Shown: positions 1 through 64,000 of the stretch, piece by piece
How the letters are laid out: every line of letters starts with the position of its first letter
How positions within the stretch are numbered: position 1 is the first letter of the stretch
Assembly: GCF_900089495.1 (NCBI RefSeq)
Contig: NZ_LT605203.1
Location: 483,501-547,500 of the forward strand
DNA length: 64,000 nt
Reading direction: 5' to 3'
Source of the DNA: Thiomonas sp. X19
GTDB taxonomy: Bacteria > Pseudomonadota > Gammaproteobacteria > Burkholderiales > Burkholderiaceae_C
The notes under the pieces: model-generated
Databases searched by the model: none
What the model was told of the DNA's origin: nothing
Seen by the model: only the letters and a program-made list of their open reading frames with translations
Translations under genes and position numbers: made by a program

Positions 1-1391
1 TCGAAGCCGCCGATCAGCGCCTGGATCGCGCCGTTGTTCGGGTTCATCGCCACGAACGCCGCTTGCACGCGGGGGATCTGGGTGATGACCCAGCGCCCTT
101 GAGGTTGCTTCCAGATGCGCACCACGGCGCCCGGGCGCAAGGCCACGTTGGGCTGCGCCTTGGGCCCCAGACCCAGGGCGGCGACCTGCTGCAGGCCGTC
201 GCCGGCCACGTCCAGCAACTCGCCGCCCGGGCGCATCACCTGCACCTGCTTCGGGCTGGCCGCCGTCACCACGGCGCAGCGCAGGCCCTCGGTGTCGGGA
301 TGATCGTTGCAGGCGTCGTCGACGGTTTGCGGCCACAGCGAGGCTTGGGTCGGGGGGTCGATATAGGCCTCGGGGCCGCGCCAGACCTGGCGCAGTTCGT
401 AGCGCATCACCCCCGTGTGCAGGGCTCGCCAGGCAGCGTCCTGATCGCGGCTGACGATGGTGGTGGTGACGTTGAGGCCGCGGGTGTAAGCCTGCTCGCC
501 ATAGCGCGCGAACATGGCTTGCCGCACCATCTCCGCCACATAGCTCGCATGGACCGAGGTTTCGGTGGCGCGGCTGGCGCGCAGGCCGAGTGCGGCATCT
601 TGGGCCTTGGCGTAGTCGTCGGCGCTGATCCAGCCCAAAGCGCGCATGCGGCCGAGGACATACTGCTGGCGAATCTTGGCGCGCGGCAGGTTGACGAAGG
701 GGTTGTAGGCCGAAGGCGCTTTGGGCAGCCCGGCCAGCATGGCCGCCTGCGCCAGGCTGATTTGCGCCAAAGGCTTGCCAAAATAGGTTTGCGCCGCGGC
801 TGAAAAGCCGTAGGCATGCTGGCCAAGGTAGATCTGGTTCATGTAGAGCTCCAGAATCTGGTCCTTGCTCAGTTCGCGCTCGATCTTCAGCGCCAGCAGC
901 AGCTCGAAGAGCTTGCGCGTGAATGTCTTTTCACTGCTGAGATAAAAGTTGCGCGCCACCTGCATGGTGATGGTCGAGGCGCCCTGGCTCTTCGCCTTGT
1001 GCAGGTTCGCCAGCGCGGCGCGGGCAACGCCCGTCCAGTCGATGCCGCCATGCTGATAGAAGCGGTCGTCTTCCGTGGCCAGCACCGCCAGCTTCATGAC
1101 TTTGGGAATCTGCCCGATCGGGACGAAGTCGCGACGCTCCTCGCCGAACTCGCCGAGCAGGACATGGTCGGCCGAATACACCCGCAGCGGCAGCTTGGGC
1201 TTGTAGTCCAGCAGTTGCTGAACATCGGGCAGGCGCGGCCAGGCGAAAGCCAGAACCACGCCGACGAGCAGAACCGCTGCCAAAAACAGACCCGTCAGCA
1301 TGGCAATGAGGCCACCCACGAGTCGAACTCCCAGGCTGCGAGGGGCGGTGGAAGGGTCGGGCGGGGGTTTGGTGGGCGGGGATGTCGCCAT
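1..1391 (-). CDS. mrcA: Penicillin-binding protein 1A, 5' part only (runs off the left edge)
   Basis: This is a bifunctional class A penicillin-binding protein that polymerises and cross-links peptidoglycan at the inner membrane. About 463 N-terminal residues are visible. There is a proline-rich cytoplasmic tail, then one transmembrane anchor (about residues 22-46), then the glycosyltransferase domain with EDDRFYQHGG (about residue 105), QGASTITMQVARN and the downstream YMNQIYLGQHAYGFSAAA block. The last visible residues (AFVAMNPNNGAIQALIGGF) match the beginning of the transpeptidase domain, so its catalytic Ser motifs lie outside the window. The ATG at 1391 is preceded by a GGAG motif. Divergence from pilMNOPQ is a common proteobacterial arrangement. 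Confidence 0.93.
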   Translation of the reverse strand, partial: MATSPPTKPPPDPSTAPRSLGVRLVGGLIAMLTGLFLAAVLLVGVVLAFAWPRLPDVQQLLDYKPKLPLRVYSADHVLLGEFGEERRDFVPIGQIPKVMKLAVLATEDDRFYQHGGIDWTGVARAALANLHKAKSQGASTITMQVARNFYLSSEKTFTRKLFELLLALKIERELSKDQILELYMNQIYLGQHAYGFSAAAQTYFGKPLAQISLAQAAMLAGLPKAPSAYNPFVNLPRAKIRQQYVLGRMRALGWISADDYAKAQDAALGLRASRATETSVHASYVAEMVRQAMFARYGEQAYTRGLNVTTTIVSRDQDAAWRALHTGVMRYELRQVWRGPEAYIDPPTQASLWPQTVDDACNDHPDTEGLRCAVVTAASPKQVQVMRPGGELLDVAGDGLQQVAALGLGPKAQPNVALRPGAVVRIWKQPQGRWVITQIPRVQAAFVAMNPNNGAIQALIGGF

Positions 1392-1769
1392 AGATCTCCG
1401 GAGGTGCGAGCGGTGCAGGAGGTGGGCCGATTGGGTCGCGGGGCCAGGGGCGAGCGCGATCCGAACGCTGACGAAGGCCGGGAAGACGACGGGGGGGGCG
1501 CGAAACCGGGTCGATGCGCCAGCCCCGAGAAGATGTCCGATTGTAAAAATTCTCGGAGAGCCACCGGGATTTTCCGTTTGGCGCGCCGCCTTCGTCTGTG
1601 CACCCGTGGGCCTTTTGCAACGAATCACGGTTGGCCGCGGGAAAACCTGACAAACAATCAAACACTTGTTGTTAGGATTGAAAAAAACATTGAACTCATG
1701 CCGCCCGGGTCGATGCGGCCATCAGTTCCCAGCGAGCTTTTTCAAGTTCCACTCATTCAGGGGGTTGTG
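1392..1769. promoter_or_regulatory. Divergent intergenic region mrcA / pilM
   Basis: This gene-free stretch of 378 bases must carry promoters for both directions. On the minus strand a TACAAT-like -10 (1540-1545) lies about 150 bases upstream of mrcA, but I see no good -35. The pilM-proximal part (about 1640-1700) is strikingly AT-rich compared with its surroundings, which suits a plus-strand promoter, but I cannot assign one hexamer pair with confidence. Confidence 0.4.
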
Positions 1770-2849
1770 TTGTCCATCTTCAGCAGCATGCTTCGCAAGC
1801 GTTACGCGCCGCTGATCGGCCTGGACATCAGCAGCTCCAGTGTCAAGCTGGTCGAGTTGGCGCTGGATGAGCAAAACCGCTACACCCTGGTGCGCGCCGC
1901 CATCGAGCCGCTCGAGAAAGGTGCCATCACCGACGGCAACATCGAAAAACACGACGACGTGGTCGACGCCGTGCGCAAGCTGGTGAAAAAGAGCGGCACC
2001 AAAACCAAAAACGTGGCGCTGGCGCTGCCATCATCGGCCGTCATCAGCAAGAAAATCGTCCTGCCCGGCGACCTGCGCGAAGAGGAGGTCGAGGTTCAGG
2101 TCGAGACCGAGGCCAACCAGTACATCCCCTTCGCCATTGAAGACGTCGCGCTCGACTTCAGCGTCCTCGGCCCCAGCCTCAATTCCCCTGGCGACCAGGA
2201 GGTGCTGATCGCCGCCTCGCGCCGCGACAAGGTGCAGGATCGCCAGGCCATCGCCGAAGCGGCCGGGCTCAAGCCGCAGATCATGGACATCGACTCCTTC
2301 GCCTCGCGGCTGGCTGCCGGCAGGCTGATCGAGCGCCTGCCGCGCGGTGGCCACGACCTGCTCGTCGCCCTGTTTGAAATTGGCGCCTCCAGCACCTCGA
2401 TGCAGGTGCTGCGCAACGGCGAAACCCAGTATGACCGCGACCAGACTTTCGGCGGCCAGCAACTGACCCAGGCCATCGCCCGCCACTACGGTTTCTCGCA
2501 GGAAGAAGCCGAGGCGAAAAAGCGCAATGCCGACCTTCCCGACGACTACACCTCCCAGGTGCTCGAGCCTTTCATCGAAGGCATGGCGCAGGAGTTGGCC
2601 CGCGCACTGCAGTTCTTCTTCCGCGCCACCCCCAACAGCAAGGTCGATTATGTGCTGCTGGCTGGCGGCACCGCCTCGCTGCCCGGCCTGGTGGAGAAAA
2701 TCACCCAGCTGACATCCACCGCCTGCCTGGTGCTCAACCCCTTCGAGGGCATGGCCATCGGCGATCAGGTGCGCGAGAAAAAACTGCGCCTGCAAGCGCC
2801 GAGCTATCTCACATGTTGCGGTCTGGCCATGCGCAGGTTTTTGCAATGA
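1770..2849 (+). CDS. pilM: Type IV pilus assembly protein PilM
   Basis: This is a cytoplasmic actin-like ATPase-fold protein that joins the PilNOP inner-membrane alignment complex of the type IV pilus. LIGLDISSSSVKLVEL near residue 15 is the phosphate-1 loop, and LLAGGTASLPGL near residue 297 is the adenosine-binding motif. The length of 359 aa fits the family. I chose the TTG at 1770 because an AGGGGG Shine-Dalgarno motif ends five bases upstream; the ATG at 1788 is the alternative. The open frame extends much further upstream, but that part is non-homologous. The stop overlaps the pilN start (ATGA), indicating translational coupling. Confidence 0.93.
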   Translation: MSIFSSMLRKRYAPLIGLDISSSSVKLVELALDEQNRYTLVRAAIEPLEKGAITDGNIEKHDDVVDAVRKLVKKSGTKTKNVALALPSSAVISKKIVLPGDLREEEVEVQVETEANQYIPFAIEDVALDFSVLGPSLNSPGDQEVLIAASRRDKVQDRQAIAEAAGLKPQIMDIDSFASRLAAGRLIERLPRGGHDLLVALFEIGASSTSMQVLRNGETQYDRDQTFGGQQLTQAIARHYGFSQEEAEAKKRNADLPDDYTSQVLEPFIEGMAQELARALQFFFRATPNSKVDYVLLAGGTASLPGLVEKITQLTSTACLVLNPFEGMAIGDQVREKKLRLQAPSYLTCCGLAMRRFLQ

Positions 2850-3469
2850 ACATCGTCCTGATCAACCTGTTGCCGCACCGCGAGGCCAAGCGCAAGAAGC
2901 GGCGCGAGGCCTTCTTCGTCGGGGTGGCGGCGTCGCTCATCGTCGGCCTGTTGCTGCTGGGCCTGGCTTACACCGTGCTGAGCGCGATGATCGACCAGCA
3001 GCAGTCGCGCAACGACTTCCTCAAGGCGCAAACCGCCCAGCTCGACGTGCAAATCAAAGACATCGCCACGTTGCGCCAGGAGATTGAAAGCCTGCGCGCA
3101 CGCCAGCAGGCGGTGGAAAACCTGCAGTCGGATCGCAATCTGCCGGTCTACCTGTTCGACGATCTGACCAAGGACACGCCGATTGGGGTGCAAATCACCT
3201 CGATCAAACAGGAAGGGCAGTCGGTGCTCGTGCAGGGCACGGCTTTGAGCCAGGAGCGCGTGGCCGATCTGCTGCGCAATCTGGCCGACACCAAGGGCTG
3301 GCTGGAAAAGCCCGAGTTGATCGAGATCCGCTCCGTCACCACCCAAATTTCCAAGGGCAACACCCAGACCGTGTCGGCCTTCCAGTTGCGTGCCACGCTC
3401 AAGCGCCCGGGGGCGCCGGCGGGTTCGGCTTCCGGCGCGGCCCCGGCCAACACCAACCCTGCAGGCTGA
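2846..3469 (+). CDS. pilN: Type IV pilus assembly protein PilN
   Basis: PilN is a bitopic inner-membrane protein of the pilus alignment complex. It begins MNIVLINLLPHREAKRKKRR, the family-typical PilM-binding N-terminus. A transmembrane helix follows (about residues 27-50), then a coiled-coil stretch rich in Gln and Leu, then a ferredoxin-like periplasmic domain. The 207 aa length is normal. The ATG overlaps the pilM stop, and pilO starts eight bases after the stop, as expected in pilMNOPQ. Confidence 0.93.
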   Translation: MNIVLINLLPHREAKRKKRREAFFVGVAASLIVGLLLLGLAYTVLSAMIDQQQSRNDFLKAQTAQLDVQIKDIATLRQEIESLRARQQAVENLQSDRNLPVYLFDDLTKDTPIGVQITSIKQEGQSVLVQGTALSQERVADLLRNLADTKGWLEKPELIEIRSVTTQISKGNTQTVSAFQLRATLKRPGAPAGSASGAAPANTNPAG

Positions 3470-3476
3470 GGACAGC

Positions 3477-4160
3477 ATGGCCAAATCCCTCAAGATGCAG
3501 ATCGATTTCCCGGCGCTCCAGGAGCGCATCGCCAGCCAGTTTCGCGGGCTCAACCAGAACGACCCAGGCACCTGGCCGCCGCTGCCCCGAGCCACGGCCT
3601 ATGCCTTCGCCCTGGTGTTGGCCCTGGCGGTCGGTTGGTATGCCTGGCTTTCGGGCGTGAAAGACCAGCTCGACCAGGCGCAGCAACAGGAAGTGCAACT
3701 GCGCGACCAATACAAGAGCAAGCTGGCCCAGGCGGTGAGCCTGGATCTGCTCAAGGCGCAGAAAGCCCAGGTGCAGCAATATGTCCTGCTGCTGGAAAAG
3801 CAACTGCCCAGCAAGGCCGAGATGGATGCGCTGTTGTCCGACATCAATCAGGCCGGCATCGGCCGCGGTCTGCAGTTTGACCTGTTCCGCCCAGGCCAAG
3901 TCGAAGTGAAGAACTACTACGCCGAGCTGCCCATCGCCATCAAGGTGCAAGGAACCTACAACGATCTCGCGGCGTTCACCTCCGACGTGGCGAAGCTGTC
4001 GCGCATCGTCACCATCAACAACATCGCCATCACCAGCCCGGCCGGCCCGACGCCCGGTGGCAAGCTGACCATGGAGGCCACCGCCAAGACCTTCCGCTAC
4101 CTCGACGCCGACGAAGTCGCGGCGCAGCAAAAGGCCAAGAAACCGGGGGCCAAGCCATGA
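3477..4160 (+). CDS. pilO: Type IV pilus assembly protein PilO
   Basis: PilO forms heterodimers with PilN in the periplasm and links the inner-membrane platform to PilP and PilQ. The 227 aa product has a short cytoplasmic N-terminus, one transmembrane helix (about residues 40-59), a coiled coil (KDQLDQAQQQEVQLRDQYKS) and a C-terminal ferredoxin-like domain containing DLFRPGQVEVKNYYAELPI. The start ATG has GAGGA upstream. The stop overlaps the pilP start (ATGA). Confidence 0.93.
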   Translation: MAKSLKMQIDFPALQERIASQFRGLNQNDPGTWPPLPRATAYAFALVLALAVGWYAWLSGVKDQLDQAQQQEVQLRDQYKSKLAQAVSLDLLKAQKAQVQQYVLLLEKQLPSKAEMDALLSDINQAGIGRGLQFDLFRPGQVEVKNYYAELPIAIKVQGTYNDLAAFTSDVAKLSRIVTINNIAITSPAGPTPGGKLTMEATAKTFRYLDADEVAAQQKAKKPGAKP

Positions 4161-4774
4161 GCCCGCTGCGCCGCCTCAAAGGCGAATCCCGCAAAGCCCC
4201 GCCCGCAGCCCTGCCCATGCGCCGCCGCGCGTTCGCTGGCCGTCGCCCGGCCTGGCTCATGCTCACGCCGCTGACGGCCTTGCTGCTTGCCGGTTGCGGT
4301 GGCCAACCGCATGAAGACCTGCGCCTCTGGATGAGCCAGGAACGCGCGAAGTTGCATCCGCATGTGCAACCCATCGAGGCGCCCAAGCCGTTTACACCTG
4401 CAAGTTACAGCCTTGCCGACCAGACCGATCCATTCTCTCCGGCCAAGTTGGAAACCGGCGTGCGGCAGGAAATGAACAAGCTCAGCCCTGAAGTCCTGGC
4501 GCAGATGAACCGGCCGAGGCAGCCGCTCGAGCAGTATTCGCTCGACCAGATCCAGATGGTGGGCAGCCTCAAGATCAAGGGCCAGGACTACGCCTTGCTC
4601 AAGGCGGCCAATCTGTTGTACCGCGCGCATGTGGGCGAGTATGCCGGTCAGCATTACGGGCGCATCACCAAAATCGACGAAAACCAGGTTGTTTTGCAGG
4701 AGTTGGTGCAGGATGCCACTGGCGACTGGGTGCAACGCACCGCAACCCTTCAATTGCAGGAGAGCAGCAAATGA
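4157..4774 (+). CDS. pilP: Type IV pilus lipoprotein PilP
   Basis: PilP is an inner-membrane lipoprotein that connects PilNO with the secretin PilQ. A lipobox (LLAGC, Cys47) follows a hydrophobic stretch. The 46-residue leader is long, so initiation at Met21 or Met35 is possible, but the ATGA overlap with pilO favours 4157. The C-terminal part contains the PilP domain (DQIQMVGSLKIKGQDYALLK). A strong AGGAGAG motif in its last codons serves pilQ. Confidence 0.92.
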   Translation: MSPLRRLKGESRKAPPAALPMRRRAFAGRRPAWLMLTPLTALLLAGCGGQPHEDLRLWMSQERAKLHPHVQPIEAPKPFTPASYSLADQTDPFSPAKLETGVRQEMNKLSPEVLAQMNRPRQPLEQYSLDQIQMVGSLKIKGQDYALLKAANLLYRAHVGEYAGQHYGRITKIDENQVVLQELVQDATGDWVQRTATLQLQESSK

Positions 4775-7098
4775 TGTCCGAGCGTTGTTGTGCCCCCAAG
4801 GACGGCGCGCTGCGCCGCCACGACCCCCGTGGGAGTCAAGCAAACTTGGGAGCGGCCCGGCGTTTCATGGCTCGCCTTGCGGCGCCATGGCTGGGTCGGG
4901 TGGCCGCCAGCCTGACCTTGTTGCTCGGCTTCGCGAGTGTGGCTGCGGCCCAATCCACCAATGTGCTGCAAAGTGTGGGCGCCAGCAGCCAGGGCGGCGA
5001 AATCGTCGTGCAACTCGAGTTCGCGCAGCCACTGGCGGCGCCGCCGGCCGGCTTCACCATTGACCAGCCAGCCCGCATCGTGCTCGACTTCCCCGGCGTC
5101 AAGTCCGAAGTCAGCCGCAGCGCCGTCAGCTTCGATCAGGGCAATCTGCGTTCCGCCAACGTGGTCGAGGCGCAAGGCCGTTCCCGTGTCGTGCTCAACC
5201 TGCGCAGCTCCACCACCTACAAAACCGAAATTCTGGGCAAGCGCCTGCTGGTGCTCATCAGCCCCGCGGCCTCCGCGCCGCTGAATGCCTCCGTCGGTTC
5301 CGGCGCATCGCTGACGCAGCCGGTGCACTTCGCCGACAGTCTCAACACCCAGCAACTCCCGTTGCGCGGCGTGGACTTCCACCGTGGCCCTGACGGCTCA
5401 GGACAGGTCGTCGTCAATCTGCCCAACAACCAGGTTGGCGTCGACATCCGCCAGCAAGGCCAGAACATCGTCGTCGACTTCCTCAAAACCGCGTTGCCGC
5501 CGGAACTGCGGCGTCGGCTGGACGTCGGTGATTTCGCCACGCCGGTGAAATCCATCACCACCTTCCAGATGGGCGACAACGTGCGCATGGTCGTGCAACC
5601 CAGCGGCGCCTACCAGCAAAGCGCTTATCAGGCCGACAACAAGTTCGTGCTGGAAGTGCGGCCTGAAACGCCCAACCCCAACCAGCTCGCGCCCGGCAAC
5701 GGCCCGGGTTATCACGGGCCGAAGCTGTCGCTCAATTTCCAGAACATCGATGTGCGTTCCTTGCTGCAGGTGTTCGCCGACTTCACCGGCCTGAACGTGG
5801 TGGTGAGCGACTCGGTCACCGGCAACCTCACCCTGCGCTTGAAAGACGTCCCCTGGGACCAGGCGCTGCACATCATCCTCCAGGCCAAGGGCCTGGGGGA
5901 GCGCAAGGAAGGCAATGTGTTGTGGATTGCGCCGCGCGACGAAATCCTGGCTCGCGAAAAGTCCGAACTCGAGGCCAAGAAGTCCATCCAGGACCTTGAG
6001 CCGCTCAAGTCCGAGACCTATCAACTGAACTACCAGAAGGCGGCCACCGTGGTGGGGCTGCTGACAGGCGCGGCAGGTGGCGCCCAATCAAGCGGTGCTG
6101 GCGGAGCGGCTGCCATGCCTCCGATTCCAGGTTTTTCCTCGGGGGCAGGCGCGCCAACCTCGCGCATTCTTTCCCCGCGTGGCACGGTCATTGCCGACCC
6201 ACGCACCAACCAGATTTTCGTCACGGATATCCCATCGAAACTGGAAGAGATCGGCCGTCTCATCGGCAAGATCGACAAGCCGGTGCGTCAGGTGCTGATC
6301 GAGGCGCGCATCGTCGAGGCCTCCGACCAGTTCGGGCGCAGCCTGGGGGCCAAGCTGGGATTTCTCCGAACCACAATCCCTGGGCCTGGTAATAATCCAG
6401 GAATCGCCGTAGGGGGTAACTATCTAGGTGTCGGCGAACAAACGGGCCAAGCAGCTGTGACCAGCGGCTCGTACATTCCAGATACCCAGTTCGTGAATCT
6501 TCCAGCTTACGGACTTGCCGGAAGCATCTTGGCGGGTGCGGTGCCGAGTTCAGTTGCGGTGAGTCTGTTCAATGCTGCAGCAAACCGTTTCATCAACCTC
6601 GAGCTCTCCGCGATGGAGGCCGATGGCAAGGGCAAGATTGTTTCCTCCCCGCGTGTGATTACGTCAGACTTGCAAAAAGCCACCATCGAGCAAGGTACCG
6701 AAATTCCTTATCAACAAGCGACTTCGAGTGGCGCCACCTCCGTGACTTTTAAGAAGGCTGTGCTGAGTCTTGATGTAACTCCTCAGATCACACCGGATGG
6801 CAACGTCATCATGAACGTCGAAATTCATAAGGACAGTCAGGGCGCCGCGACCAATGGGGTGCCCTCCATCAACACCAATACCGTGACGACACAGGTCCAG
6901 GTGGAAAACGGCGGGACGGTTGTTCTTGGAGGTATCTACACCTCGTCAGAACAAAACCAAACCAACAAGGTACCCCTGCTCGGAGACATTCCGGTATTGG
7001 GTTATCTGTTCAAGGTCAAGAGCAAGGCCATTCAGAAAAGCGAACTGATGGTTTTCCTCACTCCAAAAATTGTCAGTCATGCAGATCTGTCACGATGA
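4771..7098 (+). CDS. pilQ: Type IV pilus secretin PilQ
   Basis: PilQ is the outer-membrane secretin through which the pilus passes. The 775 aa product has a signal peptide (hydrophobic part about residues 41-60, cleavage after AAA), two AMIN domains (about 70-170 and 195-290), an STN/N0 domain (LSLNFQNIDVRSLLQVFADF), an N1 domain, a Gly/Ser-rich linker and the C-terminal secretin domain. The start at 4771 is supported by AGGAGAG just upstream and overlap with the pilP stop. Residues about 5-32 are encoded by a dispersed repeat; the in-frame ATG at 4867 (Met33) would remove it but has no good ribosome site. From about 6350 to the end the DNA is visibly less GC-rich and uses rarer codons than the first two thirds. 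Confidence 0.95.
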   Translation: MMSERCCAPKDGALRRHDPRGSQANLGAARRFMARLAAPWLGRVAASLTLLLGFASVAAAQSTNVLQSVGASSQGGEIVVQLEFAQPLAAPPAGFTIDQPARIVLDFPGVKSEVSRSAVSFDQGNLRSANVVEAQGRSRVVLNLRSSTTYKTEILGKRLLVLISPAASAPLNASVGSGASLTQPVHFADSLNTQQLPLRGVDFHRGPDGSGQVVVNLPNNQVGVDIRQQGQNIVVDFLKTALPPELRRRLDVGDFATPVKSITTFQMGDNVRMVVQPSGAYQQSAYQADNKFVLEVRPETPNPNQLAPGNGPGYHGPKLSLNFQNIDVRSLLQVFADFTGLNVVVSDSVTGNLTLRLKDVPWDQALHIILQAKGLGERKEGNVLWIAPRDEILAREKSELEAKKSIQDLEPLKSETYQLNYQKAATVVGLLTGAAGGAQSSGAGGAAAMPPIPGFSSGAGAPTSRILSPRGTVIADPRTNQIFVTDIPSKLEEIGRLIGKIDKPVRQVLIEARIVEASDQFGRSLGAKLGFLRTTIPGPGNNPGIAVGGNYLGVGEQTGQAAVTSGSYIPDTQFVNLPAYGLAGSILAGAVPSSVAVSLFNAAANRFINLELSAMEADGKGKIVSSPRVITSDLQKATIEQGTEIPYQQATSSGATSVTFKKAVLSLDVTPQITPDGNVIMNVEIHKDSQGAATNGVPSINTNTVTTQVQVENGGTVVLGGIYTSSEQNQTNKVPLLGDIPVLGYLFKVKSKAIQKSELMVFLTPKIVSHADLSR
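4785..4866 (+). repeat. Dispersed composite repeat, copy R1 (inside pilQ 5' end)
   Basis: The GC-rich block GCCCCCAAGGACGGCGCG is followed by a palindromic CGACCCCCGTGGGAG and the conserved core TTGGGAGCGGCCCGGC (4846-4861). The core arms are reduced to AAAC/GTTT here, so the hairpin is degenerate compared with the other copies. The whole copy is read as protein at the start of PilQ. Confidence 0.8.
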
Positions 7099-7167
7099 GG
7101 CGGTTTAAAGATGAGGGGCTTGCAAGTCCAAACATTGAATGATCTTCCATAAACCTGGATGTGAAGA

Positions 7168-7797
7168 TTGACCCGGCAGAGTGTTTATCTCATCGGCCTG
7201 ATGGGCGCCGGCAAGACGACGGTTGCGCGCTCGCTTGCGCAGCGCACGGGGTTGGAGTTTGTCGATAGCGATCACGAAATCGAACGGGAGCAAGGCTGCA
7301 GCATTGCGGCCCTGTTCGCGCGCGAGGGCGAAGCCGGGTTCAGGCAGGTCGAGGCGCGGGCAATCGACGCCTTGACCCAGCGCGGCGGGCTGATTCTCGC
7401 CACCGGTGGCGGGGTGGTTCTCCGTGAGGACAACCGGCGCGCCTTGCATGACCGCGGTGTGGTCGTGTACTTGCGCGCCAGTGCAGACGAGCTGGCGCAC
7501 CGTACCCGCAATGATCGCAGCCGCCCCTTGCTGCAAACGGGCGATCCGCGCGCCAAACTGCGCGAGTTGTTCCGCCAGCGTGACCCGCTGTACCGCGAAA
7601 CAGCCCATTTCATCATCGACACCGGCCGTCCCTCGGTGGCGATGCTCGCAAATCTGGTCCTCACCCAACTGGAGCTGGCTGGGGTTCTGGACCCGGCGGC
7701 ATACGTCACTGGTGCGGTCACTGGTGCGGCTTCGGCTGGCGCCTCGGGTGGACCTGCCGGCGGCACTCAAGCTCGAACGAGGCGCTCCGAGCGGTAG
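7168..7797 (+). CDS. aroK: Shikimate kinase
   Basis: This enzyme phosphorylates shikimate at the 3-hydroxyl with ATP, the fifth step of chorismate synthesis. The Walker A loop is GLMGAGKTT (residues 10-18), followed by DSDHEIER and FRQVEARAI for substrate binding, GGG near 79-81, and the LID arginine region RNDRSRPLL. The start is a TTG at 7168; the nearest upstream in-frame ATG (7159) is followed directly by a stop. The C-terminal 30 residues are low-complexity Ala/Gly/Thr and exceed the usual 170-180 aa. It sits between pilQ and aroB as in many proteobacteria. Confidence 0.93.
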
Positions 7798-7910
7798 GCG
7801 GCTTGCCCGACAGGCCTACGGTCTCGCGCCAATGCAGTGCTCGTGGCGTCCCGACCATAGGGGTCTTCCTACAATCGGGAACTCACAGCCCAGCCCGACA
7901 AGCCCCAGCC

Positions 7911-9050
7911 ATGACCATCGTCCGCGTCGAACTCGATCAGCGTGCCTACGACATCCACATCGGCGCGGGTCTGCTGGCGCGGCCTGGAAGTTTCGCTCAG
8001 GTTGCGGCGCCCAAGGCGCGCGCGCTCATCGTCTGCAACACCACCGTGGCGCCGCTCTACATGCAGCGACTGCGGCAGGCGCTGGCGCCGCACTTCGCCC
8101 AGGTGCTGAGTTGCGTACTGCCAGACGGCGAGAAGCACAAGGACTGGTCCACCCTCAACCAGGTATTCGACGCCCTGCTCGAACACCAGTGCGACCGCAA
8201 GACCACGCTGTTTGCGCTCGGTGGCGGGGTGATTGGCGACATGGCCGGTTTTGCCGCCGCCTGCTATATGCGCGGCGTGCCCTTCGTGCAGGTGCCCACC
8301 ACCTTGCTGGCGCAGGTGGATTCGTCGGTGGGCGGCAAGACGGCGATCAACCATCCGCTGGGCAAGAACATGATCGGCGCGTTCTACCAGCCGCGGCTGG
8401 TCGTGGCCGATATCGACACCCTGGGCACCCTGCCGCCCGTCGAGGTGTCCGCCGGGTTGGCCGAAATCATCAAGCACGGCGCGATTGCCGACGCCGCATT
8501 TTTCGACTGGCTCGAAACCCATATGGAGCGCCTGCGCACGCTCGACCCCGAGGCCGTGACGCACGCCGTACGGCGCTCGTGCGAGATCAAGGCCGCCGTG
8601 GTGGCGCAGGACGAAACCGAGTCGGGTCTGCGCGCCATCCTCAACTTCGGCCATACCTTCGGCCACGCCATCGAGGCGGGCATGGGCTACGGCCAGTGGC
8701 TGCATGGCGAGGCGGTGGGCGCCGGCATGGTGATTGCGGCCGATGTTTCGGTGCGCCTGGGCCTGCTGGATGCGGCCTCGGCGGCCCGGCTGCGTGAACT
8801 CACGCGCCGTGCCGGCTTGCCGGTGCAGGCGCCGCCGTTGCCGCTGGCGCGCTACATGGAACTGATGCAGGTGGACAAGAAGAACGAGGCCGGCAGCGTG
8901 CGCTTCGTGCTGCTGCAGGGCCTGGGCCATGCCCTGCTGCGCCCGGTCCCGGCCGATGTGGTGAACGCCAGCCTGTTGGCGCATGGCGCTCTGGCGACGG
9001 TGTCCGAGCCAGCCGCGCAGGGACGGGCAACGGCGTCGACATCCACATGA
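7911..9050 (+). CDS. aroB: 3-dehydroquinate synthase
   Basis: AroB converts DAHP to 3-dehydroquinate, using NAD and a divalent metal, in the shikimate pathway. The 379 aa protein shows the NAD-binding [19 protein letters not shown], the substrate region [21 protein letters not shown], and metal ligands in [18 protein letters not shown] and [11 protein letters not shown] chose the ATG at 7911 because homology ([18 protein letters not shown]) begins there. A TACAAT -10-like element (7870-7875) precedes it, so it may also have its own promoter. The stop overlaps the dgt start. Confidence 0.95.
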
Positions 9051-10276
9051 GTCTGCGAGAAGCGGAATCGCCCGACGCGCATGAAGCGCGCCTGGCGCCT
9101 TACGCCAATACCGCCGCCACTTCACGCGGCCGCAGGTACGCCGAACCGGCGCCGCGTGACCGCAGCGACTACCAGCGCGACCGCGACCGCATCATCCACT
9201 GCAGCGCATTCCGGCGGCTGGAGTACAAGACCCAGGTGTTTCTCAACCACGAGGGCGATCTGTTCCGCACCAGGCTCACGCACAGTCTGGAAGTGGCGCA
9301 GATCGCGCGTTCCATCGCCCGCGCGCTGCGCCTGAACGAAGACTTGACCGAGGCCATCGCTCTGGCGCACGACCTCGGCCACACGCCATTCGGCCACGCC
9401 GGACAAGATGCGCTGAATGACTGCATGCGCAGCAGGGCGCTGCAGGTTTTACGCCCGCGCTCGGAGGATGGAGACGGCGTCGCCAGTTCCATGGGGGACA
9501 TGGACGGCGGTGGCTTCGAGCACAACCTGCAGTCGCTGCGGGTGGTGGACAAACTGGAGGAGCGCTACGCCGCGTTCGATGGCCTGAACCTCACCTTCGA
9601 GACGCGCGAGGGCATCCTCAAACATTGTTCGCGGCGCAATGCCGCGCACCTGGGCGAGGTGGCGGCGCGTTTTCTGCATGGCGGCCAGCCCAGCCTGGAA
9701 GCGCAGGTGGCCAACCTGGCCGATGAGATCGCCTACAACAACCACGACATCGACGACGGCCTGCGCTCGGGTCTTCTGCAGCTCGATCAGCTCGAAGCCA
9801 TCGACTTTTTCGGCGGTCATCTGCATGCGGTGCGCGCCGCCTATCCGGGCCTTGTGACCAAGCGTCTGGTGGCCGAAACCATCCGCCGCATGATTTCCGC
9901 GCTCATCGCCGATCTGGTGGCGCAGACCCAGGCCAACATCGTGGCAGCCGGCGTGCAGAGCCCGGCAGAAGTGCGCGCGAGCATGCCGCTGGCGGGTTTC
10001 AGCGCCCCGGTGCGCGAACAACTCACCCGACTGCAGCAGTTCTTGCGCCAGGCGCTGTACCGGCACCCGCAGGTGCTGCGCTCCACCACCAAGGCGGCGC
10101 GGGTGCTGCGCGAGTTGTTCACCGCCTATGCCGACGAGCCGCGCCTGCTGCCGTTCGACCACCAGCGCCCGGCGGGCACCAACCCATTGCGCGCCATTGC
10201 CGACTACATCGCCGGCATGACCGACCGCTACGCGATCAAGGAGCATCGCAAGCTGTTCTCCGTGCAGGACTGGTAG
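9047..10276 (+). CDS. dgt: dGTP triphosphohydrolase-like HD-domain protein
   Basis: The product belongs to the dNTP triphosphohydrolase family, which hydrolyses dNTPs to nucleosides and triphosphate. The HD metal site is seen as [16 protein letters not shown] and [14 protein letters not shown] (about residues 105-118), with [19 protein letters not shown] further on supplying the last Asp. The 409 aa length is typical of the shorter dGTPase-like group rather than E. coli Dgt. It overlaps the aroB stop by ATGA, so it is probably co-transcribed with the aro genes. Confidence 0.92.
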
Positions 10277-10350
10277 CGCGCGCGGGAGAGGACGGACTGG
10301 GACGAATCCCGCGTGGCGAATGGGCGTATCTAAAAATGTCAACACATTGT

Positions 10351-10362
10351 TTGCCTAGGCAA
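10351..10362. promoter_or_regulatory. Palindromic operator candidate upstream of marR
   Basis: TTGCCTAGGCAA is a perfect 12-bp palindrome ending four bases before the ATG of the MarR-family gene. It overlaps the place where a ribosome site would be and follows an AT-rich stretch. MarR proteins bind short palindromes and often repress their own operon, so autoregulation is a reasonable inference. Confidence 0.6.
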
Positions 10363-10366
10363 TAAC

Positions 10367-10921
10367 ATGCCAGGCATGAATGTGAAAACTCCAGATCAGC
10401 CGATCCAAGCGACGGCTGCACCGCCGCGCTTTTATGAAGGCGACACCTATTACAAGGACAACTCGGTCGGCTTCCTGATGAAGCGCTGCCTGGCCGTGCT
10501 GTTGCGCAACCTGGAGCACCGCATGCAGGCGCTCGACCTCACGGGCACGCAATGGCATCCGCTGATTCATGTGCTGGAAGGTTGCGACACCGTGGCCGCC
10601 TGCGCCCGCGAAATGCAGACCGACGCCGGCGGCATGACCCGCATGCTGGACCGCCTCGAAACCAAGGGCTTGCTGGTGCGCGAACGCAGCACGGTGGATC
10701 GCCGCGTGGTGCATCTCGCGCTCACGCCCAAGGGACGCGAAGTGGCCCAGCAAGTGCCCGCCGTGCTGGCCGAAGTGCTCAACGAACACCTGCGCGGGTT
10801 CACGGCCAAAGACTTCGCCACGCTGATGGACTTGCTGCGGCGCTTCGTCGACAACGGCGACGCCCTCGCCGCTGCCAGCAATGCCGGCCCCGGTCCCAAG
10901 CTCACCCTGGACGAGGGCTGA
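10367..10921 (+). CDS. MarR-family transcriptional regulator of the efflux operon
   Basis: This is a winged-helix dimeric regulator, probably the drug- or phenolic-responsive repressor of the downstream efflux genes (EmrR-like). The 184 aa protein shows the MarR pattern: an N-terminal dimerisation helix, the recognition region VAACAREMQTDAGGMTRMLD and the wing KGLLVRERSTVDRRVVHLAL, with the conserved D-x-R-R of the family. The first gene of the operon is the usual position for EmrR. Start ATG 10367 lies immediately after a 12-bp palindrome; ATG 10376 is a possible alternative. Confidence 0.88.
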   Translation: MPGMNVKTPDQPIQATAAPPRFYEGDTYYKDNSVGFLMKRCLAVLLRNLEHRMQALDLTGTQWHPLIHVLEGCDTVAACAREMQTDAGGMTRMLDRLETKGLLVRERSTVDRRVVHLALTPKGREVAQQVPAVLAEVLNEHLRGFTAKDFATLMDLLRRFVDNGDALAAASNAGPGPKLTLDEG

Positions 10922-11037
10922 AGGCGCAAATCACCGCCCCCGAATGCACAGGCAGCAGACGGTCATATCGCCCGACGCATCGCCTGAATCACCCTGGCTC
11001 ACCGCACATCCCGCACGACCAACACCCGTTCTCCATC

Positions 11038-12606
11038 ATGCCGCTTCCATCACCCTTTCGAACCCGGGCCCTGCATGGCCACACGGCCCATGGCGGCCTG
11101 CTGCGCCTGGCGCCACTGCTGGCGGCCCTGCTGCTGGCCGGTTGCGCCTCCACCGGCCGCATCCAGCCCATGGCCCAAGCCGTGCAGCCGGCGCAACTCG
11201 GCCTGAGCAACAGCGCCGTCAACCCGGCAGAGTTTCCGAAAGAAGATTGGTGGACGCAGTTCAACGCCCCCGAGTTGAACCGCCTGATCGCCCAAGCCCT
11301 GGCCGATAACCCCAGCCTGCAGGAAGCGCAGGCGCGCATGCGCCAGGCGCAGGCGGCGGTGGGTGTGGCGCAAAGCGGCCTGGAGCCGAGCCTGAATGCC
11401 GCGGTGAACTCCACCCGCCAGCGCTTCAGCGCAAACGATATTTATCCCCCGCCTCTGGGCGGCGGCACCTACACCGAAAACCAGGCCCTGCTGCAAGGCA
11501 GCTACACCTTCGACTTTTTTGGCCGCAACCAGGACCAGCTCCAGGCGGCCATCGGCCAAGCCCGCGCGGCCCAAGCCCAGGCCCAGGCGGCGCGCGTGTT
11601 GCTGGCGGCGAATGTGGCGGGCGGCTATGTCAGCCTCGCGCGGCTGGACGCGCAGCGCGAGGTGCTGGAGCGCACCCTGGCGCAGCGCCGGCACATCGAA
11701 CGGCTGGTGGGAGACCGCGTTCGCGCCGGTCTGGAAACCTCGCTGCAGCAGCGCCAGGCCCAGGCCGAGATTCCGCAAATCAAGCTGCAGCTCGAACAGA
11801 ACGCGCAGGCGCGGGCCCAGGCGCGCCACGCGCTGGCTGCCCTGCTCGGGCAAGGTCCTGAGGCCACGGCCAAGCTCAAGCCCAGCCTGCAGACGCTGCC
11901 CATGCCGGCGCTGCCGCAAAGCCTGCCGGCCGAACTCATCGGCCGCCGTGCCGATGTGGTGGCCGCGCGCTGGCAGGCGCAGGCAGCGCTGGCGGGCGTG
12001 AAGGCGGCGCGCGCGGCCTTCTATCCCAACATCAGCCTGACCGCTTTTGCCGGCCTCACCGCGCTGGGTTTCAGTCAATTCCTTGCGGCCGGCAGCCGCG
12101 CCTATGGCGTCGGGCCGGCGCTGACGCTGCCCATTTTTGAAGGCGGCAAGCTGCGCGCCAATCTGCGCGGGCAATCGGCGGCGGCCGATGCGGCCATCGC
12201 CCAATACAACGCCACGGTGGTGAACGCCGTGCGCGAAGTGGCCGACGCGGTGAGCGATCGGCGCTCCTTGCAGCAGCAGATCGTCCAGCAGCAAGATGCG
12301 CTCCAGCTCGCGCAGGACGCCGAGCGGCTGGCACAACAGCGCTACAAGGCCGGCCTGGGCAATTACCTCAATGTGCTGACCACCGAGAACGGGGTGCTGC
12401 AGCTGGAGCAGATCGGCACCAGCCTCAAGGCGCAGGCCCTGGTGGACGACCTGGCCCTGATCCGCGCCCTGGGCGGCGGTTATGCGACCACCAAACTGCC
12501 GGCGCTGCCGGGGGCGACGGCCGAGGTCGCCTCGGCAGCGGCAAGTCCACAAACGCCAACCACCCCAGCGGCCCCGGCAACCCCAAGCACCGCAGCCCGG
12601 CCCTGA
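11038..12606 (+). CDS. Outer-membrane efflux lipoprotein, NodT family
   Basis: This is a TolC-like outer-membrane channel for a tripartite pump. A lipobox (LLLAGC, Cys36) follows the hydrophobic leader, so it is a lipid-anchored NodT/OprM-type protein. Two OEP repeats with long Ala/Gln-rich helices follow, including PSLQEAQARMRQAQAAVGVA and FDFFGRNQDQLQAAIGQARA. The C-terminal 30 residues are Pro/Ala/Thr-rich. It has 522 aa. It sits between the MarR gene and the HlyD and MFS partners, so it most likely completes that pump. Confidence 0.92.
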   Translation: MPLPSPFRTRALHGHTAHGGLLRLAPLLAALLLAGCASTGRIQPMAQAVQPAQLGLSNSAVNPAEFPKEDWWTQFNAPELNRLIAQALADNPSLQEAQARMRQAQAAVGVAQSGLEPSLNAAVNSTRQRFSANDIYPPPLGGGTYTENQALLQGSYTFDFFGRNQDQLQAAIGQARAAQAQAQAARVLLAANVAGGYVSLARLDAQREVLERTLAQRRHIERLVGDRVRAGLETSLQQRQAQAEIPQIKLQLEQNAQARAQARHALAALLGQGPEATAKLKPSLQTLPMPALPQSLPAELIGRRADVVAARWQAQAALAGVKAARAAFYPNISLTAFAGLTALGFSQFLAAGSRAYGVGPALTLPIFEGGKLRANLRGQSAAADAAIAQYNATVVNAVREVADAVSDRRSLQQQIVQQQDALQLAQDAERLAQQRYKAGLGNYLNVLTTENGVLQLEQIGTSLKAQALVDDLALIRALGGGYATTKLPALPGATAEVASAAASPQTPTTPAAPATPSTAARP

Positions 12607-12657
12607 GCCGCGGCGATCGAACTTCGTCATCAACACAACAACATCACGGAGCTTTGC

Positions 12658-13899
12658 ATGAGCGCCAACCCACCATCCAACACGCAGAACGGCTCTCCCG
12701 CCGCCAGCAATGGCAATGGCAAAGCGGCCAAGCGCCGCAAGCTGATGATCGTGGCCATCGTCTTCTTCATCATCGCCGGGGCCCTGTACAGCGGCTACAA
12801 CTACTGGCAGTCGCTGCGCTACGCCTACACCGACGACGCGTACGTGCAGGGCAACCTGGTGCAAGTCACGCCGCAGGTGGGCGGCACCGTGGTGGCGATC
12901 GACGGTGACGACACGCAGCTGGTGAAGGTCGGCCAGCCGCTGGTGCAACTGGACGGCGCCGACACCCATGTCGCCCTGCAGCAGGCCGAGGCCATGCTGG
13001 CGCAGGCGGTGCGGCAGGTGCGCGTGAGCTTTGCCAACAACGGCACGCTGGCGGCCCAAGTGGCGGTGCGGCAGACCGATGTCGCCACCGCGCAAGCCAA
13101 TCTGGCCAAGGCCGAGGACGCGCAGCGGCGCCGTCAGGAACTCGCCGGCACCGGCGCGGTGGGGGCGGAAGAGCTGCGCCAGGCGCAGATCGCGGTGCAG
13201 GCGGCGAAAGCCGCGCTGACCACGGCGCAGGCTGGCGTCAAGGCGGCGCAGGAACAGCTCGCCAGCGGTGAGGCGCTCACGGCAGGCACAGTGATTGCCG
13301 ACAATCCTTCGGTCAAGCTGGCCGCAGCCAAGGTGCGCGAGGCCTATCTGGCTTACGAGCGCACGACGATCCCCGCGCCGGTCAGTGGCGTGGTGGCGCA
13401 GCGCACGGTGCAACTCGGCCAGCGCGTGGCCCCCGGCATGCCGCTGATGTGGGTGGTGCCGCTGAACGACGTGTGGGTCAACGCCAATCTGAAGGAAACC
13501 CAGTTGCGCGACGTGCGCATCGGCCAGCCGGCCAAAGTGGTGGCCGACACCTATGGCAGCAGCTTCACCTACACCGGGCGCGTGGTCGGCCTGTCGGCAG
13601 GCACGGGCGCGGCGTTCTCGCTGCTGCCGGCGCAGAACGCCACGGGCAACTGGATCAAGGTGGTGCAGCGCCTGCCGGTGCGCGTCGCACTCGACCCGAA
13701 GCAGCTCGCCAGCCACCCGCTGCGCGTGGGCATGTCGACGGAAGTGACCATCACCATCAGCGACCACAAGGGCCCGCTGGTGACGGACATGCCGCCGACC
13801 GGCCCGGCCGCCAGCACCGACGTTTATGCCGCCGACTGGAAGAAGGCCGATGCCCTGGTGGATTCCATCGTCGCCGCCAACGCCGGCGGCAAGCGCTAA
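12658..13899 (+). CDS. HlyD/EmrA-family membrane fusion protein
   Basis: This periplasmic adaptor links an MFS pump to the outer-membrane channel. The 413 aa protein has a polar N-terminus, one transmembrane helix (about residues 29-47), the EmrA-typical YTDDAYVQGNLVQVTPQVGG, a long Ala/Gln coiled-coil hairpin, and the barrel region ERTTIPAPVSGVVAQRTVQL. It is preceded by an ACGGAG ribosome site. Its position between the NodT lipoprotein and the DHA2 MFS gene identifies it as the EmrA component. Confidence 0.92.
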   Translation: MSANPPSNTQNGSPAASNGNGKAAKRRKLMIVAIVFFIIAGALYSGYNYWQSLRYAYTDDAYVQGNLVQVTPQVGGTVVAIDGDDTQLVKVGQPLVQLDGADTHVALQQAEAMLAQAVRQVRVSFANNGTLAAQVAVRQTDVATAQANLAKAEDAQRRRQELAGTGAVGAEELRQAQIAVQAAKAALTTAQAGVKAAQEQLASGEALTAGTVIADNPSVKLAAAKVREAYLAYERTTIPAPVSGVVAQRTVQLGQRVAPGMPLMWVVPLNDVWVNANLKETQLRDVRIGQPAKVVADTYGSSFTYTGRVVGLSAGTGAAFSLLPAQNATGNWIKVVQRLPVRVALDPKQLASHPLRVGMSTEVTITISDHKGPLVTDMPPTGPAASTDVYAADWKKADALVDSIVAANAGGKR

Positions 13900-13932
13900 G
13901 GCAGCGCAAACGCGCGACCAAGGACCACGCAT

Positions 13933-15537
13933 ATGGCCAGCCCACTCGACATCGAAGAGGCCGCAGCCGGGGCCACGCCCGCCGCGCCGGCCACCCCCGC
14001 GCACATGGCGCCGCTCAAGGGCAGCATGCTGGTGCTCGGCACCATCGCGCTGTCGCTGGCGACCTTCATGAACGTGCTCGACACCTCCATCGCCAACGTC
14101 TCCATCCCGGCGATTGCCGGCGATCTGGGGGTGAGTTCCTCGCAGGGCACCTGGGTCATCACCTCCTTCGGCGTGGCCAATGCCATCGCCGTGCCGCTCA
14201 CCGGTTTCGTCACCCAGCGTTTCGGCGCCGTGAAGGTGTTCCTCGTCAGCATCCTGCTGTTCACGCTGTTCTCGTTTCTGTGCGGGCAGGCGCACAGCAT
14301 TGAAATCCTCATCCTGTTCCGCGTGCTGCAAGGCGCCAGCGCCGGGCCGATGATTCCGCTGTCGCAAACCCTCTTGCTCTCCAGCTATCCGCAGAAGCGC
14401 GCCGGCATGGCGCTGGCGATGTGGTCGATGACCACGCTGATCGCGCCCATCCTCGGCCCGCTGCTCGGCGGCTGGATCACCGACAACATTTCCTGGCCGT
14501 GGATTTTTTACATCAACGTGCCCGTCGGCCTCATCGCCGCCGCAGTGACCGCCAGCATCTACACCCGCCGCGAGACCCCGATCCGCAAGCTGCCGATCGA
14601 CTGGACCGGGCTCGGGCTGCTGGTGATCTGGGTCGGCGCGCTGCAAATCATGCTCGACAAGGGGCAGGAACTCGACTGGTTTTCCTCGCCCGTCATCATT
14701 GCCCTGGCGGTGGCGGCCGTGGTGGGCTTCACGCTCTTCCTCATCTGGGAAATCTACGACGACCATCCGGTGGTCGACCTCACCTTGTTCAAGATTCCGA
14801 GCTTCACCCTCGGCACCATCATGCTGGCGCTGGCCTATGGCATGTTCTTCGGCAGCCTGGTGCTGCTGCCGCTGTGGCTGCAGGAGTTCATCGGCTACAC
14901 CGCCACCCAGGCCGGTGAAGTGCTGGCGTGGGTCGGGCTGTTCGCCCTCCTCCTGTCGCCCGTCATCGGCCGCTATCTGCCCGTGCTGGATTCGCGCTGG
15001 GTCACCACCTTCTCCTTCATCGTCTTCGCCTTGGTGTTCTACATGCGCTCGCAGTTCACCACCGGCGACAGCTACTGGGAGTACAGCATTCCAACGGTGA
15101 TTCAGGGGATTGCCACGGCGACGTTCTTCATCCCGCTGCTGGGCATCATCCTGGGGGGCTTGCCGGGGCATCGCATCGCCGCGGCTTCTGGTCTGTCGAA
15201 CTTTGCCCGCATCACCGCGGGCTCGTTCGGCACGTCCATCTACACCACTTGGTGGGCCGACCGCGCCGACCTGCACCATGAGCAACTCGTCAGCCATATC
15301 TACGCCGGCAGTCCGGTGGCCAGCCCCGTGATCCAGGGCCTGCAGGCGCACGGCTTCAGCCACGAGCAGGCGCTGGGAGTGATCAACCGCCTCATCGACC
15401 AGCAGGCCTACACCATCGCCGCCGACGACATGTTCCGCCTCAGCGCCTGGCTATTCCTCGCCATGATTGTCCTGGTCTGGATGATCAAGCCGGCACGGGG
15501 TGGCGCAGCCAGCGCCGAGGCGGCCGGCGCACATTGA
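13933..15537 (+). CDS. DHA2-family MFS efflux transporter, EmrB-like
   Basis: This inner-membrane proton-driven drug antiporter of the 14-transmembrane DHA2 family is probably the pump of the preceding operon. Family motifs include NVLDTSIANVSIPAIAGDLG in TM1, GVANAIAVPLTGFVTQRFG (motif A region), ILFRVLQGASAGPMIPLSQ and the antiporter motif C ILGPLLGGWITDN, followed by WPWIFYINVPVGL. The 534 aa length is typical. It lies 33 bases after the EmrA-like gene. Confidence 0.93.
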   Translation: MASPLDIEEAAAGATPAAPATPAHMAPLKGSMLVLGTIALSLATFMNVLDTSIANVSIPAIAGDLGVSSSQGTWVITSFGVANAIAVPLTGFVTQRFGAVKVFLVSILLFTLFSFLCGQAHSIEILILFRVLQGASAGPMIPLSQTLLLSSYPQKRAGMALAMWSMTTLIAPILGPLLGGWITDNISWPWIFYINVPVGLIAAAVTASIYTRRETPIRKLPIDWTGLGLLVIWVGALQIMLDKGQELDWFSSPVIIALAVAAVVGFTLFLIWEIYDDHPVVDLTLFKIPSFTLGTIMLALAYGMFFGSLVLLPLWLQEFIGYTATQAGEVLAWVGLFALLLSPVIGRYLPVLDSRWVTTFSFIVFALVFYMRSQFTTGDSYWEYSIPTVIQGIATATFFIPLLGIILGGLPGHRIAAASGLSNFARITAGSFGTSIYTTWWADRADLHHEQLVSHIYAGSPVASPVIQGLQAHGFSHEQALGVINRLIDQQAYTIAADDMFRLSAWLFLAMIVLVWMIKPARGGAASAEAAGAH

Positions 15538-15593
15538 ACCGGCCCGGCTCGGGGCATCACCTCACACATCGTTCGCTCGAAAAAACCATCGTC

Positions 15594-16139
15594 ATGCGCA
15601 CATCATCCGCATCCCGTCCCTACGCCTTCTCGCGCCACGCCCTGCTGGCCACCATCCTGGCCGCCACCTGTCTGGCGCAGGCGCGGGCTTCCGAACTGTC
15701 CGCGCTCTGGGGCGCGTACCGGGGCTATCACAACACCACGCTGGCCTACCAGACCGATCCTTTCTGGGTGCACGACTTTGCCCATAGCAAGCTCGACCTC
15801 AGCCTGGAGGGGTCGGTTGGCCAAGTCACCGGGCCATCGGGCTCGGATCACCAGTCCCTGTGGCATGTCGGACTGACTCCCATGGCACGCTGGTGGCTCA
15901 CGCCGCAATCGGGCATCGAGCTCGGCATTGGTGCGAATGTGTTTTCTGGCACCCATCTCGGCGACAAACGCATCTCCACCGCCTACCAGTTCGGCGACTC
16001 CATCGGTGTCTTCCACCGCTTCGCCAGCACACCCTGGAGCCTGGGCCTGCGCCTCACCCACTATTCCAACGCCGACATCAAACGCCCCAACCCGGGGCAG
16101 GACTATCTGCAACTGCGCGTGGCTTACAACTTCGACTGA
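15594..16139 (+). CDS. pagL: PagL-type lipid A 3-O-deacylase (acyloxyacyl hydrolase)
   Basis: PagL enzymes are small outer-membrane beta-barrels that remove the 3-O acyl chain of lipid A. The 181 aa product has an N-terminal signal peptide (cleavage near ARAS, residue 33) and alternating beta-strand segments. The family active-site block is clear: THYSNADIKRPNPG, with His156 and Ser158 at the catalytic positions. The third catalytic residue in Pseudomonas PagL is Glu, 14 residues after the His; here that position is Asp170. The chain ends in Tyr-Asn-Phe-Asp, close to a barrel-assembly aromatic terminus. It lies 56 bases after the MFS gene and could be co-transcribed. Confidence 0.82.
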   Translation: MRTSSASRPYAFSRHALLATILAATCLAQARASELSALWGAYRGYHNTTLAYQTDPFWVHDFAHSKLDLSLEGSVGQVTGPSGSDHQSLWHVGLTPMARWWLTPQSGIELGIGANVFSGTHLGDKRISTAYQFGDSIGVFHRFASTPWSLGLRLTHYSNADIKRPNPGQDYLQLRVAYNFD

Positions 16140-16269
16140 GCGCCCCAAGGCGCCGCGCGGCCGGACGGTCGCCGGCCTCAGTTCGGCCGCAACGCCACCA
16201 CCACTCGGCCACAACGGCAGTGGCCTTGCAGAGCCCGCCCGCGCTGCCCTTACCCCTTACCATGCGCGC

Positions 16270-16914
16270 ATGTTCCAGGACCAAGCCACGCTGCTGCTGC
16301 TCATCCGCCACGGCGAAACCGAGTGGAATCGTGATGCGCGCATCCAAGGGCACACGGACATCGCCCTGAGCGCGCAGGGCCGCAGCCAAGCCCGGGCCGT
16401 GGCCGCGGCCCTGTCTGATACCGACATCCAAGCCGTCTACGCCAGCGACCTGCTGCGCGCCAGCGAAACCGCCCAGCCCATCGCCCAAGCCCATGGCTTG
16501 CCTCTGCACACCGACCCTGGCCTGCGCGAGCGTGCCTTCGGTGCTTTCGAAGGGTCCAGCTTCGTGCAATTGCAAGCCATCCACCCCGAGGCCTGCGAGC
16601 GCTGGCGCAAGCGCGACCCGAGCTTCGCCGCGCCCGGGGGCGAGCGGCTGGATGACTTCTACGCCCGCGTCACCACCACCGTGCGGCGCATCGCGGCGAG
16701 CCATGCAGGGCAAACGGTGGCCATCGTCACCCACGGCGGTGCGCTCGACTGCCTGCACCGCTGCGCCACCAGCCAGGAGCTGCATGCGCCACGCACCTGG
16801 GAGCTGCGCAACGCTGCCATCAACCGCGTGCTGGTGGCCGAGGGCCGCATGACCCTGGTGGGCTGGAACGACGGCGGGCACCTGGACAGCGGTCTGGACG
16901 AAGCCCTGGGTTGA
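16270..16914 (+). CDS. Histidine phosphatase family protein (phosphoglycerate mutase-like)
   Basis: The 214 aa protein has the phosphohistidine motif LIRHGETEWN (residues 10-19), RASETAQPIA with the second active-site Arg region, the GLRERAFGAFEG acid motif and VTHGGALDC with the second catalytic His. These features place it in the 2H phosphatase superfamily near GpmB and CobC. The sequence does not decide the substrate: it could be a phosphoglycerate mutase-like phosphatase or alpha-ribazole phosphatase, and no cobalamin-synthesis genes are nearby. A TACCAT element lies just upstream of the ATG at 16270. Confidence 0.9.
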   Translation: MFQDQATLLLLIRHGETEWNRDARIQGHTDIALSAQGRSQARAVAAALSDTDIQAVYASDLLRASETAQPIAQAHGLPLHTDPGLRERAFGAFEGSSFVQLQAIHPEACERWRKRDPSFAAPGGERLDDFYARVTTTVRRIAASHAGQTVAIVTHGGALDCLHRCATSQELHAPRTWELRNAAINRVLVAEGRMTLVGWNDGGHLDSGLDEALG

Positions 16915-17221
16915 TGGCACCGGGGCGCAGGCGCCGAGCCACGACACCGGCCACGCTTCATCGACGGCAAGGGGATCAGCATCGCGGCGCAGGTGTTCAT
17001 CCGCAATCTGCGCAACGGCGATGCGGCGAGCAGCACACCTCGGCCAGCGCGGGCCCGCCCAGCCACCAAGGACGGTATGGCTGCTAGGCTGTGGTGTGAT
17101 GCAATGGCCCCTTCGGGCCGCCAAGTCAACTCGGCGCGGGACGCAGCATTGCTCCTGCGGTATGGCGCAGGGTTTTTGCGCTGAGCGTGGCCTTGAACCC
17201 ATCACTGAGCGATTCTTCAGC
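16915..17221. other. Intergenic region without recognisable gene
   Basis: I see no convincing gene in these 307 bases. A short hairpin GGCCC-CTTC-GGGCC (about 17105-17118) could end transcription of the phosphatase gene. The plus strand encodes a short gene-like fragment (RFIDGKGISIAAQVFIRN, about 16956-17010) without a start or a match I recognise, possibly a gene remnant. Confidence 0.35.
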
Positions 17222-17722
17222 ATGAGCATGCGTTTTGTTGTTTCCTGGGGCATGGCTGCCGGCCTCGTGCTCACCCTCGGCAGCACGCCGGCCGATGCTG
17301 GCCTCGGCCAACCGTTGTCCGCCGCGGCACGGGACGGCACCCCCATCGCCGCGGCATCCGGCGCGCGGCTGACGGCGAAGGCCGCTTCGGCTTCCACCCC
17401 CGCAGCGGCGTTGCCGATTCAAAGCCAATCGATCCGGACCCCGCAGGGCGCCAGCGTCACCGAGTACGCCGGCGCCTCCGGCACCGTGTTCGCCATCACT
17501 TGGCGCGGGCCATTCAAGCCGGATCTGCGGCAACTGCTCGGCCAGTATTTCGCGCCCTTCGTCCAAGGCAGTCCGCGTACCGGCCTGGGCCTGACCGCCT
17601 CGGTCGTGCATGGCGACGACATCGTCGTGCACAGCTTCGGCCGCATGCGCAATTTCTACGGCGCGGCCTGGGTGCCGTCGCTGGTGCCCGCGGGCTTCGA
17701 TGTCGCGGGGTTGCAGCCATGA
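17222..17722 (+). CDS. DUF2844 domain protein, exported
   Basis: This small secreted protein of unknown function has 166 aa with a signal peptide (MSMRFVVSWGMAAGLVLTLG, cleavage near ADA). The DUF2844 core is visible as VTEYAGASGTVFAITWRGPF, KPDLRQLLGQYF and VVHSFGRMRNFYGAAWVP. It overlaps the next gene by ATGA. DUF2844 and DUF3443 genes occur as neighbours in Burkholderiales, so the two products probably act together in the periplasm or at the surface. The biochemical role is unknown. Confidence 0.82.
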   Translation: MSMRFVVSWGMAAGLVLTLGSTPADAGLGQPLSAAARDGTPIAAASGARLTAKAASASTPAAALPIQSQSIRTPQGASVTEYAGASGTVFAITWRGPFKPDLRQLLGQYFAPFVQGSPRTGLGLTASVVHGDDIVVHSFGRMRNFYGAAWVPSLVPAGFDVAGLQP

Positions 17723-19086
17723 GGGCGCCGATTCGAGTGCGGAGTCCATCACTGGGCGGCCTCCGAGGCCCGTGGCGCAACGTCCCATCGATCGGCGGGA
17801 GTGCGGCCTTGCGCCGCCTGGCTCTTGGTGCCGCGCTGACTGTTGCGGCTTTGTTGGCGGGCTGCGGCGGCGGTGGCGGGGGCAGTGCTCCGAGTGACCC
17901 GCCCGCGAGCCGAAACCCTCCCGTCAGCCTGGCGAATCCGCCGAGCGGGCCTAACGTCGTGCCGGTCGGCATCCTGCAGCTCGCAAGTACCGGCTCGAAT
18001 ACCGCCACCGGCTCGAATACCGCCAATACACCCTATGTCACGGTGACGGTCTGCAACAGCTCAGGCCGTTGCGTCCGCATTCCCGATGTGCTGGTCGATA
18101 CCGGCTCCGCCGGCCTGCGCCTGTTCGCCAGTTCCGCGCTCAATGGCCTGTACCTGCCGGCCGTGACCACCGGTACAGGAGGTGAACTCGCAGCCTGCGC
18201 CCAGTTCGCCTCGGGCTACACCTGGGGCAGCATGCGTGCGGCCATGGTGCAGATCGGCGGCTTGAGCACCGGCGGGGCGATTCCGATCGAAGTCATCGGC
18301 GACACCAGCATCCCCCAGACGGCGCCGCAAGCCTGCCAGAACCAGGGCCGAGATTTTTCCAAGTCGTTAAGCAGCGTGGTCAACGGCATTCTCGGCATCA
18401 GTAATTTTCAGTACGACTGCGGCGTCGCGTGCACCTATCCGCCATCGGCCTATGCCGCGCAAAACACGCCCAGTCCCGGCGTCTACTACGACTGCAATGG
18501 CGGCACCTGCACGGAAACCAGCGCCAGCTATGCGCAGCAAGGCATCAATCCGATTGCCGCTTTTCCTGCCGGCTACAACAACGGCAGCATCCTGACGTTG
18601 CCTGCCGCCTCGCTGCCTTGGGGCTCACAAGCGGCCACCGGCGTGCTGATCTTTGGCATCAATACCGCGAGCAACAACCAGTTGCCGGCTGGGGCGCAGG
18701 TGTTCGCGCTCGACCGCTACGGCAACCTGCCGATCACGGTCAACGGCAGCGGTGGCACCGGCTTCATCGACAGCGGCTCGAACGGCTATTACACCGCGCT
18801 CAATCTGCCGGCCTGCACGCAATCCAGCGGTTTCTATTGCCCGAGCCCGGCAGCGAACGTGGCGTTGCAGCTGAGTTCGGGGGCGGCGTCGTCGAGCACC
18901 AGCATCACCATCGCCAACGCTGACACCATGTTCCAGACCGGCAATGCCGCGCTGCCGGCCCTTGGGGGCACGGCGGCCATTACAGGCCAAGTGGATCTGG
19001 GTCTGCCGTTTTTCTACGGGCGCACGATCGGCACCGGCATCCAGCAGGCTCCGCATTCGAACGACTACGGTTTCGTCGCGTTCTAG
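17719..19086 (+). CDS. DUF3443 lipoprotein with retropepsin-like DTGS/DSGS motifs
   Basis: The 455 aa protein has a lipobox (LLAGC, Cys49), a Gly/Ser linker and the DUF3443 domain. Two aspartyl-protease-like motifs are visible: VLVDTGSAGLRLF (about residue 126) and GTGFIDSGSNGYY (about residue 348), spaced as in two-lobed pepsin folds. It has several cysteines (CGVACTY, DCNGGTC, PACTQ, FYCPS) that could form disulfides. This suggests a lipid-anchored periplasmic aspartyl-protease-like protein, but catalytic activity is an inference. It is translationally coupled to the DUF2844 gene. Confidence 0.82.
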   Translation: MRAPIRVRSPSLGGLRGPWRNVPSIGGSAALRRLALGAALTVAALLAGCGGGGGGSAPSDPPASRNPPVSLANPPSGPNVVPVGILQLASTGSNTATGSNTANTPYVTVTVCNSSGRCVRIPDVLVDTGSAGLRLFASSALNGLYLPAVTTGTGGELAACAQFASGYTWGSMRAAMVQIGGLSTGGAIPIEVIGDTSIPQTAPQACQNQGRDFSKSLSSVVNGILGISNFQYDCGVACTYPPSAYAAQNTPSPGVYYDCNGGTCTETSASYAQQGINPIAAFPAGYNNGSILTLPAASLPWGSQAATGVLIFGINTASNNQLPAGAQVFALDRYGNLPITVNGSGGTGFIDSGSNGYYTALNLPACTQSSGFYCPSPAANVALQLSSGAASSSTSITIANADTMFQTGNAALPALGGTAAITGQVDLGLPFFYGRTIGTGIQQAPHSNDYGFVAF

Positions 19087-19139
19087 GGAACTGTCGACGC
19101 TCTTGCTGCGCCTTCGGCCAGACGGCGGAGGGTGCCGCC

Positions 19140-20189
<1,050 letters not shown>

Positions 20190-20194
20190 GCCGT

Positions 20195-20773
20195 TCAGCC
20201 CTTGGCCAGCGCCTTGAGCGCCTGGCGGATGCCGTCGTCCACGCCGCTGTCGGTGGGCAGCTTGGCGACGGCGGCGCTGGCTTCGCGCTCGGAATACCCC
20301 AACGCGAGCAGCGCCTGCAGCACGTCGGCATGGCCGGGCGCGGTGATGCCGCCCACCGCGCGGCCGAGGTCGGGGCCGAGCTTGCCGCGCAATTCCAGCA
20401 ACAGACGTTCGGCGGTTTTCTTGCCGATGCCGGGCACGCGCGTGAGCCGGGCCGGGTCTTGTGCGGCGATGGCCTGGGCCAGCTCGTTCACGCTCAGACC
20501 CGACAGCACCGCCAGGGCGATGCGCGCGCCCACGCCGGAAATCTTGATGAGTGCGCGAAACGCCTCGCGCTCCTGCGCGGTGGCGAAGCCGTAGAGCTGG
20601 TGCGCGTCTTCGCGCACCGCCAGATGCGTCAGCAGCGTGACGGGCTGGCCCACGGCGGGCAGACCGTAGAGCGTGCTCATGGGCACGTCGATCTCGTAGC
20701 CGACACCGGCGCAGTCCACCAGGAGTTGCGGCGGGGTCTTGTCCAGCAGGGTGCCGTGAATGCGTCCGATCAT
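20195..20773 (-). CDS. ruvA: Holliday junction DNA helicase subunit RuvA
   Basis: RuvA forms the tetramer that binds Holliday junctions and loads RuvB. The 192 aa protein begins [20 protein letters not shown] (OB-fold domain I), has the helix-hairpin-helix motifs [17 protein letters not shown] and [19 protein letters not shown] in domain II, and a C-terminal RuvB-binding domain with [17 protein letters not shown] chose the ATG at 20773 where homology starts. It diverges from fabA with about 100 bases between them. Confidence 0.96.
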
Positions 20774-20871
20774 GCCGAGGACTTTAGCAGCCCGGCCCGA
20801 CACGGCCGCCTGAAGCGGCCAGCGCCAGCCTGGCGCCGACTAAACTGCAAGGTTTCGTTGCGCCTGCGCCC

Positions 20872-21387
20872 ATGAAACCCCAGTCCTCCTACACCCACGA
20901 CGAGCTCGTGGCCTGCGGCCACGGCAAGTTGTTCGGCCCCGGCAACGCCCAGTTGCCCCTCGACAACATGCTGATGATGGACCGCATCGTTCACATTGCC
21001 GACCACGGCGGCGGTTATGGCAAGGGCGAGATCCGCGCCGAGCTCGACATCAGGCCCGAACTGTGGTTTTTCGGTTGCCATTTCGACGGCGATCCGGTGA
21101 TGCCCGGTTGCCTGGGGCTGGACGCGATGTGGCAGCTGGTGGGTTTTTATCTCGGCTGGATGGGCGCGCCGGGCCGCGGCCGGGCGCTGGGCGTGGGCGA
21201 GGTGAAATTCACCGGCCAGGTGCTGCCCTCGGCCAAGATGGTGACGTATCACATCAACCTCAAGCGCGTGATCAACCACCGCCTGGTGATGGGCATCGGC
21301 GACGGCGTGATGTCGGTCGATGGCCGTGAGATCTACACCGCCAAAGACTTGCGCGTCGGCCTGTTCACGTCCACCGAAGGGTTCTGA
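20872..21387 (+). CDS. fabA: 3-hydroxydecanoyl-ACP dehydratase/isomerase FabA
   Basis: FabA dehydrates 3-hydroxydecanoyl-ACP and isomerises trans-2 to cis-3-decenoyl-ACP, the branch point for unsaturated fatty acid synthesis. The 171 aa hot-dog protein carries the catalytic pair His70 ([16 protein letters not shown]) and Asp84 (GLDAMWQ), at the same numbers as the E. coli enzyme. No fabB neighbour lies in the window. A TAAACT element just upstream could be its -10 box. Confidence 0.96.
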
Positions 21388-21391
21388 CAAT

Positions 21392-21422
21392 CCGGGGGTG
21401 CCGCAGTGCGCGGCGCCCCCGG
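21392..21422. terminator. Convergent hairpin between fabA and leuA
   Basis: CCGGGGGTGCCGC and GCGGCGCCCCCGG form a 13-bp stem with one wobble pair and a 5-base loop, placed five bases after the fabA stop and six before the leuA stop. There is no U-tract, so it is a stable shared 3' hairpin rather than a textbook intrinsic terminator. Confidence 0.6.
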
Positions 21423-21427
21423 GCAAT

Positions 21428-23140
21428 TCAGGCCACGGCCTTGAGCTTGGCCTGCAGGCCCTTGAGCAGGGGCTCGCGTTCGGCGGCGTCGGCGCGCTCC
21501 AGCAGGCGGTTGGCGCCGGAGATGATGGCGCGGATCGATGCCGTGACGATGTTCGGGTCGATGCCGACGCCGAAGGTCGACGCCGTCATGCCCTCCATCG
21601 CCACTTCCACCATGGCCACGGCGCGCGCGCCCGAACCCAGGCCCAGCGCGCGTTCCTCATAGCTTTGCACCACCAGCGGCAAGTGCAGAGCCTGCACCGC
21701 GGCGTCGATCGGGCCGTTGCCCTCGCCGCGCAGCGAGACGCGCCGGCCGTCCACCTCCAGCTCCATCCGAATGCCCTGCTGCTGGCCGTGCTCGGTGAGG
21801 TGGTGCGTGACATAGCGCAGCGGTTCCTCGGCCTTCACATAGGTCTGCTCGAACATGGCCCACAGCTCCTGCGCCGTGACCTCCAGGCCTGTCGCGTCGG
21901 TGTGCTGTTGCACCACGCCGCTGAATTCCACCTGCAGGCGCCGCGGCATGACCAGACCGTAAGCCGACTCCAGCAGGTAGGCGATGCCGCCCTTGCCCGA
22001 CTGGCTGTTGACGCGAATGACCGAGTCGTAGGCACGGCCGAGGTCCGCCGGATCCACCGGCAGGTAGGGCACTTCCCACATGGCGGTGGCTTTCTGCGCC
22101 GCGAGGCCTTTCTTGATGGCGTCCTGGTGGGAGCCGGAAAACGCCGTGAACACCAGGTCGCCCACATACGGGTGGCGCGGGTGGATGGGCAACTGGTTGC
22201 AGTCTTCCACCGCGCGGGCGACGGCGTTGATGTTGGAGAAATCCAGCCCCGGATGAATGCCCTGCGAATACAGGTTCAGCGCCAGCGTGACGAGGTCCAC
22301 ATTGCCGGTGCGCTCGCCGTTGCCGAACAGGCAGCCCTCGATGCGGTCGGCCCCGGCCATCACCGCCAGCTCAGCCGCCGCCACGGCGCAGCCGCGGTCG
22401 TTGTGCGGATGCACCGACAGGACGATGCTGTCGCGCCGGTTCAGGTGGCGGTGCATCCACTCGATCTGGTCGGCGTAAACATTGGGCGTGCTCATCTCCA
22501 CCGTGGCCGGCAGGTTGAAAATGATCTTGTTCTCGGGCGTGGGCTGCCAGACCTCGGTGACGGCATTGCACACCGACGCCGCGAAGGGCAGCTCGGTGCC
22601 GCTGAACACCTCGGGGCTGTACTGGAAGGTCCATTTCGTCTCGGGCCGCTCGGCGGCGAGCTGCTTGATGAGGGTGGCGGCGTTCACCGCGATTTGGGTG
22701 CAGCCGGCTTCGTCCACGTTGAACACGATGCGGCGGAAATTCGGCGCCGTGGCGTTGTAGACATGCACGATGGCCCGCTTGGCGCCACGCAGCGACTCGA
22801 AGCTGCGACGGATGAGGTCTTCGCGCGCCTGGGTCAGCACTTCGATGGTCACGTCATGCGGAACATGGCCGCCTTCGATGAGCTCGCGCACGAAGTCGAA
22901 ATCGGTCTGCGAGGCCGAGGGAAACGCCACCTCGATCTGCTTGACGCCAATGCCGCACAGCAGCTTGAACATGCGCATCTTGCGTTGCGCGTCCATCGGC
23001 TCGAACAGCGCCTGGTTGCCGTCGCGCAGATCGGTGCTCATCCAGATGGGCGGCTGGCTGATGACCTGGTCGGGCCAGGTGCGGTCTTTCAAACCCACGG
23101 GCGGCATGGGGCGGTATTTGGTCTGCGGGTGCTTCAACAT
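21428..23140 (-). CDS. leuA: 2-isopropylmalate synthase
   Basis: LeuA condenses acetyl-CoA with 2-ketoisovalerate, the first committed step of leucine synthesis. The 570 aa protein is of the long LeuA type 2 class. It shows the catalytic [15 protein letters not shown], the metal-binding [17 protein letters not shown] and [19 protein letters not shown], and a C-terminal regulatory domain ending near [21 protein letters not shown] chose the ATG at 23140, since [20 protein letters not shown] is the conserved N-terminus and a GGAG motif precedes it. It is monocistronic here, with a long leader that may contain an attenuator. Confidence 0.95.
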
Positions 23141-23199
23141 GGCGGCAGTCTCCGGCAAGGCAATCGAAATCGGAAGGCGTTCAGCGCAAACGCTGAACT

Positions 23200-23319
23200 T
23201 CAAGGAGCGACGTGATGGCAGCCTGACTGTCGCGCACGCAGGGCCAGGCTGCCGCTGCGTAGTCGTAGCAGGAGGCGGCTGGGTGTGATGCGTGCGGCGA
23301 GCGTGGCGAATGGCGACAT
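23200..23319 (-). CDS. Putative leucine leader peptide 2
   Basis: This 39-codon ORF ends 59 bases before leuA. Its middle reads [18 protein letters not shown], with Leu codons CTC, CTG, CTA, CTA, CTG and CTG; CTA is rare in this GC-rich genome. It ends just before an 8-bp hairpin. Leader peptides rich in the regulated amino acid control leu operons by attenuation in gammaproteobacteria, and the same role is inferred here. The ribosome site is weak, so translation is unproven. Confidence 0.35.
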
Positions 23320-23416
23320 GGGGCGGAGCTTCTGGGTCAGGCGGCTTCTGCGGCTTGCGCTGTGGTGCAGCGATTCGATCCCGGGCGGGACGGCGGCAGA
23401 GCCGTGCGGGGGCGGA

Positions 23417-23533
23417 TCAGGGGCGCGCCGGGCGCAGTCGCCGCGCGCCATCCACACGCAGTAGGCGCAGCATCTGGGCACGCTGCATGGCCATCAGGGC
23501 TGCGGCCGAGGTGCATGTGGTGGAGATGCGCAT
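23417..23533 (-). CDS. Putative leucine leader peptide 1
   Basis: This 38-codon ORF begins about 24 bases after the predicted transcription start. It contains AQMLRLLRVDGARRLRPARP, with Leu codons including one rare CTA, and is followed by GC-rich self-complementary sequence. It is the promoter-proximal alternative to the second leader ORF. Only one of the two, or neither, may be translated. Confidence 0.3.
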   Translation of the reverse strand: MRISTTCTSAAALMAMQRAQMLRLLRVDGARRLRPARP

Positions 23534-23563
23534 GGTGGATGAACAAGGCTTCATAGCCCTGCA

Positions 23564-23592
23564 ACAGTAGCAAAAACGCTGCCTTGCGTCAA
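23564..23592 (-). promoter_or_regulatory. Sigma-70-type promoter of leuA
   Basis: On the minus strand TTGACG (-35, 23587-23592) and TACTGT (-10, 23564-23569) are separated by exactly 17 bases. The position between the AraC gene and leuA, reading towards leuA, fits a leuA promoter with a long leader. Confidence 0.6.
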
Positions 23593-23696
23593 ACGCAAGG
23601 GGAATGAACGCCCAGAGCGTACGCCGCGCCGCCGGCTCCGCGCCAGAGCAGCCCCGACGCGTGCCGATCGATCCCCCCATACGATCCCGGCTGGCC

Positions 23697-24557
23697 TCAA
23701 GCCACGGGAACGGCGCCGCCTGGCTCAGCGCTGGCCACGCCTTCCTGACCAGGAGTGGCGCCGGCGTCGCGCAGCGCGCCCCGGTTCTGGAAATACGCCG
23801 CCGGAGTGGTTCCCAGGGCCTGGCGAAACACCTTGATGAAGGCGCTGACACTGTCATACCCCAGCGACAGCGCCACATGCTTGACGGCCTGGCCCGTGGC
23901 CAGCCATTCCAGCGCCTGGGTCAGGCGCGCCCATTGCCGCCACTGCGCGAAGGTCATGCCGGTTTCCTGCACGAATTTGCGGCTCAGGCTGCGCGGGCTG
24001 ATGTCGGCCCAGTGCGCCCATTGCTCGAGACGCCGCGGGTTGGCGACATCGGCCAGCAGGGCGCGGGCGATGGCGAGCAGGCGCGCATCCGTCGGCCAGG
24101 GCAGTTGCAGCGGCTCGGTGGGAGTCTGGCGGATTTCGTCCAGCAGCACCAGCAGCAGGCGCATCTGCGCCGGGCCCAAGGGCTTGTCGGGCGACCAGGC
24201 CACGGCTCGCTGCATCACCATCACGGCCAGCGGGCTGGCCTGGAAGTTGGTGGGCTCGGCCGGCAGGTCGCCGCAGAACTCTGCGGCCAGGAACGCGCCG
24301 AAACCCGCCGTGGGGCCGTAGGACTGCACCGCGTGCGGTACGCCCGGCGGCATCCAGCCGATGCCGCGCGGCGGCGCGAGGAAGCGCCCGCGTGCGGTTT
24401 CGACCGCGACCAAGCCCTCGGTCAGCAGGAACAGGGTGCCGCGTGCGTGCACATGGGGGGTCGGATCGAAGGCCACCTCATTGCGCACATTGACGGCAAT
24501 GAGTTCGGCGCCGCCACCGCTGTCGATGATCTGCTGGATGTCACAAGAAAGTCCCAT
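23697..24557 (-). CDS. AraC-family transcriptional regulator
   Basis: The 286 aa protein has an N-terminal cupin-like sensor domain (FDPTPHVHARGTLFLLTEGL) and a C-terminal pair of HTH motifs. The second, with HVALSLGYDSVSAFIKVFRQ followed by ALGTTPAAYF, is the AraC signature. The first is WADISPRSLSRKFVQETG. It is transcribed divergently from a NodT-MFP-RND efflux operon and is probably its regulator; the effector is unknown. The 236-base divergent region contains an AT-rich stretch close to this gene. Confidence 0.9.
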   Translation of the reverse strand: MGLSCDIQQIIDSGGGAELIAVNVRNEVAFDPTPHVHARGTLFLLTEGLVAVETARGRFLAPPRGIGWMPPGVPHAVQSYGPTAGFGAFLAAEFCGDLPAEPTNFQASPLAVMVMQRAVAWSPDKPLGPAQMRLLLVLLDEIRQTPTEPLQLPWPTDARLLAIARALLADVANPRRLEQWAHWADISPRSLSRKFVQETGMTFAQWRQWARLTQALEWLATGQAVKHVALSLGYDSVSAFIKVFRQALGTTPAAYFQNRGALRDAGATPGQEGVASAEPGGAVPVA

Positions 24558-24793
24558 GGTTCCGGTTTGGCTGATTCGCGATATAAGTTGGCATAGTAAA
24601 GCGACTGCGCCAGGATTTGTGCGTCTAAGATGGATCGACCGCTTGGTTTGGGCCGCGGCGGGAATGGGGGCCTTTCCCTAGAATCGGCGTCCATTGACCG
24701 CGCGACCAGCGCAAGTTGGCGCGCTGGCCCCTCCCGTGTCGATTCCCCGCCGGCTCGCTCGTCGTCACCATGCCGCACTGCAAACAGGACTAG

Positions 24794-26287
24794 ATGGCTA
24801 TGCACCGATTGACCGCGCCCCGGCGCGCCTTATGGATGGCCCTGGGCACCGCGCTGCTGGCCGGTTGCACCACGGTCGGGCCGAATTTCAAGGCGCCGGC
24901 CGCCCCCGCGGTGGGTGGCTACACGCGCGAAGCACTGCCGGCTGGCATCGCATCGGCGCCCGGCGCCATGGGCGGGGCGCAGAACTTGGTCGCGACCCAA
25001 GCGGTTGCGGCCGACTGGTGGACCAGCTTCGGCGCGGCGCGGCTCAACACGCTGGTGGCCCAGGCGCTGCAAAACAGTCCGTCCCTGGCCGCGGCCGAAG
25101 CCACCTTGCGCCAGGCGCAGCAAACCTACGCGGCGCAAGCCGGCTCCACGCTGTACCCCACGGTCAACGCCAAGCTCGCGGCCAGCCGCAATGCCGCCAA
25201 TGCATCGAGCTTCGGCCAGCGGGGCGGTGGCCAGAACATCTACAACCTCTACAACGCCGGCATCGCCGTGGGTTACAACCTCGACCTGTTCGGCGGCAAT
25301 CGCCGCGCCCTGGAGGCCCTGGCGGCGCAGACCGACTACCAGGCCTACCAGCTCGCCGGCGCGCGCTTGTCCCTGGCTGGCAACGTGGTCACCACCGCCT
25401 TTGGCCAAGCGCAGGTGGCGGCGCAGATCGAGGCCACCGAAGCCATCCTCAAGGCGCAGCAAAGCCAGTTCGATATTGCCCGCAAACGCTTCGAACTGGG
25501 CGCCGCGGCCAAGGCCGACGTGCTCACCCTGCAAACCCAGGTGGAGCAAACCCGCGCCACCTTGCCGCCGCTGCGCAACAAACTGGAGCAGGCCGACCAT
25601 CTGTTGGCGGTGCTGATCGGCCAGGCGCCGGGTGCGGCCGACGTGCCGCGCTTCACCCTGGCCGATTTCCAGTTGCCCGCGACCTTGCCGCTGGTCGTGC
25701 CCTCCGAGCTCGTGCGGCAGCGCCCTGACATCCAGGCCTCCACCGCGCTGCTGCACGCGGCCACGGCGCAGTATGGCGTGGCGGTGTCCAACCTCTACCC
25801 GCAGCTCAACCTCAGCGCCAGCCTGGGCACGCAGGCGCTCACCACAGGCGCGTTGTTCGGGCCGGGCTCGATGATCTGGAGTCTGGCCGGCTCGCTGGCG
25901 CAGCCGCTGTTCAACGCCGGGCTGAAGGCCGGCGCGAATGCTGCCGAAGCCAGCCTGCAGGCCGCCGGTGCGAATTACCAGCAGACCGTGCTGCAGGCGC
26001 TGCGCAACGTGGCCGATGTCCTGCGCCAGCTCGACAACGACGCCCAGACCCTGCAAGCACAGGCCGCGGCGGATGCCTCGGCGCAGGAATCGCTCAAGCT
26101 CGTCGAGCAGCAATACAAGCTCGGCGCGGCCAGCTATTTGCAACTGCTTACCGCGCAGCAGCAGGAGCAGCAGACCCGCATCGGTCTGATTGCCGCACAG
26201 GCAGCGCGCCTGGCCGACAGCGCGGCGCTCTACCAGGCCATGGGCGGCGGTGTGGTCACCACGGCCGAACCAGCCACGGGGCACTGA
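24794..26287 (+). CDS. RND efflux outer-membrane lipoprotein, NodT family
   Basis: This is the outer-membrane channel of an RND pump. It has a lipobox (ALLAGC, Cys25) followed by TTVGPNFKAP, typical of OprM-like proteins, and two OEP repeats with GYNLDLFGGNRRALEALAAQ in the first. The 497 aa length is normal. It is the first gene of the NodT-MFP-RND operon. A TAGAAT element about 100 bases upstream could be the -10 box. Confidence 0.93.
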   Translation: MAMHRLTAPRRALWMALGTALLAGCTTVGPNFKAPAAPAVGGYTREALPAGIASAPGAMGGAQNLVATQAVAADWWTSFGAARLNTLVAQALQNSPSLAAAEATLRQAQQTYAAQAGSTLYPTVNAKLAASRNAANASSFGQRGGGQNIYNLYNAGIAVGYNLDLFGGNRRALEALAAQTDYQAYQLAGARLSLAGNVVTTAFGQAQVAAQIEATEAILKAQQSQFDIARKRFELGAAAKADVLTLQTQVEQTRATLPPLRNKLEQADHLLAVLIGQAPGAADVPRFTLADFQLPATLPLVVPSELVRQRPDIQASTALLHAATAQYGVAVSNLYPQLNLSASLGTQALTTGALFGPGSMIWSLAGSLAQPLFNAGLKAGANAAEASLQAAGANYQQTVLQALRNVADVLRQLDNDAQTLQAQAAADASAQESLKLVEQQYKLGAASYLQLLTAQQQEQQTRIGLIAAQAARLADSAALYQAMGGGVVTTAEPATGH

Positions 26288-26335
26288 TGTCGGGTCTTCA
26301 ACCCCTTGCACAAAACAGCAAAAACGGAGTCATCG

Positions 26336-27478
26336 ATGACCAAAGGCACCACCAAACGCATGATCATCATGCTCATCATCGCCGCCGTGGTGGTAGGCGG
26401 CCTGGTGTGGTTTCAGCAGTTCAAGACCACCATGATCGGCAAGGCGATCAAGGGCATGTCGAATCCGCCGCAGACCGTGTCCACCATGGTGGCGCAGGAG
26501 TCGAGCTGGCAGCCCACGGTGGAAGCGCTGGGTAATCTGAGCGCCAGCCAACAGGCCAGCCTGAGCGCCGAAGTCGGCGGCCTGGTGACGGCGATTCATT
26601 TCGATTCGGGCGAGAAGGTTCGCGCCGGCAAAGCGCTGGTGGAGCTCAACCCGTCGCCGCTGAAAGCCCAACTCGCTCAGCTGCAGGCGCAGGCGGCGCT
26701 GGCCGAGCTCAACCTCAAGCGTGATACGGCCCAGCTCAAGGCGCAGGCCATCAGCCAGGCCGTGGTCGATACCGACGCCGCCACGCTGAAAAGTGCGCAA
26801 GCCCAGGTCGCGGCGCAGCAGGCGCTGATTGCGCAGAAAACCATCACCGCCCCGTTCAGCGGCCAGCTTGGCATTCGCCAAGTCAATCTGGGCCAGTATT
26901 TGGCGCCGGGCACGGCCGTGGTCACGCTGCAAAAGCTCGACCCGATGGAAGTCGATTTCACCGTGCCGCAGAACCAGATCGATCTGGTGCATGTGGGCAT
27001 GAATGCCGAGGTCCAGACCAGCGCCGTGCCCGGCAAGACCTTCGAGGCCAAGGTCACGGCGGTCGAGCCCCAGGTCAACACCACCACCCGCAACCTCACG
27101 GTGCGTGCCCGCGTGCCCAACCCCAAGGGCGAGTTGCTGCCCGGCGTGTTCGCCACGGTGCACATCACCCAGGGCCAGCCGCAGCAGTACGTCACGCTGC
27201 CCAATGCCGCGGTGGCCTACAACCCCTACGGCGCCACGGTGTTCATCGTGAAGGATGACGGCAAGGGGCCGGACGGCAAACCCAAGCTGATTGCCGAGCA
27301 GCGCTTCATCACCACCGGCCCGACGCGTGGCGACCAGGTGGCGGTTCTCAAGGGGGTGAAGGCCGGCGAGACGGTGGTGACGGCTGGCCAGCTCAAACTG
27401 CGCAACGGCTCGCCCATTCTGGTGAACAACAGTGTGCAGCCGGCCAACAGCGCGAACCCGCAAGTGCCGAACTCCTGA
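26336..27478 (+). CDS. RND efflux periplasmic adaptor (HlyD family)
   Basis: This membrane fusion protein has 380 aa. An N-terminal membrane anchor (about residues 8-25) is followed by the lipoyl halves (LSAEVGGLVTAIHFDSGEKV and TITAPFSGQLGIRQVNLGQY), an alpha-hairpin rich in Ala/Gln, and the beta-barrel with TAVEPQVNTTTRNLTVRARV, the RND-MFP signature. I chose the ATG at 26336 because ACGGAG lies upstream. The spacer to the pump gene contains short degenerate repeats of TGAACGTC. Confidence 0.93.
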   Translation: MTKGTTKRMIIMLIIAAVVVGGLVWFQQFKTTMIGKAIKGMSNPPQTVSTMVAQESSWQPTVEALGNLSASQQASLSAEVGGLVTAIHFDSGEKVRAGKALVELNPSPLKAQLAQLQAQAALAELNLKRDTAQLKAQAISQAVVDTDAATLKSAQAQVAAQQALIAQKTITAPFSGQLGIRQVNLGQYLAPGTAVVTLQKLDPMEVDFTVPQNQIDLVHVGMNAEVQTSAVPGKTFEAKVTAVEPQVNTTTRNLTVRARVPNPKGELLPGVFATVHITQGQPQQYVTLPNAAVAYNPYGATVFIVKDDGKGPDGKPKLIAEQRFITTGPTRGDQVAVLKGVKAGETVVTAGQLKLRNGSPILVNNSVQPANSANPQVPNS

Positions 27479-27552
27479 ACGTCTGAGCGTCCGACCGTCG
27501 AAGCTGAGCATCGAGCCTGAACGTCCAACCTGAACACCACGCGGCATCGCAC

Positions 27553-30500
27553 ATGAACAAGAAATTCACCGATATTTTCATCGAGCGCCCGGTGCTGGCC
27601 ACCGTGGTCAGCCTGGTGATTCTGGTGCTGGGCCTGCGCTCGGTCGGGTTGCTGCCGGTGCTGCAGTATCCCTATACGCAGAACGCCGTCGTCACCATCA
27701 CCACCGCCTACCCCGGCGCCGACGCCAATCTGGTGGCCAGCTTCATCACCACGCCGCTGGAAAACGCCGTCGCCCAGGCCAACGGCATCGACTACATGAC
27801 GTCGAGCAGTGTGCAAGGCGTGAGCACCATCACCGCGAACCTGCGCCTGAACTACGACCCGGACAAAGCCCTCACCGAGATCAACACCAAGGTGAACTCG
27901 GTGCTCAACCAGTTGCCGCCGGCGGCGCAAAAACCGGTGCTCACCGTGAGCATCGGCCAGACCATCGACGCCATGTACATCGGTTTTTACAGCGATGTGC
28001 TCAAGCCGAACCAGATCACCGATTATCTGGTGCGCACGGTGCAGCCGAAGTTGCAGGCCATCGACGGGGTGCAGACCGCCGAGCTGCTCGGGGCGAAGAA
28101 TTTCGCCCTGCGCGCCTGGCTCAATCCGCAGAAGCTGGCGGCCTACGGCCTGACGGCGGCTGACGTCTACACGGCGCTGTCGGCCAACAACTATCTGGCC
28201 GCAACGGGCAACGCCAAGGGCCAGATGGTGCAGATCAACCTCTCGGCCAACACCGACCTGAAGTCGCTCGCCGGCTTTCGGAATATGGTGGTGAAAAGCG
28301 TGAACGGCCAGGTGGTGCGGCTAGACGACGTGGCCAACGTCACGCTGGGCTCCGACGACTATGACACTTCGGTCGCGTTCGACGGCAAGACCTCGGTCTA
28401 TATCGGCATCCAGGTCGCACCAGGGGCGAATCTGCTCGACGTCGTTGCCCGCGTGCGCAAGGCCTTCCCCGACATCCAGGCGCAACTGCCCGCCGGGCTC
28501 CATGGCACGATCGTCTACGACTCGACCAAGTTCGTCACCTCGTCGATCGATGAGGTGGTGAAAACGCTGTTCGAGGCCATTCTCATCGTCACCGCGGTGG
28601 TGTTCATCTTCCTCGGTTCGCTGCGCTCGGTCATCATTCCGCTGATCGCCATTCCACTGTCCATCATCGGCACCTTCACGGTGATGCTGGCCTTGGGCTA
28701 CTCCATCAACCTGCTCACGCTCTTGGCCATCGTGCTGGCGATCGGACTGGTGGTGGACGACGCCATCATCGTGGTGGAGAACGTCAGCCGTCACCTCGAG
28801 GAGGGCATGACACGCTTCGATGCCGCAGTGCGTGCGGCGCGGGAGCTGGCCAATCCCATCATCGCCATGACCATCGTGCTGGTGGCGGTGTACGTCCCCA
28901 TCGGCTTCATGGGCGGGCTCACCGGCGCGCTGTTCACCGAGTTCGCCTTCACCCTGGTGGGCACGGTGGTCATGTCGGCCATCATCGCCCTCACCTTGTC
29001 GCCGATGATGTGCTCGCGCCTGCTGAAAGCGCCCGACCCGCAAAGCCACAGCTGGCAAGACCGCCTGGTGCTGTTCCTCGACCGCAGCTTCGAGCGCCTG
29101 CACAAGCGCTACGAGCGCACTCTGCACGGCTCGCTGAACTTCCTGCCGGTGACGGCGGTGATGGCCGTCATCATCCTCGGCTCCATCTATTTCCTCTACA
29201 GCACGTCCAAGTCAGAATTGGCGCCGCAGGAAGACCAGGGCGTGCTCATCTCCATCTCGTTCAACAACCCCACGGCCACCCTGGCGCAGCGCGAGCTGTA
29301 TTCCAGGCAGGTCTACGACGTGTTCAAGACCTACCCGGAAACCGACCATGTGTTCCAGCTCAACACACCCAGCCAGGTGATTGCCGGCATGGTGCTCAAG
29401 CCCTGGGATCAGCGGTCGCAAACCACCAACCAACTGCAGCCGGCGCTGCAGCAAAAACTCAACCACATCGCCGGCTCGCAGATCGCCGTGTTCCAGCCAC
29501 CTTCACTGCCTGGGGCGCGCGGCCTGCCGGTGCAGTTCGTCATCACCACCACCGAGCCGTTCAACAAGCTCTACGCCGTGTCGCAGCAGTTTCTGCAGCA
29601 GGCGCTCAAGAGCGGGAAGTTCATCTTCCTGCAGTCCGACCTGCGCATCGACCTGCCCCAGACGCGCATCGAGATCGACCGCAATATGGCGGCGCAGCTC
29701 GGCCTGACCATGCAGGAGATTGGCTCGGCGCTCTCGGCCATGCTGGGCGGTGGCTATGTCAACTTCTTCGAGCTGGACGGCCGCTCGTACAAGGTCATCC
29801 CGCAAGTCGAGCAGCGCTTCCGCCTCAACCCCGACCAGCTCAAGCATTACTACGCGCGCACCAGCAGCGGGGTGATGGTGCCGCTGTCCACCGTGGTGCA
29901 CCTGAAAACCACGGTGCAGCCCGAGACCATCAACCACTTCCAGCAGCTCAACTCGGCCACCGTCCAGGGCGTGCCCATGCCCTTCGTGGCGCAGGGCCAG
30001 GCGCTCAATGACCTCAAGCAACTGGCGCAGCGCACCCTGCCGGCCGGCTACAGCTTCGACTATGCTGGCCCTTCGCGCCAGTTCGAGCAGGAATCGGGTG
30101 GCCTGGTGCTGACCTTCGGTTTCGCCCTGGTCATCATTTTCCTGGCGCTGGCGGCGCAGTTCGAGAGCTTCCGCGACCCCATCATCATCCTGGTGTCGGT
30201 GCCCATGGCCATCTCCGGCGCGTTGCTGTTCATCAACCTCGGCATTGGTGGTGCGTCCCTCAACATCTACACCGAGGTCGGCCTGGTCACGCTCATCGGC
30301 TTGATTTCCAAGCACGGCATTCTGATCGTGGAATTCGCCAACAACCTGCAGCGTGAAGGCCGAACCAAGCGCGAGGCCATCGAGCACGCCGCCGGCATGC
30401 GCCTGCGTCCCATCCTGATGACCACCGCCGCCATGGTCCTCGGCGTCGTTCCGCTCATCACCGCCACGGGCGCCGGCGCCGTCAGCCGCTTCAACATGGG

Positions 30501-30681
30501 CCTGGTGATCGCCGCCGGCTTGTCCATCGGCACGCTGTTCACCCTGTTCGTGGTGCCGGCGATGTACATGATGCTGGGTGCCGACCACAGCCACGAAGCC
30601 CGCGCCAAGGCATTGCGCGACGCCGAGGCCGGCCTGGCAACGAACGCCTCTGGTACTCCCGCCACCCCGCAAGGCAGCTAA
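27553..30681 (+). CDS. RND multidrug efflux permease (HAE1 family)
   Basis: This trimeric proton-driven inner-membrane pump exports hydrophobic compounds with the two preceding partners. The 1042 aa protein has 12 transmembrane helices and two large periplasmic loops. The TM4 proton relay AIGLVVDDAIIVVENVSRHL contains Asp402/Asp403. The N-terminus (MNKKFTDIFIERPVLATVVS) and FIFLGSLRSVIIPLIAIPLS are of the MexW/MuxB-like type rather than the heavy-metal type. The cognate outer-membrane and adaptor genes lie upstream. Confidence 0.95.
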   Translation: MNKKFTDIFIERPVLATVVSLVILVLGLRSVGLLPVLQYPYTQNAVVTITTAYPGADANLVASFITTPLENAVAQANGIDYMTSSSVQGVSTITANLRLNYDPDKALTEINTKVNSVLNQLPPAAQKPVLTVSIGQTIDAMYIGFYSDVLKPNQITDYLVRTVQPKLQAIDGVQTAELLGAKNFALRAWLNPQKLAAYGLTAADVYTALSANNYLAATGNAKGQMVQINLSANTDLKSLAGFRNMVVKSVNGQVVRLDDVANVTLGSDDYDTSVAFDGKTSVYIGIQVAPGANLLDVVARVRKAFPDIQAQLPAGLHGTIVYDSTKFVTSSIDEVVKTLFEAILIVTAVVFIFLGSLRSVIIPLIAIPLSIIGTFTVMLALGYSINLLTLLAIVLAIGLVVDDAIIVVENVSRHLEEGMTRFDAAVRAARELANPIIAMTIVLVAVYVPIGFMGGLTGALFTEFAFTLVGTVVMSAIIALTLSPMMCSRLLKAPDPQSHSWQDRLVLFLDRSFERLHKRYERTLHGSLNFLPVTAVMAVIILGSIYFLYSTSKSELAPQEDQGVLISISFNNPTATLAQRELYSRQVYDVFKTYPETDHVFQLNTPSQVIAGMVLKPWDQRSQTTNQLQPALQQKLNHIAGSQIAVFQPPSLPGARGLPVQFVITTTEPFNKLYAVSQQFLQQALKSGKFIFLQSDLRIDLPQTRIEIDRNMAAQLGLTMQEIGSALSAMLGGGYVNFFELDGRSYKVIPQVEQRFRLNPDQLKHYYARTSSGVMVPLSTVVHLKTTVQPETINHFQQLNSATVQGVPMPFVAQGQALNDLKQLAQRTLPAGYSFDYAGPSRQFEQESGGLVLTFGFALVIIFLALAAQFESFRDPIIILVSVPMAISGALLFINLGIGGASLNIYTEVGLVTLIGLISKHGILIVEFANNLQREGRTKREAIEHAAGMRLRPILMTTAAMVLGVVPLITATGAGAVSRFNMGLVIAAGLSIGTLFTLFVVPAMYMMLGADHSHEARAKALRDAEAGLATNASGTPATPQGS

Positions 30682-30750
30682 GCGCAGGGACTGGGAAAAC
30701 CGGCTGGCAGCGGCCGGGCGACGGCCGATTTCACCAAGCGACCGTTCCCG

Positions 30751-30787
30751 CCGCAGCGGTTGAGGCGCGCGTGCCAAACCGCTGCGG
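30751..30787. terminator. Bidirectional hairpin between RND operon and metH
   Basis: CCGCAGCGGTT (30751-30761) and AACCGCTGCGG (30777-30787) form a perfect 11-bp stem with a 15-base loop in the convergent spacer. It is symmetric, lacks a strong U-tract, and could serve both operons. Confidence 0.6.
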
Positions 30788-30836
30788 GCATGGCGCGGCC
30801 TTCCAGCGCCCTCCCTGCAGGCGGCGCGGGGCCGCT

Positions 30837-33584
<2,748 letters not shown>

Positions 33585-33674
33585 GGATCTGGTGTCTGGG
33601 GAAACCCGCGCTGCTTGACGCGGTGCGAGAATGTAAAACGATTCCCAAAATCAGAAGATTCTAGGCAACGCTCC

Positions 33675-34271
33675 ATGCCCTTGTTTCGCCGCCCACCCGC
33701 GTCACGCGCCTCGCCCACCCTGCGCGACTGGACGCCGCGCATCGTCGACGTGCTGCTGCGCATGCCGGCCTGGCTGCGCCTGGGCAAGACCGAAGCGCGC
33801 ATCCTCGCCGGGTATATGGACATTCAGTTCGTGCCGGCCGGCATCGTCTTCATCCGCCAGGACGACCCCACCCACGCCGACGGCATGATGCTGCTGCTGG
33901 ACGGTGAGGTCAGCGTGGAGAAAAGCGCCAACCAGCAGGCCGACAGCCTGGTCGTGTCCATCGCCCAGCCTGGCGCGCTGTTGGGCGAGATGGGCATTCT
34001 GAACGACGCGCCGCGCTCCGCCAGTTGCGTGGCCTACACCGACGTGGTGCTGGCGCTGCTCACGCGCGAGGCGCTGGAGCGTCTGGTCAGCGAATTTCCG
34101 CCGGTGGCCGCGAAACTGGCCCTGGGCATCGCCTCGCGCCTGGCCGAGCGCCTGCGCTCCACGTCCAGCAAGCTGTCCACGCTGTCGCAAGTGACGGCGG
34201 CCATGCATCCCACGCTCGACGCCTCCACCCTCGCCGGCGGGCTCAAGCGCAACAAGGCGCGCCGGCAGTAG
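33675..34271 (+). CDS. Cyclic nucleotide-binding domain protein
   Basis: The 198 aa protein is a single cNMP-binding beta-roll: FVPAGIVFIRQDDPTHADG, LLLDGEVSVEK and the phosphate cassette-like GALLGEMGILNDAPRSASCV. No DNA-binding HTH follows, so it is not a full CRP-type regulator. The ending ERLRSTSSKLSTLSQV looks like a C-helix. It lies directly before a diguanylate cyclase, with 49 bases between them, and both genes sit between the two metH halves. A shared signalling role is inferred, but the ligand is unknown. Confidence 0.85.
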   Translation: MPLFRRPPASRASPTLRDWTPRIVDVLLRMPAWLRLGKTEARILAGYMDIQFVPAGIVFIRQDDPTHADGMMLLLDGEVSVEKSANQQADSLVVSIAQPGALLGEMGILNDAPRSASCVAYTDVVLALLTREALERLVSEFPPVAAKLALGIASRLAERLRSTSSKLSTLSQVTAAMHPTLDASTLAGGLKRNKARRQ

Positions 34272-34320
34272 GCGGCGGCAAGCATCGCCAGTGCGACCGC
34301 CACCGTCCCAGACCGCCTCG

Positions 34321-35796
34321 ATGCCACCCATGCAGCACCTCACCCACGCCGATGTTTTCGCCTGCATGGACCGGGGTGCGCCCCTGGCCGAGATCATGGC
34401 CTGCTTGCTCGAAGCCCTGCAGCAGCGCGACCCGGCCACGCTCGCGGCGCTTGCGGCGGAGCGGGCGCGCATCGCCGACTATGTCGCCCGGGTCGAACAG
34501 GAGCGCAACGAACACCTCGACATCCTGGACCTGGCCATCGGCGGCAGCGGCACCGGCGTTTGGGATCGTGACGTCCAGGCTGGAACCATTCGCTACTCCC
34601 CGGGCTGGACGGCCATTCTGGGCTATGGCGCCGGCGAGCTGCCGACGCAGATCGAGGACAGCTATGGGCGCATCCATCCCGACGACCTGCCCAAGGTCCG
34701 CGCCGCCATGCAGGCGCATTTCGAGCAGCGCACGCCCGACTACACCGTGGAGCACCGCATCCGCTGCAAGGACGGCAGCTACAAATGGATTGCCAGCCGC
34801 GGCAAGGTCGTGCGTCGCGATGCCCAGGGCAAGGCCCTGCGCATGGTGGGCACCACCACCGACCTTTCGGCCCTGCGCGTGCTCTCGGAGCAACTGCAGC
34901 AGCATGTCGATCTCATCACGCACCTGACCAACCAGGTGCCGGGCCTGGTGTACCAGTACCGCCTGTCGCCCCAGGGGCTGGCGGCGGTGACGTATGCCAG
35001 CGCCGGCATCCGCGAACTCTACGAACTCACCCCCGAGCAGGTGACCCAGGACCCGTCGCTCATCGAGCGCGCCATCCATCCGAGTGATCGGGCGGGCTAC
35101 CGCGCCTCGCTCGCCGAGTCGGCCGAGCGGCTGACGCCCTGGCATTGCGAGTACCGCGTGCGACTGCCCACGCAGGGCGTGCGCTGGCGCCTGGCGGATG
35201 CGCGCCCCAGCCGCCTGCAGGACGGCAGCACCGTCTGGCACGGCTTCGTCACCGACATCACCGAGCGCAAGGAGGCCGAGCGGCAGTTGCGCCTGCTCGC
35301 CTCGGTCGATGACCTGACGCAACTGCCCAACCAACGCAGTTTCATGGCGCGCATGGAGCAGGAGCTGGCCCGCCTGCGCCGCTCGCCCCAGGCCAGGGCG
35401 ACGGTCCTGATGTGCGACCTCGACCATTTCAAGCGCATCAACGATGGCTACGGGCATGCCAGGGGCGATCTGGTCTTGCAGCACTTCGCCGCCATTCTGC
35501 GCAGTCAGCTGCGCAAGGACGATGGCGTGGGTCGTGTCGGCGGCGAGGAGTTCGCCGTGGTGCTTCCCGGGGCGTGCCCGGCGGAAGCCCTGCTCTTCGC
35601 CAGCCGCGTGCAAAAGCGAACCCTTGATACCCCCTGGGTCGATGGCGGCATCCGCATCGCCCTGACCGTGAGCATCGGCATCGCCACCATGCTGGCGGAC
35701 GATGCCGACATCGCCGCTTCGCTGTCACGCAGCGACAAGGCCCTCTACCGGGCCAAGCGCGCGGGGCGCAACCGCATCGAACTCGGCGTGTCTTAG
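34321..35796 (+). CDS. PAS-PAS-GGDEF diguanylate cyclase
   Basis: This enzyme is predicted to make cyclic di-GMP from two GTP. The 491 aa product has a first PAS/PAC unit (GTGVWDRDVQAGTIRYSPGW, about residues 75-190), a second PAS/PAC unit ending with GFVTDITERKEAE, and a C-terminal GGDEF domain. The active-site motif is GGEEF, and an RKDD I-site (RxxD) sits at the canonical distance before it, so product inhibition is likely. DDLTQLPNQRSF marks the domain start. I chose the ATG at 34321; GTG 34291 and ATG 34330 are alternatives. No transmembrane segment is seen, so it is probably cytoplasmic. Confidence 0.92.
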   Translation: MPPMQHLTHADVFACMDRGAPLAEIMACLLEALQQRDPATLAALAAERARIADYVARVEQERNEHLDILDLAIGGSGTGVWDRDVQAGTIRYSPGWTAILGYGAGELPTQIEDSYGRIHPDDLPKVRAAMQAHFEQRTPDYTVEHRIRCKDGSYKWIASRGKVVRRDAQGKALRMVGTTTDLSALRVLSEQLQQHVDLITHLTNQVPGLVYQYRLSPQGLAAVTYASAGIRELYELTPEQVTQDPSLIERAIHPSDRAGYRASLAESAERLTPWHCEYRVRLPTQGVRWRLADARPSRLQDGSTVWHGFVTDITERKEAERQLRLLASVDDLTQLPNQRSFMARMEQELARLRRSPQARATVLMCDLDHFKRINDGYGHARGDLVLQHFAAILRSQLRKDDGVGRVGGEEFAVVLPGACPAEALLFASRVQKRTLDTPWVDGGIRIALTVSIGIATMLADDADIAASLSRSDKALYRAKRAGRNRIELGVS

Positions 35797-35873
35797 GGCC
35801 GGCGACTTCCGGCGGCCCGGCTGACGGGCTCAGCCCTGCTGCCGCGCCAGATTCGCCCGGCTTACGCCGCCCG

Positions 35874-37025
<1,152 letters not shown>

Positions 37026-37074
37026 GCGGCGATTTTAGGAGCCGGCGGCCTGGCGCGCGGCACGCGGTCGGCCA

Positions 37075-37974
37075 TCACGCCTGCGGCAACAGCATCACCA
37101 GTTTGAGGTCGCTGCGCACGGCAGGGCGCAAGGTCAGTTGCTCGTAGACCCGCGCGCCGAGCCGTGGGTGTTGGAAGCGGCGCTCGCCGCCCTCGCGCGC
37201 CAGCACGTCCTGGCTTCGCCAGCAGCGCTCGAAGTCGGGGCTGGCGGCCGCCAGCGCTGCGATCAGCTCCGCCAGCGGCGGGCTGTCCGCATGGCGCGCG
37301 CAGTCGGCGCGAAACTCGGCCACCAGGCGCTGCGCGCGCGCCTCCCAGTCGTGAATCAGCTCGCGTGCCGGTGGAAACAGAAACAGGAACTGCAGCAGAT
37401 TGGGTGGCAACGCGGGCAGTTCGGCCCTGGCTCCGCGCGCCCCGGCGCGCTTGGCTGCGGGTGGCGTGGGCGCCAACCCTGCCTCAGCGCCCGCGCCACC
37501 CCAGTCGAGAAACAAGTCACGGGCCAGCGCGTTCGCCGCCACCACGTCCCAGCGACGGTCGAGCACATAGGCCGGGCATTGCAACGCCTGCACGCTGCGC
37601 AGCACGGCGGGGGCGGCCCGGCTTGCCTGCAGCGGCTCGGCCGGGTCGCGCCGCCCGGCAAGGTCGAACACATAGGCGCGCTCGGCGGCAGACAACTGCA
37701 GCGCCAGCGCCAGCCGCGCCAGCACCGCCGCGGAGGCGGCCACGGCGCGCCCCTGCTCCAGCCAGGTGATCCAGGTCGTGCTCACCGCGCAAAGTTGCGC
37801 CAGTTCCTCGCGCCGCAAACCGGGCGTGCGGCGCCGCGCCGAAGCCGCCACGCCGGCGGCCTGCGGCTGCAGGCGCTGACGGTGCAGGCGAATGAAATCG
37901 CCCAGGTGCTGGCGTTGCTGCTCGGGCGTGGCGGCGGGCGCGAGTTCTGCGGGGGTTGCGCTGGGTTCGACCAT
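37075..37974 (-). CDS. XRE-family regulator with MmyB-like ligand-binding domain
   Basis: The 299 aa protein has an N-terminal helix-turn-helix (RRTPGLRREELAQLCAVSTT followed by WITWLEQGR) and a C-terminal MmyB-like PAS-related domain (LQCPAYVLDRRWDVVAANAL, NLLQFLFLFPPARELI, FRADCARHADSP). Such regulators usually repress a divergent gene and respond to a small hydrophobic ligand. The divergent neighbour is a methyltransferase, and repeated CAGGAT boxes lie between them. Confidence 0.87.
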   Translation of the reverse strand: MVEPSATPAELAPAATPEQQRQHLGDFIRLHRQRLQPQAAGVAASARRRTPGLRREELAQLCAVSTTWITWLEQGRAVAASAAVLARLALALQLSAAERAYVFDLAGRRDPAEPLQASRAAPAVLRSVQALQCPAYVLDRRWDVVAANALARDLFLDWGGAGAEAGLAPTPPAAKRAGARGARAELPALPPNLLQFLFLFPPARELIHDWEARAQRLVAEFRADCARHADSPPLAELIAALAAASPDFERCWRSQDVLAREGGERRFQHPRLGARVYEQLTLRPAVRSDLKLVMLLPQA

Positions 37975-38006
37975 GATGGATGCGGAAAGGGGCTGGCGTT
38001 CGGCTC

Positions 38007-38057
38007 GTCAGGATAGCGTATGGCATACCAGGATAAACGATGATCTTGTACCAGGAT
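38007..38057. promoter_or_regulatory. Operator candidate in the XRE / methyltransferase spacer
   Basis: Three CAGGAT boxes (GTCAGGATA, ACCAGGATAA and ACCAGGATGA) are spaced about two helical turns apart, and a perfect palindrome GTATG-G-CATAC lies at 38018-38028 between the first two. The repeated arrangement near the XRE start suggests its binding site. Confidence 0.45.
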
Positions 38058-38176
38058 GAAAGCTCGCCTATGTTGCCGGCCGTGGCACGCTTGCCGATTT
38101 CCCATGATGGGCGCTCGCCGCATGCCTCGATCGCGCTGATCTTCACCTCACCACGTCACTCCTCCACACACTCGCC

Positions 38177-38944
38177 ATGGACCAACACCAACTCGCCGCC
38201 GAACAATTCGGCGCCACCGCCCAGGCCTATCTCACCAGCGCCGTGCATGCCCAGGGCGCGGACCTGCAGCGCCTGCGCGAACTCGGGCGCACCCAGCCTG
38301 GGGCACTCGCGCTCGATCTGGGTTGCGGCGCCGGGCATGCCGGCTTTGCCCTGGCCGAAGCCGGCATGCAGGTGACGGCTTACGACCTGTCCGCGCCGAT
38401 GCTCGAGGTTGTGGCGCAGGAGGCGCAGCGCCGCGGCCTGCCCGGGCTGCAAACCCGCCAAGGCCCGGCCGAGCGCCTGCCCTTCGGCGCCGCCGCGTTC
38501 GACCTGATCGTCACCCGCTTCTCCGCCCACCACTGGCTGGACCTGCCCGGCGCACTGCGCGAGGCACGCCGTGTGCTGCGGCCCGACGGCACGCTGGTCG
38601 TGGTCGATGTCGTCGCGCCCGAATCGCCCCTGCTCGACACCCTGCTGCAGGCCGTGGAAATCCTGCGTGACGCCTCGCATGTCCGCGACTACCGCGTCTC
38701 CGAATGGCGCGCCATGCTGCAAGCGGCCGGGTTCGCCGCGCCCGAGACCGACCGCTGGACGCTGCCCATGGTGTTCGACACCTGGGTGGCGCGCATGCGC
38801 ACCCCCACGCTGCGGGTGCAAGCCATTCGCGACGTGCTGGCCCAGGCCGCGGCGGAGGCGCGCAGGCATTTTCAGGTCCAGCCCGACGGCTCCTTCCTGC
38901 TCGATGTGGCGTGGATGCGGAGCCGGGCCGGTGCGTCGGCCTGA
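38177..38944 (+). CDS. Class I SAM-dependent methyltransferase (UbiE/Methyltransf_11 type)
   Basis: The 255 aa enzyme shows motif I ALDLGCGAGHAGFALAEAGM (about residues 45-64), an acidic ribose-binding turn VTAYDLSAPMLEVV, the motif II region FDLIVTRFSAHHWLDLPGAL and VLRPDGTLVVVDVV. It resembles UbiE/COQ5-like small-molecule methyltransferases, but the substrate is not evident. It is divergent from the XRE regulator, which probably controls it. Confidence 0.88.
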   Translation: MDQHQLAAEQFGATAQAYLTSAVHAQGADLQRLRELGRTQPGALALDLGCGAGHAGFALAEAGMQVTAYDLSAPMLEVVAQEAQRRGLPGLQTRQGPAERLPFGAAAFDLIVTRFSAHHWLDLPGALREARRVLRPDGTLVVVDVVAPESPLLDTLLQAVEILRDASHVRDYRVSEWRAMLQAAGFAAPETDRWTLPMVFDTWVARMRTPTLRVQAIRDVLAQAAAEARRHFQVQPDGSFLLDVAWMRSRAGASA

Positions 38945-38973
38945 GTTCGGCGGTCCAACTTCGGCGGCCTGAT

Positions 38974-39020
38974 TGGGCGGCGGATGGGCGGCAGAATGGG
39001 CGGCGGAATGGGCGGCTCCT
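38974..39020 (+). repeat. Imperfect tandem repeat of about 12 bp
   Basis: TGGGCGG recurs at 38974, 38985, 38997 and 39009, giving four units such as TGGGCGGCGGAA. One frame reads Gly/Met-rich codons, but there is no ribosome site. It lies in the 215-base spacer between the methyltransferase and copper chaperone genes. Confidence 0.7.
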
Positions 39021-39159
39021 GGCGCGGCCGCCCTATCGCCATTCTGGCCAGGTTGGCGGGCTAAGATGCAGGAGTCTCTGTGCCGCCCCAGACCACCATG
39101 GCGGCATCCAACGTGTCATCACCCCCCCTTTTTTGCCTTGTTCCCGAAGGAGCGTTGCC

Positions 39160-39678
39160 ATGCGTTTGAACTCTCACCGCAATACCCGCCGTGGCCTGCT
39201 CACAGCATGCGCCGCCGCTCTGGCCCTGGTTGCGCTCCCGGCCTTAGCTGTTGCCGCACCAGCCGTTCAGGCCAGCGGGGCGTGGATTCGCTGGTTGCCG
39301 GCGGGCCTGCCGGCGGGTGGCTACGTCACCTTGCACAACACCAGTGCCAAGCCGGTGGAGCTGATCGGCGCCGACAGTCCCGACTATGGCAACGCCATGC
39401 TGCACCAGAGCATGAGCAAGGGCGGCATGAGCGAAATGCTGCACGTCGAACAGGTGCTCATCCCCGCGCACGGCAGCGTGGTCTTCAAGCCCGGCAGCTA
39501 TCACATCATGCTGATGCAGCCGAAGAAAGACGTGAAGCCTGGCGACAAGGTGCCCATCACCCTGAAGTTCTCCGGCGGCATGGCCCTGAGCGTGGACTTC
39601 GAGGTGCGCAAGGCCGACGCCACCGGCCCCGGCGGCATGGAAGGCATGGACATGAAGGGCATGTCCCACAAACCTTGA
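39160..39678 (+). CDS. Periplasmic copper chaperone PCu(A)C family
   Basis: PCu(A)C proteins bind Cu(I) in the periplasm and deliver it to cytochrome oxidase. The 172 aa protein has a signal peptide (cleavage near AVAA, residue 33) and the Met/His ligands of the family: MLHQSMSKGGMSEMLHVEQ and YHIMLMQPKK. The C-terminal tail is Met/His-rich (GMEGMDMKGMSHKP) and may bind extra copper. Start ATG 39160 has GAAGGAG upstream. No oxidase genes are near, so the partner is unknown. Confidence 0.9.
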   Translation: MRLNSHRNTRRGLLTACAAALALVALPALAVAAPAVQASGAWIRWLPAGLPAGGYVTLHNTSAKPVELIGADSPDYGNAMLHQSMSKGGMSEMLHVEQVLIPAHGSVVFKPGSYHIMLMQPKKDVKPGDKVPITLKFSGGMALSVDFEVRKADATGPGGMEGMDMKGMSHKP

Positions 39679-39785
39679 GGCCTGGCCGCCGCAGCCGATG
39701 CGGCCGCCCGGGGCAAAACAGCGCGAGCAGGCCCTAGCCACGCGGGGAAACACCCGTTTCCTACAATGGCCGTTTTGGTGCCGCC

Positions 39786-42700
39786 ATGAATGCCCCCCAA
39801 GCTCCGCTGTTGAATCTCCAGGCGCAAACGCCCGTCGCTGCTGCGACCGACCAGCCTGCGCGCCTGCGCGAAATTCCTTACAACTACACCTCGTTCTCCG
39901 ACCGCGAGATCGTCATTCGCCTGCTTGGCGCCGAAGCCTGGGGCTGGCTCGACCAATTGCGCCAGGAGCGCCGCACCGGACGCAGCGCGCGCATGCTGTA
40001 CGAGGTGCTGGGCGACATCTGGGTGATCCAGCGCAACCCCTATCTGCAGGACGATCTGCTGCACTCGACCAAGCGCCGCCGCGCCCTGGTCGACGCCCTT
40101 TGGCACCGCCTGCGCGAAATCGACAAGCGCCGCAGCGCACCGGAAATGAGCGATCCACAGGCTCAGGCGCGCGACGCCCTGGTGCTGCAACTGCTGGAGC
40201 GCGCCCGCGCCACCGTGGGCGCGTTCGCCGCCTGGTTCGACGCGGTCGCGGCGCTGCGCAAGCGGGCGCTGCGCGAGCTCACGCGCCACACCCGGCGCGA
40301 CAACATCCGCTTCGACGGCCTGGCGCGCGTCTCGCACATGACCGACGCCACCGACTGGCGCGTCGAAGTGCCCTTCGTCGTGCTCTGCCCCGACACCGAG
40401 GCCGAGATGGCGCCGCTGGTGCAGGCCTGCGTCTCGCTGGGCCTGACCATCGTGCCGCGCGGCGGCGGCACCGGCTACACCGGCGGCGCGGTGCCGCTGG
40501 TGTGGAACAGCGCCGTCATCAACACCGAGAAGCTGGAAGACCTGGGCGCGGTGGAGCACATCGCACTGCCCGGCCTGGCCGAGCCCGTGGCCACCATCCG
40601 CAGCGGCGCCGGGGTGGTGACGCAGCGCGTGACCGACGCCGCCGACCGCGCCGGCCTGGTGTTCGCGGTCGACCCCACCTCCGCCGACGCCTCCTGCATT
40701 GGCGGCAACATCGCCATGAACGCCGGCGGCAAGAAGGCCGTGCTGTGGGGCACCGCCATCGACAACCTCGCCTGGTGGCGCCTGGTGGACCCGCAAGGCC
40801 GCTGGGTCGAGGTCACGCGCCTGGACCACAACATGGGCAAGATTCACGACGTCGAACTGGCGCGCTTCCAGGTCGAGACCTTCGCCGCCGACATGCGCAC
40901 GCTGCTGAGCAGCGAAGTGCTGGAAATCGAAGGCGCGCGCTTTCGCAAGGCCGGCCTCGGCAAGGACGTGACCGACAAATTCCTCGCCGGCCTGCCCGGC
41001 ATCCAGAAGGAAGGCTGCGACGGGCTCATCACCAGCGCGCGCTGGGTGCTGCACCGCATGCCGCCGCAAGTGCGCACCTTCTGCCTGGAGTTCTTCGGCC
41101 AGGCGCGCGAGGCCATTCCCAGCATCGTCGAGATCAAGAACTTCCTGGAGAACCGCCCCGGCGGCGCCATCCTCGCCGGCTTGGAACATCTGGACGAGCG
41201 CTATCTGAGAGCCGTGGGCTATGCGCCCAAGAGCAAGCGCGGCGCCTTCCCGAAAATGGTGCTGTTCGGCGACATCGTGGGTGAGGACGCCGCCGCCGTG
41301 GCCCGCGCCGCGGCCGAGGTGGTGCGCATGGCCAATGCCCGCGTCGGCGAAGGCTTCGTCGCCGTCAGTGCCGAGGCGCGCAAGAAATTCTGGCTCGACC
41401 GCAAGCGCACCGCGGCCATCGCCCGCCACACCAACGCCTTCAAGATCAATGAAGACGTGGTGATTCCGCTGCCGCGCATGGGCGAGTATGTCGACGGCAT
41501 CGAGCGCATCAATATCGAACTCTCGCTGACGAACAAGCTGCAGCTCGCCGCCGAGCTGGACCGCTTCCTGCGCGGACGCCTGCCGCTGGCGAAGAACGAG
41601 GAGCTGGGCGAGGGCGAGGCCCCGGTCGCGGCCGACGAGCTGGAGGCCGCGCGCGAACAGGCGCTGGAGCTGCTCGGCGGCGTGCACGCCCGCTGGAGCT
41701 TCCTGCTGCAGGCGCTGGATGCGCCGCTGTCGCAGGCCCTGTCGCACTTCGCCGCGCTCGGGCTGGCCCCGGCCGAAACCGCGGCGATGCAGATGCTGCA
41801 CCGCCAGCCGCGGGCGCAGCTCTTTCATCTGCTGCAGGACCACAGCCTGCGGGTGTCGTGGAAGGCGGACATCCGCCGGCCGCTGCACGCGCTGTTCGCC
41901 GGCGGCGCCTTCGAGCCGCTGCGCCGCGAACTCGACGCCATCCACAAGCGCGTGCTCAAGGGCCGCGTCTGGGTGGCGCTGCACATGCACGCCGGCGACG
42001 GCAACGTGCACACCAACATCCCGGTGAACTCGGACGATTACGCCATGCTGCAAGCCGCGCAAGCTGCGGTGGCGCGCATCATGGCGCTGGCGCGCAATCT
42101 GGACGGCGTGATTTCCGGCGAGCATGGCATCGGCATCACCAAGCTGGAGTTCTTGACCGAGGCCGAGATCGGCCCGTTCCGCGACTACAAGCTGCGCGTC
42201 GATCCCGAAGGCCGCTTCAACAAGGGCAAGCTGCTGCACGATCCCAAGCTGCCCGCCGACCTGACCAACGCCTACACGCCGAGCTTCGGGCTCATGGGGC
42301 ACGAGTCGCTGATCATGCAGCAAAGCGACATCGGCGCGATTTCCGACTCGATCAAAGACTGCCTGCGCTGCGGCAAGTGCAAGCCGGTGTGCGCCACCCA
42401 TGTGCCGCGCGCCAACCTGCTCTATTCGCCACGCAACAAAATCCTCGCCACCTCGCTGCTGGTGGAAGCGTTTTTGTACGAGGAGCAAACCCGGCGCGGC
42501 ATCAGCATCCACCACTGGGAAGAGTTCGAGGACGTGGCCGACCACTGCACCGTCTGCCACAAATGCCTCACACCTTGCCCCGTGGACATCGACTTCGGCG
42601 ACGTGTCGATGAACATGCGCAACCTGCTGCGCAAGATGGGCAAGAAGAGCTTCAACCCCGGCGGCAGCGCCGCCATGTTCTTCCTCAACGCCACCGACCC

Positions 42701-43766
42701 GCGCACCATCAAGACGGTGCGAACCGGCTTGATGCAATGGGGCTTCAAGGCGCAGAACGCGGCGGTGAAATTGCTGCGCGGCCCGGCGAAAAGGCAGACC
42801 GCCGCGCCGCCCGCCACCACCGGCAAATCGCCGCTGCGCGAGCAGGTCATTCACTTCATCAACAAACCCATGCCGGGCGGGCTGCCGAAGAAAACCGCGC
42901 GCGCCCTGCTCGACATCGAGGACAAGGACTTCGTCCCCATCATCCGCAACCCGGCCACCACCACGGTGGACAGCGAAGCGGTGTTCTATTTCCCCGGCTG
43001 CGGCTCCGAGCGCCTTTTTTCACAGGTGGGCCTGGCCACCCAGGCCATGCTGTGGCAGGTGGGGGTGCAGACCGTGCTGCCGCCGGGCTATCTGTGCTGC
43101 GGCTACCCGCAGCGCGGCGCGGGTCAGTTCGACCGCGCCGAGAAGATCATCACCGACAACCGCGTGCTGTTCCACCGCGTGGCCAACACGCTGAACTACC
43201 TCGACATCAAGACCGTGGTGGTGAGCTGCGGCACCTGCTTCGACCAGTTGCAGGGCTATGACTTCGACAAGATTTTTCCCGGCTGCCGCATCGTCGACAT
43301 CCACGAATTCCTGCTCGAAAAGGGCGTGACGCTGCCCGCCAGCGGCACCGCCTACCTCTACCACGACCCCTGCCACAGCCCGATGAAACAGCAGGAGCCG
43401 ATGAAAACGGTGAAAGCCCTGCTGGGCGACGGCGTGCGCAAGAGCGAGCGCTGCTGCGGCGAGAGCGGCACCCTGGGGGTGAGCCGCCCCGACATCTCCA
43501 CCCAGGTGCGCTTTCGCAAGGAAGAGGAACTGCGCGCCGACGAGGCCGCGCTGCGGGCGCAGGGCCATAGCGGCGACATCAAGATCCTCACCTCCTGCCC
43601 GAGCTGCCTGCAAGGCCTGTCGCGCTACCGCGACGACCTGCAAAGCGGCCTGCTGGAGGCGGACTACATCGTGATCGAGATGGCCCGCCACATCCTCGGC
43701 GAAGACTGGATGCCGAAGTATGTGCAAGCGGCCAATGCGGGGGGCATCGAGCGGGTGCTGGTGTAG
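39786..43766 (+). CDS. DUF3683 FAD-linked oxidase / Fe-S oxidoreductase fusion
   Basis: This is a very long (1326 aa) fusion. It has an N-terminal DUF3683 region ([20 protein letters not shown]), an FAD-binding 4 domain ([20 protein letters not shown], about residue 222), the FAD-oxidase C domain with [12 protein letters not shown] and [14 protein letters not shown], two 4Fe-4S motifs ([11 protein letters not shown] near residue 859 and [12 protein letters not shown]), and two CCG domains (FFPGCG near 1068, DPCHSP and [11 protein letters not shown]). The plan resembles D-lactate or glycolate dehydrogenase with GlcF joined on. It probably oxidises a 2-hydroxyacid and passes electrons to quinone, but the substrate is uncertain. 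A TACAAT element lies about 20 bases upstream of the start. Confidence 0.9.
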
Positions 43767-43882
43767 CGGCGCGTCCGATGGGGTCCTCTGCGCGAGGGCC
43801 GTGCGATCTCGCAGCCAATCCCGGCGGCGTCAAGCCAGAACAGGCAAAGCCCTCTTTCTGTTTTGGATCGCAGGGGCGAAAA

Positions 43883-43904
43883 AAAGCCGCCCGAAGGCGG
43901 CTTT
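43883..43904 (-). terminator. Intrinsic terminator of the porin gene
   Basis: Read on the minus strand, AAAGCCGCC-TTCG-GGCGGCTTT is a perfect 9-bp stem with a UUCG tetraloop followed by a run of T, located 30 bases after the porin stop. It is a textbook Rho-independent terminator. Confidence 0.92.
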
Positions 43905-43934
43905 CAAAATCACAGACGAAGCAGCTCGCGCTGA

Positions 43935-45023
43935 TCAGAACTGGTGACGGATGCCCAGGGCGAAACCGCTGGAGCTGAAACCCGTACCGACGATCGGCGC
44001 ATCGTTGTTACCGGTTGCGTCGCCAACAATATTGGCAGCCAAAGCATCGTTCGAGATGTGAGCGTAAGAGGTGTACAGGTTGGTACGCTTGGACAGCGAA
44101 TACGTATAACCGATCGCGTACTGCTTGGCACCCAGACCGGCTGTGGTCTTGTCCTTCATCTGCGTGTAGGAAGCCAGGATGGAGCCCGGACCCACAGGCA
44201 CGGTCGCGCCCAGCATCCAGACGTCGAACTTGTCGCCGCTTGCACCAGCAGCAGTACCCAGCTGGTTTTGGGCGTACATACCCGCCAGCTTGGCCACGCC
44301 GAAGTCGTAGCTGCCGACCACCATCGTGTGCTTGGCAGTGGGGTTGCCAGTAATGGCGTTCACGCGCAGGTAATCCAGGCCAACCATGACCGGGCCGTTG
44401 TTGTAGCCCGCGTGCAGGTTGTAGGCGCCCGTGGTTTGGGTGGTTGTGGTGGTTGTCAGACCCAGACCGTCACCGAACACATACATGCCGGCGAAATTGA
44501 AACCGCTGAAATTCGGCGATTGATAGATCATCGACTGGCTGGCGCGAGCCGGAGCACCGATCGTGCCGATGTTGCTGATGGTGCCGGTCAGGCCGTAACC
44601 GAACGGGTCGATATTGGCTTGGTCAAGGAAGGTCAGGGTGTATTGGCGGCCGAAGGACACGGCACCGAAATTACCCTTCAAGCCGGCGAAGGCCTGGCGG
44701 CCCATGAAACCTTGGCCACCAGGACCACCGGTGCAATAGGGGCTGACATTGCCGGTGTTGGGTGCGCCGGTGCCGCCGTTGGCGCAGAAGCCGGTTTCGG
44801 CGTCGAAGAAGGCCGACAGACCGCCGCCCAGATCTTCAGTACCTTTCACGCCAATACGCGAACCCGACTGGATGCCGGTGCCCAGCTTGGTGACGCTGCC
44901 GCTACCGTTGCTGTAATGGGCCACGCCCAGGTCGATGATGCCGTACAGCTGCACGCTGCTTTGGGCGAAGGCTGCGCTTGAGAATGCGCCAAGCACGGCC
45001 AGCGCGAGTAGTGATTTTTTCAT
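43935..45023 (-). CDS. General bacterial porin (Gram-negative OmpC-like, betaproteobacterial type)
   Basis: This is a trimeric 16-stranded outer-membrane porin. The 362 aa precursor has a signal peptide cleaved after AFA (residue 20), begins QSSVQLYGIIDLGVAHYSNG, the typical betaproteobacterial porin start, and contains SRIGVKGTEDLGGGLSAFFD and the final strand ending in Phe (GIRHQF). The internal NGGTGAPNTGN loop region is probably the constriction loop. I chose the ATG at 45023, with GGAG upstream; the open frame extends further but without homology. Confidence 0.93.
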   Translation of the reverse strand: MKKSLLALAVLGAFSSAAFAQSSVQLYGIIDLGVAHYSNGSGSVTKLGTGIQSGSRIGVKGTEDLGGGLSAFFDAETGFCANGGTGAPNTGNVSPYCTGGPGGQGFMGRQAFAGLKGNFGAVSFGRQYTLTFLDQANIDPFGYGLTGTISNIGTIGAPARASQSMIYQSPNFSGFNFAGMYVFGDGLGLTTTTTTQTTGAYNLHAGYNNGPVMVGLDYLRVNAITGNPTAKHTMVVGSYDFGVAKLAGMYAQNQLGTAAGASGDKFDVWMLGATVPVGPGSILASYTQMKDKTTAGLGAKQYAIGYTYSLSKRTNLYTSYAHISNDALAANIVGDATGNNDAPIVGTGFSSSGFALGIRHQF

Positions 45024-45376
45024 AGATGCATCTCCAGAAGATTGTTGGATAAAACGGTTTGCCGCGATGCTGCCTACCGCTGCGTAGCAAGCCGGCTTGG
45101 GCTGGGTGCCGACCGTCAGACTCGCCAACTCCGGGATGGGAGTTGCATGCATTTCAGCACCCGAGGATGGCCGGTGCAAGGCCTCGTTCCGACATCGGGC
45201 CAGATTCCTGAGCTTGCGTTGCACTGGAACAACATGCGGGGCGCGGCAGCGTGGTGAACAAGCACGCCCGGATGGCAGCCAAGCCGCCAGGAGAAGTCTA
45301 TGCTTTCACCCTGGCAAGGGAATGGGCATGGGTTGCCGGCCTGTGTCCTCTGCCTGACTTTGAAAGGAGTTCCATC
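45024..45376. other. Divergent intergenic region porin / coq7
   Basis: These 353 bases contain no gene I recognise. They must hold the porin promoter on the minus strand and the coq7 promoter on the plus strand. AAAGGAG before coq7 and GGAG before the porin are the only clear signals, and I cannot assign promoter hexamers. Confidence 0.4.
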
Positions 45377-46084
45377 ATGGTCACCATCCATCGAGCCGAG
45401 CCAGCATCATCCGCCCGGTCGCGGGCACCGACGCACCCGCGCGCGGTCGACCGTTTGCTGGTCGCGGCGGACAACGCGTTGAAAACCCTGGCCGGCGGCT
45501 TGCAGCCGTCGCGGCCGATGCCTGCGCCGCCCCTGGCGAGGCCGGCGGCCAGTCAGGGCACTCCCTTGTCCCTGGCCGAGCGCGAGCTTTCGGCCAGGCT
45601 GATGCGGGTGAACCACGTCGGCGAAATCTGCGCCCAGGCGCTGTACCAGGGGCAGGCGCTGGCGGCGCGCGACGGCCAGTTGCGCCAACACTATCTGCAC
45701 GCTTCGCGGGAGGAGGGCGATCACCTGGCCTGGTGCGCGCAGCGCCTGCGCGAACTGGACTCGCGCCCGAGCTGGCTCAACCCGCTGTGGTACGCCGGGG
45801 CCTTCGGCCTGGGCCTGCTGGCCGGGCGCGTGGCGGGCGACAAGGTGAGCCTGGGCTTCGTCGTGGAAACCGAGAACCAGGTGGAGCAGCACCTGGCTTC
45901 GCATCTGCAACGCCTGCCGCAGGCGGATGTGGAGTCGCGCGCGGTGGTGGCGCAGATGCAGGCCGACGAGGTGGAGCATGCGCGGGCGGCGGACAAGCTG
46001 GGCGCCGCCCGCCTGCCCGCCCCGGTGCGCTGGGCCATGCGCGGCGCAGCCATGATGATGACGACGACGGCGCAATGGGTTTGA
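45377..46084 (+). CDS. coq7: 3-demethoxyubiquinol 3-hydroxylase (Coq7)
   Basis: Coq7 is a di-iron monooxygenase of ubiquinone synthesis that hydroxylates ring position C-6. The 235 aa protein shows the four-helix ferritin-like ligands: [18 protein letters not shown] with the first Glu, [11 protein letters not shown] with Exx[13 protein letters not shown], and [11 protein letters not shown] with the second ExxH. The first 60 residues are a variable, Pro/Ala-rich extension. Start ATG 45377 follows AAAGGAG. Repeat copy R3 follows the stop. Confidence 0.93.
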
Positions 46085-46089
46085 GTGTC

Positions 46090-46162
46090 CCCAGGGTCGG
46101 GCCGAGCCCGCCTCGCCCCCCGCGAGGGGCAAGAAAACTTGGGGCGGCCCTGCGTTTTCTTG
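46090..46162 (+). repeat. Dispersed composite repeat, copy R3
   Basis: The GC-rich block (CCTCGCCCCCCGCGAGGGG) is followed by a hairpin with arms CAAGAAAAC (46130-46138) and GTTTTCTTG (46154-46162), 9 bp and perfect, around the core TTGGGGCGGCCCTGC. It lies just after coq7. Confidence 0.88.
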
Positions 46163-46234
46163 AAAGTGGCTGACCCTGCGCCCAGGCCCGTCGCGGGCGC
46201 GGAAATCGCGTCGGCAGTCCCTAAAATCAGCGCC

Positions 46235-46360
46235 ATGTCGACGGTCTCCTCGAACGCGCACCAAGGCACTTGCAATCTGCGAGGCGCGGGCATGCCCCGA
46301 ATGCAGGCGTTTGCATGGCATGCGGCGCGACGGCAAGAGCCTTCAAGCTTGAGGCCATGA
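46235..46360 (+). CDS. Small ORF upstream of and overlapping rlpA (hypothetical)
   Basis: This 41-codon ORF starts eight bases after a TAAAAT -10-like element (46222-46227), and its stop overlaps the rlpA ATG (ATGA). It begins MSTVSSNAHQGTCNLRGAGM and resembles nothing I know. The overlap suggests translational coupling to rlpA. No clear ribosome site is seen, so translation would have to be leaderless or weak. Confidence 0.3.
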   Translation: MSTVSSNAHQGTCNLRGAGMPRMQAFAWHAARRQEPSSLRP

Positions 46361-46378
46361 GCAGCGGCCTCAAGCTTG
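46344..46378. promoter_or_regulatory. 13-bp perfect inverted repeat enclosing the rlpA start codon
   Basis: CAAGCTTGAGGCC (46344-46356) and GGCCTCAAGCTTG (46366-46378) flank a 9-base loop ATGAGCAGC, which begins with the rlpA ATG. As RNA, the start codon would sit in the loop of a stable hairpin, a possible translational control structure. Confidence 0.65.
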
Positions 46379-47556
46379 TTGCCGGACTTTCCAGCGACGC
46401 CGGGGTCGCATGCCATCCCGCCCCCGGCAAAGGCCGGGCGACGCTGGGGTTTGTGCCGTTGCTGGCGGTGTTGTTCGCCATGGGCGGCTGTTCCAGCGTG
46501 CCGCTGAGTTCGCAAGGGACCGAGGGGCAGGCGCCGGTGAATGGTGAAAGCGGCTGTCATGCACCCCCGCCCAACACCCGCGCCGCTTACAACCGCACCT
46601 ACCGCGTGCTGGGGCGCAGTTACACGCCGCTGCGCAGCGCGTCGGGCTACGAGGCGCAGGGCAAGGCGTCGTGGTATGGCTGGGAGTCGGGCTCGACCAC
46701 GTCCATGGGCGACCGCTTCAACCCGCGCGCCTTCACCGCGGCCAGCCGCACGCTGCCGCTGCCGACCTGTGTGCAAGTCACCAATCTGGCCAATGGCCGC
46801 AGCGCGCTGGTGATGGTGAACGATCGCGGGCCCTTTGTCGATAGCCGCATCATGGACCTGTCCTACGGCGCGGCCCAGGCGCTGGGCATCACGCGCACGG
46901 GGACGGCCCAGGTGCGCATCGTCGCGCTGGCCGGCAATGTCCCGCCAGCAACGCCATCGCCCGCCAGCGGCGCGCCGGCGACGCCAGCCACACCCCAGCC
47001 TGGGCCGTCCCCCATGCCGGCCAATCCGGCGCTGCCCGAGCAGTTTGCGCCGGCTCCCGCCGTGGCTGTGGCTCAAACCGGGGCGGTGCAGGATGCGGGC
47101 ATCGTGACGCAGCCCCTGCCACCCCTGCAAATGGCTGCCGTCGACAGTCCCACGAGCCCGAATCCTGCGGATGGTGGGGTGCCGCCAGCGCCTGTGCAGC
47201 TGGCGACGGGCTTTTCGGCGACTCCAGTGTCATCGACCCAGCCAGCGCCGCCGGCCCTGGCTGGCCCCGCGCCCATGCCGGCCTCCGCGCCGCAGGAACT
47301 TGCGCCGCAACTGCCGGGCTCGCCCCAAACCTATTTACAGACCGGCGCCTTCGCGCTGCAAGCCAACGCCCAGGCCGAGCGCGCGCGCCTGATGGCAGCG
47401 GGGGTCGGGCCGGTGATCATCGTCCCGGGCACGATTCATGGCGCGGTGTTTTACCGGGTGCAGATCGGTCCCCTGGCCTCCAGCCAGCCGGATGCGGCGC
47501 TGCAAAGCAAACTCGGCAGCCTCGGGCTGAACACCTATACCCTGGTGCAGCAATAG
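46357..47556 (+). CDS. rlpA: RlpA-family septal ring lytic transglycosylase with SPOR domain
   Basis: RlpA cleaves peptidoglycan strands lacking stem peptides during septation. The 399 aa product has a delayed lipobox (AMGGC), the double-psi beta-barrel domain (GKASWYGWESGSTTSMGDRF, then VMVNDRGPFVDSRIMDLSYG with the catalytic Asp), a long Pro/Ala-rich linker and a C-terminal SPOR domain (TYLQTGAFALQANAQAERAR). I chose ATG 46357 because the upstream small ORF stops there in an ATGA overlap; in-frame ATG 46315 and TTG 46270 are alternatives. The hydrophobic leader starts only about 35 residues in, unusually late for a lipoprotein. Confidence 0.85.
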   Translation: MSSGLKLVAGLSSDAGVACHPAPGKGRATLGFVPLLAVLFAMGGCSSVPLSSQGTEGQAPVNGESGCHAPPPNTRAAYNRTYRVLGRSYTPLRSASGYEAQGKASWYGWESGSTTSMGDRFNPRAFTAASRTLPLPTCVQVTNLANGRSALVMVNDRGPFVDSRIMDLSYGAAQALGITRTGTAQVRIVALAGNVPPATPSPASGAPATPATPQPGPSPMPANPALPEQFAPAPAVAVAQTGAVQDAGIVTQPLPPLQMAAVDSPTSPNPADGGVPPAPVQLATGFSATPVSSTQPAPPALAGPAPMPASAPQELAPQLPGSPQTYLQTGAFALQANAQAERARLMAAGVGPVIIVPGTIHGAVFYRVQIGPLASSQPDAALQSKLGSLGLNTYTLVQQ

Positions 47557-47582
47557 TGCAATAGTGCAATAGTGCAATAGTG
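47551..47582 (+). repeat. Perfect 8-bp tandem repeat, four units
   Basis: CAATAGTG is repeated four times without change. The rlpA stop codon (TAG, 47554-47556) is in the first unit, so changes in copy number would alter only the 3' untranslated region. Confidence 0.9.
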
Positions 47583-47600
47583 CAGCCAGACTGCGGCGGG

Positions 47601-47639
47601 TCGAACAACGGGGGCGGCAAAGCAGCCCCCGTTGTTCGA
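47601..47639. terminator. 15-bp perfect hairpin downstream of rlpA
   Basis: TCGAACAACGGGGGC and GCCCCCGTTGTTCGA pair perfectly around a 9-base loop. It is followed by AAAAACA rather than T residues, so it may be a terminator-like or recombination-related palindrome rather than a classical intrinsic terminator. Confidence 0.55.
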
Positions 47640-47715
47640 AAAACACCACCGGCGGTCTGCCGACAGTGCAAAACGTCAAGCACAGCGCCCCAAACGTCCG
47701 CTTCGCGCCAGCCCT

Positions 47716-47880
47716 GCGAAGGGGCCAGGAAGCTCGGGAGCGGCCCTTCGTTTCCTTGGAAGGGCCCCAGACCTGCCGCTTTGCGTCAGGCGCCCCCGAG
47801 GGGGATGAGAAAACTTGGGGTGGCCCGGCGTTTTCTCATGAGCATCCCAAGCCCCTGGGGGCGCCCGGCGTTCGCGAAGA
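47716..47880 (+). repeat. Cluster of dispersed repeat copies R4, R5 and a fragment
   Basis: R4 (about 47716-47768) is diverged, with core CTCGGGAGCGGCCCTTC and imperfect arms. R5 (about 47786-47839) has the GC block CGCCCCCGAGGGGG and a perfect 10-bp hairpin ATGAGAAAAC (47805-47814) / GTTTTCTCAT (47830-47839) around TTGGGGTGGCCCGGC. A further fragment (CCCCTGGGGGCGCCCGGCG, 47853-47871) follows. The cluster lies just upstream of the IS110 element. Confidence 0.8.
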
Positions 47881-47884
47881 AACG

Positions 47885-49450
47885 ATCTTTGGGCTACAAG
47901 GTGAACGGCAGTGCCGAGATGACCGACAAGTCATTGGTGCGAGCCTGCGGCGTTGTAGGACGCCGTGAGGTGAGCCCGCTCGTGAGCATGGTCCGGGAAT
48001 CGTCGGCGACAGTGGTGAGCACAGCGATGTGCATCCCGTTTGAGAGATCGAGTCGAATTCGACGACTCCCATGGCGCTGCCGTTCGTTGACAATCTTGGA
48101 GCAAACGATGGCGATGCGCAAGCGAGATGATGATCTGGTCTTCCCCAACGCGGCGGGTATCGACGTAGGAGGGTCGAGCCACTGGGTGGCGGTACCCCGG
48201 CAAGCCTGCGACGAACCGGTGCGCGAGTTCGGTGCGATGACCGACGATCTGCACGCCATGGCCGACTGGCTGCTCGCGTGTGGGGTCGACACCGTGGCGC
48301 TGGAGTCCACCGGGGTGTACTGGATCCCGGTGTTCGAGGTGCTGGAGCAACGCGGCTTGACGGTGTTTTTGGTCGATGCGCGGCAGATGAAGTATGTGCC
48401 TGGGCGCAAGAGCGATGTGCAGGACTGCCAGTGGTTGCAGAAGTTGATGAGCCTGGGGTTCTTGCGCGCGGCGTTCCGCCCGACCGATGAGGTCTGTGTG
48501 GTGCGTGCCGTGGCCCGTCAGCGCGACGTGCTCTTGGCCGAGCAGGCCAGTTGGGTGCAGCGCATGCAAAAGGCGCTGGTGCAGATGAACATCCAGCTCA
48601 CCGAGGTTCTGACCGATGTCATGGGACTGACGGGACAAGCCATCATCCGCGCCATCGTCGCTGGCGAGCGCGACCCCAAGACGCTGGCCCGGTATCGCAA
48701 CGCTCGTGTCAAGGCCAGTGAGACGGAGATTGCCAAGGCCTTGACGGGCAATTGGCGCGATGAGCACCTGTTCGTGCTGCGCCAGGCGCTGGCGATGTAT
48801 GACGACATTGCCCGGCACCTGGGCGAATGCGACGCCAAGCTGCAAGGACTGCTGAGCCAGCTTGGCGCGGCCAAGGTCGATCTGGGCAAGACGCCTCGTG
48901 CAGGCAGCAAGCTGCGCGCGCAGTTCGACGCACGCCAGATTCTGGCCAACTGGGCCGGCGTCGATCTCACGCGCATCAACGGCCTGGGTCTGGCTGCGGT
49001 GATGAAGATCCTCTCGGAGGTCGGCCCCAACCTGAGTCGCTTTGCCAACGTCAAGCACTTCTGTTCTTGGTTGGGGCTGTGTCCGGGCACGAAGATCAGC
49101 GGCGGCAAGGTGCTGTCAGCCAAGACCCGGCGATCCGCCAATCGGGTCAGGCAGGCGCTGAAGATGGCCGCGATGAGCCTGTCGCACAGCGACTCGGCCC
49201 TCGGCGCGTTCTACCGCCGCTTGTCGGGCCGCATGGACAAGCCGCGTGCCAATACCGCCACCGCGCACAAGCTGGCGCGCATGGTGTATTTCATGCTGAC
49301 GCGTGGCGAGGCGTTCGTCGATCAAGGCCAGCAGCGCTATGAAGATCAGCAGCGCGAGCGCTCAATCGTCGCCCTCAAGCGCCGCGCCGCTGCCCTTGGC
49401 TTCCAGATCCATCCAAACCCGGTGCCAGCATGAAACCGGCCTTCAACCCA
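47885..49450 (+). mobile_element. IS110-family insertion sequence (ends approximate)
   Basis: The element contains one recombinase gene with about 220 bases of non-coding DNA to its left and only a short right end before psiF. IS110 elements lack terminal inverted repeats, so I cannot fix the ends. The longer left end suits the IS110 subgroup, in which that region encodes the bridge RNA. It contains the perfect palindrome GTCGAATTCGAC near 48050, a possible RNA stem. It is inserted directly beside a cluster of REP-like repeats. Confidence 0.7.
48108..49433 (+). CDS. IS110-family transposase (DEDD recombinase)
   Basis: This enzyme is an RNA-guided DEDD/Ser recombinase. The 441 aa protein has the N-terminal DEDD domain (AAGIDVGGSSHWVAVPRQAC with Asp19, VALESTGVYWIPVFEVLE, and DARQMKYVPGRKSDVQDCQW) and the C-terminal Transposase_20 domain (ILANWAGVDLTRINGLGLAA, GLCPGTKISGGKVLS with the conserved Ser). 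It appears full length and intact. I chose the ATG at 48108, with TTGGAG upstream; the frame is open for a further 176 codons upstream, but this is non-coding left-end DNA and repeats. Confidence 0.93.
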   Translation: MAMRKRDDDLVFPNAAGIDVGGSSHWVAVPRQACDEPVREFGAMTDDLHAMADWLLACGVDTVALESTGVYWIPVFEVLEQRGLTVFLVDARQMKYVPGRKSDVQDCQWLQKLMSLGFLRAAFRPTDEVCVVRAVARQRDVLLAEQASWVQRMQKALVQMNIQLTEVLTDVMGLTGQAIIRAIVAGERDPKTLARYRNARVKASETEIAKALTGNWRDEHLFVLRQALAMYDDIARHLGECDAKLQGLLSQLGAAKVDLGKTPRAGSKLRAQFDARQILANWAGVDLTRINGLGLAAVMKILSEVGPNLSRFANVKHFCSWLGLCPGTKISGGKVLSAKTRRSANRVRQALKMAAMSLSHSDSALGAFYRRLSGRMDKPRANTATAHKLARMVYFMLTRGEAFVDQGQQRYEDQQRERSIVALKRRAAALGFQIHPNPVPA

Positions 49451-49478
49451 TTTTGTTTCTTGAGAGCGCCTTACTGCC

Positions 49479-49847
49479 TTACTTCTTGGCGCTCAGGCAT
49501 TCCTTCATGAACTTCTTGCGATCGTCGCCCTTCAGCGCCTTGGTCTTGGCGTCTTTGCTGCAGGTCACCATTTTTTCTTGCTGAACGGTCAGCTTCTTGC
49601 CTTCGTGCGCAGCGGCGGCCGGCATGGCTTTCTTTTCTTCGGCCATCTTGGACGGTTCGGCAGCCTTGGCGCTCAGGCATTCCTTCATGAACTTTTTACG
49701 GTCCTCGCCTTTGAGCGCCTTGGTCTTGGCGTCGGCGTTGCAGGTGGCCATTTTGCTGGTTTGCGCGGTGGCGGCTTGGGCTGAAACCAGGCCTGGCAGG
49801 GTGAAGGCGGCACAGGACAGGCTGATGGCGACGATGATCTTCTTCAT
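49479..49847 (-). CDS. PsiF repeat protein, exported
   Basis: The 122 aa protein has a signal peptide (MKKIIVAISLSCAAFTLPGL, cleavage near VSAQA) and two copies of the PsiF repeat (CNADAKTKALKGEDRKKFMK and CSKDAKTKALKGDDRKKFMK, each ending ECLSAK). Each repeat has a conserved Cys pair. PsiF in E. coli is phosphate-starvation inducible, but its function is unknown. The DNA of the two repeats is nearly identical, suggesting internal duplication. Its 3' end lies within about 45 bases of the transposase stop, so the IS inserted just behind this gene. Confidence 0.88.
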   Translation of the reverse strand: MKKIIVAISLSCAAFTLPGLVSAQAATAQTSKMATCNADAKTKALKGEDRKKFMKECLSAKAAEPSKMAEEKKAMPAAAAHEGKKLTVQQEKMVTCSKDAKTKALKGDDRKKFMKECLSAKK

Positions 49848-50017
49848 GGGTGAAACTCCGAGCGAGAGATGAATGAGAGCCAGGACGCAGGCGGCAAACC
49901 GTCTGGAGGGCCAGGGGAACCAAGATGGCGCTGCGAACTCAACTCCACACCTGCAGGGCGGCAACCGTGGCGGAAGGCGACCTAAAATGCGCGGATTTGT
50001 ATCGCAACGAAACCATA

Positions 50018-51760
50018 ATGTACGAATATCTATCACGGTTGACAGGAGTTCTCTCCACAACCGCGAAACATCTGCACCCGCAAGCCCCCGAAGCCGTGTT
50101 GGAGCGGCCAAAATCAGCCGGGCATGGTGATTTTTCCTGCACGCTGTCGATGCAGCTCGCACGCAGCCTTAAGCGCAACCCACGTGATATCGCCCAAGCC
50201 CTGATGGCCGCCGTGCAGGCCGATGCGGCCTTGATGGCGGGGCTGGCGAACATCGAGTTGGCGGGCGCGGGCTTCATCAATTTCACCCTGGCCGCATCGC
50301 TCAAGCAGGCCGTGGTGGCGGCGGTCAATGCCCTGGGCGAGGCTTACGGCCGCGAGCCGGCGGGCAGCGCCGGGCCGGTGCTCGTCGAGTTCGTCTCGGC
50401 CAACCCGACCGGGCCCTTGCACGTCGGCCACGGCCGGCAGGGCGCTTTGGGCGACACCATGGCTGCCCTGCTGGCCGCCAGCGGCTGGACGGTGACGCGC
50501 GAGTTCTATTACAACGACGCCGGGGTGCAGATCCAGAACCTGGCGCTGTCGGTGCAGGCGCGGGCGCGCGGGCTGGCGCCGGGCGCGGCTGGCTGGCCCG
50601 AGGCGGCTTACAACGGCGAGTACATCGCCGAGATCGCGCGCGACTATCTGGGGCGGGCGGTGGTGCCGGCCGAAGACGGCGCGGCGGTGCAAGTCGCGGG
50701 TAACGCCGACGACCTCGACGCCATCCGCCGCTTCGCCGTGGCCTATCTGCGCCGCGAGCAAGACCTCGACCTCAAGACCTTCGGCATCCGTTTCGACACC
50801 TACTACCTGGAGTCCAGCCTGTACGCCGACGGCAGGGTGGAGCGCACGGTCCAGGCCTTGGTCGCTTCCGGCCACACCTACGAGCACGAGGGCGCGTTGT
50901 GGCTGCGCACCACCGATTTCGGCGACGACAAGGACCGCGTGATGCGCAAGTCCGACGGCAGCTACACCTACTTCCTGCCGGACGTCGCCTATCACCTGGC
51001 CAAATGGGAGCGGGGCTTCCACCACGCCATCAACATCCAGGGCTCGGACCACCACGGCACCATGGCCCGCGTGCGCGCCGGTCTGCAGGCGGCGAATCTG
51101 GCCATTCCCAAAACGTACCCGAGCTATGTGCTGCACAAGATGGTGACGGTGATGCGCGGCGGCGAGGAAGTGAAAATTTCCAAGCGCGCCGGCAGCTATG
51201 TCACGGTGCGCGACCTGATCGAATGGTCCGGCGGCGTGCGCGACGACATGACGCCAGCCGAGCGCGACGCCGCCTTGCAGCGCGGGCGCGACGCGGTGCG
51301 TTTTTTCCTGGTTTCGCGCAAGGCCGACACCGAGTTCGTCTTCGACATCGACCTGGCCCTGGCGCAGAGCGATGAAAACCCGGTGTACTACGTGCAGTAC
51401 GCCCACGCCCGCATCTGTTCGGTGCTGGCGCAATGGGCCGAGCGCGACAACGGCGAGCAGGCGGCGTTGCAGCGGGCCGACCTGAGCCTGCTCACCAGCC
51501 CGCGCGAGCTGGAGCTGATGATGCTGCTCGCCCGCTACCCCGAGATGCTGCGCCAGGCGGCGGACGACCTGACGCCGCACGATGTGGCGTTCTACGCGCG
51601 CCAGCTCGCCGGCAGCTTCCACGCCTTCTACAACGCCGAGCGCGTGCTGGTGGATGATGCCGCACTCAAGCAGGCTCGTCTCGCCCTGCTGCAAGCCGTG
51701 CGTCAGGTGTTGCACAATGCGTTGGCCATGCTGGGCGTCAGCAGCCCGCAGCGCATGTAA
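50018..51760 (+). CDS. argS: Arginyl-tRNA synthetase
   Basis: This class I aminoacyl-tRNA synthetase charges tRNA-Arg. The 580 aa protein has the N-terminal Add-1 domain ([31 protein letters not shown]), the HIGH motif variant HVGH in [20 protein letters not shown], the region equivalent to KMSKS ([20 protein letters not shown]), and the anticodon-binding DALR domain with [20 protein letters not shown]. Start ATG 50018 is the best fit to homology; a longer in-frame start at 49925 has none. It begins a group with the SPOR gene and dsbA. Confidence 0.96.
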
Positions 51761-51844
51761 GGCCCGCCCAGGCCAGGCCGGCGCAGGTTCAACAGCCCTC
51801 GGTTCGCGCCGCCGTCATTCCATCGCACCCCATCCCGTCACGCC

Positions 51845-52510
51845 ATGCCTCAACACCTTCTCCCCATCCGTTCGCCCGGCTGCGCCCAGCGCGGCGGCAC
51901 CCTGCTCGGCCTGATCGTCGGTCTGGTGCTGGGCCTGGCCATCGCGCTGGTGGCGGCCATGTACATCACCAAGGCGCCGCTGCCCTTCATGAACCGCTTC
52001 CAGGAGCGCCCCAGCGGCGCGGCGTCCGGCGCGGCCAACTGGAATCCGAATCAGGGCCTGGTCAGCGGCGGCGCTCCGGCTCCGGTGGCCGGCAGCTCCA
52101 TCCCCGTGCAGGTGAGCAGCGCCCCGCTCTCGCCCAAGGCGATCGAGTCGCTGGGCCAGCCGCCCACGGGTGTGGTGCAGTCGGGCCAGGCAGCGACTGC
52201 CGCTGGTGTCACGGGTGCAATCAGCCCCGCAATGCCAGCACCGGCCAATACCGCCACTCCGGCGGGATCTTCCAATCTGCTCTACATCCTGCAAATCGGC
52301 GCCTACAGCACCAAGGCCGACGCTGAAAGCCAGCGCGCCAAAGTGGCGTTCACCGGGCTGGAAGCGCATATTGACGAGCGCGTGGTCGGTGGCCGCACCC
52401 TCTACCGCGTGCGCGTGGGCCCTTACCCCGCCGCCGAGCAGGCCGACAAGGCGCAGAAACTCTTGAATGACAACGGAATCGAATCCGCAGTCGTTAAGGT
52501 TTCGAAGTAG
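51845..52510 (+). CDS. SPOR-domain protein, FtsN-like
   Basis: This 221 aa bitopic inner-membrane protein has a short cytoplasmic N-terminus (with CAQRGGTL), one transmembrane helix (about residues 20-41), a Pro/Ala/Gly-rich periplasmic linker and a C-terminal SPOR domain (LLYILQIGAYSTKADAESQR, then RTLYRVRVGPYPAAEQADKA) that binds denuded septal glycan. It resembles the SPOR protein usually found between argS and dsbA in Burkholderiales and may be the FtsN equivalent. Confidence 0.88.
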   Translation: MPQHLLPIRSPGCAQRGGTLLGLIVGLVLGLAIALVAAMYITKAPLPFMNRFQERPSGAASGAANWNPNQGLVSGGAPAPVAGSSIPVQVSSAPLSPKAIESLGQPPTGVVQSGQAATAAGVTGAISPAMPAPANTATPAGSSNLLYILQIGAYSTKADAESQRAKVAFTGLEAHIDERVVGGRTLYRVRVGPYPAAEQADKAQKLLNDNGIESAVVKVSK

Positions 52511-52600
52511 CCCTGCGGAACAGGGTTGGTCTCGAGCGAGGCGACCCTGCACGCGGCAACTGAATTGCACACCCATCTCAACCCCTTGAAAGGAAGCACC

Positions 52601-53260
52601 ATGAATCGCTGGTTCGCCCGCATCGCCGCGCTGCTGTTGCTCGGTTTCAGTGTTGCGGCAAACGCCGCAGGCGCCGCCCCATTCCAGGAAGGCGCCGGTT
52701 ACAACAAGCTGCCGAGCGCACAGCCGGTTGGCCACAAGGGCAAGATCGTCGTCACCGAATTCTTCTGGTACGACTGCCCGCATTGCTTCGAGTTCGAGCC
52801 CCTGCTGGAAGCCTGGGCGAAAAAGCAACCGGCCGATGTCGTCCTGGAACGCGTGCCGGTGGCGTTCGCGCCGCAATACGTCGCGCAGCAAAAGCTGTAT
52901 TACGCGCTCAAGGCCCTGGGCAAGGTCGATGCCTTGCAGGGCGCCATTTTCAACGCCATTCATGTGCAGCACATCCCGCTCGGAACGCCGGAGCAGATGG
53001 CCAACTGGCTGGTCGGGCGCGGCATTCCGAAGGCCACGTTCATGAACGCCTACAACTCCTTCGGCGTGCAAATGGAAACCAAGCGCGCCACGCAAATGGT
53101 GACGGACTACCAGATCACCGGCGTGCCCACGCTTGCGGTCGGCGGCATGTACACCGCATCAGCCTCGATGCCGGAGACGCCCAACAACGAGAAGGTCTTG
53201 CAGGCGGTCGATTTTCTGGTGCAGCAATTGCGCGCTGGCATGGCGAAAACAGCCAAATAA
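52601..53260 (+). CDS. dsbA: Thiol:disulfide interchange protein DsbA
   Basis: DsbA introduces disulfide bonds in the periplasm. The 219 aa precursor has a signal peptide cleaved after ANA (residue 22), the active site CPHC at residues 59-62 (FFWYDCPHCFEFEP), and the cis-Pro loop TGVPTLAVGG. Start ATG 52601 follows AAAGGAAG. A perfect intrinsic terminator follows. Possible substrates in the window are PilQ, the PsiF protein and the DUF3443 protein, by inference. Confidence 0.95.
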   Translation: MNRWFARIAALLLLGFSVAANAAGAAPFQEGAGYNKLPSAQPVGHKGKIVVTEFFWYDCPHCFEFEPLLEAWAKKQPADVVLERVPVAFAPQYVAQQKLYYALKALGKVDALQGAIFNAIHVQHIPLGTPEQMANWLVGRGIPKATFMNAYNSFGVQMETKRATQMVTDYQITGVPTLAVGGMYTASASMPETPNNEKVLQAVDFLVQQLRAGMAKTAK

Positions 53261-53289
53261 GCCAGATTCCGGCTTCGTCTTGCCGCTGA

Positions 53290-53311
53290 AAAGCCCGCAA
53301 TCGCGGGCTTT
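53290..53311 (+). terminator. Intrinsic terminator of dsbA
   Basis: AAAGCCCGC-AATC-GCGGGCTTT forms a 9-bp stem followed by T residues, 30 bases after the dsbA stop. This is a classical Rho-independent terminator. Confidence 0.92.
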
Positions 53312-53400
53312 TTCACGCTTGGGCCAAGACCAGCCGACAGCCGACCCCTGCCCGAGCCGGGCGGCTCAGGAACGGGGCCGACATGCCTACAATGCTCCAC

Positions 53401-54045
53401 ATGAAAGCAAACTTCATGCCCATGCTTCGCTCCGCGACGCGCCTGCTGCTGGCGGCGCTGCTGGCGGCCACGCTGGTTCCGGCCCAGGCGCTGCAGTCCG
53501 ACAAGACGCAGCCGATTCAGGTCGAGGCCGACGCGATGCACTACAACGACGTCAAGCAGACCAGCGTGTTCACCGGCAATGTGGTGGTCACCAAAGGTTC
53601 GCTGGTGATTCACGCCGCCCGCGTGGAGGTGGTGCAGACGCCGCAGGGCTATGACGACGCCACCGCATTCGGCACGCCGAACAAGCTCGCGACCTACGCG
53701 CAGACGCTGGACGCGCAGCCGGGGCAGCCCACGCCGTCGATGTTCGGCAGCGCCGTCACCATTCACTACGACGGCAAGAGCGACGTGGTCACATTCACCG
53801 GCCAGGCCACGCTCGACCGCCTGAGCGATGGCAAGCTGACGGACCGTGCCCAGGGTGAGGTCATCACCTACAACGACCTGACGGATGTCTTCACCGTGGT
53901 CGGCGGCAAAGCCGGCGCCACGCCTTCCAACCCCAACGGCCGGGTGCGGGTGATGCTGTCGCCGCGCACCACGCAGCCCGCAGCCAAGCCCAGCGGGCCG
54001 GCGCCGGCGTTGAAGGTGTCGCCAGGCCTGGGAGCGCGGCCGTGA
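53401..54045 (+). CDS. lptA: Lipopolysaccharide transport periplasmic protein LptA
   Basis: LptA forms the periplasmic bridge that carries LPS from the inner to the outer membrane. The 214 aa protein has a signal peptide (cleavage near AQALQS, residue 29) and the OstA/LptA beta-jellyroll (QPIQVEADAMHYNDVKQTSV, FTGNVVVTKGSLVIHAARVE). The C-terminus is Pro/Ala-rich. I chose ATG 53401; ATG 53383 and 53419 are alternatives. A TACAAT element (53391-53396) lies immediately upstream, so the 5' leader may be very short. The stop overlaps the lptB start. No lptC is adjacent upstream. Confidence 0.92.
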   Translation: MKANFMPMLRSATRLLLAALLAATLVPAQALQSDKTQPIQVEADAMHYNDVKQTSVFTGNVVVTKGSLVIHAARVEVVQTPQGYDDATAFGTPNKLATYAQTLDAQPGQPTPSMFGSAVTIHYDGKSDVVTFTGQATLDRLSDGKLTDRAQGEVITYNDLTDVFTVVGGKAGATPSNPNGRVRVMLSPRTTQPAAKPSGPAPALKVSPGLGARP

Positions 54046-54839
54046 ACGCGGCGGTGTTGAAGCCGGTGGAGCCGGCGGCGTCGGCCCAGACCCAGCATGC
54101 CGGGGTGCTCAGCATGCGCGGCTTGCAAAAGCGCTATGGCGGGCGCCAGGTGGTGCGCGACGTGAGCCTGGAGGTGCGCGGTGGCGAGGTGGTCGGGCTG
54201 CTTGGCCCGAACGGCGCCGGCAAGACCACCTCGTTCTACATGATCGTCGGCCTGGTGCGGGCCGACGGCGGCGAGATCCACCTCAACGGCCAGAACATCA
54301 CGCATCAGCCGATGTACCGGCGCGCGCGTCTGGGCCTGTCCTACCTGCCGCAGGAAGCCTCGATTTTTCGCGGCCTGTCGGCGGCCGAAAACGTGCGTGC
54401 GGTGCTGGAACTGCAGCACGACGCCGAGGGCCGTGCCCTGAAAAAGCCCGAGATCGAAGCGCGCCTGGGGCAGTTGCTGCGCGAGCTGCATGTGGAGCAT
54501 CTGGCCGACAGTCCAGCCATCGCCTTGTCGGGCGGCGAGCGGCGGCGGGTGGAAATTGCCCGGGCGCTGGCCACCAATCCCCAGTTCATCCTGCTCGACG
54601 AGCCCTTCGCCGGCATCGATCCCATCGCCGTCATCGAAATCCAGCGCATCGTCCAATTCCTCAAGTCGCGCGGCATTGGCGTGCTCATCACCGATCACAA
54701 CGTGCGCGAAGCCCTGGGCATCTGCGACCACGCCTGCATCATCAGCGAGGGCAGCGTGCTGGCGCTGGGCAAGCCGGACGACATCGTCAACAATCCGGCC
54801 GTGCGCAAGGTCTATCTGGGCGAGAGTTTCCGCTTATGA
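54042..54839 (+). CDS. lptB: LPS export ABC transporter ATP-binding protein LptB
   Basis: LptB is the ATPase of the LptB2FGC complex that powers LPS extraction. The 265 aa protein has Walker A GPNGAGKTTSFYMIVGLV, the Q-loop SYLPQEASIFRGLSA, the signature ALSGGERRRVEIARALA, Walker B FILLDEPFAGIDPIAVIEIQ and the H-loop VLITDHNVREAL. The start is GTG 54042, overlapping the lptA stop. About 25 extra N-terminal residues precede the usual start region. It is followed by rpoN, as in most proteobacteria. Confidence 0.96.
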   Translation: MNAAVLKPVEPAASAQTQHAGVLSMRGLQKRYGGRQVVRDVSLEVRGGEVVGLLGPNGAGKTTSFYMIVGLVRADGGEIHLNGQNITHQPMYRRARLGLSYLPQEASIFRGLSAAENVRAVLELQHDAEGRALKKPEIEARLGQLLRELHVEHLADSPAIALSGGERRRVEIARALATNPQFILLDEPFAGIDPIAVIEIQRIVQFLKSRGIGVLITDHNVREALGICDHACIISEGSVLALGKPDDIVNNPAVRKVYLGESFRL

Positions 54840-54874
54840 GCGCTCCTGCGTTTCCTTGAGCGCGCGCCAAAACC

Positions 54875-56350
54875 ATGAAGCAGTCGCTCAATCTTCGCCT
54901 GTCGCAGCACCTCGCGCTCACGCCGCAGTTGCAGCAATCCATCCGCCTGCTGCAACTCTCCACGCTGGAGTTGCTGCAGGAAGTCGAGCAGATGCTCGAG
55001 GCCAACCCTTTTCTGGAGCATGAGGAAGGCGAGGGCGATGTCGAGACGCCCGCCGAGGCGCAAAGCGCGACGGAAGCCGCCGAGGCGCGCAAGGAGGCGA
55101 GCGATGAGGCCGTCGAACTCAAGCTCGACCGCGAGGACTGGCAGTCCGGTGCCGAGCAGGGCGAGTGGGATACCGCGCCGGGCGAAAACTGGCAGGGCAG
55201 TGGCGGCGAGGCCGACGACGACTTCGACCCGCTGGGCCTGGCGCATGTGGGCACCGATCTGCGCGCCCATCTGCGCGGCCAGCTCGCGGGCCTGGGGCTG
55301 AGCGAGGCCGACCGCGCCGCGGCCGAGGCCATCATCGACTCGCTCGACGAAGACGGCTACCTGGCCGAAGGCCCCGAGTTGCTGGGCGCCGAACTCGACG
55401 CCGAGGCCGGCGAGGAGGAGCGCGAAGCGCTGTGCAGCGCGCTGCGCATGGGTTTGAAGCTGGTGCAGAGTTTCGACCCGGCTGGCGTCGGCGCCACCAG
55501 CCTGGGCGAGTGCATGTGCTTGCAACTCCAGCGCCAAGCCCCCTGCCCGGAGCGCGACCTGGCCATCGCCTTGTGCGCTGGCGGCCATCTGGCCCTGCTG
55601 TCCAAGCGCGACTGGAAGCGGCTGGCCCGCGCCCTGCAGGTCGACGAGGCCGCGCTGCGCGAGGTGCAGCAACGCATCGCGCGGCTGGATCCGCGCCCGG
55701 GCGCGCGCTTCATGCCGTCCACCGCGCAGGCCGTCACGCCCGACGTCATCGCCATGCGCAGCGGCCGGCGTTGGCGCGCGATGCTCAACCCCGAGGTGCT
55801 GCCCAAGCTGCGCATCAACAGCCTGTATGCCGATCTGCTGCGCCGCTCGCGCGACGGCGCCGGGCTGTCGGGCCAGTTGCAGGAGGCGCGCTGGTTCGTG
55901 CGCAATGTGCAGCAGCGCTTCGAGACCATCGAGCGCGTGGCGCAGGCCGTGATCGAGCGCCAGCAGAACTTTTTCAGCCATGGCGAGCTGGGCATGCGCC
56001 CACTGGTGCTGCGCGAAATCGCCGATGAGCTCGGCTTGCACGAGTCCACCATCTCGCGTGTGACCACGCAGAAATACGTGCTCACGCCGTTCGGCACGTT
56101 CGAGCTGAAATACTTTTTCGGCTCGGGCCTGTCCACCGATACCGGCGGCAACGCATCGAGCACCGCGGTGCGCGCCATCATCCGCCAAATGGTGCAGGAC
56201 GAGAACCCGGCGGCGCCGCTCTCGGACGGCGAACTCGCCGAGCGCCTCGCCGCCCAGGGCATCACCGTGGCGCGGCGCACCGTGGCCAAGTACCGCGAAG
56301 CCCTGCGCATTCCGCCGACGGCGCAACGCAAGAGCGCGTCCAGCCCATAG
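54875..56350 (+). CDS. rpoN: RNA polymerase sigma-54 factor RpoN
   Basis: This alternative sigma factor requires AAA+ activators and directs -24/-12 promoters, often for nitrogen, pili or flagellar genes. The 491 aa protein has region I with Gln/Leu-rich MKQSLNLRLSQHLALTPQLQ, an acidic region II, the core-binding region, the HTH DELGLHESTISRVTTQKYVL and the RpoN box ARRTVAKYREALRIP near the C-terminus. It follows lptB by 35 bases. The usual next gene, hpf, is displaced by about 5.5 kb here. Confidence 0.96.
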   Translation: MKQSLNLRLSQHLALTPQLQQSIRLLQLSTLELLQEVEQMLEANPFLEHEEGEGDVETPAEAQSATEAAEARKEASDEAVELKLDREDWQSGAEQGEWDTAPGENWQGSGGEADDDFDPLGLAHVGTDLRAHLRGQLAGLGLSEADRAAAEAIIDSLDEDGYLAEGPELLGAELDAEAGEEEREALCSALRMGLKLVQSFDPAGVGATSLGECMCLQLQRQAPCPERDLAIALCAGGHLALLSKRDWKRLARALQVDEAALREVQQRIARLDPRPGARFMPSTAQAVTPDVIAMRSGRRWRAMLNPEVLPKLRINSLYADLLRRSRDGAGLSGQLQEARWFVRNVQQRFETIERVAQAVIERQQNFFSHGELGMRPLVLREIADELGLHESTISRVTTQKYVLTPFGTFELKYFFGSGLSTDTGGNASSTAVRAIIRQMVQDENPAAPLSDGELAERLAAQGITVARRTVAKYREALRIPPTAQRKSASSP

Positions 56351-56423
56351 GGCCGTGCGCGGGCCCCGTGCGGCGGACTCTGCATCCGCACCCCGATGCG
56401 TGACGCGCCCCCGTGAGGCGGGT

Positions 56424-56936
56424 TCAGCCTTCCCCGCGAATGCGCCGCACCAGCGCCGTGGTAGAGCGGCCGGCGACGAAGGGCAGGATGCGCACCTCGC
56501 CGCCCCAGCCGCGCACCAGCGGGGTTTCGGGCAGGGTCGCGACGCTGTAGTCGCCGCCCTTCACATAAATCTCGGGGCGCACCAGCCGCAGCAGCGCCAG
56601 CGGCGTGGCTTCGTCGAACAGCACCACCAGGCTCACGCTTTCCAGCGCGGCCAGTACGGCGGCGCGATCGTCTTGCGGGTTGAGCGGGCGCTCGGGGCCC
56701 TTGCCCAGGCTGCGCGCCGAAGCGTCGGAGTTCAGCCCCAGCACCAGACTGGCGCCGAGCGCGCGCGCCTGTGCGAGGTAAGTCACATGGCCGCGGTGCA
56801 GGATGTCGAACACGCCGTTGGTGAACACCAGCGGGCGCGGCAGCGCGGCCAGGGCCTGCGGCAATTGCGCCGGCGCACAGAGCTTGCGCAGAAAGGCCGG
56901 GGCGGGGGGTGAGGTGGATGCGGGGCTGCTGGACAT
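56424..56936 (-). CDS. rfaE2: D-glycero-beta-D-manno-heptose 1-phosphate adenylyltransferase (HldE domain II type)
   Basis: This enzyme activates heptose 1-phosphate to ADP-heptose for the LPS inner core. The 170 aa protein is a stand-alone nucleotidyltransferase with LVFTNGVFDILHRGHVTYLA (HxGH motif His-Arg-Gly-His), GLNSDASARSLGKGPERP and PEIYVKGGDYSVATLPE. The separate kinase half is not in the window. I chose ATG 56936; ATG 56945 is possible. It is convergent with rpoN and divergent from the ClC gene. Confidence 0.92.
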   Translation of the reverse strand: MSSSPASTSPPAPAFLRKLCAPAQLPQALAALPRPLVFTNGVFDILHRGHVTYLAQARALGASLVLGLNSDASARSLGKGPERPLNPQDDRAAVLAALESVSLVVLFDEATPLALLRLVRPEIYVKGGDYSVATLPETPLVRGWGGEVRILPFVAGRSTTALVRRIRGEG

Positions 56937-57171
56937 GGCTGGCATTGTCGCAAAGCCGTCCGTGCGGGCGGTACGAACCCGTTCGCGGCAACGCGACCGC
57001 CAGCTGCCAACCACGACCATCCGCGAGGACCCGCGATCGGTCGCGCGTCCTCGCGGTGGAGCGCTTGTTGTCGGCGTTCACCAAACTTCACCGCTCTGGG
57101 GCGTGCGAGCCGATACCATTTCTGCAACCTTTCCCTTGCGCAGCGGCGATGGCCTGCCGCGCCAGCTCGTC

Positions 57172-58611
57172 ATGTCCGAATCCATCTCGAACCGCTTCCA
57201 CGCCTTGCTCGTCCATCTGCGCCTGGGTTTAGACCCGATGGTGCCGATGATGCTGGTCGCGGCCATCATCGGTTTTGTCGCCTCGGTGGCGGTGGAGGGC
57301 TTCCGCCAGGCGATGTACGCCATCATCCGCCTCTACAGCACGCACGAGCATCTGGTCACCGCTGCCGCCGGGCTGCCGCTTTGGCAGCGGGCCGTCATTC
57401 CAGTGATTGCCGCGGTCGTCGGCGGGCTCATCATGTGGGCCGGGCAGCGCTGGATCAAGCGCCCGCGCGGGCCGGAGTACATGGAGGCGGTGCGCGTGGG
57501 CGACGGCCTGCTGCCGGTGGTGCCCAACCTGATGCGCACCGCCTCGTCGCTGGTGGCGGTGAGCGGCGGCATCACCATCGGCCGCGAAGGCACGATGATC
57601 CAGTTCGCCTCGCTGGTGTCGTCCTTCATCGGCCGCATCGGCCGCGCCGACCCGGCGCACCAGCGGCTCATCGTCGCCTGCGGTGCGGCAGCGGGTTTTG
57701 CCGGGGCGTATCACGCGCCGATCGCCGGCACCCTGTTCGTCGCCGAAATCATTCTCGGCGGCCTGCAGCTGCGCGAAATCACCGCTGTGCTGGTGGCCGC
57801 GGTGATCGGGGAACTCACCACCCAAAGCCTGTTCGCCACCGGCCCGCTCTACCTGGCGCACATGGTGCCGCCCATCAGCTTCATCGACCTGCTCGACGCC
57901 TCGCTGCTCGGCCTGCTGGCCGGCTTCATCGGTCCGGCCTTCCTCTGGCTGCTCGACACCGCGCGCCGCAAGTATCAGCCACTGGTTGGCTTCCTGCCGC
58001 TGCGCATGGGCCTGGCCGGCCTGTTCATCGGCCTGCTGTCCCTGCTCATGCCGCAGGTCTGGGGCAATGGCTACAGCGTGGTGCAGTCCTTCCTGGTCGA
58101 TCACTGGACGCTCACGGCCGTGGCCGCGGTGTTCGTGTTGCGCATGCTCGCCGTCACGGCGGCGAGCGCCGCCGGCATTCCGGGCGGCGTGCTCACCCCC
58201 ACGCTGGCGCTCGGCGGCGCCATGGGGCTGATGGTGTCGCATCTGTTCCTCGTGCCCGAAGCCAGCCACTCGCAGGCGCTGTGGACCCTGGTGGGCATGG
58301 GCAGCCTGCTGGCCGCCACCACCCACGCCCCGGCGATGTCGGCCATCATGGTGTTCGAGATCACGCGCAACTACAACGTGGTGATGGCGGCCATGCCGGC
58401 CTGCGTCATCGCTTCCGTCATCGGCAGCCTGCTGCGCCATCGCTCGGTCTACTCCGAGGCCTTGGGGCTGAAGGAAGGCGAACACCGCGAGCCGAAGGTG
58501 GCCGGCGGCGAGTTTCCAGCCACGGCCGTGCCCCCGCCTGCGGATGAGGTGGCACCCCTGGGTGATGCGCAAACACCGGAAGCCGGCACGCCGACGGCGA
58601 CCAAGCCTTGA
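57172..58611 (+). CDS. ClC-family chloride channel/transporter (ClcB-like)
   Basis: This 479 aa inner-membrane anion channel or Cl-/H+ antiporter has about ten membrane helices. ClC selectivity-filter motifs are visible: AVSGGITIGREGTMIQF carries the gating Glu in GREG, but with Thr where the consensus GREGP has Pro; and AAGIPGGVLTPTLALGGAMG is the third filter segment. The C-terminal 50 residues are hydrophilic and Pro/Ala/Thr-rich, with no CBS domains. It is convergent with the MerR/B12 gene, with seven bases between stops. Chloride transport is inferred from the family. Confidence 0.9.
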   Translation: MSESISNRFHALLVHLRLGLDPMVPMMLVAAIIGFVASVAVEGFRQAMYAIIRLYSTHEHLVTAAAGLPLWQRAVIPVIAAVVGGLIMWAGQRWIKRPRGPEYMEAVRVGDGLLPVVPNLMRTASSLVAVSGGITIGREGTMIQFASLVSSFIGRIGRADPAHQRLIVACGAAAGFAGAYHAPIAGTLFVAEIILGGLQLREITAVLVAAVIGELTTQSLFATGPLYLAHMVPPISFIDLLDASLLGLLAGFIGPAFLWLLDTARRKYQPLVGFLPLRMGLAGLFIGLLSLLMPQVWGNGYSVVQSFLVDHWTLTAVAAVFVLRMLAVTAASAAGIPGGVLTPTLALGGAMGLMVSHLFLVPEASHSQALWTLVGMGSLLAATTHAPAMSAIMVFEITRNYNVVMAAMPACVIASVIGSLLRHRSVYSEALGLKEGEHREPKVAGGEFPATAVPPPADEVAPLGDAQTPEAGTPTATKP

Positions 58612-58618
58612 CGGGGCG

Positions 58619-59581
58619 TCAGGCGGCGCCGTCCACCGCCGGTGGCGAGGGGTGGGCGCTGCGCCAGGCCGCCACGGCCTCGGCCAGCGAGCCGAGAGTG
58701 CGGGTGACCTGAATGTCGGGCGCTGCGCGTTTGAGCGCGGGCGACGAGCCGCCGGCCCACAGTGCCACATGGGCGGGCAGCTTGTCGCGCAGTTCAGCCA
58801 ACGCGTCCAGGACCTGGGTCTGCGTCGGCACGCCTGAAAAACTCAGCACCAGCACGTCGCTGCGATGCGCCTGCACCGCCAGCAGCATGTTCCACAACGG
58901 CGTCTGCACGCCGAGCGAGACGCAGTGGCAACCTTCCAGCGCCAGCATCGCCTCGGCCATCAGCAAGCCCATGCCGTGCGGCTCTTGCGGCATGGTGGTG
59001 AGCAGCACGCGGGGGCGCGCCGCCGCCGGGGATTCCGTACCCGGAACGGCCGCGATGCCGGCGCGCAGCACGCGGTGCATGATTTCGGAAAACAGGTGTT
59101 CTTCGAAAATTTCCAGGTCGCCACGCATCCAGGCTTCGCCAACCTCCGTGACGAGCGGGGCGGCGATCTCGGTGACGAAGCGGCCCAAGCCCAGGCGCAT
59201 CTGCGCCTGCACCAGTTCGCGCCGCAACTTTTCGGCGTCGTGCTGCTTGATCAGCTGCAGGTCATGCAGGCTCTGGGCCTGAGTGCGTGCGATTGGCGCC
59301 TGCGCGGGTCCTTCCTGCGCCCGCGCCAGGGCATCGAGATGCTCGGTGGGCAGGCCGACGATGCGCCCGGGCCGGTGCCCGGCGCCCATGAGGCGCTTGA
59401 TGAGCCGCAGCTTCTCCACCTGATCGAGCGGGTACTGGCGCTCGTCCATGGCGTCGCGCAACGGTTGGGGGAAGCCGTAGCGCCGCTCCCAGACCCGCAA
59501 GGTGTCTTTGGGAATTCCGGTATCGCGTTCGACGGCGGCAATGTTCATGCGCAGGGCGGATGAGGCGGTGCGGTCATTCAT
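58619..59581 (-). CDS. MerR-family regulator with B12-binding domain (CarH/LitR-like)
   Basis: The 320 aa protein has an N-terminal MerR winged helix (NIAAVERDTGIPKDTLRVWE followed by RRYGFPQP), a helical B12-binding-2 region (FEEHLFSEIMHRVLRAGI) and a C-terminal Rossmann-like B12-binding domain (TTMPQEPHGMGLLMAEAML, LSFSGVPTQTQVLDAL). The His in EPHGMG is at the cobalamin-ligand position. Related CarH and LitR proteins use adenosylcobalamin as a light sensor. Whether this one binds cobalamin or senses light is not known. ATG 59581 is the start used; Met12 (59548) is an alternative. A TGACA/TGTCA inverted repeat lies upstream. Confidence 0.88.
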   Translation of the reverse strand: MNDRTASSALRMNIAAVERDTGIPKDTLRVWERRYGFPQPLRDAMDERQYPLDQVEKLRLIKRLMGAGHRPGRIVGLPTEHLDALARAQEGPAQAPIARTQAQSLHDLQLIKQHDAEKLRRELVQAQMRLGLGRFVTEIAAPLVTEVGEAWMRGDLEIFEEHLFSEIMHRVLRAGIAAVPGTESPAAARPRVLLTTMPQEPHGMGLLMAEAMLALEGCHCVSLGVQTPLWNMLLAVQAHRSDVLVLSFSGVPTQTQVLDALAELRDKLPAHVALWAGGSSPALKRAAPDIQVTRTLGSLAEAVAAWRSAHPSPPAVDGAA

Positions 59582-59620
59582 GGTCGCGGGTTTCGCGGGC
59601 GGCTTGAATCCGTATCGACA

Positions 59621-59635
59621 TGACAGGCGTTGTCA
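59621..59635. promoter_or_regulatory. Inverted repeat upstream of the MerR/B12 gene
   Basis: TGACA-GGCGT-TGTCA lies 40 bases before the merR start, and its minus-strand half overlaps a TTGACA -35-like hexamer. It is a candidate autoregulatory operator. Confidence 0.45.
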
Positions 59636-59758
59636 ATCATGGGTGTCCATCTTCGCTTTCTCAAGGAAGCGGATGGCCGCTTCCAGCTGCCCTTGACATC
59701 GAGGAGCGCCAGCGTCGTGCCGCCTCGGTGCTCGCGGGCATCTTAGGCGGCCTCGACT

Positions 59759-59824
59759 CGTCCTGGACAAAACCCCACAGTTGTCCTGGACAGAACGGCT
59801 TCGGCTGGTGTTTTGTCGAGGACA
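59759..59824. promoter_or_regulatory. Three TGTCCnGGACA-like boxes upstream of gpx
   Basis: CGTCCTGGACA (59759-59769), TGTCCTGGACA (59782-59792) and TGTCGAGGACA (59814-59824) are related short palindromes in the spacer between the MerR gene and gpx. Repetition of one palindrome suggests an operator array; the binding protein is unknown. Confidence 0.5.
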
Positions 59825-59875
59825 TCCTGCATCATCCTTCCCACGTTCATGCCTGCTACCCGACTGGAGTTACCG

Positions 59876-60474
59876 ATGCGCCTCTTCCCCATCGTGCTTG
59901 CCGCCGCCTTGTTTGGCGGCCTGGCCCTGAATGCCCAGGCCGCCAACGCCCAAGCGCCTGCGTCGCCCGCCCCCCAGGCGGCCTCGGGCACCTGCCCAAC
60001 CCTGCTCAACCAGACCGTTCCGCGCCTGCAGGACGACAAATCCATCGACCTCTGCCAATACGCCGGCAAGGTGGTGCTGGTGGTGAACACCGCCAGCTAT
60101 TGCGGCTTCACCCCGCAGTACAAGGGGCTGGAGGCGATGTCCAAGAAATACGGGCCTGAAGGCTTGGTGTGCTCGGTTTCCCGTCCAACGACTTCAACCA
60201 GGAAATGAAGGATCCGAGCAAGATCGCCGCGTTCTGCAAAGACACCTACAGCGTGAATTTCCCGATGTTCGCGCCCTCACACGTCACCGAGCCCCAGCCG
60301 AATGCCTTCTACAAGAAGCTCATCCTGGCCACGGGCGATCAACCCAAGTGGAATTTCTACAAATACCTGATCGACCGCCAGGGCAAGGTGGTGAACGTGT
60401 ATTCCAGCCTGACAACCCCTGAGAACGCCGAGTTCGTCGACACGATTCAGGCGCTGTTGAAGCAAAAGAGTTGA
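59876..60474 (+). pseudogene. Glutathione peroxidase, exported, with a single-base frameshift
   Basis: The gene encodes a GPx-family peroxidase preceded by a signal peptide. The first frame covers VVLVVNTASYCGFTPQYKGL with the peroxidatic Cys. After GPEGLV the reading frame shifts, and the second frame continues with LGFPSNDFNQEMKD and WNFYKYLIDRQGKVVNVYSS to a normal C-terminus. Adding one G near 60168 would restore an intact gene of 199 codons plus stop. The ribosome site (TGGAG) and start are normal. It could be a true recent pseudogene or a sequencing error. It sits in a block with two other broken genes. Confidence 0.88.
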
Positions 60475-60499
60475 GATCGGCGGGCTGACCGCCGCTGCA

Positions 60500-60785
60500 A
60501 GGGGCGGTTCGGTATCGCCCGAACAGCCGGCGGGCCTGCCCGGCGGCGCGGGTGTCGGTGGTGCCGGGCGCATGATGGACTCGCTGGCGGCTTCCAGCGC
60601 CACATACACGCCTTCGAGGGCTTCGGCCGGCACGGTCAGCCGAAGCGTTCCTCCACCCAGGCCAGTTCCCAGCTCTCGGGCTCGTCCGGATCGACCCGCA
60701 CCGGGTCGATCCGGACGAGGTCGTCGGCATCCTCGATTTCGTGCCGGACGAGGCGATTGTTCTGGAGGGTGAAGACGTTGAGCAT
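60500..60785 (-). pseudogene. corA: Remnant of a CorA-type magnesium transporter gene
   Basis: On the minus strand an ATG at 60785 starts MLNVFTLQNNRLVRHEIED and runs 49 codons to EERFG, a good match to the N-terminus of CorA, before a stop. One missing base restores LTVP, and a deletion junction then joins EALEGVYVALEAASESIMRP, a segment from the CorA cytoplasmic domain. A second missing base gives GTTDTRAAGQARRLFGRYR. The transmembrane region with GMN is absent. The gene is thus damaged by two frameshifts and large deletions. Confidence 0.7.
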
Positions 60786-60838
60786 GGGCGGAGCCTATTG
60801 CAGCGTCGGGGCGCCTTGCGAGGGCTGCGCTCCAAGGC

Positions 60839-61496
60839 TCAGGGCGCCGGAACGTGGGCGTCGACAAAGCGACGGATGGCATCGGCCTGGATCAGCGTGT
60901 CACGCTCGCCCAGTTGCGTCAGTTCGGTGCAGAAGCCGGGCTCGAACAGCAGATAGCTGGCGAGCGCCGCGCCCGTGGCCTCGGCCGCGCCGATGGCGCC
61001 CATGAGCGCGCGCATGCCGCGCGGCATGCGGCTCCAGTGCCGCGATGGCGTTGATGGACTCGGACGGGGTGATGAGCAGCACCGGGAACTCGCGAAAGGG
61101 CTGCAGCGCGCGCGGACTTTGGCGCACCAGCCAGCCAGTGGACATCAAGCCCAGCCAGCGCAGCTCGCCGCGCAGCAAATAATGCGGCTGGGTGTGAAAC
61201 ACCTGATCGGCATGCAGACTGGCCCAGATCCCCGGCAGCGCTTGCAGCGTGTCGGCCCAGGTGGCCACGCCGCTGGCGTAATGCGCGGCATTGATGGCCC
61301 CCGCCGATGTGCCGCAAACCACCGGAAACGGGTTGCGCTCCGCCGGCCAGCCCTGCTGCTGCAGAAGGTTGGCCAGCCCTTGCAGCACGCCTGCCTGGTA
61401 GGCCGTACGCGCTTCGCCGCCAGGCAGCACCAGCGCCGCGCCCTCGCCAGGCGAAGGCCGGGGCGAGGGGAGGTGGAGGGGCGATGCTTCTTGCAT
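60839..61496 (-). pseudogene. Patatin-like phospholipase, internally deleted and frameshifted
   Basis: The N-terminal part shows the oxyanion and nucleophile motifs of patatins: LVLPGGEARTAYQAGVLQGL and VVCGTSAGAINAAHYASG (GxSxG serine). After SPRALQPFRE the sequence jumps to FPVLLITPSESINAIAALE, which belongs near the C-terminus, so about 150 or more residues, including the catalytic Asp region, are missing. A frameshift near 61030 then puts the family-typical ending MRALMGAIGAAEATGAALAS and LLFEPGFCTEL in another frame. It must be inactive. Confidence 0.8.
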
Positions 61497-61906
61497 GGAC
61501 GTGCCGGTTGCCACATGGTGCGGCAATTCGGCGCGGCGCTCAAGGTGATTGTCCGCAACGCCGACGTGGCGTTGTTCCCTGCACCGCAATGCGGCGCCAA
61601 CACCGGCCAATGGCTCCATGCTGGGAATTCGGCCAGCAGGAGAATGAGGTCAATTTTGCTGTGATTCAACGCAAATCAACGCAGTTGAACGATCTAAGCT
61701 GCCGTTGACCCCAGATTCCCAGCGTGGAGCATGCCGCCGCTTGCGCCGCGATGCAATCCAACCTTGATTTTGGCGGGCGGCGGGCGCACACTGCAATCGC
61801 CTCGTTGGTGCGGGCGCGGCGGGCGGATCCATCGACGTCGCAGTCCAGCCGGCTAGGGTGTTGTTTCGCTGTCAACCGTTTGCTCAACGTGTACCTGGAG
61901 GGATCT
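61497..61906. other. Intergenic region before hpf
   Basis: These 410 bases hold no recognisable complete gene. A gene-like plus-strand fragment (VRQFGAALKVIVRNADVALF, about 61516-61578) has no start and no family I recognise. An AT-richer patch (61650-61700) carries the direct repeat CAACGCA-AAT-CAACGCA and is the likeliest place for an hpf promoter. The hpf ribosome site GGAGGGAT is strong. Confidence 0.35.
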
Positions 61907-62239
61907 ATGAACCTGACTATCAGCGGCCATCACATGGACGTCACACCGGCCTTGCGTAGCTACGTCGAAGCCAAGCTCGACCGTGTGGTGCGACATTTCG
62001 ATCAGCTGATCAGTGTCAACGTGTTGCTCTCTGTGGAGAAACAAAAGGAAAAGGAGCGCCGCCAGAAGGCCGAATGCAATTTGCAGCTCAAAGGCAGGAA
62101 CATCTTCGCCGAATGCCAGGACCAGGATCTGTACGCCGCCATCGATGAACTGGTCGACAAACTCGACCGCCAGGTGGTGGAACACAAAAATCGCACGCGC
62201 GCCCACCAAGCCGTGCCCAGCAAGCATCTCGTATCCTGA
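61907..62239 (+). CDS. hpf: Ribosome hibernation-promoting factor HPF/YhbH
   Basis: HPF binds the 30S subunit and promotes formation of inactive 100S ribosomes in stationary phase. The 110 aa protein is of the short type: [20 protein letters not shown] at the N-terminus, then [20 protein letters not shown], basic [20 protein letters not shown] and the [20 protein letters not shown] signature. A strong GGAGGGAT ribosome site precedes it. It belongs with ptsN and hprK, and in other proteobacteria directly follows rpoN. Confidence 0.95.
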
Positions 62240-62392
62240 GATCACCCAAGTCGCCGCCGGACCTTCGCAAGGGGCCGTGCGGCGCAGAACCTTCCGATTT
62301 GTCGTGCTGCAACCCCGGTCTCGGCCCATGCTTGACGTCATGTCAGCACATGCCGATACACTCGCAAGCTTTCTGCATTCACACTCCATGCC

Positions 62393-62863
62393 ATGAATCA
62401 ACTGGCCCAGATTTTGCCGCTGGCGCATGTTCAGATGAACGTGGAGGCCAGCAGCAAGAAACGCGCGTTCGAGCACGCGGGTCTGCTGTTCGAGAACAAC
62501 CTGGGGCTGGCCCGCGCCGTCGTCACCGACAACCTGTTCGCCCGCGAACGCCTGGGTTCCACCGGGCTGGGTCAGGGCGTGGCCATTCCGCATGGCCGCA
62601 TCAAAGGTCTGAGGCAACCGAGTGCCGCGCTGGTGCGCCTCGCAAGCCCGGTGCCTTTCGAGGCCCCTGACAATCTGCCGGTGCAGTTGCTGGTGTTCCT
62701 GCTGGTGCCCGAAGCGGCGTCCGCCAAGCACCTCGAAATCCTCTCCGCCATCGCCGAAATGTTGTCCGACGACGGCTTTCGCCAGCGCCTGCTGGACGCG
62801 CCGGACGCCATCCAGGCGCACCGCCTGGTGCATGACTGGTCGACGCTGCAGCATGCGGCCTGA
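62393..62863 (+). CDS. ptsN: PTS IIA-like nitrogen-regulatory protein PtsN (EIIA-Ntr)
   Basis: PtsN is the terminal phosphoacceptor of the nitrogen-related PTS and regulates potassium transport and sigma-54-linked processes through protein contacts. The 156 aa protein carries the phosphorylatable His67 in GQGVAIPHGRIKGL and the family segments FARERLGSTGLG and LVFLLVPEAASAKHLEILSA. It precedes hprK, with repeat copy R7 between them. Confidence 0.95.
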   Translation: MNQLAQILPLAHVQMNVEASSKKRAFEHAGLLFENNLGLARAVVTDNLFARERLGSTGLGQGVAIPHGRIKGLRQPSAALVRLASPVPFEAPDNLPVQLLVFLLVPEAASAKHLEILSAIAEMLSDDGFRQRLLDAPDAIQAHRLVHDWSTLQHAA

Positions 62864-62868
62864 ACATG

Positions 62869-62946
62869 CCCCCTGGGGCGCCGCGCTGCGCCGCCCCACC
62901 CCCCGAGGGGGCAAGCCAAGCTTGGGACGGCCCGGCGCTTGGCTTG
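62869..62946 (+). repeat. Dispersed composite repeat, copy R7 (between ptsN and hprK)
   Basis: The GC block (CCCCCTGGGGCGCCGCGCTG) and the palindromic CACCCCCCGAGGGGG are followed by a perfect 10-bp hairpin CAAGCCAAGC (62912-62921) / GCTTGGCTTG (62937-62946) around the core TTGGGACGGCCCGGC. It lies 46 bases before the likely hprK start. Confidence 0.88.
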
Positions 62947-62992
62947 TGTCCGCCATGAATCCGTCGCATCGCCGGCTTTCGCCAGCAGCCAC

Positions 62993-63949
62993 TTGAAAGC
63001 CGCAACCCTTTCCGCCGACAGCCTGTTCGAGGCCAACACGTCCTTGCTGAAATGGCAATGGCTGGCCGGGCAGAGCAACCCCGAGCGCCGCTTCGACGAC
63101 GCCGCCGTGGAAGGCGCCAGCTCCGGCGCCGATCTGGTCGGATACCTCAACTACATCCACCCTTACCGGGTGCAGATTCTCGGCTGGCGCGAGGTGCATT
63201 ACCTGGTGCATGCCGACGAGGCCGACAGCGCCCGGCGCATTCGCCGTGTGGTCGGACTGGAACCGCCGGCGCTGGTGATGGCCGACGGCGCCAAGCCCCC
63301 GGACACGCTGATCGAAGCCTGCGAGCAAGCCCGCATTCCGCTGTTCACCACGGCCGAGCCGGCAGCTTTCGTCATCGACGTGCTGCGTGCCTACCTCTCG
63401 AAACTGTTCGCCAACCGCACCACGCTGCACGGCGTGTTCATGGACATCCTGGGTCTGGGCGTGCTCATCACCGGCGAATCCGGTCTGGGCAAGAGCGAAC
63501 TGGGGCTGGAACTGGTTTCGCGCGGCCACGGCCTGGTGGCGGACGATTGCGTGGAACTGCTGCGCGTGTCGCAAACCGCCATCGAAGGCCATTGCCCCAA
63601 GCTGCTGCAGAACCTGCTGGAAGTGCGCGGCATCGGCATTCTCGACATCAAGACCATTTTTGGCGAGACCGCGGTGCGACGCAAGCTGCGCCTGCGGCTG
63701 ATCGTGCACCTGGTGCGGCGCGATACCCAGGACCAGGACTTCGAGCGCCTGCCCACCGGCTATGTGCGGCAGGACGTGCTGGGCGTGGCCATCCGCAAGG
63801 TGCTCATTCCGGTCGAGGCCGGGCGCAACCTCGCGGTGCTGGTGGAGGCCGCGGTGCGCAACACCATTCTGCAGTTGCGCGGCATCGACACCTTCAAGGA
63901 GTTCCAGGATCGTCAGCGTGTGGCCATGCTGGAAAACAGCGACGATTGA
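62993..63949 (+). CDS. hprK: HPr kinase/phosphorylase
   Basis: HprK phosphorylates and dephosphorylates a regulatory serine of HPr-like proteins. The 318 aa protein has an N-terminal Mur-like domain ([20 protein letters not shown]) and the C-terminal kinase domain with Walker [33 protein letters not shown] and the signature [21 protein letters not shown] chose the TTG at 62993 because homology begins [12 protein letters not shown]; an upstream TTG at 62939 would add residues read from the repeat edge. It is the last gene in the window and ends 51 bases before the right edge. Confidence 0.93.
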
Positions 63950-64000
63950 CGGGGCCTGCTGAAGGCCCGCTCCAAGCTTTGACGGCTCGCGGCCTGCCGT

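Follow-up and report, generated by a model that had tools for sequence, protein, structure and literature searches.

Beta-proteobacterial repeat elements (BREs) are GC-rich sequences of about 75–91 bp that were described as full and partial copies in Bordetella, Acidovorax, Delftia, Polaromonas and Rhodoferax, where they form tandem arrays with variable unit number and are mostly intergenic, with some copies located wholly within coding sequence (main text of Hot et al., 2011; PMC3110155). REP and REPIN sequences are short dispersed hairpins in tandem or clustered arrangement whose stem foot carries a GTAG or CGTC tag, and compensated stem changes are pointed out in a figure legend of one report (PMC3733652). 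Rickettsia palindromic elements (RPEs) are short palindromes of about 150 bp that were described as in-frame insertions in numerous unrelated genes for proteins (PMC10969869). Paired stem changes with a retained loop were described for hairpins that are maintained by template switching in resident RNA genes (PMC8794818).

The repeat described here was found in a 64,000-nt stretch of Thiomonas sp. X19 DNA (the window), and it shares with BREs the unit length, the variable tandem arrays, the occurrence of some genic copies and the hosts, which are the same genera or relatives. Judged by these traits rather than by comparison of the letters, it very probably belongs to the BRE family. In contrast to our observations, covariation is not a subject of the main text of PMC3110155, in which the word "hairpin" does not occur and "stem-loop" appears in one reference title only. 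According to the same text, BRE locus 3 lies beside lexA in B. pertussis, B. parapertussis and B. bronchiseptica, and BRE loci are not conserved in B. avium; near lexA in four Bordetella/Achromobacter loci we obtained no match to our model. The RPEs, to which the repeat can be likened by description, belong to another bacterial class and are longer, and here intergenic copies outnumber genic ones. From REP/REPIN sequences the repeat differs by the lack of a terminal tag and of an association with RAYT transposases and by the 38% of X19 copies that are genic, and from the hairpins in resident RNA genes by being a dispersed repeat. Beyond BRE, no other description of the core or of the Comamonadaceae repeat was found in open-licence papers, and the covariation, the exchange of stems and the extent of in-frame insertion appear to be new.

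Structure, copies and hosts of the repeat

An earlier reading of the window from sequence only had proposed a dispersed repeat with five clear copies and one diverged copy, R4. The window indeed contains six copies (Table 1): five exact or near-exact cores were located at 4846 (+), 36798 (−), 46139 (+), 47815 (+) and 62922 (+), and R4 was recovered by a covariance model. The four arm pairs quoted in that reading are correct letter for letter.

Table 1. Copies of the repeat in the window and the three hairpins of the complete copy R7
Feature	Position	Strand	Description	Evidence
Copy R1	4790..4875	+	decayed; hairpins A and C recognizable; stem B down to AAAC/GTTT	model match 4820-4871, 41.6 bits
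Copy R2	36772..36858	-	stem B GAAGGACGC/GCGTCCTTC	model match 61.7 bits
Copy R3	46087..46165	+	stem B CAAGAAAAC/GTTTTCTTG; core of the CCCTGC subfamily	model match 57.0 bits
Copy R4	47709..47759	+	diverged, core TCGGGAGCGGCCCTTC	covariance model 28.4 bits, E 0.002
Copy R5	47772..47842	+	stem B ATGAGAAAAC/GTTTTCTCAT; hairpin A CCTGCCGC-TTT-GCGTCAGG	model match 54.3 bits
Copy R7	62866..62948	+	complete	model match 66.0 bits
R7 hairpin A	62874..62898	+	variable stem	DNA fold; class comparison
R7 hairpin C	62899..62911	+	CCCCC-CGA-GGGGG	DNA fold and alignment
R7 hairpin B	62912..62946	+	GGG/CCC inner stem with ACGG loop, separated by a TT/GGC internal loop from the outer stem CAAGCCAAGC/GCTTGGCTTG	

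The repeat unit of about 80 bp consists of three hairpins in the order A–C–B. Aligned copies read, from 5' to 3', TGAGCGCCCCCAGG, hairpin A with a variable stem, CCCCCCGAGGGGG forming hairpin C (CCCCCC-GA-GGGGG), hairpin B and often (A)GAG. The stems of hairpin A fall into several classes that are not related to each other, such as GGGTCGG-CTCG-CCGACCC and CCTGCCGC-TTC-GCGTCAGG, and its region contains a stem of at least 6 bases in 86 of 100 X19 copies, compared with 44% of shuffles. Hairpin B combines a variable stem of 8–10 bp with a nearly fixed tip, its 5' to 3' order being outer stem, TT, GGG, (A)(G)CGG, CCC, NGC and opposite stem arm. Of the loop that had been regarded as constant, the nearly fixed tip thus stands, but most of it is a second short stem, GGG/CCC, set off by a TT/NGC internal loop, and the core occurs in 39 variants among 99 X19 copies, a few of which dominate. 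The unit of about 80 bp, the two further hairpins, the in-frame genic copies and the very probable identity with BRE go beyond what the sequence-only reading had described.

Exact cores (CTTGGGN{0,2}CGGCCCGGC) occur 38 times in the 4.67-Mb X19 genome, whereas the backward pattern occurs once. With a covariance model derived from 43 selected copies, at least 127 matches were obtained at E ≤ 0.01 (best 150 of 5253 candidates scored), 19 of which form a single tandem array. Hairpin C alone, used as anchor in the window and in the stretches of genome G011, gave 30 anchors and 6 hairpins, a number too small for use. The X19 copies are dense near the origin and thin out around the presumed terminus: of the tenths of the genome counted clockwise from dnaA, the first contains 24 copies and the second 20, compared with 4–5 in each of the sparsest. 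Replication-strand targeting was rejected, as 52 copies are on the leading and 57 on the lagging strand.

In tandem arrays the period is 78 (TRF) and the number of units varies, with two units at locus L021, two in G001 and more at L063. Array neighbors can belong to differing subfamilies (L046, L058, L065, L319), as do the tandem neighbors R4 and R5. A related subfamily that also differs in the inner stem was observed in tandem arrays of G011 (L309, L319), where hairpin C reads CCCCGC-CAA-GCGGGG. Comamonadaceae and Achromobacter (L179, L191, L216, L235, L245, L254) have a type with the same core and another 5' half, CCTCCGCGCT..GCGCTGCGGT, that often ends in CTCAT(G) beside a possible gene start. 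Between the SPOR-domain gene and R4/R5, the window also contains a long perfect GC-rich hairpin followed by AAAA/T-poor sequence (47598–47641), which looks like an ordinary terminator type distinct from the repeat. Short units of about 9 bases that resemble GCAATAGT are repeated in tandem from the stop codon of the SPOR-domain gene on (47550–47585), and a direct duplication of 90 nt with 87% identity was seen between 49485–49574 and 49665–49754.

With stricter filters and at most 99 candidates scored, the covariance model matched in 33 of 60 genomes including X19, namely in 24 of 27 congeners, 7 of 8 other genera of the family and 1 of 24 genomes of other families. Presence in Bordetella and Comamonadaceae was confirmed among the matches listed. 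The copy numbers exceed those reported for BRE because a covariance model was used: five named genomes contained 36–121 copies (Bordetella genomosp. 4, 36; Achromobacter, 51 and 76; Variovorax, 69; Xenophilus, 121), a MAG labelled Bordetella parapertussis 108, and Acidovorax delafieldii and Delftia 8 and 3, respectively. Only 3 of 72,556 plasmid records matched, one of them covering >80% of the query, and there were no matches in phages.

This distribution bears on the possibility that the repeat is REP-like and mobilized by a RAYT (Y1 transposase). Its short, dispersed, hairpin-forming and tandem nature and one Y1_Tnp match in X19 might speak for this. However, 15 of 24 congeners have no Y1_Tnp match yet 3–99 copies each (at most 99 candidates scored, many of the genomes being drafts), and four genomes with strong Y1_Tnp matches (G003, G006, G020 and G021) have 1, 0, 0 and 0 copies, with both present in G009 and G014. 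Within about 1.5 kb around 30 Y1 loci, no core with 0–1 substitutions was found, while eight matches with two substitutions were distributed over seven loci. The stem feet of the X19 copies, GGGGGTC-arm and arm-(A)GAG, contain no GTAG or CGTC tag such as described in PMC3733652. Movement by RAYT is therefore extremely improbable, in line with the doubt that had been voiced from the sequence, and the mobilizing enzyme is probably not a RAYT/Y1 transposase; no mobilizing gene was found.

Several other known structures were rejected. The 3' arm of X19 copies is followed by (A)GAGCG or by gene sequence and lacks the T run of an intrinsic terminator. Integron attC sites carry R boxes; the AAC/GTT that adjoins the core is not conserved in the repeat, in which stems ending in GCC/GGC, ATC/GAT and others occur. 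The E. coli dif pattern gave no match.

Covariation of the hairpin B stem

The proposed compensatory change of the two arms was found far above chance. In the first collected set of 41 X19 copies, which was anchored on the core alone without use of the structure, pairs 2–9 are Watson-Crick in 33–38 copies, compared with 15–28 expected when arms are dealt randomly (0/1000 permutations per position), and the excess fades at about pair 10. Perfect 9/9 stems are present in 19 of these 41 copies versus a permutation mean of 1.9 and a maximum of 8 (2000 permutations), and in 41 of 177 copies from other genomes (mean 0.5, maximum 4). Among 101 distinct rows from 119 X19 matches, in an alignment that was fitted to the model and hence leans to structure, 121 cells are changed on both sides, whereas shuffles gave 23.2 (sd 4.0; 0/500 reached the observed value) and slid controls 13–32; overall, 94.5% of the cells are paired. 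A plain MAFFT alignment of the 43 chosen copies agrees with this result (116 versus 30). The inner stem can change as well, from GGG/CCC to CGG/CCG in six X19 copies. The genome-wide covariance check that the sequence-only reading had suggested thus revealed arm complementarity above that of shuffles and arms that are not identical everywhere. Its description of the arms as unrelated between copies needs correction, since the 61 distinct arm pairs among 99 X19 copies are mostly variants of CAAGGAAAC, distinguished from each other by substitutions that are paired between the arms. With the array collapsed, 48 of these 99 copies have 8/8 pairs.

A hairpin that acts in the transcript, as 3' UTR stabilizer, terminator or small RNA, would have its stems held by selection on RNA folding in place, and such selection is expected to favor G.U pairs. 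The mismatched cells in the 99 X19 copies comprise 28 A.C, 19 G.T and 27 others, out of 791. In the core-anchored set, which was limited to copies with at least 6/9 pairs after 10 nested-module and 48 poorly paired copies had been set aside, G.T and A.C numbered 6 versus 8 in X19 and 27 versus 26 elsewhere. As G.T is about as frequent as A.C, nothing in the mismatches points to RNA. Of the initial suggestion that a cruciform or RNA hairpin is selected or that one arm is rebuilt from the other, both parts stand to some extent, with the RNA version weakened. Rebuilding would correspond to template switching, in which one arm is copied from the other in replication, so that mutation alone re-perfects stems without selection on shape. 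Equal frequencies of G.T and A.C are expected from this process, which was described as keeping the loop while fixing the stem (PMC8794818).

Comparison of species indicates how rapidly the stems differ. One copy from each of eight species, hand-picked for perfect stems and the same body type, gave 90 differences in 1708 body positions (5%) and 104 in 504 positions of stem B (21%); the stem differences were 52 both-sided and 0 one-sided, of which the zero is expected from the choice of copies and the fourfold rate is informative. Between copies of G026 and G025, two paired stem changes coincide with 0 differences in 61 body bases, and some nearly identical bodies across species already differ at 2–3 fully paired stem positions. 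Such nearly identical bodies with different, fully paired stems are also in favor of template switching. Among the copies seen in a score-sorted list, which is not a random sample, all nine of G013 have the stem CAAGCCATC and 8 of 12 in G026 have CAAGAAAAC, and five perfect stems were present in the 21 copies of G005.

Insertion sites and the fate of resident copies

Copies occupy sites at which a relative has no insertion; they lie within genes as well as between them and form tandem arrays. R2 is an 84-bp in-frame insertion in a homocysteine S-methyltransferase gene (35874–37025, minus strand; Pfam PF02574), at a site that is empty in 23 congeners and has a 24-bp remnant in the sister genome G001. 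R3 immediately follows a COQ7-like gene, the call of which ends with the stop codon at 46084. R7 lies directly after a stop codon at 62863 and ahead of an HPr kinase gene (62993–63949; Pfam), and its site is empty in G011 with a length difference of 90. Length differences at single-copy sites are mostly 72–93 bp, and partial copies of 48 and 59 were also found. Among 35 X19 versus G011 rows with a length difference above 20, including one of doubtful homology (L034) and with L003, L011, L020-type or L420-type loci counted twice if they contain more than one copy, the difference is a multiple of 3 in 28 rows compared with about 12 expected. At genic sites this holds for 20 of 20 differences, which is partly circular because an insert that breaks the frame is not callable as genic; the figure for all 35 rows is therefore preferable. 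No clear target-site duplication or target consensus was visible in the junctions inspected.

According to a codon-model gene caller seeded on GC by codon position, 38 of 100 X19 copies are inside open genes, 22 in sense and 16 in antisense orientation, and 62 are intergenic. The genic hosts, as judged by reading of the flanks, include asparagine synthase and aldo-keto reductase (L026, L412). In-frame copies add segments of 25–30 residues to dozens of conserved X19 proteins. At locus L417 (2536–4082; G000:C3, ~2929036–2930582), an ORF of 759 aa includes 19.8 tandem units of 78 bp without a break in its frame, and these contribute about 520 residues as a 26-residue repeat; the C-terminal part of this ORF matches MdcG of the malonate decarboxylase operon.

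The position of the intergenic copies could speak for the RNA function considered above: 15 of 36 copies on the same strand as the upstream gene have their start at −14 to 0 nt relative to its stop codon, versus 1 of 23 in the other orientation. Furthermore, RNA folding can additionally pair TT/GG of the core, and bprJ transcripts were found in a BRE-containing region (Hot et al., main text of PMC3110155). Besides the mismatch frequencies, the share of genic and antisense copies and the decay of resident copies argue against an RNA element, as does the single-strand folding of the window copies, which is not always unusual (RNA z −2.9 to +0.5). Rfam 15 gave three weak unrelated matches below the gathering scores, none of them at a copy. 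Taken together, we consider an RNA element improbable.

Resident copies seem to decay, whereas pairing seems to be kept in the copies that spread. In 24 pairs of near-identical tandem neighbors (body identity ≥ 0.95), 10 stem differences are one-sided versus 3 both-sided, and the both-sided share climbs from 0.29 to 0.76 with body divergence. R1 (row L005), in which pairing extends over 4 bases only, differs on one side from its G001 ortholog L359, which is decayed to an equal degree; further one-sided differences are present in L021/L356 and L023/L354, and the copy L420:1180 is perfect in G011 and decayed in X19. Stem mismatches and body deviations are not correlated (rho −0.05, p 0.62), a comparison that is biased by copies weak in both falling below detection.

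The predominance of one-sided differences between tandem neighbors, together with the lack of paired changes in the inspected single-copy ortholog pairs, speaks against template switching. Turned-round loops are also nearly absent, with hairpin C only upstream in 132 and only downstream in 1 of 173 well-paired copies, although selection on the loop could remove them. On the other hand, template switching could account for the 17-bp stem of L034 that extends into the flank, for the 5' arm of L014 that mirrors the host-like 3' flank, and for a matching indel in both arms that distinguishes L400 (X19) from L350 (G001), both of which are arrays. As an explanation by itself we regard it as rather unlikely.

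Entire hairpins may also be exchanged. In array units at L488 of the MAG labelled Bordetella parapertussis, a body stretch of 43 nt is identical and hairpin B is unlike, with both-sided changes at 5 of 9 pairs and a different inner stem, which suggests whole-hairpin exchange or insertion beside an older copy. L028 has the appearance of a hybrid that arose by deletion from two units still present in G001. Possibly, a mobile element that is recognized by its hairpin and moved by a non-RAYT enzyme has stem B as a replaceable, lineage-specific part, with a constant body, an own perfectly paired stem in each lineage and modules swapped in arrays; we are doubtful about this reading.

Proposed recognition of shape during spreading

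The arms and the inner stem of hairpin B change together around a nearly fixed tip, suggesting that shape matters more than the letters of the stem in spreading. We propose, with about even confidence, that the repeat, about 80 bp in length, is a DNA hairpin element that is non-autonomous and probably mobile, that its shape is recognized in DNA while it spreads and that it decays afterwards. The folded DNA, with the fixed tip of hairpin B and the body, would be recognized at copying or insertion, and the stem letters would be free provided that the arms pair. Once inserted, a copy would be free of selection on shape and would decay one side at a time. Since a single segment of about 33 nt comprises the two arms as well as the tip, swapping between copies could exchange the entire hairpin B in one event. 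We favor recognition of shape over template switching, its main competitor as an explanation, although the two may act side by side.

If this is true, a poorly known repeat of Betaproteobacteria would represent a natural experiment on hairpin recognition, in which one body is combined with dozens of interchangeable paired stems. It would also offer a case in which selection on DNA shape could be told apart from mutation by template switching, a distinction that is usually blurred in RNA genes. The added protein segments, of 25–30 residues and up to about 520 in one protein, are relevant to annotation and to the origin of new protein segments.
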